Below, piece by piece: positions 1 to 64,000 of a stretch of 64,000 nucleotides of DNA. The position numbers were made by a program, and so were the translations under genes. Origin of the DNA: Sphaerolaimus hirsutus (lineage: Eukaryota > Nematoda > Chromadorea > Monhysterida > Sphaerolaimidae); contig OZ038460.1 in the NCBI GenBank assembly GCA_964036195.1, positions 12,403,504 through 12,467,503 on the forward strand. The letters run 5' to 3'. The notes beneath the pieces are model-generated. The model made no database searches, was not told where the DNA came from, and saw only the letters and a list, made by a program, of their open reading frames with translations. Numbering within the stretch: position 1 is the stretch's first letter; each line of letters begins with the position of its first letter.

Positions 1-1178
1 TTCGTGAACTACGTAATTACATGGTTCTAGTGTAATTAAATTCATGCAGAAGTAAATACTTCAAACATTGAAAGACCACAAAACCTGAATCAGCCATATT
101 TTCTCAATTTTTCACGTAAACTCTCACCCGAAAAAATGTGTACTGTCAGTGTTTTTTTTCTATTCGATTGCCAGCAATTTCGATAGGTCGCTTTGGGTCA
201 ATCGAATGTTATTTCAAATGGAAATGCTATAGAAAATTGTACAACACTAATTGGTGTGAAGTTGAGGCACAGTCGCGCGTAAAATTTTCTGTTCCGATTT
301 CATTGTGTCCTTTTTATCTCACTCGATTTTGTTTACTCTGTACTAATGTGCTGCGTTGATTGTCGGTGTGTTTTTTATCCGGATACTCATTGTATGTGAA
401 TTTAGGGGTTCCTTTTGTTCAGGTTTTTATATTTGAAGTAGATAAATTCGTAGCTTTCATAAAGACTTATCGCACAGCGTTGTTGCTGAAACTTGAAAAC
501 TGACTCGTGTGGGCCGCTCCTGTAATCAATTTGTGTTGTATTTCGTTACATAAAATACTACTATGTTTAGAATAGCGTGTGGTTTCCCCGTAAATTTTTC
601 TTTCTGTAAATAAATTCTGTTTTCGTTTTTATTGGAACCACGCGTATATCGTTCTGAGCTGCCTCATTCATTATCAAGCAGAAATTATTCACGTAGTATC
701 ATGTATGATTACACCTTGAGTCATCTTTGCGGTCGTTTAAATTGAGGTAATATTGAATGTATTTGTGAAATGATGGCAGTGTCAATTTTATCTGGCTACG
801 GTAAAAGTAAATTTTCGTTTCTGGATACAGTTTCACGACACGCTTGAGTAAAATATCCACCAACAATAACTATCACACATGGTAATATCGAGTATCACGG
901 GACCATACATATTTCTCATGATAAATGTCTGCGCTTGTGGCCATGGCCGGGTAGTTCCAAGAAACGTTTTTTTGGGTCTTTTCGTGTGATACCAGCTTCA
1001 GCGTGATGTGGTGTGTGTGTGCACTTTCGAATTTCTGAAAGTAAACACGCTGAATCATGTCTATCGCATCGCTTGGCACCGTGGTTATGCAAACAGAATG
1101 GACATTTGAATAAGCCCTTATTTCGGCGCCTTTATCTCCACATTTGCGACTTTTCCTCGTTGATACTCAACCGTGCAA
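1..1178. other. Intergenic, nothing recognised
   Basis: I see no exon, RNA gene or paired inverted repeat here. An AATAAA lies near 608 and could end a plus-strand gene outside the window, but no coding exon supports that. Short open frames on both strands look like chance. Confidence 0.5.
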
Positions 1179-4100
1179 ATGGAGGCCGGCTGCGACCTTG
1201 TCAAATCTGGCGTGCTGCGCGTTCGCGTCGGTCGCCACCGCGCTCGGAGCCTATTCCGCCTGGTGCCAATGCCAGAACCTGTATAATGTCATCCAAAGCT
1301 CTGTACACTCGCGTTTGCCATTTTGCAGGGCATTTTACATGACTTGACACTTTGCTGACATTAGGCATGGTCTGAGATTGCCCCCTGGTGTTCCCCACCG
1401 CATGGTTCCGCACGAGGAACGTCCGCCTGTACTCGGTGTGCGGCGGGACGCGCGGCCAGCTGCTGGCCGTGTGCGACGACCTGGCGCGACCGGACAAACC
1501 GCCGCTGCGGGTGCACCTGGCGCCGGTGCGCGACGCTCGCCGCGCCATCGCCGTGAACTATGGCGCTGTTGTCTCCGGGCCTGAGCGCGCGCCGCCGCCG
1601 CCCGGTTGGTTGGTACTGGTGTTGGGACCCGAACCGCGGTTCCATGCATTTTTTGGAACCGGAACCGAAGTTAATAACCGAACCGGAACCGAAAATTTTG
1701 TGTTGCCGAAATCTTTTAGAACCGAAAATTTCGAATGTGTTTATGTATTCCTTCGTTTTCCCGATGCGGTGGCGACTACAAATGAAGTGTCCATTCGAAA
1801 TTCCCAACCCTAGTTGGGACTGCCAGTGCTTCCACTGGTCGCTCCCAGTTTCACCAGCGCTGACAAGCTTCTGATTTCACTCAGCAGGCAACGGAGACAA
1901 TTGCTGCCGCGCGATTCAATGTGGAAGTAGGCGGCAAGGCTCTGGGCTTGTTTTCGAATTCTTGGGTCGGTCGCACTCTGAAGTTGAGGATTGGCTCGAT
2001 GAAATTCGATCACTGAAGAAACCGATGAGAAGCCATATGAATGGAGGTTTACACTGTTTCTTACATACATTTAGAATTTTTCATTGTGCAAGAACTTCTA
2101 ACTTATTTTATTGTCTCTGGTGCCAATCCCGAAACCTGTAAAGTGTCATATGTCATGCCAAGTGTCAATTGTCATGACAAATGTAAAGTTAAGTCTCATT
2201 TGTCATGACAAATGTAAAGTAAAGTGTCAATTGTCATGCAAAGTTCAGTAATAAAATCTGTTCTTTTTTGTTTTGATTGACATTTTGCATTACATTTGTC
2301 ACTTTCCTTTATAGGGTCTGGGAGTTCCCCCTGGTGACACTATTTACTTCTGCCCATACTCAGGTGTGCAACCACTTCTCGTCTCTGTGATTGACAACCT
2401 GGCATCGCGGCAGCTAGAATTATCTGGCCAGTTTTATTTATCATTTGAGAACAGTGCCCTGTGCTTGTATGATTGCTCTAAGCTGGATGTGCGACTGTGT
2501 GTGCCCAAACCTGATCTGCACAGATTTGAAGTATGTGAAACGAAAATTGCAGCTGATGTCAATAGGTTGTTCCTACTTCAAGTTTACAGGTGAGGCAACT
2601 ATTTCAAACTTTGATTTCCCTCACATTTTTTTGTCTGATATTTAAATATTCTTTCCTCAATTGTTAGGGACAGCACTGACAACAAGAAAAGAAAAAAGTT
2701 AGTCAGTCTAAAGCTATTCTCTCGCCAGGGGCAAAGACTTCAAGCAGAAATGGATGCATTCATGAGTGGGATTACCCATAGACAACAAATTGAGGTAACT
2801 GGGGCTCATTACCAAAAGAATATTGAGAGGAGTACCAGTCACGAGCCACAAAAGAACAAGCGGATTGGTAATCTTCAGACCTTTATCCATAGGAGCTTGC
2901 CAAGTCTATTGGATGCTTGTTCCATTCACTCAGCCAGTGTTCAAAGTGTTGCTGATCTTGAGTTTGGAGAACCAGAAAACAGGTAACATGTTACAATACA
3001 TCCATGTGCACATTAGAATAATACATGCTGTTTGGCCATTTATAAGTACAGGGGTGTGCATCTTCAGTTAACACTGGAAAATCGCAATAGCTTATGCTAC
3101 GATTGAGCTATCATGATGAAATTTTGACACGATAGAGTAGACTCCATAGGACACCTATTCTGAAGTTTGCAGCCCAAACGGCCACATTTTGGGTCAGTTG
3201 TGGAACACACAGTTTTTTTGTGTAATTTTGTGACTTGGCGTCACCCGTTGCTTGTTGTTCATTGAGTGGAAGTGTTTCAAAAAAGTTGTTTTTTTAACTT
3301 CATATCACTCAACAGAATCACTACAACTATCACTCGATATATCCACCATCCTTCTCCAATATCATATTCAAATGGTTCTCGAAAGACAGGAGAGCTTTCA
3401 CCCTGATCTCAGTGCTCAACTCTTCCAATGACTCCTTAATCACCTCAATCAACATGTCAACTGTGTCAAATGTTGTATTTTTGCTGGAGACAAGCTGCTT
3501 GACATGTCCCCATAACCAGTGGTCACAGATGCTCGGATCCGGTGACTGTGCCAGCTGTGCTGGCCATGTTGCAATAAACAGTCTGCATGCCATAACTCAC
3601 CCAAAATGTGGCCATTTGGGCTGCAAACTTCAGAATAGGTGTCCTATAGCGTCCGCTCTATTGTGTTAAAATTCCATTGTGATAGCTCAAGCTATTGCGA
3701 TTTTCCAGCGTTAACTGAAGATGCCCACCCCTGTACATATAAATCATGAACAATTTACGATAACATTTTCAACATTTATTCACTCACCACACACAGTGGT
3801 GCAGTGCATGCACCAGAACGGGTGCTGAGCGACGATGCAGTGCGCCGCCGCTGGTCTCAATTTGTAGCCGAGGCAGCTGCGGACGCAGCAAGTACGGCCA
3901 GTCAGTCTACACCTGACCTACGACGCCGAATTGCCACGTCTCACCACTCCACCGCTGCCGCCAGCAGGAAGCAGTACGTCACACTATCTCACGTTGAGGG
4001 CAAGCCACGTTTGCCACCTAGACCGGTATGTTTTTGTCACAGTTTATTCTAGACATGTGATGGAAAAAGCGCCATGACTTTGGCGCCAAAAACGTCATGG

Positions 4101-4510
4101 CACTTTCCCGAATCCCAGCACCAATGGTGCCAGAGCAAAATGGCACCAAGCACCAGGAGCGCCATGGTGCTTTTTCCTTCGACGCTAGCGCAACGCCATG
4201 GCGCTTTTCCATCACTATTATAAATAAAATTGATTACGCAAGCGCCACCAAGGTATCACACGGCAACGTGACGTTGGCCACAAGCAACCAAGACACTAGC
4301 AGCTTCGCCTGCTCTGATGACTATGACCCAAACTACAACCTGCCTGAAAGTGTTCTCCCCAAAGCATATATGAATTTGGAGCTGTGCCACACTGCATCCA
4401 CAAGCAGTGCACTGGAATTGTCTGAGCAACGCGATAGTTACATGAATTTACCTGTGAAGAGACGGCCCCCAAAACAAGACAGATTCAATGCGTATCGTCC
4501 CAAATTATGA
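1179..4510 (+). CDS. Dok-type docking adaptor (PH + PTB + tyrosine motifs)
   Basis: Probable cytoplasmic adaptor that links receptor tyrosine kinases to SH2 and SH3 proteins. Exons read: 1179-1262, 1388-1552, 1888-2046, 2364-2589, 2668-2982, 3797-4025, 4253-4510, about 478 codons, the usual Dok length. Exons 1-3 give a PH-like domain (VKSGVLRVRVG near the N-terminus, SHSEVEDWLDEIRS as the closing helix). Exons 4-5 give a PTB-like domain (LSGQFYLSFENSALCLYD, then PDLHRFEV). The tail has YVTL, two YMNL motifs of the Grb2-SH2 type, and the proline motif PRLPPRP. Odd points: exon 3 is one base short, so its two halves read in different frames (near 1935-1960), and the first intron is an introner copy ending in TG rather than AG. 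AATAAA is at 4555. An IRS/FRS-like adaptor is the alternative. The family call is inference from domain order and motifs. Confidence 0.55.
1260..1387 (+). mobile_element. Introner-like TIR element with CTG duplication (Dok intron 1)
   Basis: A 122-bp element (1263-1384) lies between two CTG copies (1260-1262, 1385-1387). It starts GTGCCAATGCC and ends GATTGCCCC, the same ends as the copies at 24764 and 25229. Removing the element and one CTG restores an open frame (…FRLVFPTAWF…) across the Dok-like exons, so it was inserted into coding sequence. The 3' junction offers TG instead of AG. Confidence 0.75.
1609..1820. mobile_element. hAT-like element with GGAACC-motif interior
   Basis: The element spans 1617-1812 and is flanked by GTTGGTAC / GTTGGGAC (7 of 8 match). 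The right end reads CCCAACCCTA. The interior is a run of GGAACCGAA / GGTTCC motifs. It sits just downstream of Dok exon 2. Confidence 0.7.
2117..2333 (+). mobile_element. Introner-family copy inside Dok intron 3
   Basis: The element spans 2120-2330 with CTG on both sides. The left end is GTGCCAATCCC and the right end GGGTCTGGGAGTTCCCC. Its body reiterates TGTCAATTGTCATGACA. It lies within a larger intron (2047-2363) whose own splice sites are elsewhere, so it does not form an intron itself. Confidence 0.7.
3047..3735 (-). mobile_element. TA-flanked TIR element with Tc1/mariner transposase fragment
   Basis: Ends CAGGGGTG (3049) and CACCCCTG (3733) are flanked by TA, and over 100 bp of both arms are inverted copies. 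On the minus strand 3593-3330 reads a C-terminal transposase fragment with SPDPSICDHWLWG and a GGYIE end, the form of the last catalytic aspartate region in the IS630/Tc1/mariner superfamily. It is too short to be active. It lies in Dok intron 5. Confidence 0.65.
4058..4216. mobile_element. Fold-back MITE with GCGCCATG arms (Dok intron 6)
   Basis: TGATGGAAAAAGCGCCATG at the left is mirrored by CATGGCGCTTTTCCATCA at the right. The interior repeats GGCGCC and CCATGG-type palindromes. It sits between the donor after PRLPPRP and the last exon. Confidence 0.6.
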
Positions 4511-4885
4511 AATGATAAATAGCAGAATAGATTTTTTGTGTTTAATTGATTAAAAATAAATTTATTTATATTTTTATTCAGACACAGGTGTTGAGGAAAT
4601 GACTCTTATTTTACTTTAGTTTGTGTTTGTTCAGTAGTGTTACATAAATAGATTTCAGAACATTATACCGTATTTCTTCTAATGGAGGGCGTCCTATTTT
4701 TAGTCAGCTTTTTACCCGCCCTTCAATTGGAGGTGCCCTTCTATTGGAAGCTGCCCTTCTATTACAAGAAATACGGTAACCATAATAAGCGGTCCTTTGC
4801 CGGGTAGGGCAAGGTCGCAGAATGTGAAAAATATTTTTTACATATTTTTTTTGTCATAAATATGCATCACAAAAGCTGAATAATA
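4511..4885. other. Convergent 3' intergenic spacer
   Basis: Spacer between the stop codons of the Dok-like gene (+) and cathepsin Z (-). It holds a poly(A) signal (4555-4560) and a roughly 115-bp inverted-repeat element at about 4671-4788 with ACCGTATTTCTTCTAAT ends, a cousin of the CCGTATTTCCTC family. Confidence 0.6.
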
Positions 4886-7800
4886 TCAAAAACCGATGGG
4901 TAAACTGTTCAAATCAGGGTCCGCATAGTAGCAGTCCTCCTCGATGCGCAAGTTGTAGTTTTTGCCCTCTCCAGCCTTGAACTTTGATGTGACGATTCGG
5001 AAAAAGCCCGTTTCACCCTGAAATTGGGAAGTTCACTTTGAGTGAACAAACAAAGTAAAGTTGATTTAGATTTTTTTACCCATGGCGAGCCCCAGGAATT
5101 GCGCCCGATCCAGTATTCCACGCCGGTGTCGTGCTGCACGCCCCAGCCAACCACCGAAATTATGTGGTTGATCTGCGTGCAAATCGCCAAATTTGTATTT
5201 TTTGGCAGTTTATATTTCATAACAGTTTTAAAAAATAGGTATTGTTGATTCAATCAGGTGCAACCAAGTGCATACCTATACTCGGCGGACCGCAAAGTAT
5301 GTGCACAATCCTACCATAATTAAATGATTAAAATTTTGTGATTAAGTTCGTGATAAATTATTCCGCAATAAAAGAAAAACGAAATTATTTTGAAAAACTG
5401 TATGGTTTTTGGTTCATTACCCATTCAGATGGATTATGGTAGGTTTCCATACTATCGTCCGCCGAGTATACCTAAGGTATTTTAAGTAAAAATTCATTTA
5501 AGAAGTAAGAAGAGAAATCAGAAGTAAAAAAGTTTGCTTCGCTTTTAACTTTTTGCTAATCATTTCACTTCTCATTTTAGGTATTTACTTGCAGTTGTAC
5601 TTGCCATTCCCTTCTCACTTCTCAAATATTTTCGATTTGATTGATTTTGATTGTGTTCATCAGGTTTACGTTCTCCACATGTAGCGTTCCAAAAAAATGG
5701 GTGATTTTCAAAAAATATTATTACCGTATTTCCTCGAAATACTCCCCGGGGGTTTATTGTTTCAGAGTGAGAATTTTGAGAGAAAAACGTGAAAAATGCA
5801 ACAATAACCACCATTTTTAAGTTTTTGCAGCCTTATATAAGGATGTAGATGGTATAAACGATGTTCTAACGTAACACTGAAGTGTTTTGAACGTCTGTTA
5901 TGCATTTCCCGGACCACAAATTCATAGTGCCCATTTTGAGGGGGGGGGGGCATTTTGAGGGGGGGGGGTATTTCGAGGAAATACGGTAAATATAATGTCA
6001 GAAAATCTCTTCAAAAATAAAATATAATTAAATCTCTCTGAAAAAACGCTGAGAAAATATAAATAGGTAAATATAAATGAGAGATTCAATTACCGTATTT
6101 CCTCGAAATACATCCCGGGGGGTGATTGTTTCATAGTGGTCCCGAGAGGGGGGGGGGTTAAACGAGGGGGTGGGTATTTCGAGGGGGGGGGGTTATTATT
6201 TCACAAGAAAAAATTTCAAATCCCAGTACGAAATTGTCGTCTGAAACGTACGCAGACGTCGAAAAATACAACAAAAACCGCCATTTATAAGGTTATGTAG
6301 ACTAATATTAGTACATAGATGGTATAAACACTGTTCTAACGTGATTCCGACATTGTTTTAACGTGTGTTCTGCACTACGCAGAACACACTGCAGCATTTG
6401 TCATGTACGTTCCCTTTACACTCAATCTGGGGGGGGGTATTTCGAGGGGGGGGGTGATTGTTTCATAGTGGTCTCGAGAGGGGGGGGGTCAAACGAGGGG
6501 GGGGTATTTCGAGGGGGGGGGGTATTTCGAGGAAATACGGTATATATTTTTCTCATAAATAAAATATAATTAAATCTCTCTGGTAAAATCTGTAGAAAAT
6601 ATAATTAAATAAGAGATTTTTTTTTTAATTTTTTTTTAAAACATAAATCTCCAGAGATTTTTGGAACGCTATCCACATGCGGAATTGATTCCTGAGATAC
6701 CTAATATGTTTGTGTTCACTGACCATCGTAAGGCTATCCTCGTGGTAGATTCCTCTGGTATAATTCTCGAAACCTCCGGTCACTGCAATTCCGCATCTGC
6801 GTTCCAAAGATTACCATGTTACCCCGAACTCGTCCGTCTAAGATTTACAGCTAAAATTTTTCGTCTAATACAAAAATTACGACCGATCCCCAAAAATAAA
6901 ACGCGCACACACGCGATGGGTCCTTTATGGTAGATCTCAGCCATCATGGCGTCCCTGCCGCGCACGGGCCCGTACTCGGTGGCCTTGAACAGGGTGTAGT
7001 TCTGAATGGCGAAGCACGTCTGCGGCCAGCACGAACCGCAGCGGTTGAATGGCGTGCACGCTGAGATGCGACAGCTATTTTGAGTAGTGATTGAAAAGCG
7101 CAATGGCGCTTTTCTGGTGCTTGGCGCCATAGTTGGCGCCAAGTTACTCGAGTACGGCGTAAATACGTTTACGTTTCTTCCCGTAAAAAATACCAGTACT
7201 CACCTACTTGCATACTTTTTGAAAGTACGCGAGTACAGAAAACGTATGTCAGATAAGCTTTTATATAGGGCTTTTTAAAGGGATGCATGAAAAACATTAG
7301 AAAAAGCTAAAAATAGGGACAAAATGTCCGAAATAGCTTAAAAATTACTCAAAAACACATGAACTGGTGAATTGTAGTGTGAAAAAGTGAAAAAACGGCC
7401 GAAAAATAGCGCCACAGCACAACTGCACGCACTTCCATCCCTAGCCTGGTAATTGTTGCACGTCTCGTCGACGATGCCGTTCTTCTTGGCGTAGTCGTAG
7501 ACTGCGGCGTGGTCGCCGCCCTCGCAGCTGCCCGCGTGCGCGCAGTCGATCACTTCCTGCACGGACAGGTAGGTGGGCGGCCAGCGGTTCTTGCGGCCGA
7601 TGTTGAACCGGTCGGCCAGCGCGGACGTGGCGCCCATGGCCCAGCAGCTGCCGCAGTCTCACAGGGTTTGAGTGGCTTTTAAACCTCAAAAGATCTTAAA
7701 AGACTCTTAAAAGAGCGGTAACCGGTGGTTATGATGCTACCGTATTTCCTTGAACCCACCCCTTGTTGAACCCCCCTTCAAAATTCGTACTCTGAAACAA

Positions 7801-9184
7801 TCCCCCCTGGGGCTATTTCGAGGAAATGCGCTTTGTTTCTACCGGCAAACTTCAATACTCATTCCAATACTCCAAAGATGGTGAAGTATGATTTTATTGA
7901 CAAGTTGACAAATAAATTCGTACGAAATGTTGCAGCACACACGCGAAGTCGAACTGCACATTTATTTGGACATTTCCAAAATATTTTTAGAACATTCAAG
8001 ATGCTTCAATCGACCTCTCTGCAACTTTGCATCAGAAGTAGACGGGTTTTATTGTTTTGTTTAAAAAAAAATAGTGAAAAATGCTTTGTGGTGTTCCGAT
8101 CCACTACAATTTTTATAAAATCCACACTCCACAACCGCGACAAACTCACAAACTGGAATATGCTGGTTGCGCACGGGGCTGCAGTAGTTGACGCCTTTGA
8201 CATTCCGCCAGTCCCAGGCCGCTGGTAAGGCGCTCGCAAAACCCGCCTGTTCGAACAGACGTGGCCCGGTCCTGTGGGTGTGTTAATTTATACTGTGAAA
8301 TAGTTTTAAAAAACATACGTATTTCCTCGTAATACCCCCAGGTTTTTTCCAGAGTTCAAATTTTGAGGCGGGTAATCGGTGGGAGTATTTCGCGGGTGAG
8401 TTTATAATTTCGCCAGAATTTTTATAATCTCCCAGTCCCAGGACTAATTCAACTATTCCCGGTAAAATACTAAAGCCTAATCTAAATCAATCATTGTTTT
8501 CAACGTGTGTGCTGGACTACACAGATCACAAACTGCAGTGTTTGTCAATTACCCATTCCGGGTGGGGTTATTTCGAGGGGGGGGGTATTTTTTCTGAATG
8601 CGCATTTTGATGGGGTATTTCGAGGTGGGGTATATTTCGAGGAAATACGGTAAACACTAGTAATCTGGTTGGCGCACTTGTGGACCATTGATTGCCTCAG
8701 TGTGTCCTCCGTGCGCACAAAGCACGGTCGCTGAGGGTCGTGGAATAGATAGTTAGGTTGTTGCCGCTGCTGGGCGCGGGCGTGCTGCAGTCGACGGCGG
8801 TGGACATGGCGCGAGTGCCCGTGATGGCTGCGGTCACCGTGCTTGCCCAGGTGATTCTCGCTGTGGGTTGCGGTTTGGTGGATTGTGTTGATATATCACG
8901 ATGGCAAACCCGTGTGTCACTCAAAAAGGTGTTTTAATTTTAAAGTTTTCACGATTAAGATCACGATTTCAAGTTTTAACGATTTTTTTCCCGAAAATAT
9001 TATTCAAATTTTCAAAAATATGTCTGAATAAAACATTCGAATTTTTGTTTGCCTTCGTTAGCGGTGTATAGACCGTTTGGCTTGCAAACGTCTTGCTATC
9101 GGTAATTCTAGAGACTCACTGGTGTCTGTGGCCTGCGGCGATGGCCGCCAAAGCCAACGTCAACACCAGCGCCGTCCAGTGCAT
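4886..9184 (-). CDS. CTSZ: Cathepsin Z (cathepsin X) cysteine carboxypeptidase
   Basis: Lysosomal papain-family (C1A) enzyme that trims C-terminal residues. Exons, 5' to 3': 9184-9120, 8860-8678, 8271-8150, 7657-7433, 7060-6913, 6796-6724, 5172-5080, 5017-4886. All phases close, giving 346 residues. The start is set by a signal peptide ([18 protein letters not shown]). A very His-rich propeptide follows, then the mature start [13 protein letters not shown]. The HIPVYCGSCW segment carries the catalytic Cys and the HIP mini-loop insert diagnostic of cathepsin Z. Catalytic His is in [11 protein letters not shown] and Asn in [30 protein letters not shown] and the C-terminal [12 protein letters not shown] also match the family. 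It starts 665 bp from the AP-3 beta start on the other strand. Introns carry many MITEs. The propeptide is longer than in vertebrate CTSZ. Confidence 0.95.
5277..5470. repeat. MITE, ACTCGGCGGAC ends (copy 1)
   Basis: TATACTCGGCGGAC at the left is inverted as GTCCGCCGAGTATA at the right. A second copy lies at 13018-13208 and shares the body (AGTATGTGCANAATCCTACC near the left end). TA at the ends suggests a Tc1/mariner-type duplication. Confidence 0.7.
5722..5988. repeat. TA-flanked CCGTATTTCCTC element with G tracts
   Basis: Inverted ends CCGTATTTCCTCGAAATA sit between TA dinucleotides. The right half has G tracts of 9-10 separated by TATTTCGAGG. It lies in a cathepsin Z intron. Confidence 0.7.
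6091..6542. repeat. TA-flanked CCGTATTTCCTC element, longer copy
   Basis: Same ends as the element at 5722. The interior has several blocks of poly-G followed by TATTTCGAGG, each resembling its own terminus. It lies in a cathepsin Z intron, upstream of the 5172-5080 exon on the transcript. Confidence 0.7.
8316..8652. repeat. TA-flanked CCGTATTTCCTC element, diverged copy
   Basis: The left end is CGTATTTCCTCGTAATACC and the right end TATTTCGAGGAAATACGG. A TTATAATTTCGCCAGAA-like block lies in between. It sits in cathepsin Z intron 2. Confidence 0.6.
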
Positions 9185-9849
9185 GCTGCAGTACGGTGTA
9201 ATAATCTGTAATAATTTCTGTGGTTGATCAAAGAAACTGCACAGAAAAAGTAGCGCGCTGAAAACAACGTCAAAATTTATCGCAAATATAAGAGCGATGA
9301 AGTGACAAATGCAGCCGCGCGTCATGTGATGGGCACACACAAACTGTCTGCGTATTCCCGTTAAACCGTTTTTCCCGATAAAACAAATACCACTTGTCAC
9401 GAACATCACTATGAAAGGAGGCAATATTTTTCTGTTGTATACATAGTTTCTTGTCGACAGGCCGGCACGCGCAATCTCTAGATGAGTGATAAAGCTCTTA
9501 TCAATAGGTGGCGGTAAATAGGGAAGGTGCAAAGGTGTGTGTGTTTTTATGTTATACCCATCTTAATGCTTCCACTGAAGTTTCCACGGCGGTTGTATGC
9601 TGTGTCTGAGGCACAGAGGGATTTTCTGAATGGTCAGTAACCGGTATGTCAGTAACAGCTACACGCTGTGGTATTTGCGGGCTCGTTTGTATATTTATTA
9701 CTGAAGCCGCTTTATGTTGCCGCTTATCTCTTCCTCGCAAAAGTTGTTGCGTATCCAAATCAGTATCGGCGCAACGAAAAGAGAATTGGCCATTCGATCG
9801 AATAGGTGTTTTGCAGGCGGGCGTGCATTGGTCCACCGATTCCACTGCA
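9185..9849. other. Head-to-head spacer, cathepsin Z / AP-3 beta
   Basis: Region between two divergent starts, probably holding both promoters and 5' UTRs. I find no clear TATA box. A long minus-strand open frame here (from 10241) is antisense to the AP-3 beta first exons and has no family signal. Confidence 0.5.
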
Positions 9850-12800
9850 ATGATGGGCTCGTACGCGAACGACATCACTTCGCCCGAAGTGGAGGTCGGC
9901 ACCGACATCACTGGCGGCGGTATATTTGCCGATTCAAAGAGGTTCGGTTCTGATTTCCCCCACATTGTGGTGAATTTTCTGTGAGTCGTTTGTGTATGTT
10001 GCAGCCGCCACGCCGACCTGAAGAGTATGCTGGACAGCAACAAGGACAATATCAAGATGGAAGCGATGAAACGCATTATCAATGTTTGTTTACCATGTCT
10101 GGCTCTTTTTTGGAAATATTCCAACGTTTTCGGTAAGCGTAAACCCAACATTCTGATGTATTTTCGATCCTCACAGATGATGGCCAAGGGTAGAGACGTA
10201 TCTGAGCTGTTCCCTGCAGTAGTGAAAAATGTTGCAGGCAAAAACTTAGAGGTGGGCTTTTATTTCAGTTTTTTGTTATTTATGTTGGGCCAGGGGTCTC
10301 CAAGATTTTCGGGAAGGGCCCTTATGTGAAATTGGCAGCATGCCAAAACAGTTGTTAGTGGCCTCTACAAGAGCCAGGTTGTTGAAGAAAAAAACGTTTA
10401 TTTCCAACCCTCCATCCTGGAGACATTGTGTTGGGCACAGAGACATTTTTTCACCTGTAGACAAATTTTGCTGTGTTACGCGTAACACTTTCTTCTCAGG
10501 TGAAGAAACTAGTGTACGTCTACTTGGTGAGATATGCAGAGGAACAACAGGACCTTGCATTGCTTTCAATCAGCACTTTTCAACGTGGCCTGAAGGTGTG
10601 TCTGAAATTGTGGAATTTTTGTGGCTGATTTCTCACGGATTTCCACTATTTATTACTACAAATCACAAACAGGACCCAAATCAGTTGATCCGCGCCTCAG
10701 CGCTGCGTGTGTTGTCTTCCATCCGCGTGCCCATGATCGCCCCAATTTTGATGTTGTCCGTGAAGGAGTCCATGCGCGACATGTCGCCGTACGTGCGCAA
10801 GGTGGCTGCCCACGCCATCCCGAAGCTATACTCGTCGGTAGTTTTTCTTATTCTTGTGCAGGTTGACAGTGATTAAAATTGTGGCATCGCAGACTCGATC
10901 CAGAACACAAGGACCAGCTTGTAGAGGTGATCGACTACCTGCTCGCTGATAAGACCACGGTTAGATTGCATGCTATATTTGGATACTTCGAAAGTTCCAG
11001 AATCGACACGCGGAAAAATGTATGCATGCTTGGGACAGAAGTTTTGTCAGATCTGCCAAAGTAATATTTGTTGTTGTTTTTTTGGTGGGGTGGGGGGTAT
11101 CCTGCAGGCTAATGTAATTTTGCATCCTGTAATTTTTTAGAATTTTTTAAAAATACTGCGGCATGTATTGTTTCTGATTTCTGATAAAATGCTTACACTT
11201 TGCAGTACCGGTAAAGGGCACTGGTACTTACAATAAATAACAAAATTTATAAAAATTCTTTTGGGCGGCTCAACGATTTACAAATGAGATGGCCCGCTAT
11301 ATACATGCATGTGGTAACTATCAATTCTTCTCCACCCAGCTGGTGGTGGGCAGCGCCATGTACGCCTTCGCCGAGGTGTGCTCCGAGCGGCTGGAGCTGT
11401 TGCACAAGCACTACCGCAAACTGTGCCAGGTGCTTATGGACGTGGACGAGTGGGGCCAGGTGATCATCGTCAACACGCTCACCAGATACGCCAGGACCTA
11501 CTTCGTGGATCCCAATGCGGCTGTAAGTGTAGTTTTTGCACTGAAAAAGCTAGGTAGATAGCTGAAAATTTCCCTGGGGGGCTCGCGGGTGCAAAATATG
11601 CAGGCTTTTTCACGGCATAGTAGGCAAAAAAACGGAAAAATACGTTTAAATAGGTTAAAAATAGCGAAAAACCGTTCAAAATTGTCAGAAAAGGTATACA
11701 GCCATGTATGTCACCGAAAATAGCAATTTTGAGGTTAAAATTTACAAACTGGAGCAAAAATTAGTGAGTTTGCGTGAAAATTGGGGAAAAGTTTGCTCCA
11801 GGTAGATAAATAGATAGCTAAGCGATTTGGTGACCCTTGTTTGAGTTATAGTGCCAATTTTTTAGTAATAACCAATTTGCCAACGGCGCGTTCACATGCA
11901 TACTCAAACTCATGCAAATCTCGTGTCTTAGGAATCTGATGACAAGGATCAAAATGGCGAGAAGGCGTTCTTCTCCGAGTCGGAAGAGAAGTCTGGCAGC
12001 GAGTCTGACAGCGCCGACGAGGACAAAAAGGAAAAGGACAAGCCGTATGAGATGGAACCGGATCTGAGGCTGCTGTTACGCAACACCAAGGCGCTGCTGC
12101 AAAGTAGAAACTCAGCGGTATGTCACTCGGTTTCGCTCTGGAATATTTATTAGCGAATTTTATAATTTGGATTTTTATCACAAAATAAATATTCTTCAAA
12201 TCAATAAATTACATTGTATTATAAATTATAAATGTATAAATTACATTGTTCATAATAATTTACACAATATACTGCGTGACTTCTAAGTTTAGGCAAACCG
12301 AAAGGTGAAAAAATCTATTGCACAGCAGTTTTTTGTAATGGAGACGTCTCACTATTGCTGGCAATTATTTTCAACATATTCGGGTCCCAAAAAGTTCGGG
12401 TCGGTCGGTTATCGCGTTTCGGGTCCAAAAACGGGCCCGATCGGGTCCCAAACCCACCTGACACCATAGCGCTGTAAATAACCCGTCACCGAGAAACCTT
12501 CCCAACCCAGGTAGTCCTAGCAGTGGCTGCCCTGTACTACCACGTGGCGCCGCGCGCCGAACTCTCGGTAATCGGGCGGGCGCTGGTGCGTCTGCTGCGC
12601 GCGCCCCGCGAAGTGCAGTCGGTCGTGCTGATGAACATCGCCACCATATCTGCCAAGCGACGGGTATTTACCGATATTTATGCTATCAGCAAAGTGAATC
12701 CGCTTTTGCCTGGGTGCTTGTCTTTGGTCCGCCTTTTCTTTTGGCTGGGTGAGAAAATGGAGACTTGAATGGGATGGTTTGTAGTGAAAGCGTCGCCTAG

Positions 12801-15800
12801 AAGGTCGTGATGGCTTCCAAAAACCAAAAAACAACATCACCACTGTGATTCGCAATTTTTCTCACCCAGACAGTTCTGTCCCTTTTTAATTTTAATCAGT
12901 CAGTTTTGAGTGCGTTCTAACTGTGATGTTCTCTAACGCACCGTCACTTTAACTGCGATTACGGTATCCAGTGTTTTATTTACTATGCGACCGTAACACG
13001 CGTGGCAAGGTCGTGTGTATACTCGGCGGACCGCAAAGTATGTGCAGAATCCTACCATAATTTAATGAATAAAATCTTGTGATAAATTTCGTAATCAATT
13101 ATTCCATAGTAAAACTGAAACATTATGAAAAAAACTGTAATATTTTTGGTTCATTATTCAGATGGATTATGGTAGGTTTCCGAACTAAGTATGATGTCCG
13201 CCGAGTATCACTACAAAAAATGCCCTTGTGCAACTCTGCATGTTGTTTCTTTCTCGCATCCCTCTCCCCATCGCAAGCACATTCACGATGTCATTTTTTC
13301 TAGCTTATTTTTTTAATACGCAGAACATGTTCGAGCCGTTTTTGAAGAGCTTCTTCGTTCGATGGAACGATCCGACCTACATCAAACTGCTTAAAGTCGA
13401 AGTCCTCACTAATTTGGCCACGCAGATGAATATAACCATCATATTGCGCGAATTTCAGGTGACTTAAATTTTTACAACATATTTTCACATTAGCGCCACG
13501 AAGTAACGATGGCAAACCATTTGGAAAAACTAAAGTGTACGAATTTTTGCAATAATAGTTTTCGGATTTGGAATTTTTTGGAATACTAGTATTTTAGATT
13601 TTTTTCCCATTAAATTAGTGCATTTTCGAATTTTTCTGCTGAATTTTTTGCGTTTTTCCTAACTGTTACAGTGGACACATGCTCACATATGGACACACAT
13701 ACACATTTAAGTTCTGCTGTTATGAAAATAGGTTCATGTGAAATCAATGTTCTGAATGGTGTTTCTACATTTTATACACAATTTCAACCAAAAATACCGA
13801 AATAAATGTGAAATCAAAAAAAATTCAAATTTTAGTATCCCATCATGACCACTCACCCCAACATCGGTGCGCCCCGCAGACGTACGTGCAAAGTTCGGAC
13901 AAGGAGTTTGCGGCGCGTACGATCGACGCCATCGGGCGCTGCGCTGCAAATATCGAAGAGGTGGCTGACGTGTGCATGAACGGACTGGTGGCGCTCATGT
14001 CCAGCAAGAATGGTCGGTTGTTTTGGTTTCGGGTGATGAGGCTACTTACTATTTAACTATAATACTGCCGTATTTCCTCGAAATACCACCAGGGGGGGGG
14101 GGGTAATTTTTTCAGAGTGCGAATTTTGAGGGGGTATTTCAAGGGGGGATTATTATTTCGCCAGAAATTTTCGTGAATGACCGTAGGAAAGAAAAGCCTA
14201 TTGCATACTAAAATCTGGTAATAAATGCGACCAAAGAGGATATATTTGGACGTAGCATCAACGCGCATCGCTACACAAACTAGTCTGTGTGTAGCAGCGA
14301 TGAAAATTGTCCATATTTAATACTTTACATTGCATACATAAATGATGTACTTCATTCCAGACGGGTGTATTTCGAATGGGGGGGGGGGGGTATTTTCCTA
14401 AGCTGTTGCTTTGTGATCAAAAGCGGCAGCGCATGTGCATCGCGTACTCTGTTTGCTGTTTTGCTGGAATCCATCTAATTACTATTCCACTACAGAGACG
14501 GTGGTCGCCCAGAGCGTGGTCGTAATCAAGCGACTGATGCAGTTGCAATCAGCACCACCCAAGGACATCCTGATAAAAATGTCTCGTCTATTGGACAGCG
14601 TGGGCGTGCCGGCGGCGCGCGCCAGCATCGTGTGGCTCACGGGCGAGTACTGCAAGGAGGTGCCCACCGTGGCGCCCGATGTGCTCAGGAGAATGGCGAA
14701 GACGTTTTGTAATGAGGTAAAACATTGTTTTCGCCATTTGTCAATGATTTTTCAAATTGTATTATTTAACAAAATTGTATTATTTAACAAAATTGTATTA
14801 TTTAACAAAATCAAAAGACAAAATTTTTGGTAGCGATTCACGAGGTATTGAGAAAAAATTTCCACACAAAGTCGACATAAAACTTCTTTGAGCGGAAATC
14901 ACCACTTATAATTCTATATCATATCTCCACAGCCATTCAGATGTCCACAGATATGACTAGGGTGGCAGAATTTACCGTACCGTACCGCATTTTTGGGAAA
15001 TTTACCGTACCATACCGTTTACCGCACTTTTAGAAATTTACCGTACCGTACCGCGTACCGCATTTTCCAAAATTTACCTTACCGTACCGCGTACCGCACT
15101 CATTTACCGCAGAAAATGCGGTAAATTTGACTCAGATTGACCTTAAATATGCCAATTTAATGGCGCACCGCACACTCAAAATTTTCAAGTGCAGTTCGAA
15201 CGTTTTTGAGTTCTGCCAAGGCGGAACTCCAAGTGCAGTTCGAACGATTTTTTGAAGGATTTTTAGGGTAATTTTTTGGACATTTGAACGGAGTCCGGAC
15301 GAATTCGTACACTTTTCGCTGATTTGCGTGTCATAACATTTCCACGCAGCAAGTTTCAAAATGATTGGGACACTTTCAATTCCGCCCTTGACTTTCAATT
15401 CCACCCATTAGAGAAGGTTGTTGTGAGAAACACATCTCACTTATCTTGCCAAATATATTTGTGAAAAAAATTTTATAGGTAGATCTAGGCTTTGTCTTCA
15501 AAAATGAATAGAGAATTTTTGTAGTAATATCCACTTGTTTTAAAGATATTGAAGTTCACCGTGTGGCATATTTGTGTAAACTTAAACTGAATTCCACCCT
15601 CTAGAAAGTGTCCCAATGTTTTCTTGCCTAGATGGCGCACCGCACACTCAAAAGAGTGCAGACATTGTTCAAACGCTTTGTGCTTTCCGAATTTATTCGG
15701 CCCGTGCACAATTCGAGGCAATTCCGCCATGCATAAAAAGAGTGCGGACATTGTGCAAACGCTTTGCGCTTTCCGCCCTTTCCGAATTTATTCTGCCCCT

Positions 15801-18800
15801 GCACAATTCGAGGCAATTCCGCCATCGTCAAAGTGTTCGAACGTTTCATGTGCGGAATTGAAATCGAGGGTGGTTCGGACGTTTTTGAATTCCACCCCCG
15901 ATTTTAATTCCGCCCTTTTGAATTCCGCCCTTGAAAAAGTGTTCGAACTGCAACTGAAAATTTGAGTGTGCCGTGCAACATTGATGACAATTAATGTGGT
16001 GTTTTGAAATTTTTTGCGCGCGAGCGCGCAAATTTCACAACACTGTTTTCCTGATTTGAAGCCCTTTCATTTCATTGATATAAGTCATGATTTACATTAG
16101 TATAATGTGTTTATAAAATCAAGCTGTGTGCTTCAACACGCTCTTAAAGTGTAAATTTCACATACTTTGAGCAATTATTCAGCACTTTTAGCAATTTTTC
16201 TTTCTTTTCTTCCTTCTACACCTTGAATAAACCTATATATTGAGCCCCTACATTGTGGGTAATGGAATTTTATGTCATCATACTGTTATCATGTTATTAA
16301 GTCCATTTATCAAATTGTGTCATTGAATTTGGTGTCAATTTATGAAGTAAAAGTTGTCTGTAGTCCGGCATTGATACATTTCTGACAATAGGAAATTTAC
16401 CGTCCCGTACCGTACCGCGTACCGCACTTTTCAGATTTACCGTACTGTACCGTTTACCGGAAAATTGAAGATTTACCGCACCGTACCGTTTACCGCAAAA
16501 TAGAAAATTTACCGTACCGTACAGTTTACCGCAAGGCCGTACTGTCTGCCACCCTAGATATGACAACACGTTGTGTACCACGATTTCATTATCTGTACTC
16601 CCTTTCTGGGTCATTAAATTTCTGGGTCATCATTTTCAGTTTTAAAGAATCTATTTTTTTCAAATCCAGCGGCTACAAATAAATTGATATTTCCATCCCT
16701 AATTCTCATGTCATGTGACTTTCATCCATCATATTCATAAAAACTTCAGCAATTCCACCTTTTGCAGGCTGATGTAGTACGTCTGCAGGTGCTCAATCTC
16801 ACTGTGAAGCTGTTAATCACAAATCGCGAGCAAACTGAGCTCCTAGCTGAGTACGTGTTCAAATTGGCCCGCTATGACAACAGCTACGATGTGCGCGATC
16901 GGGCGAGATTTCTGCGCAATTTTGTTTTTGAGCCACAAAATGACCCAGATGGCAAGTTGGCCGCCATGGTGGAGAAGGTGTTCTTGTCGTCTAAACCCGC
17001 ACCCGTGCCCGAGTCTCTTTTTAAAGGTGAGCTTTGGCCGCTTGGAGAAATGCATACGTATTGCCTCGAAATACCCCCCTTGAAGCCTCCTCAAAGTTGC
17101 AGTATGAAAGAATAAACCCCCGGGGGGTATTTCGAAGAAATACTGTATATCTACAGAGGAATGGGATATTGACAGATAAACCTATGAATTTATAATTTTG
17201 GTATTTTTTGTCATTTCATGGTGAGCCATTGTGTCAAAATTGACCGCCTTGGAACGAATAGAACACCGTCACGATGTTTCACTGGCAATAATTGGTTTTC
17301 AACGCAGATAGGGACGAGTTCCAACTGGGCACCCTGTCGCACTACCTGCACCAGCGCTGCACCGGCTACGAGCACCTGCCCGACTTTGCTGTCGAGCAGC
17401 TAGAGCCGGCTGTGCGCGATGTGGACGGCTTTCTCACTCCGTCTAGAGATTTTGGTGTGTTTGGTCGCTTGCTGGCTGCTTCACCACTGGTGGAGTAGAT
17501 CCATGGCTCTGGTATTGGCGCTAAAAAGTGCACCGCGAGGCACTTTCGAAAACCTACCATACACCCGATAGTCTATAAACTCATTCAAAGTGTTGATATT
17601 GTCTATAAAAATTCAAAAATTGAATGGGTAATTCTAAAATTTCGAATCTACACATTTACAATGTTATAAGAAGTTTCTTTATTATAAAAAAAACATTTAA
17701 CTTTTAAAAATCTAAAATGCATGGAATGCATAAGAACAGTGAAGTCGAAAAAATTGGAATGAAGAAAACATGTAAATTCATTTATCAAAACGGTTATTTT
17801 TCCATACGTGATGCAATCGGTAGCCGTCGTTGTCGTATGGTTCAAATCTCACTATCGACAAACGCGGTAGTCTGCGGCTTTTTCCGACTATCTGTTTTTT
17901 TATATTTTAATTTTCTGTTTCCACGACAGGCGCATCTGAAGCCCCTTCGCTGGCGGGCGGTCACATTTCTACCGGAGGCAAACAGGATGCGAAGCGAGCA
18001 CTGGACAATTTCTATTCGGATCAGACGAGCTCCTCAGCCGAAGATGAGGCATCTTCTGATGTGAGCGATTCCAGCAGTTCAGGTTTGCTCATTGGCATTT
18101 TGCCGCGTATTTATTTACCCGTTCAAAAGCATCGTCTCTGAGGGGTCAGTATCAGGGAGGTTGCCCCTTCCCCCTATATAAAAACGCTCCAGCTGCCCCC
18201 AAATTTACACCTTCGAAGGAGCGATTTACCATCCCTATGAACCCCCGGAGGGGTCCAGGTTCACTAAACCCCTGCATCGTCATTTTATATCGCAGGCGAG
18301 CAAACATCGAGCGCTGAAAGTGATGAATCGTCAGATTCTGGCTCGAATGCTTCCGAATCAGAAAAGGAAACTGAAAATGTCAAACCGAAGCGTTTGCCGA
18401 ACGCTGGAAAAATTGCAACAGAGAAGAAAACGCTAGACGGGCATAAGTTGCGAGGGAAAAAGGCGGAAAAAAGTGACAAGAAAGCGGCACAGGCTGACCT
18501 GCTATTGGATCTGGATTGTGTGTCCGCTATTGATACCGTTTTTTCATTTTTACTTTTTTTGAGTTGATAAGATGCTTTTCAGTTGGTGACGATCAGGGGC
18601 CGGTGGCCGGCGCTGTTCCCCCTGCAGCTGCCGCTGCTCATCCACTGCCTACTACCTCGCCGACGAAGAAACCAGCGCCACCTGTGCAAGAGTCTGTTGC
18701 GGAAATGGTGAGTGAGGGGTCATCAGGCGGCAGTCCCGAGCCCTGTAAAGTGTAAAGTCAAGTGTCAAATGTCTAAAAAATGTCAATCGAAACAAAAAGA

Positions 18801-21000
18801 GAAGATTTTATTACTGAACTTTGAATGACAGTTGACACTATGCCTGACAGTTTGCGTGACAATTGACAATATACACATTACAGGGCTTGTGACTGTCACC
18901 AGGGGGCCGCGTAATATGACCGTCACTGACCGTGTAAAATGTTATGTAAAGTGCTAAAAGTCATGTGAAATACCCTGTAAATATCAATGGAATTGCCCAT
19001 TCAATGTTCTTCATTTAAGGGGCCTAGATGGGAACACCCACTAAGCTAGACTCGTAGCGACCCTGCAAACGTGTTGAAATTCACCCACCCACAACAGCCA
19101 ACCGCACCAGCGCAACTCGTACCCAGTGACACAGTTGAACTGTTGTCAAAGATGAACGGCGGCGGGGTCTCAGCGCATGGGAAATTCACGCGCGCGCCCA
19201 GTTTGTTTGCCGGCGACATGGTCGCTATGGAGATGGTTTGGAGAAATGACTCGTCGATCGATGTGAAGCAGGTGCTGCTCAGCGTGAATGTCAGTAGATT
19301 TTTATTTTTGCATATTTTGTAATTTTGTAGGTTATGTAATTTGATTTTGTATTTCGGTTTTGTGAACTCAGAAACTACCGTCTGGTCTACGTGTGGCTGG
19401 TCTTCCTGATTCTGATGGGGAACCGTTGGCAATTTCAGCCGGCGCCACGCGGACAATCACTATTGGCGTAAATTTCGCCGATGGCACACAAACTATCGAG
19501 CTGCATGCTGCCATTACGTTGGTTAAATTGGAATATAAATAGCGTTTTTCGAAAAAAGAAATGCAGTTGTAATTTTGTATTTATTCTTGAAAATGTTCTG
19601 ACTACTTGGTGAACTTTTTATAATTTGTCGGTTTTCAGGTGGGACGAGGACAGCAGTTCTAGCAGCCAAACGACACACACCTTGCCGCTGACGGCGCCCG
19701 TGGGTGAGCAGTTGCAGCCCGTCATGTTGGGCGAAGCGCAATTCTCTACCGAAAGAGGTTTGTTTTCGTAAAGCCCCAGGAAAGATACAGAAAATAATTT
19801 TTGGGTGGGGCGTTGTGGAGGGTCTGTGCCGGTGCGCATGTAGGCTTGGTGCCCATGTAGACCCGGTGCGCATGTTGTACAACCGTACATGCGCACCGGT
19901 CCACATGGGCACTAGGTTTATATGCATGGGCTCTACATGCGCACCCAGTCTACATGAGCACCGGGTTAGTGTTGATGAGCACCGGATATATTTACATGGA
20001 CACCGAGTTTACATGCACACGGAATCCTCGCTGTTGTGAATACTTACTCACCCTGGCAAACCCCAGGCCACATGCGAAGCTTGGGAAACTTTTTGATCCG
20101 TGTTTCCCTACCGTAAATTTCTTTCGGTATTTTCTTTCTACATTACATCCCGCTAGTATATTTACAGAGTACCGAAAAGACGTTGAAAAATCTAACTTTT
20201 CTAGTGATATTGAACTAGTCAGAAACTAGTGATATTCTGATAGTGAAAAAGTATTCCTAATGTGATTGTGCTAAAGTGCCATAATTTTACACAAAAATGT
20301 TCTACGTGCTTGTGATTGTCATGAGTTTTTGGACAGATTTCTGTTGGCTATCAGATTTATTTCACGCTTACTGAACACACAGCTCGGCTGTCTGGCCTGA
20401 ATGAAACGAGCGGCAAATTTAAATTGAAAACTGGTATGAGTGTGAAAACTCCTGCGCAGTTGCACAATGCCATCTATACAGTTGCCAATGTCATTGAGAC
20501 TACTGTTATAGGTGAGAGGCCTGCATCTGAGGTGGGTCAATAGTTTCACATAGAGCCCACACACACTAATTTGAATCAAAATAAGTTTCAACTAAATTCA
20601 ACTAAATTTTGTCTATTTATGTGATTTCAACTTTCCTATGTGATAGAGCATAGTTGTTTTTTATCGTGACAGTTAATTTTGATTTTTTTTCTGTTTAGTG
20701 TGATGCTTAAATTTTTTTCTGTTTTCTGTTGACATTCATTTGACACGAAATTGCAATGTCAACTAGTGTGTGTGGGCTGATGAATATAAATTAGATTTTC
20801 AATTGGTACTTGCCTAACTAATGTGTGACCGATTGCAGTTACATTATGCTGGACGCACCATATCAGGAAAATCTCTCTTGCTTATCACCATAGAGCAGTT
20901 GGATGATAGTGGCGAAGCCAAATTGACTGTTAACTGTGATAAAATTGTGATATGCTCTATGCTGTTCAAATCGTTGTCCTTTGCACTGGTGCATTCTTGA
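9850..21000 (+). CDS. AP3B1: AP-3 complex subunit beta
   Basis: Large subunit of the AP-3 coat, which sorts cargo to lysosomes and related organelles. Exons: 9850-9941, 10005-10083, 10177-10251, 10500-10595, 10673-10833, 10893-10959, 11340-11522, 11932-12117, 12511-12663, 13324-13458, 13880-14012, 14496-14716, 16768-17026, 17308-17454, 17930-18082, 18296-18517, 18583-18707, 19098-19289, 19372-19517, 19639-19757, 20383-20531, 20839-21000. Phases close to 1084 residues, the family length. Exons 2-13 encode the HEAT-repeat trunk ([37 protein letters not shown]). Exons 14-17 encode the acidic/Ser/Lys hinge with DLLLDLD. Exons 18-22 encode the ear, with SGLNETS. The symbol follows the vertebrate gene; AP3B1 and AP3B2 cannot be told apart here. 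The acceptors of exons 20 and 21 are my least certain joins. Introns are full of MITEs, including a 1.6-kb hAT-like element in intron 12. Confidence 0.95.
13018..13208. repeat. MITE, ACTCGGCGGAC ends (copy 2)
   Basis: About 190 bp, closely related to the element at 5277-5470. Ends are TATACTCGGCGGAC and GTCCGCCGAGTAT. It lies in an AP-3 beta intron. Confidence 0.7.
14066..14400. repeat. CCGTATTTCCTC element, incomplete right end
   Basis: The left end is GCCGTATTTCCTCGAAATACC followed by poly-G. The body has TTATTATTTCGCCAGAAA. The right end stops in poly-G with TATTTTCC and lacks the last bases of the inverted repeat. Confidence 0.5.
14950..16564. mobile_element. hAT-like 1.6-kb element with TACCG arrays
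   Basis: The element is 14958-16556 with a perfect 8-bp duplication GATATGAC on both sides. Ends are TAGGGTGGCAGA and TCTGCCACCCTA. Both subterminal zones carry TACCGTACCG arrays in the same orientation (15.0 and 16.4-16.5 kb). Between them lies a nested unit bounded by GCACCGCACACTCAAAA and TTTTGAGTGTGC-type ends (about 15162-15975). The palindrome TGCGCGCGAGCGCGCA is at 16015-16030. It encodes no transposase, so it is non-autonomous. Confidence 0.85.
17055..17148. repeat. Short CCGTATTTCCTC-family copy
   Basis: Only about 95 bp: CGTATTGCCTCGAAATACCC at the left, GGTATTTCGAAGAAATACTG at the right. It is inserted in AP-3 beta intron 13, just after the donor. Confidence 0.55.
18724..18902 (-). 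mobile_element. Introner-family copy, reverse orientation, in AP-3 beta intron 17
   Basis: The element spans 18727-18899 with CAG on both sides. The left end GCGGCAGTCCC lacks GT. The right end, read on the minus strand, begins GTGACAGTC. It is therefore inserted opposite to the gene and lies 20 bp inside a pre-existing intron. Confidence 0.75.
19840..20025. repeat. Degenerate CATGYRSACCGG minisatellite (AP-3 beta intron 20)
   Basis: Nine or so imperfect units of about 18-24 bp built on GTGCGCATGTAGRCY / TACATGNGCACC. Part of the array is inverted about 19870, where GCGCATGTTGTACAACCGTACATGCGC forms a hairpin when trimmed to its arms. Confidence 0.5.
20554..20778. repeat. MITE with AGCCCACACACACTA ends
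   Basis: AGCCCACACACACTAATTTGA at the left is mirrored by TCAACTAGTGTGTGTGGGCT at the right. It belongs to the same end-type as elements at 43286-43445, 47440-47692 and 63254-63468. It lies in an AP-3 beta intron. Confidence 0.6.
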
Positions 21001-22846
21001 GCTTCCTGTTAAACTTTTGGGGGGTTTGCAGAGTGTACTGTAGGGTCGATTGCGCTTTTCGATATCGATATTCGATATTTTTTTCTACAATTTTCGATAT
21101 CCAAAAAAATTTCCTAAATATTTGCTACATTCGATAAAAAATGACGATGTCGGTACGATATATCTTTCCGACCCTATTTCTGGCCTGTTGAACACTTGAA
21201 GTGGATGCTGTATTTCTTCATTGACACTTGTGTTCGTACACTTTTGCCTCTAACCTAATCTTGTTGTCGATTTTATTTACTTATTTTACTTGTCGATTTT
21301 ACAGTTACAAAAATTGGAGTATGTACTTTATCAGTCAAAAAATGTCTCTCTAATTGATTTGAGACCACTTGAATACTGCTCCCGAAGGCTGGTTACAAGT
21401 GGACAAGTTAAAGTATTCAAGTATACTCCAGTGACTTTACACCTTGCACGCGTGGTTCCCGCTGGAAGCGTGCCAATGATATATCACGCATGAATTTTTC
21501 ATAAAAAGTTAGAGAAATTCATTGCTGTTATAATAATATTTTACGTTTATGTATTCACAACAATACATTTCTTCATTTTTTGCAAAAATCGCGTGCTTTA
21601 ATAATTATTGGCAAGCTTCCAACATGACACATAAGTCAGTGCGAGTGCAGAGTACCGAGTCCGTCGACTATAATAGGTGAATCATGTTGGGTAAATAGCG
21701 ATAAATAGGTAATTCGACGGTCGCTTGACCATTTTCCGAATTGTCTGCAGGGGTTTGCTTGAAGAAATACGGCATTTAGGGTGTTGAATCGCTTCTTTTG
21801 TTGTGGGGGTGTTTCTAATTTCTGTGATTCAAATATTTTTAGACTGTTCCTTAGTTTATTTTCACTATCGGTGCAACCGCCCTTCCTACTGTGTTACATT
21901 CCCACTGGGAACACTCTTTATTGTTTTTCATCCGGCGGTTTTGAAGGCGACCTTAACAAAAATAAACGGCCTGGACTTTTGCTAGTTGATGTCCGATCGC
22001 GAACAATAGCCATAGCTCGACTGCCTATTAAACTTGGCTTTGGACATACGCGAAGTGTTTTTATCCTTGCGGGATGGGACACCAATTGTCGCGTACAGTG
22101 GGCTGGGTTAAAACACGCCGACCGCGCAATCGACCGACACTTGACGATGGCAAACAGAAATTTCTGAAGTTTTTGGATTTTTATTCCACTTTAGATTCAG
22201 AGCACGTTTAGATGCTTTTTTCTGGATTCAGAACACGATTTTTTCCTGGAAATTTCGAAGTGTTCTTGACTTTTTCTCCAGTATTTTCGGGTGGAAATGC
22301 GTGAATAAAATGCAGAAGCTGTTTCATATGTGTAGTAGTTGAGTGAGCCTACTAAAATACAATGGATCTTTTTGTCAGCCAACAAAATTTTGCAAATATA
22401 CCGAAGGCAACGCCAACAATTTGCAGAAATCAAGTGGAGAAATTCCAACAAAAAAAACACCTTAAAAATCCAAGTATTTTTCCCAAACGGTTTACCATCC
22501 TCACCACACCGGATCGTCGCCGCAAACCGAGCTAATGATTGCTTCTATCGCATGCAAAGTGTGATGCATCTGTAATGAACTCGGTGCCCAGCGGCGGCGC
22601 GGCCAGCTGGTGCTCGCTTTGTTGATGGGCTGCGCTTTTTTGGTAGCATCTATCATCTGAGGTGGTGTTAGATGTCAAAGGGGCAGTACACTGATGCTTT
22701 GGTGATTGCGGCTCCCCCTGCACATGTAAATATTACTGAAATGGACGCCCTGGTTTGAGTGGATTGTATTGACGTGTGCCCTTAATAACTCTCCACACTT
22801 CGAGCTAACCAGCGCTGCCTTCGCTTTTGTTTGCAGTTGGATTTGA
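21001..22846. other. Intergenic, MITE-bearing, two unassigned open frames
   Basis: Holds a TAGGGTCG…CGACCCTA element with CGATATCGATAT interior (about 21042-21176), and an inverted-repeat element with GATGGCAAAC…GTTTACCATC ends (22146-22499). An open frame after an acceptor-like TTTTACAG (21302-21493) and a 128-codon frame (21781-22167) have no family signal, and I do not call them genes. Confidence 0.4.
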
Positions 22847-25800
22847 ATGTCTGGCCAAAACTCCAACAGCGATGCCACAGAGGTAAAATATACAGTGATT
22901 AGGGTTCCAAAAATCTTTGGGAGATCTATATTTTAAAAATTTCAGAAAATCTAAAAAATCTAATATTTTTCATTTTTTCTCCTGTTTTTTTTAGAGCAAA
23001 AATATAATAATTTAATATTTATTTATTTTTTTCCTCGACGTTTCTCAGGGAGATTTTCTGAGATAATGTTTAATTATACTTACCGTATTACCTCGAAATA
23101 CCCCCAGGGGGTTTATTATTTCGCCAGCAAAATTTGAGGGGGGATAATTCGAGGGGGGGGTCTATTATTTCGCCAGAAATTATCGGAAATTCCCCATACG
23201 CAGACGTAGAAAAATTGAACAATCACATAGATTTATATGTGTTTATAGGCATATATTACTGTATATACACAAAAACCCTTCCCTAACGTCACTTAATCAT
23301 CAGTTTTAACGTGTGTTCTGCATTGTACAGATCACAAACTGCGGTATTTGTCATGTACGTTCACGTTACACTCAATCTTAGGGGGGGTATTTCGAGGGGG
23401 GGGGGGGGGTTTATTATTTCCTCAGCCGAAATTTAGGGGGGGTATTTCGAGGGGGGGGGGGTAATTCAAGGGGGGGGGATAATTCGAGGTAATACGGTAG
23501 ATATTTTCTGAAAAACGTCCATTTTTTGGAACTAACCGTGAAAAAAAATTTTTCTCCACCTACAAAGTGAAAAAGCATTCAATTGACCGTAGCCGTTGGC
23601 AATGGACTTGAAATCTGAGTATGAGCGCAAGCAGGCGGAATGGCTGGCCAAAGAAGCCCAATTGCTTGCAGAAAAGCAGCGCGCCCTCGAAGAGAAAGCC
23701 AAGGTGTGCACTGTTTAGACTTTAGAGTTGCTTTAGAATTATTTGCTTGAATAATAACAAAAGTGACAAGTTATGCTGTGAATTAACCATATTTCCTGAA
23801 ATGTGTTGATAGAAAAATGCTTGCAAATTTTGATGAAATAATAATTCCCCCTCTTGAATAGCCCCCCCTTCAAAAAGTCTGGCAAAGAAAATAATTCCCC
23901 AGTAGAATTATTCAAGCAAATACGGTATCTGAAACAGTATGTACGGCGGCTGACCGCCATCCGTAATCTAAATTCTCAATTGCAGACTGAGGAGCAGCTG
24001 CACACGGTCAAGAAAGAACGTGATGTGGTTCGCTCGATCGTGGCCGAAATGTCCACATCGGTATATGCTCAATGCTAGGGTTGGGAATTTCAAAATTTTC
24101 GGGTTCGGGTATCGGGTCCTAAAAATTTCGGGTTGGGTATCGGGTATCGGTTCCAAAATTTTTGCAGGTTTCGGGTCCGGGTATTGAGGTCGGGTATCGG
24201 GTTGGGTTTTCAGGTCAAAATGTCGGGTATCGGGTTTCGGTTCCAAAAAGTGTGTGGGTATCGGGTTCGGGTCGGGTTCCCAACCCTACCCAATGCAAAA
24301 GATGCTACCTATAAACAGCTATTCATCTAAACCGTGCATCACACGGTCGCATCGCAGATAAAACCGACTGCCGAGTCCATGGTTCCGCTGGCGCCGCCGC
24401 CGCCCCTCTACGACCCGGAAAACGTCAAAGTCATTCTCGAGAAGGAACACCAATGCCGCTACTACACAAAGTTCCGGTTCATGCAGCACACTTCCAGTAG
24501 TACGGCGAGGTTCAGGTAAATACACGCGCAGAAAGGATTTTTCAGTGAGGGCGGATGTATGGATAAAAATGGATGATGACCCAACGCAGGCGCGAGCAGC
24601 TGGCCAAGGAGAAGCTTGAGGCGGGTGCAAAGCACGCAGGCGGGGCAGCCAGCAGACGCTCGTCCACTACGGCGCACAGCAGGGGCGTGTCGCCGTCGGG
24701 CAGCCACCACGCACTCAACAAGCTGCACGGTGCAGGCCTGCCGGACACCAAGCACGCGCCCAGGTGCCAGTCCCAGACCCTGTAAAATGTCAAATGTCAT
24801 GCAGCGTCAAAAGTCATGGAAAATGCCCGGTAAGATTGCAAACGTACGTTTGCCATTTTACCGGGCATTTTACACGGCTTTTGACACTTTGCATGACATT
24901 TGACATTTTACAGGGTCTGGGACTGCCCCCAGGATGTCCAAGCGGCAGTCGGCCCCGCACGCGGACGTTCTCACCCCGGAGAAGAAACAAGTGAACAGAG
25001 CGGCGCCAGTGAACGCCAGCAGGCCCACCAGAGCGGCCAGCGCCAGCCGGCCACCCAAGGCTGAAGTCAAAGCGAAACAGGCAGCCGGCGCGCGGCGAGC
25101 ATCGCACGCTGCGGCGCCCGGGCCGCAGTTGCACAATACTCGCATCGCACTGGCGACGGCGCACAGACAACCACGCAGCGGCGTCAAAGACAAAAGCAAT
25201 GCTACTGCGGGACGGCAGAAAGCTGCAGGTGGCAGTGCCAAGCCCTGTAAAGTGTGAAGGAAAGTGTCAAGTGTCAATTGTCATGCAAAGTTCAGTAATG
25301 AAATGTTGTTTTTGTTTTGATTGACATTTTACATGACATTTGACACTTGACTTTACACTTTACAGGGCTTAGGACTGCCCCCAGATGGGGTCAGACGAAC
25401 GAAAGGAGATGGTGCACATGCACAAGATTTAGCATTAGGCGTTCGGGAGGCACTTTTCGCATTGGGTAGCAGTGGCGACGAGAGCGAACGAATTCACGCG
25501 ACGGAAAATGACATAGAGCTCCAATCACCAGTGCGCTTTGGGGGGGGGGGATAAAACATTTTACGGGCAACATTTTAGGAGAACCAGCGCACCGTTATTA
25601 TGTTGCGTTTTGGCCGATTTTGCAACCTTGAATAACAGTACTGTTTACTTGCCCAATGATTCACAGCTTACGATACTTTCTAAAAACATAAAGGAATGCT
25701 ACACCATAAAATTGGCTGCAAAGACAATCAAAACAAGAAACCTAGTTAGAGAAACTGTATGCTTGTGTGCAAAATTTTTGCATTTGACCACTGCATAAGT

Positions 25801-26247
25801 AGTAAAAATTTTGCTCAAAGGATCAGCAATTTTTCAAATGGGATTTTTGCAAAATAGCTTGTCAACCCTAGTCGAGACCATTGCTGATACAATCTTGGGA
25901 GTCCAAGACTTCAGGGTTCTTGACAAACGGGGGGGGGGGGGGGGTTACCCCCTCAAAATACCCCAGCTATCCATCTATACAAGTCGCCACCCAACTAATC
26001 TTTCGCTATCCCCTGACCCCCACCCCCCAATCAGCCTTACCTATCTGCTACTAGGCTATTTAGCGCTATCTGTTTACTTATCTAGAGGATATTGCAAGTA
26101 CCGACGACACTGCACTCTCAGACTAATCAAGAACCGGAGAAAATGGTGCTTTTATCGAACGATGCTACTAATGGAATTGAGCAATCGAAATTGGTCAATC
26201 CTGCAGCGGCGCAGACATGCGAGGTTGGTGTTGGAACAGGGTCCTGA
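22847..26247 (+). CDS. Unidentified coiled-coil protein with introner introns
   Basis: I do not recognise this protein. Exons: 22847-22882, 23593-23703, 23986-24060, 24358-24515, 24590-24763, 24933-25228, 25385-25530, 26086-26247; phases close to 385 residues. The start MSGQNSNSDATE follows an in-frame-free leader. Exons 2-3 are a charged coiled coil (EYERKQAEWLAKEAQLLAEK; TEEQLHTVKKERD). Exon 4 has a proline stretch then YDPENVKVILEKEHQCRYY. Exons 5-6 are basic, Ala/Ser/Arg-rich and probably disordered. Introns 5 (24764-24932, phase 2) and 6 (25229-25384, phase 1) consist exactly of one introner each. The last splice (donor A|GTGCGC at 25531, acceptor TTACTTATCTAG at 26085) is my weakest call. 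Without it the frame ends at a TAA at 25552 inside a G11 run. A cytoskeletal or centrosomal role is possible but unsupported. Confidence 0.7.
23081..23499. repeat. TA-flanked CCGTATTACCTC element with G tracts
   Basis: Inverted ends CCGTATTACCTCGAAATA and TTCGAGGTAATACGG lie between TA dinucleotides. The right half has four poly-G blocks, the longest about 14, interspersed with TATTTCGAGG. It sits in intron 1 of the coiled-coil gene. Confidence 0.7.
24068..24296. mobile_element. hAT-like element with CGGGTATCGG interior
   Basis: The element is 24076-24288, flanked by CTCAATGC / CCCAATGC (7 of 8). Ends are TAGGGTTGGGAA and TTCCCAACCCTA. Nearly the whole interior is CGGGTATCGGGT repeats in one orientation. 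It lies in intron 3 of the coiled-coil gene. Confidence 0.8.
24761..24932 (+). mobile_element. Introner copy forming intron 5 of the coiled-coil gene
   Basis: A 166-bp element (24764-24929) lies between two CAG copies. Inverted ends of about 38 bp begin GTGCCAGTCCCAGACCCTG on the left and end GGTCTGGGACTGCCCC on the right. The element supplies GT, and the duplicated CAG supplies AG. Exact removal restores GCG CCC AGG ATG, in frame. Confidence 0.9.
25226..25384 (+). mobile_element. Introner copy forming intron 6 of the coiled-coil gene
   Basis: A 153-bp element (25229-25381) lies between two CAG copies. Ends are GTGGCAGTGCCAAGCCCTG and GGGCTTAGGACTGCCCC. The donor GT is at the element's first bases, and the acceptor AG comes from the duplicated target. 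Removal joins GCT GCA G to AT GGG in frame. Confidence 0.9.
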
Positions 26248-28199
26248 ATGTCGTGTGAAAGGATCTTCAAACGCAATTATACCTATCTATTTAGCATTAA
26301 AAATCATTTTTAATTGATTTTCATATTTTTATAATGTTTTTAATGTTCCAACTTTTGAATTATGTTAGGTTGACGATAAACGTTAGTGGTAGGGCTCGAA
26401 CTCGACTCGACTCGACTCGTGACTAAAATTGGGTACCGACTCGACTCGCCCGGAAAAATCCGCCCCTGACTCGAGACTCGAGGTTTTTGCCCGACTCGAC
26501 TCGAAATTTTGGCAAAATTCGAGTCGGGGTTCCCATTGAAAAATGTCCAAAAATTTAAGTTTTGATATGATTTTTTTTACATATTTTTCAAAAATTTTGC
26601 GCACAAGTGCGCAATTCCACACCATGTGCATGATACCGTATTTCCTTGAAATACCCCCTTGAATTAACCCCCCTCAAAATACCCCCTTGTGTTTTGAGCT
26701 GAGGAAAAAATACCCCATCTGGAATATCATCATCAGGTACATCATGTATGCAATATACATGATGTATTAATAGAGGCCAATTTGCACCACAGCTACACGT
26801 CTGATTTGTGTAGTAATGTACATTGATATGTCCTTATATAGCCTATTTAGTCATGTTTTTTACCAGTTTTAGGTATGTAAAGGCCCATTCTTTACTACAA
26901 TCTTTACTAAAATTTCTGGCGAAATAAGAAACTCCCCCTTAAACTACCCCCCTCAAAATTTCCAATCTGAAAAAATAATTTAGACTTCATTAAGTGTGTG
27001 TGAGAAAATCAGTAGAAAAACCAGTAACTGAAATTTCTGCAAGAATCATGCAAAAATGTTTTGCATCCGACTCGACACTCGAGATTTTTGCCTGACTCGA
27101 CTCGAATTTTCACTGACTCGCCCGACTCGACCGGAAAATTTTTGGGGTTGCGACTCGAACTCGAGTCTAAAAACCATCGAATCCTAGTTAATGGACGCAT
27201 TGTGTCTATGTAAATCAGTCCACTACCGGCATTTGATTTTTTTAGTAAGCCCATAAATCAGAATTGAGCGCATTATAATACTATAATAATATAGACCAGA
27301 TATAATATAATATTTCATCTCCGTAGAGTAGTCGACGGACGTTTCATTCCGGTAAACTCAAACGCGTTCACAGACAACTTGAGTTCACTAAATTTTAACT
27401 ATGTAAATAAATTATATAAATACATACTAAATGGAGGTAAATTTATGCATCGTCCGGCGGGACAACATCACTGTGATCATCGCAATGTTACTCCTCTATT
27501 TTTTTTCCAGATGAAAGCTACCACTGACCATACTATCGAGCTCCAGCAAACATCCAGTGGAACTGAAAACTCAGAACCGATCACTACAGCAGACCCGTTC
27601 ACAGCCAATTTGAGTTCACAATTATTTTAGATTACCGGTAGTTAACTATGTAGTGTGTGTAGACTCAGCTGTGGATATCAAACACCCCTGGGCAACTGCG
27701 CTTAGTGGAGAACTGCATGTGCTGAGTCGGCCACGAACACCCATGGACAACTGCTGCATACGCCAAGCTGGCGCCATGGCCCCACCAATGCTAGAGCAGT
27801 GCATGCGCTCGCGTCTGACTGGCGCTATTTCTGCCGCGTGGCAGAGCACCTATTTTTAGTTGTTTTTTAACCTATTTAGTCACCTGCACCTTCTGTCACC
27901 TCCTGTGTGTATCACTTCTAGATTTTGAATTTAGACATCAGCGCTTTTTATCACATACGCTGCTCTAGCATTGGCGGCACCATGGCGCCAGCTTACTGCG
28001 CATGCCGCGGCTGTCCAGGGGTGTTTGCGGCCCACTGAACGCAGTTGCCCGGGGGTGTTTAGTTATTCGCCGTACGAGTAGGGCAATTGTGAATTATACA
28101 AATCATACTAAATGGACGTAAATTTATGCATCGTACGGCGGGGCAACATTCCTGTGGTCATCGCTAAATCAGCTCAAACGTTACGCTGAAATTTTTTCC
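26248..28199. other. Intergenic, transposon-derived
   Basis: Contains the hAT-like element at 26390-27186. Also contains a segment at about 27420-27590 repeated at 28100-28290, and between them an inverted repeat (CACCAATGCTAGAGCAG at 27784, inverted near 27960). No secure exon. Confidence 0.5.
26382..27194. mobile_element. hAT-like element with GACTCG interior
   Basis: The element is 26390-27186, flanked by GTTAGTGG / GTTAATGG (7 of 8). Both ends carry dense ACTCGACTCG arrays (26397-26530, 27067-27170). The palindrome TGCGCACAAGTGCGCA is at 26598-26613. A CCGTATTTCC-type element (about 26635-26990) is nested in the middle. Confidence 0.8.
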
Positions 28200-28567
28200 A
28201 GATGACACCTACCACCGACAGAACTATTGAGCTCCAGCAAACATTCAGTGGGACTGAAAATTCAGAATCAATCACCACAGCAGATATAAAACATTGCAAC
28301 CTCAAGGTTTGTTCTGCCTGCTGGTGTATTTACATGCACTTTTCATGGACAACGTACAGAGAAGCTCTCAGGAACAGTTGTTCCATGCAGATTCAACTGG
28401 AAACATCAAATACTGGTCACGGCACAGAATTAAACCACCAATCGATTGGCGATGCAGTTGACAACATGCCACCAGATGATCAAACATCACTGTGTGACAT
28501 CCCATGCGAAAAAATAGTGCAAAACGATGGGCAGATTTGTGATATTGTGAATGATTTAGAAAGTTAA
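28200..28567 (+). CDS. Possible terminal exon, hypothetical
   Basis: After a good acceptor (TTTTTTCCAG ending at 28201) an open frame of about 121 codons ends at 28565-28567. The product is Thr/Gln/Asp-rich with several cysteines (PPDDQTSLCDIPCEK) and no domain I know. A shorter paralogous start of the same exon is at about 27512-27590, sharing TIELQQTSSGTENSE. It could be the 3' end of an upstream plus-strand gene or a decayed transposon gene. Confidence 0.3.
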
Positions 28568-28968
28568 CCTAGTGTTTGCATTTGAGCTATAGTGCAGCGA
28601 CAACACACTTTGCACTGAAATCCCACCGATGCACCAAATTCCATCGCAATAAGGAGAAAAAACTTTATTTTCCTCACAATGACTTCTTCCACTATGACAT
28701 TATTTATCACAGCATCTATGACATCACTTTATTCATTTAAATCCGGTAACAGTGCAAAGCATGCAGTCCACTTAGTATTTCAGAATTCAAACCATCAAAA
28801 TCTAAATGCAGTAACGGCTCAATGCTCAGTTACTCAATGCGCAGTTACTGCAGACACGCCAACTGTACCAATGCATTTAATATAGAATTCTGGTGAATTT
28901 AATGTTTAACATTCAACATCTCAACAGTGAAGAACGTCTCCAAACACAACACAAAAATCAATGATATT

Positions 28969-31900
28969 CTACTGAATAACTGTAACATGTTTCTGTTGTG
29001 CAACAGCCTGTTTTCGTTGGGTGATCATTTCCTGCTTGAATGACGTTTTATTTTGTTTCTTTTCAACTCTCCTCTCCTGCAAATGTGGAAAAAATCGCAT
29101 TTATCTAATGACTATTTAAATAAATACAACGTTTGAGTAATGAATTGTTTAATGTCGGGCTTGAGTCAAAAGTGCAAACTTGCTTGAATGTTAAAAGTTT
29201 ATGTTTTAAATATTGAAATTTGAAGCAAGCGCACATGACACAAATATTTGTGAATATTATTTTTATTCATGAGTGTGATGGATACATAACCAACAACAAA
29301 ACTTTAAAATTCATGTAGGTAGGCACTTCGAGTGTTTTTCAACACATTTACTCTTTGTGAATAACCTGGATACTTACCTTACCTGAGCTATGTCTGTTAG
29401 CGAATTCAGTTGTTTTTTAATCCAAAATCTACCAGAATTTATGTGTAAACAACAATTCCTACCACCCACTATTAGATCAGAAGCACAGTAGCTCGTCTAC
29501 ACAGAAAACGATACCAAAAAAACTCAAGTCGACAAAAGTGCACCTAGACACTCGGCAGTGAAGCCAGAGACAGAAACCAACTCTGCGCATGGCCTTGATG
29601 ATATGCTTGCGCTCTCTGCGCTGCTCGCCGGTCTCGTCCTTGGGCCTGGCGCTGCTCACAACCGACACTCGACTCGCCTGGTCCACGTCCATCTGGTCGC
29701 AGTCGGGTGCCAGGTTCTATCGGTTATATGAAAAATCGGTTATATGGGTGATAATTGCCAGAAATTCGTTATAAATGTCTGAAAATAAGCGTACGAGTAT
29801 TCTTGCAAAAATAGCGATTAGGTGGAAAAGGGCAAAAATGTTTAAAATATAATCAAATTTTATTGAAATCAGGGGCAAAATCACACAAGCTGGTCGATTG
29901 GGGGGGGGGGGGGTCAGGGAATAGTTGACAAAATTTTTACCTCTGGATAGATAGGTAAATAGCTGAGCATCATCCGGAATAGATTTGGGGCCGGTATGGA
30001 GGGATAAGCACACTTTTCACAGTGTACTTCTAAGTACACCGTACAATTCTGAACATAAAGCAAAGCCCACATAAAACGCACCAATTTCTTAAGTTTGTGT
30101 TTTGTCAGGCCTGCGTCCACCGCTGTGGTGGGCACGCCGCGCGCGTCCAATTTTACGGGCCGCTTCCGATTGGCCGACGACTCGTCGCCAATTACAGCCG
30201 GCCGATTGTACAGATTACTGTAGGTGGCTGCGATTGCGAAAATTGTGTAATTATGTGTGAAGTGTGTGCGTAATCCCGTACACCCCCCAAAAAAAATCGG
30301 CCAGCTAACTGGAGCGATTTTGAGAAATTGCCCACAAGTTTATCAGCTAATTAATTCTTAAACACATTTTCACCTTCAAAATCACTAGTTCATGTGCCTC
30401 ATTGCCTATTTCAAACCAGTTTTGGTTATAAATACGCCTATATACCTATTTTAACCATTTTTCACTTATTCGTTGCGATTTTTCTATCTTTTCTTCCTTC
30501 ATCATCTTGAAAAGCCCTGGGTGTGGGTACATTGAACCCAGGGACGTATCCAGGATTTTTGAGCGGGGGGGCTGCTTGTTTACAGAGCCCGGCGAGGGGG
30601 GGGGCCTAAAATTTTAGCTACATAGTGGCGGAATGGCGCCATGGCGCTGGCGCCATTAGTAGGCGCCACGCCATGGCGCCATTGGCGTTGGCGTCAGCGC
30701 CATGGAACGCTGTATATGTATGTAAATATACATACAAAACAGCAAAAAGCCCAACATTTTTAATGATTTGCGGCCACATGGAGCTAATCTGGTTATAATA
30801 CCTTATATCTGGTGAAGAATGCGCGCTCGCGCGCAAAATTTTTTACGCTGACGTTGAAAAAGTCGCATTTTCTGGTCACTTTCTGGTCTCGCCCCGGTAG
30901 GGGGGGGGGGGGGGCTGCAGCCCCCCCGCCCCCCCCCCTGGATACGGCCCTGATTGAACCCTAGGAATATACCCTAGGTATATTCAACCCCGAAGAAATT
31001 ATTCCAGCTATCTATCCCTCCGGAGGAGCAATTTATTATATAAATATATGAACCCCCGCAGGGATCCAAATGTACAAGACCCCTGGCTAAAAACTGCGAT
31101 AACAAACCGAGAATGGATTCGCAGTCCCACTGTTTGTCGTCGTCATCGGGCACATCGGCCGGGTGCGGCTCAGGCTCCGTATCCGAATCATCGGAATAGA
31201 CGCGCACGGTTTTTTCCGCTCGGTCATCGCCTTCGAGCGCGTTGTGAAGCAACTCCCTGAAAAAATATTTAGAGAATGGTAACGACTAGGGATGGCCGGC
31301 ACTTTAAAATAATAAAACAACATAAAAAGAAACCCAATACCTAGCCAATATGCTTCCACGTACTTCCACAAGAGTAAAATTACACTCTAGTAAAGTATGA
31401 ACCTTCTCTTCGTAGATTTTTCAAGCATTATTCCATGCCCGACCTCACTTTACTTACTTCTAGTCACCAACGTTCGATGAAAAGTGATATATTTACGTAC
31501 CTAGTCGACACAGGGACGTATCCAGGATTTTTGAGCGGGGGATGGATGTTTGTTTACGGAGCCCGGCGAACGGGGGGGGCTGAGCCCGCCCTCAATTTTT
31601 TTGCGTACACAGTCACGGAATGGCACCATGCCATGGCGCCATTGGCGCTGGCGCCAGAAACCACTATGTAAATACGCGTACATATACAGCGACGGGCACA
31701 CGTTTGATAGCTATTTCGAGGATGTGTCTGCGGGGGCGAATAACCCATGGACATCAAACACCCCCGGACATCCGCGCTCGTAGCACATCGACATGCGCGC
31801 AGAGGGCCGTAAAAACCCATGGGCGCCACTGCCCATGGTTCACCGATGCACAGGCTTGCTTTTGTTATCGCCTTTTGACATAGCGCACACTTTATCGCTG

Positions 31901-34900
31901 TCGCACAGAGCACTTTTTGTCATTGCCGCATGGCACACCCAATGGCGCTGTGCACTACTGCCTGTAAACTTCGATTTAAGTAAACTAGTATATAAGCTTT
32001 GAACGCATTCGAGGTTAAACAGTATGCGGTGTCTGTGAACAGTGGTGTTTGCGGCTCTGTGTGCCTGTAGATGTGCTATGAGCGCTGATGTCCAGGGGTG
32101 TTTGATGTCCAGGGCTGCTGACCCGTCTGCGGGAACCGATCGACTGTTAATAAAGTGTTCGAGGGAGGAATGCGCGCTTGCGTGCAAGATTTGTGCACAT
32201 ACCATGAAAAATGTATAAGAAAACTTGGATTTCCCGAGATTTTTCAGGTCTCGCCCCGGGAATAGGGGGGGCTCCCGCCCCCCCCTGGATACGGCCTTGA
32301 GTCGACATAAAAATAGATTTTTTTTTGTAGAAATGATCACTGTCCAACAGCTCCACCGCCATATTGCTATATGTAACATGATAAAGTACTTGCACTTGTC
32401 TGATACACCTGTACATGTTGACCCATAATAATGTACGAGCTTTTGAAAAGAAAACCTTTTTTATAAAAAAAACGTTTTTAGAACCGGGCCTTTAAAAATG
32501 CTTTTTACCATCCCTAGTTACTATTTACTAAGTAAAGTTACAGGCGCAACGCGATCGACCAACTTTTTCTCGTTCTGTTTCTTCTCGTACTGCTGCAAGA
32601 GCTGCATGACGCGCGTGGAGTCTGGCTCGATGAAGCCGGCCAGCTGGTCGTCCATGGCCAGCGGCAGGTCGCCCATCTCCTCCTCGTCGTACTGCTCGTA
32701 CAGCTGCAAGATAAGTGAAAGGATAAGTGAAGGAAAAACACTAATTTTGAATTTTAAAAATCGTTTTTTCAAGTTTGACGCTGGTCCGGCGCTGCAATGT
32801 TCAAGGTAAAAAACCTTGCCGCATTTTTTCCGCATAAACACCACAGACATTTGTCAATTTGTCGTTGTTCAGACATTTGTCTTTTCAGATACCACACGGT
32901 TTGGCGCTTATGCACTTTTAGAATAAAATTCTTTAATTAAAGAATGAACCATTTTCATTCCACTGTGCAAAAGCGGAAATACAGCCACAACAGGGCCGAA
33001 AACAAATCAAACTTGCGCGCACCTTCTCGAAGCGCGCGTCGAGCGTTTGCAGGTTCTCCGATCTGGGCAGCACGCTGCTAGACATGGAGTATTCTGTGAA
33101 CCGAGTACGCGTCTCTTCCATCGCAAAGTCATGCTCCTCACCAAAGTCGCTTCCTGTGGAAAAAAAACACTGGAAACTTCACAATCGAGGAATCTAGTTC
33201 CGAATGAATTTACATTTTCAAAATTGCATTTTAAATTTTGACGTTGGACAGACCGGATATTTTGAGCGAGACTTTTTGAAAAGCCCATGAATTTCTCTAC
33301 GTTTTTTGTCATTGAAGTATTGAAGTTTAACGATGGAAAACAGAAATTCAAAACTATTTTTGGAAGTAAAAAAAACGAAATTCAAAATCATTGAAAAAGC
33401 GCTTTTAAGATTAAACACTTCTTTCCGTAAGGTTTACCATCTTCGGCGCAATAGTAACTTCGGGGCCTATAAACGTCTACATATCACGATCCAACCCTCT
33501 CTAAGAAAAATACTGCGACACCATACAATGAGAAAACCCTCACCAAATTCATCGTCCCCCTCCCCATCCGAGTCATCATCAGAATCGGAATCTGTGCGAT
33601 CACCACGCGCATTGGCCAGTCGCACGAAATCGTCCTCAATGTCGCCGGCGAACTGGTCGGGCTCGTCGAGCGCGGCCACGATGTCCGGGTCCAGCTCGGG
33701 ATGGGGTCCTGAGGGGAAATTTCTGTTTGGTGAAATTGAATTCTACATATTCAATTCAACATATGGGGCATGGCACACGGGAGGTTTTGCTAGGTAGTTG
33801 ATTTTGTTTGAACGCGAGATTTTTTAGAAATGCCGAAACAATAAACCTACCGACAACAAATATAAACAATACAAAGTATAAAAATTAGGACAGCACGAGA
33901 ATCGTGCGAAGGAGTTCCAAATTTGTCCATACCATCTGTGAACTCAATTCTTAAAAATACAATTTCCGCACCACATAACGAAGAACGTAGAGGCGAAACA
34001 TAAATTCTCACTATGTGACGCCACTGACACTAGTGGTAAAGAGTACACACGTCCCAATTTTGGCGGGCGATTACCGTAAACGCCAACAAAGATCCCATGG
34101 GGCCAGTTCCGCAAAATGAGAAGTGAGAAAATGAGAAGTGAGAAAATGAGAAGTGAGAAAATGAGAAGTGAAAATGAGAGTGAGATAATTATTAACACAA
34201 AATGTTATTGGTGTGACTCGACAAACATGTCACTGCATGGTAGTCACTGCCCTGGCGAACCAATAATGAACAAATCAAAATCAAGTGAAATGACAAAGGC
34301 GAAGTGAAACGGCGGCAAGTGAATTGGCAAAAGCGAAGTAACAAAAATGAAATTAAAACGTGATTTCTCTTCGCTTTTGCCATTTCACTTGCCATTTCAC
34401 TTCACCTCACCTTTGCGCTTTAGCTTCGCATTTGCCTATTCACTTCTCATTCTCGACCTGGTCCATGAAAAGTTCAAACACACCTGGCTGTGGCGCAGCC
34501 TGGTTCAACAATCCAACGCGCAGCTGCACGCCGGGCGTCTCAAACAGAGATTGCGGCAACTGCAGCGACGCGGCATCATCCTTCAAGCCCTGTAAAGATC
34601 GTAATATTATTATACCGTATTTGTTCTAATAGAGTGGCATACCCCCAATAGAAGGGCAGGTAGACAGTACATTGTGAACGGTAGATAAGTGTCAAAACAC
34701 AAAAATATAACAACTGGATGGCGAGAACACTCACAGCATTCATATTAAAATTAGTGCTCTGGTAAGAAAATGTTGCTCAAGTTACATATAAAAACTGTGT
34801 TGAAATGTTGAATGTGTGAAATAATAGAACGGCAGCCTCCAATAGAACGGATACCCAATAGAACGCAGGTAAAAAATCTGACGAATCGAATAGAACGGCG

Positions 34901-36089
34901 CCCTTCTATTAGAAGAAACACGGTATACAGTATCATGAATTTAAGGAATCAAAAACGAACGGTCTCAACGGTGCCATCGGGCCGGATGCGATAGCGCTCC
35001 AAAATCGGCTCCTCGCTGACGGCCACGTGCACAGTTTCGCCGGTGTCGCGCAAGTGCTGCAGGTAGTTGTAGTCGTCGTCGAAGTCTATGCCGAACTTGG
35101 CCTGTTCCACGCGCCGGGCGGCAGTGTCGCTGGCGGGTTCTCGACTGCTGCACGCGGCGCGCTGATAACAGAGGGGTACGTGAAACTAAGAAATGTGCCG
35201 GCCGTGGCCAACAGCGAACCGATTAGTTATCGGAAATTTCAATTGAAACAAGAATAGTATAAAATTGGGCATCGCCAGTATGACTTTTCAGGATCGGGAT
35301 TGCTTTTTTGAATTTTCAGGACTGGGATTAGAGTCTCGGAATCCAGATTTTGGACACAGTTCTAGTATACGGGCTTTTTCTCATTGGCATTTCTCAGGGA
35401 AAAAAGTTTATTTGGTAAATTTCGCAATTTCACGGGATCGGGATGGATCGGTATCTGAAAATTCGCGGAACCTGGATTGGTCTGGAGTTCTCGGCATCAG
35501 AGCTTCTGGACCATAGCCGTTCCACACACAGCCATCTTTAAAACATGTTCGAACGTTTTTTGGCAAAGTACGAATACCGTATTTCTCCTAATAGAAGAGC
35601 GCCGTTCTATTCTTTCGTCAACCTCCAACAGAACGGCAGGTAAACAAGTTGATGGAAAAAAATAAAACGGCGCCCTCCTACTAGAAGAAATATGATTTTC
35701 ATACTTTGCCAAAAAACGTTCGAACTTACTTTCAAAATCGTTGTGGAGCCGCATAAAATCCCGAAAATTACCTATCGCTATACAGTCTGAACCCCGTCCC
35801 CAATTGACACCCCTCAAGACGCAATTTAGCAACGTTAAAAACCAAGCAAAACAGGATATAAAAAGCGTGTATTCAACGAACATCATCCAGAGGTGCGAGA
35901 ACTCTTTCAGACGCGTCGGCGTCGGCAATCAGCGGGTCGCGTTGACTCCTGTGAACTAGTTTGAACGTCTGAGCATCCTTCTTTTCAATGAAACGCTGCC
36001 GCTTCCCCTTGCCCTGCGCATCAAACGAAAACGCCATGAAAAGGACAACAGCCGATGGAATGACAAGTGATCAATTTTCAACCCACCAT
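28969..36089 (-). CDS. LTV1: LTV1, 40S ribosome biogenesis factor
   Basis: LTV1 escorts pre-40S particles and helps install uS3 before release in the cytoplasm. Exons, 5' to 3': 36089-36087 (ATG only), 36013-35882, 35161-34961, 34589-34484, 33708-33544, 33153-33023, 32703-32560, 31252-31108, 30227-30082, 29716-29582, 29076-28969; 471 residues, the family length. Diagnostic blocks: IEKKDAQTFKLVHRSQRDPL at the N-terminus, FGIDFDDDYNYLQHLRD, TRTRFTEYSMSSSVL, LYEQYDEEEMGDL, KQWDCESIL, ATYSNLYNRP, and the basic C-terminus ERRVEKKQNKTSFKQE. The start could instead be MAFSFDAQGKGK at 36037, without the first intron. I prefer the ATG|GT split because donor and acceptor are conserved in the second copy. 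The exon 7 / exon 8 junction is uncertain (another donor at 32541). Confidence 0.93.
30531..30960. mobile_element. hAT-like element, CAGGGACGTATCCAGG ends
   Basis: The element is 30539-30952, flanked by a perfect 8-bp duplication ATTGAACC. Left CAGGGACGTATCCAGG pairs with right CCTGGATACGGCCCTG. It has poly-G and poly-C blocks near the ends, GGCGCC/CCATGG arrays at 30627-30705, and the palindrome TGCGCGCTCGCGCGCA at 30820-30835. It lies in an LTV1 intron. Confidence 0.85.
31503..32307. mobile_element. hAT-like element, CAGGGACGTATCCAGG ends, 0.8 kb
   Basis: The element is 31511-32299, with perfect duplication AGTCGACA. Same ends as the element at 30539. The palindrome TGCGCGCTTGCGTGCA is at 32171-32186. 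It includes a nested palindromic unit with ACATCAAACACCCC / GGGGTGTTTGATGT. It lies in an LTV1 intron. Confidence 0.85.
34615..34925. repeat. Inverted-repeat element, ACCGTATTTGTTCTAATAGA ends
   Basis: The left end pairs with TCTATTAGAAGAAACACGGT at the right. Its first bases match the CCGTATTTCCTC family, but the body (AATAGAACGG motifs) is unrelated. It lies in an LTV1 intron; a shorter relative is at 35576-35695. Confidence 0.55.
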
Positions 36090-36924
36090 TTTGGACAGAC
36101 GATTCGACAGTGGAAGAGGCAGCAACAGGAACTGAGTTATTTTTGGTATTTTTGCAAATTTGTAAGACACGCGCGCGAAAAAGGCACCGATTAAACACAC
36201 ATTGAGTAAACACTAGCGACTGATCAACAAAGAGAAAGAACGTTCACCAAAACGAGTGTATTTTGAAGTTTGACCCTCCGGGGGGTCAGACAGATACCAA
36301 ATCGCTCTTCAGGTGGGATACCTAGATACCTAAACTTTCTGGGGTTATCGGGGGGGGGGGAGATTGCGGTGATTTAGAAGTGAAAATCTATAAATATAAT
36401 CTATAATGAAAATTGACGATTTTGATTGGAAATCTGCTAAAAAAATTTCAAAAATCGCTCCGGACAGCTGGACTATTTTTTTTTTGGGGGGGGGGTTAGA
36501 GGATAGAAGCCAAAAAATCTGCCACCTCCATTCCAAACCCTGATTGTACGCCATACAAACTAACAAAATCTTCCCAAATCTTAAATCTACCGCTGCACCT
36601 AAACATCTACCATTGGGGCCGCAACAAAACAATGTTTTATTCGACACGCCGCTTCTTGACACTTGACTCGAATTCAGTCAAAATGCTTTCACGTGTGTCA
36701 AATCGGTGCCGTCAGCTTGGGAAGGTATTTACATTCAATAGCACAAGGATTATTCAACCAAAAGCAGAAATGACAAACAAATTCTGACGGTTTCTGTGGA
36801 TACATTTACTTCTGCACGGATAACTCAAACAAACAAATGCAAATCAACAATCAACTGTGCACAACGTCGCAACGCTTTCGCTGAGCATCAAATTCACAAA
36901 GAAAAAATCACAATAATAACCATA
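36090..36924. other. LTV1 promoter side / RPL3 3' spacer
   Basis: Spacer between LTV1 start and the RPL3 stop, both on the minus strand. It contains a MITE-like stretch with G runs at 36350 and 36482. The same spacer recurs at 44906-45742 with small indels. Confidence 0.5.
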
Positions 36925-36969
36925 TCAGGCGGTCTCCTGCTCGGCTAGAATTTCCTTTTTCAATTTACC
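36925..36969 (-). CDS. RPL3: RPL3 last exon (partial, contig end)
   Basis: Encodes [14 protein letters not shown] and a stop after an acceptor TTTTGCAG. It is identical in protein to the last exon of the full RPL3 at 45743-45787. The contig ends 58 bases upstream, so the remaining exons are not assembled on this side of the gap. Confidence 0.9.
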   Translation of the reverse strand, partial: GKLKKEILAEQETA

Positions 36970-37027
36970 CTGCAAAAGAAAATTGAATTTTCCAGGTTCT
37001 AGTAAAAACTATATTCCAATCAAATAC

Positions 37028-37227
37028 NNNNNNNNNNNNNNNNNNNNNNNNNNNNNNNNNNNNNNNNNNNNNNNNNNNNNNNNNNNNNNNNNNNNNNNNN
37101 NNNNNNNNNNNNNNNNNNNNNNNNNNNNNNNNNNNNNNNNNNNNNNNNNNNNNNNNNNNNNNNNNNNNNNNNNNNNNNNNNNNNNNNNNNNNNNNNNNNN
37201 NNNNNNNNNNNNNNNNNNNNNNNNNNN
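37028..37227. other. Assembly gap, 200 N
   Basis: Exactly 200 undetermined bases, a scaffolding placeholder of fixed size rather than a measured distance. Confidence 1.
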
Positions 37228-38272
37228 GTTCGGTATATAGGCTTAGAAGGAAGAAAAGGGAGAACAATCGCTAAAAGTAGGTGTAAAACAGCTCAAAAAT
37301 GGTATACAAGAGCATTTAGTATTAAAAATAGCTGAAAATAGGCAAATAGGAACCATAACTATGATTTTGGACGTGAAAATGTATAAAAATTTATGAAAAA
37401 TAGCGATTTTGAGCGAAAATTGGGGTATAGTTTCTCAAAAATCGCTCCAGATAGGTAGACAGCTGGGCGATTTGGGGGCGGGGGGTTTAGGGGGTAGTAG
37501 CCCAAAATTTTGCCTCCGGGATAGATGGATTGCTGAGCGGCCTCCGAGATAGATACCGTATTTCTTCGATTTTATTGACCGCCAATGTATTGTTTCATAA
37601 GCCATTTTGGGGGGCAATGTAAACGAGCACGGCAAAGTGAATGAACATGGCAATGTATATTCCACATTGTATTTTTCATGTGCATTTCTTAATTAGATAT
37701 GAATGTGGAATAAGTATAATGAAAACTACACTTCGCGTTCATCATAAACTAGGTAAATTTTCGCAGTAGTAGGGTTGTTAGACTCCTTAAAGCGGCAAAC
37801 ATAAAGTGATGAATAAGATAACGCAATATCAATATTTTCATACGCCAATGTATTCGAACATGGCAATGTATTTTTCGGATGCCCCACAGACCCCACAATG
37901 TAAACGAGCAAGCCAATGTAAATGAACAGTCAATAAAATCGAAGAAATACGGTAGATAGCTGGGCGGTTTTTTTTTTTGGGGGGGGTAACCCCCCCCCCC
38001 CAACCCCCCCCCATTCGAGACCCCTGAGAGGGATAGATAGCTGAAAAAGTTTCTGGTAACCCCCCCCCCCACTGAGCTGTGCTGTAGTATTGAAATCAAA
38101 TATTGCGGTATGTGCAAGGTACAAAGGTCGGCATGAAGTGTGTATAATAATGCGTAGTGTTACTCGTCAGGAAGCTCTGAACTGGAATCAGTTGACATAT
38201 GGTGTCGTTTTTAAATAGTGTGTGTAGGGCGGCGGGCCTATTATACTATGTCAAGATGCACGCGCGAGCGAC
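37228..38272. other. Transposon-derived contig end
   Basis: No exon. An inverted-repeat element (about 37556-37955) has ends ACCGTATTTCTTCGATTTTA and TAAAATCGAAGAAATACGGT. Poly-G/poly-C hairpin DNA follows at 37970-38070. The LTV1 3' exons expected here are absent. Confidence 0.5.
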
Positions 38273-41200
38273 CGACTTTTTCTCGTTCTGTTTCTTCTCG
38301 TACTGCTGCAAGAGCTGCATGACGCGCGTGGAGTCTGGCTCGATGAAGCCGGCCAGCTGGTCGTCCATGGCCAGCGGCAGGTCGCCCATCTCCTCCTCGT
38401 CGTACTGCTCGTACAGCTGCAAGATAAGTGAAACGATAAGTGAAGGAAAAACACAAATTTTGAATTTTAAAAATCGTATTTTCAAGTTTGACGCCGGTCC
38501 GGCGATGCAATGTTCAAGGTAAAAAAACTCAAGGTAAAAAAACTTTTTTCCGGATAAATACCACAGACATTTGTCAATTTGTCTTTGTTCAGACATTTGT
38601 CTTTTCAGATACCACCAGTGGCGTAGCCAGGGGGGGGAGCGGGGGGGCGGCCGCCCCCCCCCCTTCCAGGGTGAGACATGGAAATGTAAGAAAATGTGTT
38701 CTCGTACAACGATTTTGGGCTCAATTTTCAAAAATTTTGCGCACAAGCGCGCATGGCGCCGCCCCCCCCCCGTTCGCCGGGCTCCGTAAACAATCCGCCC
38801 CCCCCCGCTCAAAAATCCTGGCTACGCCACTGGATACCACACGGTTTGGCGCTTATGCACTTTTAGAATAAACTTCTTCAATTAAAGAATGAACCATTTT
38901 CATTCCACTGTGCAAAAGCGGAAATATTTACTTCCACAACTGGGCCGGAAACAAATCAAACTTGCGCGCACCTTCTCGAAGCGCGCGTCGAGCGTTTGCA
39001 GGTTCTCCGATCTGGGCAGCACGCTGCTCGACATGGAGTATTCTGTGAACCGAGTACGCGTCTCTTCCATCGCAAAGTCATGCTCCTCACCAAAGTCGCT
39101 TCCTGTGGAAATAAACAGTGAAAACTTCACAATTGAGAAATCTAGTTCCGAATGTCGGTATCTATTTATATCATTTAGGCATTTTGAAAATTGCATTTTA
39201 AATTTTGACGTTGGACCGACCGGATATTTTTGAGCGAGACTTTTTGAAAATCCCATGAATTTCTACACGTTTTCCGTATCATTGAAGTATTGAAGTTTAA
39301 CGATGGAAAGCAGCAATTCAAAACTATTTTTGAAGAAAAAAAACATAATTCGAAATCATTTAAAAAAGCGCTTTTAAGATTAAACACTTCTTTCCGTAAG
39401 GTTTGCCATCTTCGGCGCAATAGTAACTTCGCGGCCTATGAACGTCTACATATCACGATCCAAACCTCTCTAAGAAAAATACTGCGACACCATACAATGA
39501 GAAAACCCTCACCAAATTCATCGTCCCCCTCCCCATCCGAGTCATCATCAGAATCTGAATCCGTATGATCACCGCGCGCATTAGCCAACCGCACGAAATC
39601 GTCCTCAATGTCGCCGGCGAACTGGTCGGGCTCGTCGAGCGCGGCCACGATGTCCGGGTCCAGCTCGGGATGGGGTCCTGGGGGTATTTGAGTTTGGTGG
39701 AGTTGAATTCAACTATTGATATGGAGTTTGGCACACGTAGGATGGAAACAACGTTGTTTCTTTATCGAAAAATCCAGCCAATCTATTCACACTATGGGAG
39801 ATTGTACTCCGGCGTTTTGGACGTTTTTTTAAGAAATTTTTAGAAATGAGGAACCAAAAACCCTACTAGGGTTGGAAAAAACGTTGTTTTTTTCAACTCC
39901 ATGTTTTTTTTTAAACAAAAAACGTTTTTTTAAAGCTACCAGATATGGCATTGTGTCAACATATACAGATATATCAGGCAAGTGGCAATAATCTATGATG
40001 TTATATATGACCATATAATGACTGTGGAGACATGGGATAGCATTCTAAGTGGTGCTTTGTGTCAAAAATGTCTATTTTTGTCGACATCTTCATATATCGC
40101 TTTACAGTCAAATGTTCGTGACTTCAAGTGAAGTTTGGCATGGAATAGTGATCAAACAAGGTTATAAAAGGAGGTTGTTACTTTGGGAGTGATGTTACAC
40201 ACTGTGGAGGTACATGGAAGCACATTACCTGAATATTATACGCTACAGCAACATATGTCGGCTTATTAATCCATGGTAGCACATATAAATGACGCTTTGA
40301 TACTAAAAATGCGACAAAAACAATGAAAACAACCAATAAGAACAACGCTTGCTAGCAAAAATTTTGCAGAATACCTAGTGCTTAGTACTAAAAATTTCTG
40401 CCGGTGTTTTTTTTAAGCAAAAAACGTTTTTAAAAAACATCGGCCAACCCTAAACCCTACCACATAAAAATACAATTAAGTAAAAAAATTTGTACATCAA
40501 GAGAATCGCGCGAAGGACATCCAAATACCTCCGAACGCGCCACAGTATGAGAAATGTACGGGGGCTGAAATTCTCACTATGCGACCCCACTGATATTAGT
40601 CGTTTTTACTACGCACGCCCCAATTTTGGCGGCCGATTACCATAAACATCAACAAATACCCATTGTCCATGAAAAGTTCAAACACACCTGGCTGTGGCGC
40701 AGCCTGGTTCAACAATCCAACGCGCAGCTGCACGCCGGGCGTCTCAAACAGAGATTGGGGCAACTGCAGCGACGCGGCATCATCATTCAAGCCCTGTAAA
40801 GTGTACATCCCCGCATGACAAAAATGACACTGTGTTGACTTAACTCAGTGTTGTGCAGTCTGTGTGGACCGAATAAACAAAACCCTATTAGGGATCAAAA
40901 ACGAACGGTCTCAACGGTGCCATCGGGCCGGATGCGATAGCGCTCCAAAATCGGCTCCTCGCTGACGGCCACGTGCACAGTTTCGCCGGTGTCGCGCAAG
41001 TGCTGCAGGTAGTTGTAGTCGTCGTCGAAGTCTATGCCGAACTTGGCCTGTTCCACGCGCCGGGCGGCACTGTCGCTGGCGGGCTCTCGACTGCTGCACG
41101 CGGCGCGCTGATAACAGAGGGGTACGTGAAACTAAGAAATGCGCCGGCCGTGGTCAACAGCGAACCGATTAGTTATCGGAAATTTCAATTGAAACAATAA

Positions 41201-44200
41201 TAGTGTAAAATTGGGCATCGCCAGTATGACTTTTCAGGATCGGGTTTGCTTTTTTGAATTTTCAGGATTGGGATTAGAGTCTCGGAATCCAGATTTTGGA
41301 CACAGTTCTAGTATACGGGCTTTTTCTCATTATTCACAAATAAAATCCACACCGCAGATAACCGTTGGCATTTCTCAGGGAAAAAGGTTTTTTTTTTGTA
41401 AATTTCGCAATTTCACGGGATCGGGATGGATCGGTATCTGAAAATTTGCGTTCATGTTCCATATTCAATAATTTTTTATTGTTTACATGTGTGAATGCTT
41501 GTTAGTTAGATAGTTGTTTCATGTACTATAAATGTCTGTGAATTTTTCTGTAGTAATTATCATTTGTAATAAAATTTTTTGAAAGAATAAAAAATCTTTT
41601 TCTTTAAATGGAAATTTATTTTTCATCATGCAACACGGAATCATATCATAATGCCAACATAACCAAATGAAAGGCGAAAGAAACGCTAACACAGCAGTAT
41701 TTTTTTTGAAAGAATCACATAACATAAAAGAAAGATATGAATTTTTCAATATTTCAAACTTCAATAATTTTGAAAAGTTTTCCTGGCAAGTTATGACAGC
41801 ACTGAATGTGAAATTTGATATACTAAGACTATTGAAGCAAGTAACACAATAAATTTCAAAAAACGGCAGCTTTTTCAATTTTTAACACCTAAATATCTAA
41901 CTCTGAAAAAAATTGATGAGTTGACACTGACAGTTTACGAAAATATGTCAACTGATTCATTCCACCTAGAAATGGATCAGTTGACATAACTTTTAAATCT
42001 GACTCATTAACTCAGAAATCTTGCCAGTATACAGTATCTTTATGTATAAAAAAAACATAATTAATTAACATAAAAAATTAAATTAAATAAGGAAAATTTA
42101 ATTGAAATATAAATAAAAAAGTTATAAAAATAGGAAGAAAAAATAATAATAAAAATTATAAAATTCATTAAAAAAAGTAATAATAATATGAAATAATAAT
42201 AATAAAAATTATAAAATTCCAAGTAAAAATATAAAAAAAATTAGTAAAAATGATAATGAAAACAATAAAATTTATTTAAAAAAATAAAAATAATTGAAAA
42301 ATAAAAAATAGATAAAATACCCATAAAATAAATATAATAAAACTTTAAGAAAAAAAAACAATTTAAAAAAATGGACATTAAAATATAAGTAAAAACATTT
42401 AAAACAAATAAAAAAATAAAATTTAAAAAAAATAATTTAAAAAATTATAATAATATAGCAAAAAATATAAGTGTAAAAATAAATTTAAGGATGCACATAC
42501 TGCACACACAAATCAGCACTTGCAGAAATGAACAGAATCACCAATTAGTGTCCCTTGTGATAGTAATATCTGGTGCAGCTACCTCTGCATCAACAAAATC
42601 AGAACATTAGTATTGAAAAGCATTGTTTACTGAACACATGAAGTGTAGAAAAAAATTTGAAGTTGACAAAATGTCTATGTAGCTTATGTCAATATGCGTA
42701 TGCACTCATAGTATACAAAAAACGCGATGTCAACTGACTTGGAAATTTTGAACAAAAAAAATTCTCACACTTTTTTGAACTGTTCCTTTGCAAAAAGTTC
42801 TTCTATGAAAGATGCGCATTATTTTTCTCTATGTGTACCTAAAATTTCGTATAAATAGAATGTAAATTGGATAAATAAAGTTACTTTTGGAAAGTCGGCG
42901 AGCGCTGAGTCAACTGCCGGAAATACGCACTTTTGCATACGTTTTCATACGATTTTGGGTACTTGACATCGTACGCACAACACTTGTGTCAACTGAAATG
43001 AAAAAAAACGTATACTAGCGTACGCAGCGTACACTTTCAGCTCAGTTGACATTTTCAATCATGATTTTCACTTTTATTGAAACTTTTGAAACAGCCAAAA
43101 AGTCAAGTCAATGAACACTGTAAATGAAAATGTCAACTGCAAATGTAAACACAGATTAGTTGACATTTACGGTTGCATGTTGTCATTTATGTTGCTTATA
43201 GTTATATTTATAGATTGAAAATGTCAACTTATATAAGTTTGAGTGTGTGTGTAAGTGGTTGGCTCCACCTCATAATTGAAAAATAGGGCCCACACAGGCT
43301 AGTTGACATCGACACCAAATGTAAAGTTCCAAACCAAACTGATCCCCATTCAAAGCTCGCTTTCAGGAATTGAAAAGCAAGCTTTGGATTGGGACAGGAA
43401 ACAGTTGACATTTTCTGTCGTTGTCAAGTAGCCTGTGTGGGGCATGGTAGTGAAGTAAACAATATATAAGTTGACATTTTATAGACTAATCCATTCTTAA
43501 CTCTATTGATACTTTCAGGAGAGTGGCAGCAGTGGGCGGTGTCTGAAGTGAAATGGCTTGAATGTTTTCTGGAATTAGTGGTTTTGTTTGGTATTTTGCA
43601 ATGATTTTTGAGTATTTTTGAATTTTTGGAAAGATTTGAATGTGCTTGTTTTTATAATAATTTGGAAACTTTTTGTTTTGTTGTTAATAGTAAATAGATA
43701 GCAGATATGAATTCTTTGTTAGACACAAAAGTGCAACTTTTAAAGAATAACTTAACTTTGAATTTTTTTACCTTGAATTTTCAAAATAAAAATTTCAAAA
43801 AGTTGTGTCAAAAGCTGTAAATTTTTTTTGAAAATATGCAAAAATGCAACAATTAAAGTTTTCATGTTTGCTATTTTCAATCTCCAAATTGTTCAAGTTT
43901 AAAATGAATCTTCTCTTCTTTTTTTTTCTTACAAATTTTTTGATATGTAAAGATTATCTGGTTCAAAAATTTTTAAGTTGTCAGTCAACCCAAGTATTCT
44001 GTTGTTAAATTTTTATTTTATACAAATTGTGTCTGGAAACAACAGTAAATTACATGAAATATAAAGCAACATTTAAAAGGCAACAATACATCACTATCAC
44101 ATGAAAAAATACATCACTATCACCACTTTCATCATTAACCTTTCAAGTTATCCTATTTTGGCAATTCAAAATAAAAGTACTGCAAATTGTGTATGCGTAT

Positions 44201-44905
44201 GCAAGAAAACATGAAAAAATACATCACTATCACCACATTTCATCATTAACTTTTGAAGTTATCCAATTTTGGCAATTCAAAATGAATAAATTGTGACGCG
44301 TATGCAAGAAATTGTATAAGTATGCAAAATCTCATACGCGTACGTTTTTTTGCGTTCGCATATGCCAAAAAAACATACGCGTACGCAAAAAAACATACGC
44401 GTATGCTTTAGTTGACTCGGCCACTGACACAAATATCTGTACTGCCCAAATTTACTAGTTGACATTATCATTACTGTGTACGGGGTCAACTAGAGTCAAC
44501 TGAGAAAAATTTCAGTTGACTCTGAGTTGACATTTTACATGCGAAAAATGCGATGTCAACTAGCGTGTGGAGGCCCAAAATCCCGAAAATTATCGCGATC
44601 CAGTTTGAACCCCGTCCCCAATTGACACCCCTAAACGCAACTTAGAAACGTTAAAAACCAGGCAAAACAGGATATATAAGTGTATTCAACGAACATCATC
44701 CAAAGGTGCGAGAACTCTTTCAGACGCGTCGGCATCGGCAATCAGTGGGTCGCGTTGACTCCTGTGAACTAGTTTGAACGTCTGAGCATCCTTCTTTTCA
44801 ATGAAACGCTGCCGCTTCCCCTTGCCCTGCGCACCGAACGAAAACGCCATGAAAAGGACAACAGCCGATGAAATGACAAGTGGTTATCAATTTACAACCC
44901 ACCAT
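38273..44905 (-). CDS. LTV1: LTV1 second copy, 5' seven exons only
   Basis: Exons 44905-44903 (ATG), 44826-44695, 41107-40907, 40793-40688, 39677-39513, 39102-38972, 38416-38273 match exons 1-7 of the copy at 28969-36089. Lengths and phases are identical (882 nt, open), and differences are few, such as Arg to His in GDHTDSDSDDDSD. The last four exons are missing where the contig ends. Introns differ by transposon insertions of up to about 3 kb. I read this as the other haplotype of the same gene, not a paralogue. A true tandem duplication is the alternative. Confidence 0.85.
38608..38840. mobile_element. hAT-like MITE, CAGTGGCGTAGCCAGG ends, with empty allele
   Basis: The element is 38616-38832, with perfect duplication GATACCAC. 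Ends are CAGTGGCGTAGCCAGG and CCTGGCTACGCCACTG. It carries poly-G blocks and the palindrome TGCGCACAAGCGCGCA at 38738-38753. The other copy of the LTV1 intron has the unoccupied site at 32888-32895. Confidence 0.9.
39859..40460. mobile_element. hAT-like element with AAAAAACGTTTTT interior
   Basis: The element is 39867-40452, with perfect duplication AACCCTAC. Ends are TAGGGTTGG and CCAACCCTA. T-rich/A-rich ACGTTTTTT blocks lie near both ends, and TAGTACTAA/CACTAGGTATT-type sequence is shared with 46782. The matching intron of the other LTV1 copy (near 33845) has no insertion. Confidence 0.85.
41455..44577. mobile_element. 3.1-kb insertion with dispersed AGTTGACA motifs
   Basis: Present in the second LTV1 copy, where the first has about 290 bp. 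It contains about 20 AGTTGACA / TGTCAACT motifs on both strands. An A-rich, C-poor tract lies at 42040-42480. A small inverted-repeat element at 43286-43445 has ends GGCCCACACAGGCTAGTTG. No transposase recognised. Confidence 0.5.
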
Positions 44906-45742
44906 TTTGGACAGACGTTTCGACAGTGAAGAAACGTAAATTAGCAGCAACAGGAACTGAGGAATTTTTGGTATTTTTGCAAATTTGTAAAACACGCGCG
45001 CGAAAAGAAAGGCACCGATTAAACTCACATTGAGTAAAATCTAGCGACTGATCAACAAAGAGAAAGAACGTTCACAAAAACGAGTGTATCTTGAAGTTGG
45101 ACCCTCCGGGGGTCAGACAGATAGCAAATTGCTCTTCAGGTGGGATAGATAGCTAAAATTTCTGGGGAGATCGGTGGGGGGAGATTGCGGTGATTTTGAA
45201 AGTGAAAATCTATAAAGATAATCTATAATGAAAGTTGACGATTTTGATTGGAAATCTGCTAAAATTTCTCAAAAATCGCTCCGGACAGCTGGACTATTTG
45301 GGGGGGGGGTAGAGGAAAGAAGCCAAAAAATCTGCCACCTCCATTCCAAACCCTGATTGTACGCCATACAAACTAACAAAATCTTCCCAAATCTTAAATC
45401 TACCGATGCACCTAAACATCTACCATTGGGGCCGCAACAAAACAATGTTTTATTCGACACGCCGCTTCATGACACTTGACTCGAATTCAGTCAAAATGGT
45501 TTCACAACGTGTGTCAAATCGGTGCCGTGAGCTTGGGAAGGTATTTACATTCAATAGCACAAGGATTATTAAACCAAAAGCAGAAATGACCAAACAATTT
45601 GTGACGGTTTCTGTGGATATATTTACTTCTGCACGGATAACTCAAACAAACAAATGCAAATCAACAATCAACTGTGCACAACGTCGCAACGCTTTCGCTG
45701 AGCATCAAATTCACAAAGAAAAAAATCACAATAAAAACCATA
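44906..45742. other. LTV1/RPL3 spacer, second copy
   Basis: Matches 36090-36924. It holds the LTV1 upstream region and the RPL3 3' flank. No exon seen. Confidence 0.5.
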
Positions 45743-48700
45743 TCATGCAGTCTCCTGCTCGGCTAGAATTTCCTTTTTCAATTTACCCTGCAAAATAAAT
45801 TTGAATTTTCCAGGTTCGAGTAAAAACTACATTCCAATCAAATACCACGCGCACAACAGGTAAATATACCAACCATAAAATGCTTCTTCTCAGCGTGCGT
45901 CTGGAAGCGGCCGTGGCCGAACTTGGACGTGGTGTCGATGAACTTGAGCTCGATCTTCTCCAAAGCGGAGCGTTTCGTGTGCGTCAGCAGCGACTTGCGC
46001 AGCGTGAGCACGCGCTTCTTCGGCCCCACCACGCAGCCCTTCATCACCAAAAAGTCCTGCTTCACGTAGCCGTAGTGCGGGAAGCCGCCCTGCGAAACGA
46101 TGAGACTTGAAAGGTTGAACAACAAACAGGGTATCAAAAGGGGGGATAGAGGGACCCCCAGAATCGTCCATCTATGTCAATCCCGGAGGCCGCCAAGCTT
46201 TTCTGCATCCTATACTTTGAAAAATACTATATATTGAACCCCCCCCCCCCGCAACCCCCCTTCTTCAGCTATTTATCTATGGAGGATCGAAATTCAAAAC
46301 CCCCCGCGAACAAATCAGTGAATCGCTTTCACAACGCACCATTGGGTTAATGTTCTTCTCGGTGGCATCGAACTCAGTCCAGGCATTCTTTGCGTCGTCG
46401 CCGCGCGCCACCCTGTAGATTTTCTTGTTCAACTCGGTCCTGTGATGGTAGCCCTTCTGGCCGGCGCGCGCCACCGTCCACTGGACGCGCGACGGATGCC
46501 ACGCGCCGATGCAGGCCACCTTGCGCAGACCCTTGTGCGTCTTGCGCGGCAGCTTTTTGCAGTGCCACCTGCTAGTGACGCCCTTGAAGCCCCGGCCTTT
46601 GGTGACGCCGATCACGTCGATCATCTCGTTCTGCTCAAACACCTGCTCAGTGCGGATCTGCGGAAACGGGATTGGGCGGTAGGATTTTAAGGAATGACAA
46701 TTTACTGTTTGCACTGCGGTAACCCCGCCCGACAAAATATTTATATATATATATATCCCGAGGCAAAATGTGCCTACACACTAGGGTTGGCCGATGTTTT
46801 TTTTGAAACGTTTTTTTTATAAAAAAAACATGACATCCGAAATGTTTTTTTTTTTAAAAAAACATCGGCCGAAATTTTTAGTACTAAGCACTAGGTATTT
46901 TGCAAAATTTTTGCGCGCAAGCGCGCAATTTCACACACAAATTGACATTGGTGGTTGTTTTCATTGGTTTTGTTGCATTTTTAGTATCAAAACATCCATT
47001 TCTATGTGCTACCATGGGTGAATAAGCCGACATATGTTGCTGTAATATATAATATTGAGGTAATGTGCTTCCATGTACCTCCACAGTGTGTAACTTCACT
47101 CCCAAAGTAACAACCTCCTTTTATAACCTTGTTTGATCACCATTCCGTGCCAAACTTTACCTGAAGTCACGAACATTCGACTATAAGGCGATATACGAAC
47201 GATATGTCGACAAAAAATGGATATTTTTGACACAAATCACCACTTATAATGCTATCCCATGGCTCCACAGCCATTATATGGTCATATTTAACATCACAGA
47301 GTATTGCCAGTGTCTGATATACCTATATATGTTGACACTAGGTCATATCTGGGAGCTATTAAAAAAAAACGTTTTTTTTAAAAAAAAACGTTTTTTTTTT
47401 TAAAACATCGAGTTAAAAAAAACGTTTTTTTTCCAACCCTACTACACACACTAGTTTTCACCGTGACTTCGTATGAAAACTGAAATTTTTTCAAATGCAA
47501 ATTAATGACCACGGTTAAATGATTTTATGTAATTTAGATTTGAATTTAAATTAATGATAGTTGAAATTTGAAAATTTGAAAACTAAAACACATTTAGCAT
47601 ACAAAAAGAGTAGGCTGGATGTCGCCAAGTCGCCATTTCAGTTTTCACAGAAGTCACGGTGAAAACTAGTGTGGGTAGGGCCATTACGTGCACGCCAAAA
47701 ATTGCAATACATAGTAAAATACTAACAAAACTTTTGCCTTTGTTTTTTGAGATAGTTAACCGCGTAATGTCAAAAAAAAAAATTAAAAAAATCAAGCGCT
47801 ATCTCCTGCTTGCACGCATGAAAAATTTGGATAGCACGATGACTTGGGAATGCTCAATGCCAGCCGGTAAAACCGCAGGAAAAATTTAGAAATATCAAAC
47901 GATGTAGACAATTTTTTGATTCCACATAAAAGTAGGAAAAAATAGAAGCGCGTTGGACGACGGTAGCATAACCCTGAGGTCTTGCGTAAAAACGGTCGAC
48001 GGCAGAAAAACCGACCTGCTTCTCCAGGTGTTCGCGAGCCCAGTTGACTTTGTCCTCGATGGTGCCGCCGTTGATCTGCAGCTCGATGATGTGCGCCTTC
48101 TTCTGTCTCTTCTTGAGCAGCTTCATCTGAGGTGACGGTCGGAATGTGTTATTAGCCTATCATTATCTAGGTTTCAAACGGGATCCCGATCGCGAATCCC
48201 GATAATTTTCGGGATCAGGAGGTCCCCTATCCAACAATCCCGATCCCGAAAAACTCCCCCAATCGGAATCCCGATCCCGGAAAATTTAGAGTAAAATATA
48301 AAAAAGTGAAAAAATGACATTTTGCAGTGAGTAACGTGAGCCGTAATATCTATGCCTCCTAGGTAATGCCACTTCTATCGAATTCATGTGTCTTTAGACT
48401 TTAGACTGAATTAGAGAGAAACCCTCTATACCTGAACTTAGGCCAAAATTCCGATATTGTGACCAGGATCTCGGTATAATCCCCGATCCCAAAAACTCAA
48501 ACAAATCCCGATCATAAAATTTTTGAAACTCCCAAACCTAGTGCCCAGACCTGAGTGTGCGCCAGCACGCGGACCACGGTGCAATACTTCTTCATTTTGT
48601 CGAAGTCGGTCTCGATCTCCTTGCGCCCGTCCTCGTCCTGCCACTTTTTGCTCGACAGTTGGAAGGCCTTCTTTTTGCTCCGATACCTGCGGAAAGGCGC

Positions 48701-50118
48701 GAGTCAATGACGGGATCAAATGGATATGACTTTTCGGGATCAGGATGGGCTTTTTGAGATTTCGGGAGCAGGATTTGTGCCACGGGATCGGGAATTCGGG
48801 GTCCCAGGATCGAGATTTTGGCAACAAACACTCTCAGATGCCAGAAAAGTGACATAAAATAGATGATCGAGGTTCCCATTCGCATTTTTAGTGCAAAAAC
48901 GTCATTCTTTAATTTTTATTATTTCCACTTATCTTTACGGGATCGGGGTCGGAGTCACGGGATCGGGTTTTGAAAACTTGCGGGATCGGGATTGGCTTTT
49001 TGGGAGGTCGGGATCGGGATTGAGGTTTCGGGATTGGGACCACAAAATCCCGAAAATTCTCGGGATTTGAGATCGGGATCCCGTTTGAACCCAAATCACG
49101 ACGGGACCAAATGCATGCGTACCGAATGCCCCTCATGAGTGAAACATTGAGGGAAAATTTTGACAAAAATTCAAATGCCCATTAGGCCAAGCATTCTACC
49201 AATCTAGAAAAATACAAAAGTTAAAACTTTGCCCGGCATTCCCTGCAAGTCCGACCAAAACCGTTTCACAATCTCACCAACCAGTTCTTATACATGCGTC
49301 TGCGGCAGTCCTCGCTCAAGTGCTCGGCCCAGATGGTCTTGAGAGCGCGCTGGCCGCGCGGCGTCTCGATGTAGCCGACCACGCCCACCACGACCATGGG
49401 CGGAGTCTCGATGATCGTCACCGCCTCGACCACCTCCTTCTTGTTGACTTTGCTGCCCGGTTTGTCCACCTCGCGCACGATGTGCGTCATGCCCGCCTGG
49501 AGCGGTTTGAGTGGAGTTTATTGAGGGGATGGGGATAAACATTAAAATTGAGCAATGACATTGAATAAGCTAAATGCCAGACGAATTTCACTTCCAATTG
49601 ATTAAATTTGGGGGTCGTAGAAATTTGTCGACTTGACATGTGTAGCTTAATTGATGATGCCACACACGCAACAAATCAGCATGGAAGGACGAAACAAAAA
49701 AACTTATCAGGCTAATGTTTTCGCGCTGTGTGGAATACCAAAATGTAATTAGTTTTGTATATATTCTAGCACACACGCTATCGTTTTTTAGCGCAGATTG
49801 GTACTCGCTCATAGAAGAATCAATACAAAGTGTCCCTATCCCGAGAGCATACCCACGGCCCAGAATTATCTAGAAATTTTGCCAAAACTCACCTTGAAAC
49901 CGACAAAACCGGTCAAGTGGCACGGCTTGTTCTTGTCATCCTTGGGGAAGGCCTTTATTTTACCGCGGTGCCTCTTCGAACGCTTTTTCGGCAGAAATCC
50001 GAGCGAGCCATGCCGCGGCGCCTCAAACTTGCGGTGGGACTGCAAAAATAATTTGCAGCAAATACTTCACAATATCAACATCTCGGTTGAAAAACGTCAA
50101 CGAACTGAAACAAACCAT
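45743..50118 (-). CDS. RPL3: 60S ribosomal protein L3 (uL3)
   Basis: Core large-subunit protein whose extension reaches the peptidyl transferase centre. Exons, 5' to 3': 50118-50116 (ATG only), 50039-49893, 49496-49282, 48686-48551, 48126-48016, 46657-46340, 46089-45874, 45787-45743; phases close to 396 residues (human protein: 403). Diagnostic stretches: [56 protein letters not shown] with the conserved tryptophan loop [14 protein letters not shown] following, [20 protein letters not shown], and [15 protein letters not shown]. The start codon is alone in exon 1 before donor GTTTGT, a split common in ribosomal protein genes. Introns carry hAT-like and simple-motif elements. LTV1 lies downstream on the same strand. 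Confidence 0.97.
46774..47449. mobile_element. hAT-like element with AAAACGTTTT interior
   Basis: The element is 46782-47441, with perfect duplication CTACACAC. Ends are TAGGGTTGGCCGATG and CCAACCCTA. The palindrome TGCGCGCAAGCGCGCA is at 46912-46927. It lies in the RPL3 intron before the 46657-46340 exon. Confidence 0.85.
47440..47692. repeat. MITE with CACACTAGTTTTCACC ends
   Basis: ACACACTAGTTTTCACCGTG at the left is inverted as CACGGTGAAAACTAGTGTG at the right, and the next bases also pair (GACTTC / GAAGTC). It abuts the hAT-like element at 46782-47441. Confidence 0.6.
48167..49095. mobile_element. Two GGGATCCCGAT-motif elements flanking RPL3 exon 4
   Basis: About 48168-48540 runs from TAGGTTTCAAACGGGATCCC to CTCCCAAACCTA. 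About 48715-49095 is a second block of GGGATCGGG motifs ending GGGATCCCGTTTGAACCC. They sit immediately on either side of the exon at 48551-48686. I found no target duplication, so the boundaries are approximate. Confidence 0.5.
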
Positions 50119-51345
50119 TTTTGGATCAACGCGCTCGCCCGGTAACAACAAAAATAACTACAATTTTTTTTATTTTGTAGAAATCCGCCACTTGTTTCGG
50201 ATATTTTCTGAAACAATTTTTATCATTCTGAAAAAAGGTATACATAAACATGAAACACGTCCTGCTCGCATGCTTAAGTGATGAAAAATCTCTGATAAAT
50301 GTTTTGAACAATTGAATGGATTTACAGTGCTTCGAAAGCCGGAAAGCGCAAACAATTAGGAAAACTTATGTCGCATTTTGGTAAACTTTCCGCCTTAGGA
50401 CACAACTACTTCTTTTTTATTAAGATATCGGTCACGAACGGGCATAAGCACCGCCTAAATTGTATCAAATTATTTCAGAACTGTGAATTTTTGCGAATGG
50501 ATTATCATATAGGCGGAGTCTATTGTCGTTACCGTAAACTTCATTATTTTTGTAAAATACGAGTATTGGGTGAGATTGCGCTTTACCGAAGACAAGACAG
50601 TCAACGAAGTGAACATTTTCCGTCCAAGCTTGTTTGGATTTTATCCTAAAACACAGGAAGAAATTTATTTTCAAGCACTTTTGAGTTTTCTTTGCCATCG
50701 TTTCTGACACCACAAGTGGATCAGTCTTCGGCAATCATTCCGAAACGAATCGAGTATTGTGACATATTTAAGTACTCATAAATATACCAGCTCTGAACAT
50801 AAATGAGTTAAGCTTTGAGTTTACCTCTTGATCTCCAGTTGACAGAGATTAAGAGGTTAACTCAAAATAAAACTCAAATTCATTTGAAGTCGATTTATGA
50901 GTACTCAAAGTTGAGTTTTCTAGTGTTAGTACACTACTGTGCACAATGCCATTGTGTTAATAAAGCATAATTTGTGGAATGACTTGATCGAAACATGCTT
51001 GAAAGTTTTGACGACATAATAATTTCTCCCCTCGAATAATTCCCCTCAAATAGTTCCACCCTCAAAAAAGTCTGATGAAAAAATAATTCCTCAGGGGAAT
51101 TATTCGAGAACCAGTGAGGGTCTCTAAGAGGGACTGGGGTTGGTAGCCTCCCACCAAATGAAAACAACCGCAATCTATCTATCCCCGAGGCCGCTCAGCT
51201 ATCTACTGTGTTTCCCCACTGTTAACCCCACTTGATTAAGCCTCCTCGAAATACCCCCATCAAATTTGCATTGTGAAAAAATAAACCCTCTGGAGTTATT
51301 TCGAGGAAATATGGTATCTATCAATTTTTTGGCTACTGTCCTTTA
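50119..51345. other. RPL3 upstream region
   Basis: About 1.2 kb shared with 61036-62197. It should contain the RPL3 promoter. A short CCCTCGAATAATTCCCC-type element (near 51000-51110) and a CCTCGAAATACCCC element (near 51240-51315) are present. No other exon found. Confidence 0.5.
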
Positions 51346-52212
51346 GGCGTGTTCATGGTTGGTTTTAGTAAAATTCTTTTTACTAAAATTGTATTTTATT
51401 TTTATTAAAATTGTATTTTATTTTTATTTTATTCATGTTTCATTTTATTTTATTTTATTTTATTCTGAAATGTCATTAATAAAATAAAATGAAACCATTT
51501 TACAAAAATTTTACAAATATTTTACAAAAATTTTACAAAAAATCAGAATCTTGGATGCAAAGACATAAAACAACAAAGTGCACGCTAGAAGCATGCAGAT
51601 GAATCCAAAAAAATTTGTATACTTGTGTGACACGGGTTGTGACGTAGGTATCTTGAATTTTGACCGTCACAGGGGCCGGATAGATATGTAGCTAATTGCT
51701 CCTCCTGAGGGAAAGATAGTCAAAAATTTATTATTTTGGGGGAAGGTGGGTGGGTGGGGGCTTGCGGGTTCAATATATGGGCCATACAAGGTATGGAACA
51801 AAGAAAATGGGAAGAAAATTACATAAATTAGTGATTTTTAAGGTGACAATATATTAAAAGAAGTGAAAATTTTCAATTTTGAGCAAAAATATTTTTCATT
51901 CACAACACTGAAAGGAACAACAAGGCCCCTGTACTGCAAATTGGCAGCTAGAAACTTAAGCAACGGGATAGAAAACTTTGTTTAGAATTTTACAGACACT
52001 CGAGTTTTTGTAAAATTTTACTAAAATTGTACAAAAATACGAATTTTTGTACAATTTTACTAAAATTTTACAAAAATTCGAATTTTAGTAAAATTGTATT
52101 TTTATTTTATTAATTTTCCATTTTATTTTATTTTATTTTATTCTTCAATTTTCCATTTTATTTTTATTTTATTTTTATTTTTTTCTGAGATTTTGCCAAC
52201 CCTGGGCGTGTT
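51346..52212. mobile_element. hAT-like element with TTTTAGTAAAAT/ATTTTATTTT interior
   Basis: The element is 51354-52204, with perfect duplication GGCGTGTT. Ends are CATGGTTGG and CCAACCCTG. Both flanking zones are TTTTACTAAAATT and TTTTATTTTATTT arrays. The matching place near 62198-62205 has the single unoccupied GGCGTGTT. Confidence 0.85.
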
Positions 52213-53734
52213 CACATCTTTGCACATCTTTCCTAATATAATAAATAGGTATGTGAAAAATTCAGTATAATACCATTGCTCGAATTGAGTGCCACTGGCT
52301 GGGTAGACCGTGTGTAAAAATACAGTGCCCGATATTCAAAACAAGCCAATACATCAAATTTGCGACCATCGGGGGACAATCGGGTTCGGGACTTGATGTC
52401 GGAATATTCAGAAACGTATGTTCTAAAATAAAATAATTGAACATGACATCACTCTTCCCACCCTCACAAACAATGTGATCATAATTCATTTGAAAACACT
52501 GCTTCCAACACCGAGTTTTGACCGGTGGGAAATTACCGTTGTCAGAACTAAAAATGTAAATTTTAACAGCAATAAATTGCCAGCATAAATACGTATATAA
52601 GTTAAGCCATTCAAACTCCACAGTGTTGCAAACGATCGTTTCAAGTGTCCGGGAAACAAATGGATGTTGAGTTCCGTCTCCAAACTATGTCATCAGTTTT
52701 AATTGCCATGGGCTTTGGCTCTCAGCTCTCATAATAATGTAAGGTTCGAGTTGCGGTGCCGCGTCAACGTCGTGCAGTGAAAGGTGCCAGTTTGTTAGAA
52801 ACGGCGCGGAGATTGCCGCGCTGATGAGGCCGGACCGTTTCATATGCTGACCGTTTCATATGCTGCTGTAAAGCATCACCTCATATGCCAATTAGCTGCG
52901 ATTCATATGCCAGCATAAAATCGTTTCATGCTCGCCAAATGCTACATCTCACATGCCATACTGCATCGATTCATATGCTGTAGTACTATTGTTTATGTGC
53001 CATACTTTTTGCTTCATCTCTGTTACAAGTTGTTACAAGTTACAAGTACAGTACTATTACTCATTGTTACAAGAACAAGGGAAAGGCAATGAAACAAAAC
53101 AGTTTCAAAATCAATGCCAATACGCACAACTCATCTTTGGTTACTGCACACACTTGACAATTCACTTAATTCAAAACTTGATTCTTGATTTTTGTGAAAA
53201 AACCGAAGCTCTCAATTCAGAACTGAAAATTTGGTGCCATTTTCAAAATTTCAGCCATAATTTTCAGTGAGAAAAAAGTCTGATGAAGCTTGTTTGTACA
53301 GACCAATAATATCCTCAACTATCTTAATCAAAATCAAAAATATTACTTCGTTAGATAGTGAAACGTAAAAGTTATGAATTTCCAAAAAAAAACAGCCTTA
53401 AAAACGATGACTTTTGACTTTGATCAATTTTTGTGGTTAGTTCCTGTGGGGCATGTTTGGTTCTTAGGCAAAGCGAGTCTTAGATGTGCGCCTTGTATCC
53501 CCCCTTTGAAAACTTACCACACACAGCGATGGATGGGATCGCGATTGACGCTGGGGACGCGTGACCCCGATCGGGTTAATCCCTTTGAAATACCGCATAC
53601 ATAAATGGCATAACAAGTGTGTTCAAATGCAGCATATGAGAGGTGTAAAAATGTGTATGAAACAATAGTTAGTGAGTATATGAAACTAGCAGTCCTCGCG
53701 TCGACCTTCGGTCGGGCCCATCATTTCATCATTT
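52213..53734. other. Non-coding, short TTTCATATGCTG repeats
   Basis: At 52840-52990 CGTTTCATATGCTG-type units recur about seven times. The rest shows no gene. A 119-codon minus-strand frame (52621-52262) lacks any family signal. Confidence 0.35.
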
Positions 53735-53965
53735 TAATTTTTTGAGCCCTGGGGGTACTATTCAAGGGTTATGGTAATTTAGTGTCAAAATGGAGTGCAT
53801 ATTTGAAATCAGTGGCATCAACTAAACCCAAATGCATTATTTTTGATTTGAAATTTTTTGCTCTGGGGGTTCTATTCAAGTATTATTGCAATGCAGTATC
53901 TGCAAGTATTATTGCAATGGAGTGCTTAATTGAAATCAGTGTCATCAAATCTATGTGTGTGTTTA
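53735..53965. repeat. Outlying monomers of the ~116-bp satellite
   Basis: Two imperfect units with AGTGTCAAAATGGAGTGCAT and TGGGGGTTCTATTCAAG, related to the array at 56040-58100. Confidence 0.6.
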
Positions 53966-54028
53966 AAACCAAAAAGCTCACGCTGCTATGATAAACTTGA
54001 GCGAATTTTTTTCCTTTTTGTCTCAGAC

Positions 54029-54476
54029 TAGCAGGATTCTCTCCGACCTTCGGTCGGGTTTTGTGGTTCTCTACAATTAATACCATTGGAGAAAATATGA
54101 TACTTTAGTTAAGTTTGCCCACATGCTAGGCATGTGTTTTGAAATGCGGTATGTAATCTACCAACAATAACAAGACCAATACCAAAGATGCAATGTTTTG
54201 GAATGGATTTTTGTAAACTTCTGTAAAATGGTTGGGCATGAAACTCGGTAGTAAAATGTAGACAGTTTGCGATTTGGTATGATGGTGTGCAGTGTGCAAT
54301 CTGTGTGGTATAGGTTTTGTGATATGATAGTGTGGTTTTTGCAAGGTGTCAAACTTTGTTGTAATCTTCAATTGGTTACATTTGTGCTTTGCTGTTCTTT
54401 TTGTGTTTGTAAATCCTTGTGGTATAAATTGTAGAGAACCACAAAACCCAACTGAAGGTTGGAGAGAATCCTGCTA
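54029..54476. repeat. Inverted-repeat element, TAGCAGGATTCTCTCC ends
   Basis: TAGCAGGATTCTCTCCGACC at the left is inverted as GGTTGGAGAGAATCCTGCTA at the right. Each end holds a small hairpin (CCGACCTTCGGTCGG). A second full copy is at 63488-63935, and its right half recurs at about 54828-55015. Confidence 0.7.
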
Positions 54477-54479
54477 TAG

Positions 54480-55960
54480 GTACCCACTACTCAGAGGCTT
54501 GCAAAAACTGACACCCCAATGGGGACCCCCCTCCAAATGGCACCCCCTGGGGAACCTCCCAAAAGTGGCACCCCCTGGGAACCGCCCAAAAATGGGACCC
54601 CCTAGGGCCCCACAAATATGGCACCCCCTGAGGACCACCAGAAAATGGCACCCCTTAGGGCCCCCCCAAAAATGGCACCCCCTTGGGACCCCATAAAAAT
54701 AGCACCCCCTGGGGACCCCCCAAACATGGCACCCCGTAGGAACCCCCACAAAAATGGCACCCCCTGGGGACCCACCCAAAGTTGGCTCCCCCTGGGGACT
54801 CTCCAAAAATGGCACCCCCCTGGGGACCCTGTGCATTCTGTGTGGTATAGGTTTTGTGATATGATAGTGTGGTTTTTGCAAGGTGTCAAACTTTGTTGTA
54901 ATCTTCAATTGGTTACATTTGTGCTTTGCTGTTCTTTTTGTGTTTGTAAATCCTTGTGGTATAAATTGTAGAGAACCACAAAACCCAACTGAAGGTTGGA
55001 GAGAATCCTGCTATAGGTACCCACTACTCAGAGGCTTGCAAAAACTGACACCCCAATGGGGACCCCCCTCCAAATGGCACCCCCTGGGGAACCTCCCAAA
55101 AGTGGCACCCCCTGGGAACCGCCCAAAAATGGGACCCCCTAGGGCCCCACAAATATGGCACCCCCTGAGGACCAGCAAAAAATGGCACCCCTTAGGGACC
55201 CCCCAAAAATGGCACCCCTTAGGGACCCCCCAAAAATAGCACCCCTGGGGACCCCCCAAACATGGCACCCCCTAGGAACCCCCACAAAAATGGCACCCCC
55301 TGGGGACCCACCCAAAGTTGGCTCCCCCTGGTGACTCTACAAAACCCAACTGAAGGTTGGAGAGAATCCTGCTTTAGGTACCCACTTCTCAGAGGCTTGC
55401 AAAAACTGACACCCCAATGGGGACCCCCCTCCAAATGGCACCCCCTGGGGAACCCCCCAAAAGTGGCACCCCCTGGGAACTGCCCAAAAATGGGACCCCC
55501 TAGGGCCCCACAAATATGGCACCCCCTGAGGACCACCAGAAAATGGCACCCCTTAGGGACCCCCTAAAAATGGCACCCCCTTGGGACCCCCCAAAAATAG
55601 CACCCCCTGGGGACCCCCCAAACATGGCACCCCCTAGGAACCCCCACAAAAATGGCACCCCCTGGGGACCCACCCAAAGTTGGCTCCCCCTGGGGACTCT
55701 CCAAAAATGGCACCCCCCTGGGGACCCCCCCTCGAAATGGCACCCCATATGGACCCCCCCCCCCCCGCAAAAAAAAATATAGCACCCCCCTGAGGACCAC
55801 CAAAAAATGGCACCCCTGGGGACCACCCAAAAAATGGCATCCCATGTGGACCCCCTTGAAATGGCACCCCCATATGTACCTCCAGAAAATGGCACCCCCT
55901 GGAGACCCCCCAAAAATGGCACCCCATGGGGACCCCCTCTAAATCCTGTAAACACAGCCC
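54480..55960. repeat. 27-29 bp minisatellite, AAAATGGCACCCCCTGGGGA
   Basis: Roughly fifty imperfect units with extreme strand skew (C-rich on plus). The block beginning CTCAGAGGCTTGCAAAAACTG restarts at 54491, 55028, 55388 and again at 63949, so there is a higher-order repeat. It leaves long open frames on both strands (WHPLGTP / GVPFLGG) that are by-products. Confidence 0.85.
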
Positions 55961-56039
55961 CTAGTTTGGAAACTCCTGTAAACTCAGCCCCTAATTTGGA
56001 AAATGGTATGAATATTTCAAAAAATCACTATCATCAATC

Positions 56040-58100
56040 CACAAATGCATCAATTCACAATTTTCAATTTTTTAGCCCCAGGGGTTAGACTTAAAAAGTT
56101 ATGGTAATGTAGAGTAGAAATGGAGTGCACATCTCAAATCAGTGCAATAAAAAACCCACAAATGCATCATTTCACAAATTGAAAGTTTTTGTGCCCAGGG
56201 GTTCATTATCAGGGTTTTAGTAATGTGGTGTCAAAATGGAGTGCATATTTGAAATCGCTACAATCAGAAACCCACAAACACATCATTTTATGATTTGAAA
56301 ATTTTTGGCCCTGGGGGTTCATTTTCAGGGTTATGGTAATGTAGTGTCAAAATGAAGTGCATATTTCAAATCAAGGCAATCAAAAAGCCACAAATGCATC
56401 ATTTCACAATTTCTAATTTATTAGCCCCATGGGTTCAATTAAAGGCTTACAGTAATGTAGAGTTGAAATTGAGTCATTTCAAATCAGTGCAATTAGAAAC
56501 CTGCAAAATGCATCATTTCACAATAAGAAATTTTTGGGTCTAGGGGTTCAATTTCAGGGTTTTAGTACTGTAGTGTCAAAATGGAGTGCATATTTGAAAT
56601 CGCTACAATCAGAAACCCACAAATGCATCATTTTATGATTTGAAAGTTTTTGGCTTAGGGGGTTCATTTTTATGGTTATGGTAATGTAGTGTGAAAATGA
56701 AGTGCATATTTCAAATGAGTGAAATCAGAAACCTGAAAATTTATGATTTCACAAATTGAAAGTTTTTGGCTCCAGAGGTTCATTTTCAGGGTTATGGTTA
56801 TGTAGTTTTCAGGGTTTTGTAGTGTCAAAATGGATTGCATATTTCAAATCAGTGCAATTAGAAACCCACATCAAATCATTTCACAATTTCTAATTTTTTA
56901 AGCCCTGGGCATATTTGAAATTGCTACACTCAGAAACCCACAAATCCATCATTTTATGGTTTGAAAGTTTTTGGCCCAGGGGGTTCATTTTTAGGGTTAT
57001 GGTAATGTAGTGTCAAAATGAAGTGCATATTTCAAATGAGTGCTTTCAGAAACCCGAAAATGCATCATTTCTCAAATTGAAAGTATTTGGCCCCATGGGT
57101 TCATTTTTAGGGTTATGGTAATGTAGTGTCAAAATGGAGTGCATATATCAAATTGGTGCAATCAGAGACCCAAATTTGAAATCAGTGCAATCAGAAACCC
57201 AAAAATGAATGATTTCACAAATTGAAAGTTTTTGGCTCCAGAGCTTCATTTTCAGGGTTATGGTTATGTAGTTTCCAGGGTTATGTAGTGTCAAAACAGA
57301 GTGCATATTTCAAATCAGTGCAATTAGAAGCCCACATTGAATCATTTCACAATTTCTAATTTTTTAAGCCCTGGGCATATTTGAAATCGCTACACTCAGA
57401 AACCCACAAATCCATCATTTTATGGTTTGAAAGTTTTTGGCCCAGGGGGTTCATTTTAGGGTTATGGTAATGTAGTGTCAAAATGAAGTGCATATTTCAA
57501 ATGAGTGCAATCAGAAACCCGAAAATGCATCATTTCTCAAATTGAAAGTATTTAACCCCATGGGTCCATTTTGAGGGTTATGGTAATGTAGTGTCAAAAT
57601 GGAGTGCATGTATCAAATCAGTGCAATCAGAAACCCAAATTTGAAATCAGTGCAATCAGAAACCCAAAAATGCATCATTTCACAAATTGAAAGTTTTTGG
57701 CCCCATGGGTTCATTAACGGGTTATGGTAATGCAGTGTCAATGGAGTGCATATATCAAATCAGTGCAATCAGAAACCTAAATTTGAAATCAGTGCAATCA
57801 GAAACCCAAAATTGCATCATTTCACAAATTGAAAGTTTTTGGCCCCAGTGGTTCATTTTCAGGGTTATGGTAATGTAGTGTCAAAATGGAGTGCATTATA
57901 TATCAAATCAGTGCAATTAGAAACCCACAATGCATCATTTCACAATTTGAAAGTTTTGGCCCCATTTTGGGTTCAATTTCAGGGTTATTGTAATGTACTG
58001 TCAGAATGGAGTGCATATTTCAAATCATTGTAATCAGTAACCCACAAATGCATTATATCACAATTTATATTTTTTAGCCCCGGGGGCCTCACTTAAGGAT
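56040..58100. repeat. ~116-bp satellite array
   Basis: About 17 tandem units spaced 113-117 bp, each with GGTTATGGTAATGTAGTGTC, AATGGAGTGCATATTTCAAA and CACAAATGCATCATTTCACA. Some units are truncated or doubled, as near 57150 and 57780. A degenerate 24-bp CTCAGCCCCTAATTTG repeat follows to 58310. Confidence 0.85.
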
Positions 58101-58536
58101 TATGGTAATGTTATTGTTAACTCCCATAAACTCAGCCCCTAATTTGGCAAACACCCATCAACTCAACTCCCATAAACTCGGCCTCTAATTTGTGAACTTG
58201 TGTCAACAGCCCCTTATTTTTAAACTTCTGTCAACTCAACCCTAATTTATAAACACCCATCAACTCAACCCTCAATTGTAAACTCAGCCCCTAAAAACTC
58301 AAGTCAACCCCCTATACATGTGCAATTGCATTCTTGGGAAGCAACTTTGCCATCTACTAACCCTGTTTGTCAAGATTGTGGATCGTGTTTGTAAAGGGCA
58401 TTTGTACTAATAAATAGTGACTGCATTGTGTGCAAAAACACACACGAATTGGGCACAATGAGGCCTGTGATTGTGCGTCCTATCTTTTACATTAGGCATA
58501 CCTAGCACGCAATTCTTTCACAATTGTATATGTTTT

Positions 58537-58736
58537 NNNNNNNNNNNNNNNNNNNNNNNNNNNNNNNNNNNNNNNNNNNNNNNNNNNNNNNNNNNNNNNN
58601 NNNNNNNNNNNNNNNNNNNNNNNNNNNNNNNNNNNNNNNNNNNNNNNNNNNNNNNNNNNNNNNNNNNNNNNNNNNNNNNNNNNNNNNNNNNNNNNNNNNN
58701 NNNNNNNNNNNNNNNNNNNNNNNNNNNNNNNNNNNN
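58537..58736. other. Assembly gap, 200 N
   Basis: Exactly 200 undetermined bases, the same size as the gap at 37028, so it is a placeholder. Confidence 1.
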
Positions 58737-59158
58737 GTATCCAGGGGGGGGGCGGCCCCCCCCCCCCCCCCCCGCTCCCGGGGTGAGACCTAAAAAATCC
58801 CGGAAAAGCAACTTTTCCTATACATTTTTCATGGTAGGTGCAAAAAATTTCGCGCGCTGGCGCGCGACCTATCCTCCAACACATAATTATCAGCGGATCG
58901 GCCCCCGGTGACACAAATCCATGAAATTGTGTGCCCTCCGCTGTGTATGAACGTGTATTTCATACATATACAGCGGTTTCTGGCGCTGGCGCCAGCGCCA
59001 ATCGCGCCATGGCGTGGCGCCTAAGAATGGCGCCAGCGCCATTCCGTCACTATGTAGGCGAAATTTCAAGGGGGGGGGGGGGGCTGAGCCCCCCCCGTTC
59101 GCCGGGCTCCGTAAACAAGCAGCCCCCCCCCCGCTCGAAAATCCTGTATACGTCCCTG
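58737..59158. mobile_element. hAT-like element, CAGGGACGTATCC family, cut by gap
   Basis: Starts inside the left end (GTATCCAGG after the gap) and ends ATACGTCCCTG. It has poly-G/C blocks, GGCGCC/CCATGG arrays (58984-59047), and a CGCGCGCTGGCGCGCG palindrome at 58851-58866. Confidence 0.7.
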
Positions 59159-59261
59159 TATTGTACCACCCCCCCCGCAACCCCCCTTCTTCAGCTATTT
59201 ATCTATGGAGGATCGAAATTCAAAACCCCCCGCGAACAAATCAGTGAATCGCTTTCACAAC

Positions 59262-59600
59262 TAGGGTTGGCCGATGTTTTTGGCTTTCACAACTAGGGTT
59301 TTTTTTTAAAAACGTTGTTTTTTTTTTAAAAACGTTGTTTTTTTTTTAAAAACACGATGTCCGAAATGTTTTGTTTTTTTTTAAACATCGGCCGAAATTT
59401 TTAGTACTAAGCACTAGGTATTTTGCATAATTTTTGCGCGCTTGCGCGCAAAAATTTTGCAAAATACCTAGTGCTTAGTACTAAAAATTTCGGCCAATGT
59501 TTTTTTTTTTTTTTAAAACATTTCGGACGTCATGTTTTTTAAAAAAAACAACGTTTTTTTAATAAAAAAAAACGTTTAAAAAAAACATCGGCCAACCCTA
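59262..59600. mobile_element. hAT-like element with AAAACGTTGTTTT interior
   Basis: Ends TAGGGTTGGCCGATG and CATCGGCCAACCCTA match the element at 46782. The palindrome TGCGCGCTTGCGCGCA is at 59435-59450, at the centre of a long hairpin. CTTTCACAAC precedes the element and recurs 30 bp inside it. It sits where RPL3 exons 5 and 6 should be. Confidence 0.7.
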
Positions 59601-59644
59601 GCCGGAACCGAAAATTTCGAAATTCCCAAACCTAGTGCCCAGAC

Positions 59645-61035
59645 CTGAGTGTGCGCCAACACGCGGACCACGGTGCAATACTTCTTCATTTTGTCGAAGT
59701 CGGTCTCGATCTCCTTGCGCCGTTCTCGTCCTGCCACTTTTTGCTCGACAGCTGGAAGGCCTTCTTTTTGCTCCGGTACCTGCGCAAAAATGTGTCGAAT
59801 ACGATCTAATAAAATGTCTAGGTACTAGGGCTGGAAAAAAATCGATTGTTTTTAAAAATCACTGGAGTCAATTTTTTTCCTATTTTTCATTAAAATCACC
59901 TCTGAGGGGATATAGATGAACTAAAAGGCATATAAAATGATAGCCAGTTCACACTTATGTTTTTTGTGGTAATATAATTGATGTAGATTTTTTAAGTCGG
60001 TTATTTTGCAATCAAGGTTAAAAGTGATTAATTTGTTATATTTGCTGTGTGACTCACATTCCATTGATTCTCTTGTTTGCAGAAATTGGATGTTCTTGCT
60101 GAGAACACGGGATAAATTATTTTGTTACTCGGCGGGTGGGAGTAAACCTGACGAAAATCGTTTTAGAAGCTAACATACCAGTTCTTATACATGCGTCTGC
60201 GGCAGTCCTCGCTCAAGTGCTCGGCCCAGATGGTCTTGAGAGCGCGCTGGCCGCGCGGCGTCTCGATGTAGCCGACCACGCCCACCACGACCATGGGCGG
60301 AGTCTCGATGATCGTCACCGCCTCGACCACCTCCTTCTTGTTGACTTTGCTGCCCGGTTTGTCCACCTCGCGCACGATGTGCGTCATGCCCGCCTGGGTC
60401 GGTTTGAGTGGAGTTTATTGAGGGGAGATGATGATGAACATTTACATTGATCAATGACGTTGAATAAGATCGTTTAGATTGATCAATGACGAATTTCACT
60501 CTCATTCAATCTCAATTGATCAAATTTTGGGGTCGTAGAAAATTGTTTACTTGACATGTGTAGTTGAGTTGGTGATGCCACACGTTCAACAAATCAGCGC
60601 ATGGAAGGACAAAACAAAAAAATTGTTAGGCCCATGTTTTCGCGCCGCGTGGAATACCAAAAAGTAATTTGTTTCGTATATATTCTAGCACACCCAATCG
60701 TTTTTTGGCGCTCATTGGTACTCGCTAATGGAAGAATCAATACAAAGTGTTCCTATCCCGATAGCACACCCACGGCCCAGGATCATCTAGAAATTTTGCC
60801 AAAACTCACCTTGAAACCGACAAAACCGGTCAAATGGCACGGCTTGTTCTTGTCATCCTTGGGGAAGGCCTTTATTTTACCGCGGTGCCTCTTCGAACGC
60901 TTTTTCGGCAGAAATCCGAGCGAGCCATGCCGCGGCGCCTCAAACTTGCGGTGGGACTGCAAAAATATTTTGCAGCAAATACTTCACAATATAAACAACT
61001 CGGTTGAAAAACGTCAACGAACTGAAACAAACCAT
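59645..61035 (-). pseudogene. RPL3: RPL3 partial copy (exons 1-4, exon 4 frameshifted)
   Basis: Exons 61035-61033 (ATG), 60956-60810, 60393-60179 and 59779-59645 match exons 1-4 of the full gene. The last is 135 instead of 136 nt because one C is missing in the run near 59720, which breaks the frame. Beyond it, 59163-59261 matches sequence next to the exon 6 donor (46238-46338), so exons 5 and 6 are skipped. An essential single-copy gene in this state suggests assembly error or a broken haplotype rather than a paralogue. Confidence 0.8.
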
Positions 61036-62263
61036 TTTTGTATCAACGTGCTCGCCCGGTAACAACAAAAATAACTACAATTTTTTTTATTTTGTAGAAA
61101 TCCGCCACTTGTTTCGGATAGTTTCTGAAACAGTTTTGCTCAGCGGAATAAAGGTATACGTAAACATGAAAAACGTCCTGCTCACATGCTTAAGTAATGA
61201 CAAATTTCTGATAAATGGTTTTAACAATTGAATGGATTTACAGTGCTTCGATAGCCGGAAAGCGCGAGCAATTAGGAAACTTATGTCGCATTATGGAAAA
61301 ATTTCCGCCTTAGGAGACAACTACTGCTTATTTATCAAGATATATCGGTCACGAACGGCAACAAGCACCGCCTAAATTGTAACAATTGATCTTGGAATTG
61401 TGAATTTGTGCGAAAGGATTATCATATAGGCGGAGTCTATTGTCATTACCGTAAACTTCATTATTTTGTAAAATTCCGTAGACATGACAGTCAACGAAGT
61501 GACCATTTTCCGTCCAAGCTTCTTTGGATTTAATCCTTTAATACTTTCTTTGCCATCGTTTCACCACAAGTGGATCAGTCTTCGGCAATCATTCCGAAAT
61601 GAACCAAGTATTGTGACACATTAAAGTTCTCATAAATATACCAGCTCTGAACTTAATGAGTTCAGCTTTGAGTTTACGTCTTGATCTCCAGTTGACAGAG
61701 ATTAAGAGGTTAACTCAAAAAAAACTCAACTTTGAGTACTCATAAATCGACTTCAAATGAATTTGAGTTTTCTAGTGTTAGTAAACTACTGTGCACAATG
61801 CCATTGTGTTAATAAAGCTTATTTTGTGGAATGACTAGATCGAAACATGTTTGACAGTTTTGACGAAATAATAATTTCTCCCCTCGAATAATTCCCCTCA
61901 AATAGTTCCACCCTCAAAAAAGTCTGATGAAAAAATAATTCCTCAGGGAAATTATTCGAGAACCAGTGAGGATCTCTAAGAGGGACTGGGGTTGGTAGCC
62001 TCCCACCAAATCAAAACAACCGCAATCTATGTATCCCCGAGGACGCTCAGCTATCTACTGTGTTTCCCCACTGTTAACCCCACTTGATTAAGCCCCCTCG
62101 AAATACCCCCATCTAATTTGCACTGTGAAAAAATAAACCCTCGTGAGATATTTCGAGGAAATACGGTATCTATCAATTTTTTGGCTACTATCCTTTAGGC
62201 GTGTTCACATCTTTGCACATCTTTCCTAATATAATAAATAGGTATAATATGTGAAAAATTCAG

Positions 62264-62885
62264 TAAAGTCGGCGGACATTTCACCCTACAAAATCGGAGA
62301 GTTAGAATTCGCTCGTGAATAGAGCGAACAACGAAACTTGTGTCCCATGCGGACGCTAGGAATTGAAAAAGAAAATCATTTTAAAAGAAAAATGGACGTT
62401 TCGCTGCGTTTGTGCGTGCCACGCCCTAGTTATCTACATTTTCAACGTTGCTCGTAAAGAATTTGACCGTTCAAACTACCGTTTTACCGTTCAAACCACC
62501 GTTTTTGTTTTTATTTTATTTTTCATTCGTTGGCTCCGTTCCAACAGAAGAGAACTTGGCAGCCGGCCAAAATTTCGAAATCCGCTATTAATATGAATAA
62601 AATAGGCTCACACTAGCTATATAACCATGTATATAAACAAGAATAGCAATTATGAAGGTGGAAATTGGCAAAGCAAAGCAAATTTTAACGATTTTCAGCT
62701 AACTTTCAGTTTTCACTCTCATTTGTAAAATACGCAACTGGTAACTGGGATAAGGGCCAAGTTTTCATACATGACCATCTTTTCCAATCGTTAAAATATT
62801 GCGTCACAATACCTAATGCCGTCATGCACTCTCCACTGGAGAGATTGACGCAAATGTTTGTAGGGCGATACGTCTGCCGACTTTA
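62264..62885. mobile_element. TA-flanked TIR element, AAGTCGGCGGAC ends
   Basis: The element is 62266-62883, between TA dinucleotides. Left AAGTCGGCGGACATTTCACC pairs with right GTAGGGCGATACGTCTGCCGACTT trimmed to its last 20 bases. The matching place in the other copy (about 52264-52272) reads TATAATA, either the empty site or an excision footprint. Confidence 0.7.
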
Positions 62886-63253
62886 CCATTGCTTGAATTG
62901 AGTGCCACTAGGTCAGTGTTGTTAAAATACTGGTATTTTTGGAAAACGTAAACGAAACGTATATACCTTTTCCAAATTAAAACTATAAATACTAATACGT
63001 AAGGTATTTTTAAAATACTGAGGAATACGTAAAATAAAACGTAAACGTAAAAAATAAACATGTCACTGGATGTCGATGGCTGCTCGCCTGAAGCACCTTT
63101 ATTTTATATGTGCTGTCGAATCATCTTAAATCAAGTTCTTTCTGACTTTGTGCTGCTGACAGCAGCCCTGTTGTCATCAGAATTCATCGCCAAAAATATT
63201 TCAAAACGGCAAAAACGGTCCACTTCACGTGTTTGGCATATGAACACATTGGT

Positions 63254-63468
63254 GGCCCGCACACTAGTTGACACATGTGTGTCAACTGGTCTGTGTCAAC
63301 TCAGATTTTGGCTTCGCGTGTCGCAGAGCGATCCGCAAACTCACATGCTGCAATTTTGAAAATGAATATGATGGAAAGTGCATTGGAAGATCGCTCTGCG
63401 ACACGTGAAGGCGAAATCTGAGTTGACACAGACCAGTAGACACACACGTGTCAACTAGTGTGCGGGCC
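63254..63468. repeat. Long hairpin MITE with CACACTAGTTGACAC arms
   Basis: Arms of about 100 bp are almost perfect inverted copies (GGCCCGCACACTAGTTGACA at the left, TGTCAACTAGTGTGCGGGCC at the right). Ends match the CACACTAGT group at 20554 and 43286. Confidence 0.75.
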
Positions 63469-64000
63469 GCCATAAATATGTATTTACTAGCAGGATTCTC
63501 TCCGACCTTCGGTCGGGTTTTGTGGTTCTCTACAATTAATACCATTGGAGAAAATATGATACTTTAGTTAAGTTTGCCCACATGCTAGGCATGTGTTTTG
63601 AAATGCGGTATGTAATCTACCAACAATAACAAGACCAATACCAAAGATGCAATGTTTTGGAATGGATTTTTGTAAACTTCTGTAAAATGGTTGGGCATGA
63701 AACTCGGTAGTAAAATGTAGACAGTTTGCGATTTAATATGATGGTGTGCAGTGTGCATTCTGTGTGGTATAGGTTTTGTGATATGATAGTGTGGTTTTTG
63801 CAAGGTGTCAAACTTTGTTGTAATCTTCAATTGGTTACATTTGTGCTTTGCTGTTCTTTTTGTGTTTGTAAATCCTTGTGGTATAAATTGTAGAGAACCA
63901 CAAAACCCAACTGAAGGTTGGAGAGAATCCTGCTATAGGTACCCACTACTCAGAGGCTTGCAAAAACTGACACCCCAATGGGGACCCCCCTCCAAATGGC

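Follow-up and report, generated by a model that had tools for sequence, protein, structure and literature searches.

Candidate introns from a palindromic transposon: a probable introner family with CAG or CTG target duplications in the nematode Sphaerolaimus hirsutus

Two neighbouring introns predicted in a coiled-coil gene of Sphaerolaimus hirsutus begin and end alike, and both are bounded by the same triplet. How did they arise? An earlier note, made on the window (the whole stretch of DNA analysed, 64,000 nucleotides), had described them as exact copies of an element that creates introns. We find that both are indeed copies of one kind of element, but they are not exact copies: introns 24764-24932 and 25229-25384 can be aligned only in parts, with 79-92% identity over stretches of 23-67 bases. 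The most probable explanation, to which we assign a probability of roughly 0.86 from the sequence, is that both arose by insertion of one kind of non-autonomous DNA transposon (a MITE), palindromic over most of its length and acting as an introner. The inverted ends and the duplicated CAG bounding both introns were confirmed, as were the limits of the two elements (24764-24929 and 25229-25381). The intron limits agree with the junctions given in the earlier note, and the parts are arranged in the gene as follows.

24590..24763, + strand: predicted exon 5' of copy 1, as judged from the sequence; the upstream intron lies at about 24516-24589 (GT...CAG)
24761..24763, + strand: CAG target duplication, left copy, which stays in the exon
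24764..24929, + strand: putative introner element copy 1, 166 bp, a nearly perfect inverted repeat with tips GTGC / GGGG
24930..24932, + strand: CAG target duplication, right copy, the predicted 3' splice site of intron 24764-24932
24933..25228, + strand: exon separating copy 1 from copy 2, predicted from open frames
25226..25228, + strand: CAG target duplication, left copy, which stays in the exon
25229..25381, + strand: putative introner element copy 2, 153 bp, with tips GTGG / GGGG
25382..25384, + strand: CAG target duplication, right copy, the predicted 3' splice site of intron 25229-25384
25385..25554, + strand: last exon, with the stop codon, predicted from open frames

When each element is removed together with one CAG, the reading frame is restored as had been claimed, in phase 2 at the first junction and in phase 1 at the second (open frames of 65/108 and 108/56 amino acids, respectively). 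Both elements fold on themselves, with hairpin z-scores of -20.2 for copy 1 and -11.4 for copy 2. The next best genome matches to intron 24764-24932 are 92-94% identical (among 40 candidates scored of 2426). A genome search for an empty paralogous site matched only the gene itself for either junction. Pfam gave no match for the window gene, and both of its junctions failed the codon-score coding test described below; for the window copies we therefore rely on what the family as a whole shows. Taken by itself, this gene makes a weaker case for an introner family than does the Na+/K+-ATPase gene, to which we return below. Degenerate repeats of the TTCGGGTATCGGGT type are present between predicted exons of the coiled-coil gene, at window positions 24061-24300.

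Where the GT tip of the element lies beside a CAG on the gene strand, the insert starts CAG-GT and finishes CCCC-CAG. These tips and flanks are consistent with the scheme put forward earlier, in which the element tip would supply the GT and the second (duplicated) CAG the AG of the intron. The spliceosome would then remove the element plus the second CAG, leaving both the length and the frame of the mRNA as they were, and the palindrome, by folding, may place the two splice sites close to each other. A point against this scheme is that the donor, GTGCC, resembles the usual GTRAGT only weakly. If the GT and the AG do have these two sources, an element could be spliced at its borders in just one orientation relative to the target. 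In the CTG...CTG orientation there would be no AG at the boundary, and exonic copies of this kind should be lost by selection.

Three more copies had been noted in the window. All three are real, but the CAG duplication is found at only one of them, the other two being flanked by CTG.

1263..1384, + strand: further element copy, CTG/CTG duplication
2120..2330, + strand: further element copy, CTG/CTG duplication
18727..18899, + strand: further element copy, CAG/CAG duplication, tips GCGG / GTGA, apparently within an ordinary intron of a gene predicted from reading frames

Because their duplication is CTG, the copies at 1263 and 2120 lack the AG that a duplicated CAG supplies, and the copy at 1263-1384 could be an exonic insertion unable to splice at its own duplication. 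The copy at 18727 begins 19 bases past an apparent donor (GTGAGT) at 18708. An Adaptin_N exon is present at window positions 10250-10873, and the adaptin gene, perhaps AP-3 beta, would extend over 10250-19542 according to its reading frames. The surroundings of copy 1263-1384 are GC-rich, and part of the + strand there is in open frame.

A genome search of the kind that the earlier note had suggested, made here with the element ends, revealed a dispersed family. In the 348-Mb genome, 24-base patterns found 667 exact sites of CAG plus the left end (345 + 322) and 619 of CTG plus the left end (304 + 315), while reversed-pattern controls gave 0 for the CAG type and 0 for the CTG type. These counts, together with the hairpin z-scores, exclude a chance origin. 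The excess of CAG sites (667 vs 619) is not significant (p 0.19), which argues against the selection step proposed above, as the loss of exonic CTG copies predicts more CAG than CTG sites genome-wide. In the loci that were read, the flanking 3-mers were identical in 74 of 108 end pairs and not identical in 34; all 74 identical flanks were CAG or CTG. Mismatched pairs of ends agree in 37%, since one of these two words stands at so many flanks. The 74 copies measure 113-379 bp, with a median near 180 bp; 49 of them carried the tips GTGC and GGGG, one at each end, and 52 carried GGGG at one tip, the opposite tip usually being GTGC. As loci had been selected by the GTGCC tip, a fairer figure for GTGC/GGGG is that of the bystander copies, 15 of 26. 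CAG targets were preceded by C in 36/53 cases and followed by G or A in 38/53, a context resembling the proto-splice site of intron studies.

The samples behind these figures are non-random: the CAG loci were the best matches to copy 1 plus the head of the CAG-site list, and the CTG loci were the head of the CTG-site list plus bystander copies. The numbers of CAG and CTG copies vary by analysis (53/13, 53/22 and 54/23), as more loci were fetched or another flank length was required. In the first of these analyses, 25 of the 91 elements had flanks that differed from each other or were of another kind, and these were excluded from later tests.

Nearly all copies compared (62/64) had a near full-length partner, and the median nearest-copy identity was about 90% in this small, partial sample of the family. 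Such a value does not support very recent activity, and we do not retain the earlier description of the family as active or recent. One copy is nested within another, and CAG flanks it at either end. Three further copies aligned there are continuous at the site and, where the alignments cover it, do not read CAG. The joined proteins of two loci on different contigs (L045 on C1 and L075 on C2) are nearly the same, and their elements share 98.8% identity, suggesting segmental duplication as a way in which some copies spread.

If copies in the CAG orientation can be spliced, do they lie between coding segments? The open frames of the retrieved loci served to train a codon model, and a setting of 75 bases with a score above 2 was chosen from a grid of 18. 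Both flanks were coding in one frame in 11/54 CAG copies read in the sense direction, compared with 1/54 for CAG-antisense, 2/23 for CTG-sense and 0/23 for CTG-antisense (CAG-sense against all other arrangements, 11/54 vs 3/100, Fisher p 6.6e-4); 43/54 CAG-sense copies failed the test. Wherever both sides of a CAG-sense copy passed, their frames agreed (11/11, with one third expected by chance, p 5.6e-6). Over the nine trained-model settings, frame agreement in the sense direction was 20/22, 11/11, 5/5, 19/23, 8/8, 6/6, 12/13, 8/8 and 6/6, and for the antisense of the same copies, in matching order, it was 5/14, 1/3, 0/0, 4/10, 1/2, 0/0, 4/5, 3/3 and 0/0. Open frame lengths lead to the same picture: 40 residues or more were open on each side in 35/53 CAG-sense vs 23/53 CAG-antisense arrangements (Wilcoxon p 0.007), and in 9/22 CTG copies on each strand.

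The strongest single case is a Na+/K+-ATPase gene (locus L031), where the element lies within an exon, past residue 43. Residues 4-81 of the joined exon (78 residues) align without gaps to Na+/K+-ATPase (PDB 8zyj, E 1e-21), and the joined protein matches PF00689 across the junction, over residues 11-79. Searching with the joined DNA gives an unbroken match of 95 bp (86% identity) at C1:9562754-9562848, on the same strand and some 8.4 kb downstream. In protein searches, this neighbouring paralogue on contig C1 encodes residues 1-80 uninterrupted (80% identity, no stops), and another paralogue on contig C7 encodes residues 2-67 uninterrupted (59% identity, two extra codons), whereas the match of the element-bearing gene is split into 1-43 and 42-80. 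The simplest history would be that the element inserted into this gene after the gene duplications, and the paralogues argue for insertion into a previously uninterrupted coding sequence. When the joined flanks of ten exonic junctions were searched against the genome, this was the one junction (1/10) for which an empty paralogous site was found; the other nine matched at their own loci only. The earlier note had proposed a search for intronless orthologues or alleles; counterparts without the intron were found for the ATPase gene, in the form of two uninterrupted paralogues, but for neither window junction. The region G000:C1:9553940-9562914 holds the neighbouring paralogues, with the same exon carrying the element in one and free of it in the other.

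A second protein gives a similar picture. The joined exon of locus L016 matches the Oscp1 family (PF10188), residues 25-74 corresponding to profile positions 1-50 with the junction at 33 (E 3.4e-19); this is a Pfam match only, with no match in the PDB. Alignment of the ATPase and Oscp1 proteins thereby indicates that the element ends lie at the intron borders in these two genes. Pfam matches above the cut-off were obtained for 3 of 28 junction proteins (25 of the 35 joined junctions plus three from the codon-score analysis), namely these two and L071, and all three cover the junction, that of L071 extending just 5 residues beyond it. L032 matches sirtuin-6 in the PDB, the match stopping 8 residues before the junction. 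Two resemblances seen by eye were rejected, that of L006 to PTPMT1 (no PDB and no Pfam match) and that of L038 to STARD10 (no Pfam match). With dispersed copies, inverted ends and the apparent gain in the Na+/K+-ATPase gene, the earlier idea of an intron-gain family using 3-bp CWG targets holds up well.

It might be argued that exonic elements are simply left unspliced, their host genes being pseudogenes or genes that tolerate the insert. The window gene, of low complexity and without a Pfam match, would suit this explanation, as would some CTG-duplication copies that likewise lie between open frames. However, an orientation bias of 11/54 vs 3/100 would not be expected for insertions that are never spliced, and the frames of the Na+/K+-ATPase and Oscp1 genes are open on both sides of the element. 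We therefore regard this explanation as unlikely.

Far less probable is the idea that the elements inserted into introns that already existed. This seems to be the case for the copy at 18727, which appears to lie inside an older intron, but the copies at 24764 and 25229 and those in L031 and L016 have no intron sequence beyond the element and the CAG duplication, and two Na+/K+-ATPase paralogues are intronless at the site. We give equally little credence to excision of the elements from the DNA of some cells in place of RNA splicing. Programmed DNA excision in other organisms likewise joins precisely at short repeats; the GT...AG borders and the dependence on CAG orientation, however, fit splicing. 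Our preferred reading is still that of transposon insertions which would be removed as introns. More tentatively, and with somewhat less than even confidence, we consider that the target preference of the transposase, C-CAG-G/A, may equal the classic proto-splice site; with GT at only one tip, about half of all exon insertions would then be ready-made introns at proto-splice sites.

Which transposase could have moved these elements? A CWG target suggests the NuwaI group among the PIF/Harbinger-related transposons, and mobilisation may have occurred in trans by a transposase of this kind (NuwaI-like, with a CWG target). NuwaI belongs to the PHIS (PIF/Harbinger-ISL2EU-Spy) superfamily, duplicates a 5'-CWG-3' target, has TIRs that usually begin with GGG, and is restricted to animals in the survey concerned (PMC4482050). 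The present element is like NuwaI in its target duplication (74/74 identical flanks being CAG or CTG), and unlike it in that one tip is usually GTGC, not GGGG, and in that its copies, at 113-379 bp, are too short for a transposase; the available sections of that survey make no mention of intron formation by NuwaI. The PIF/Harbinger likeness suggested in the earlier note is thus borne out in the target type, with NuwaI the closest, but no transposase was tied to these ends. The genome contains 163 matches to PF13359 (Harbinger-type). An autonomous element with these ends, which had been proposed as a search target, was not found in the parts read of two such loci (2.8 kb and 1.8 kb): the 2.8 kb of L092/L091/L095 contained no end sequence with up to 4 mismatches, and the 1.8 kb of L093 contained one chance-like end match with up to 5. 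Most PF13359 matches listed have TGA stops within them. In L091, the one such copy that was read, these stops apparently reflect ordinary short introns and not introners. Between them, L091, L092, L093 and L095 contain Harbinger-type (PF13359) transposases of at least two families, apparently with ordinary short introns; one family has numerous copies with close to equal scores among the matches listed, and CGTCGC-rich stretches lie nearby.

Two observations concern the host in general. A spliced-leader search, which could have supported a placement in the nematodes, gave 0 matches with up to 2 mismatches. On the mitochondrial contig (C762, 14,754 bp), the COX1 stretch at 1905-3239 always uses TGA for Trp (14 TGA, 0 TGG) and uses AGA 10 times; this codon use is in line with the invertebrate mitochondrial code.

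The introner elements of Micromonas and Aureococcus, described by Huff et al. in 2016, are reportedly MITE-like, with one splice site of their own and the other from the target duplication. Both are algae, unlike the present animal host. According to the available text and legends of Gozashti et al. 2022 (PMC9860276), introners form families whose introns resemble one another and have TIRs and/or TSDs, and they usually leave mRNA length unchanged; a type with its own 5' splice site and a 3' splice site from the TSD has already been described (Fig. 2C legend), the TSD in Aureococcus is 8 bp, and among animals and land plants only two groups, both animals, are given as having introners. Compared with the introners in those portions of the paper, the present element is similar in that it brings the GT while the TSD would give the 3' splice site; it differs in its duplicated target (CAG or CTG) and in its animal host, and 43/54 sampled CAG-sense copies fail our coding test. 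The family is not named in the titles and abstract openings of the literature on introners that we found, in a search that had most subscription journals outside its reach; one paper in that literature, on fungi, mentions introners and Harbinger together. We regard it as a probable introner family whose type is familiar; what makes it stand out is the animal host, the CAG rule and the paralogue pair with and without the intron.

The question of how introns originate is an old one, and many candidate gains are at hand in this genome. The orientation of the CAG provides a simple rule predicting which insertions can be spliced, and the neighbouring Na+/K+-ATPase genes are a natural pair for dating a gain. 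Together, the candidate gains, the CAG rule and the two ATPase genes, one carrying the intron and the other lacking it, open splicing, selection and target choice to direct tests. If the transposase does prefer the proto-splice site, then it would be transposon targeting, and not selection for splicing, that gives new introns in this animal their proto-splice-site signature.
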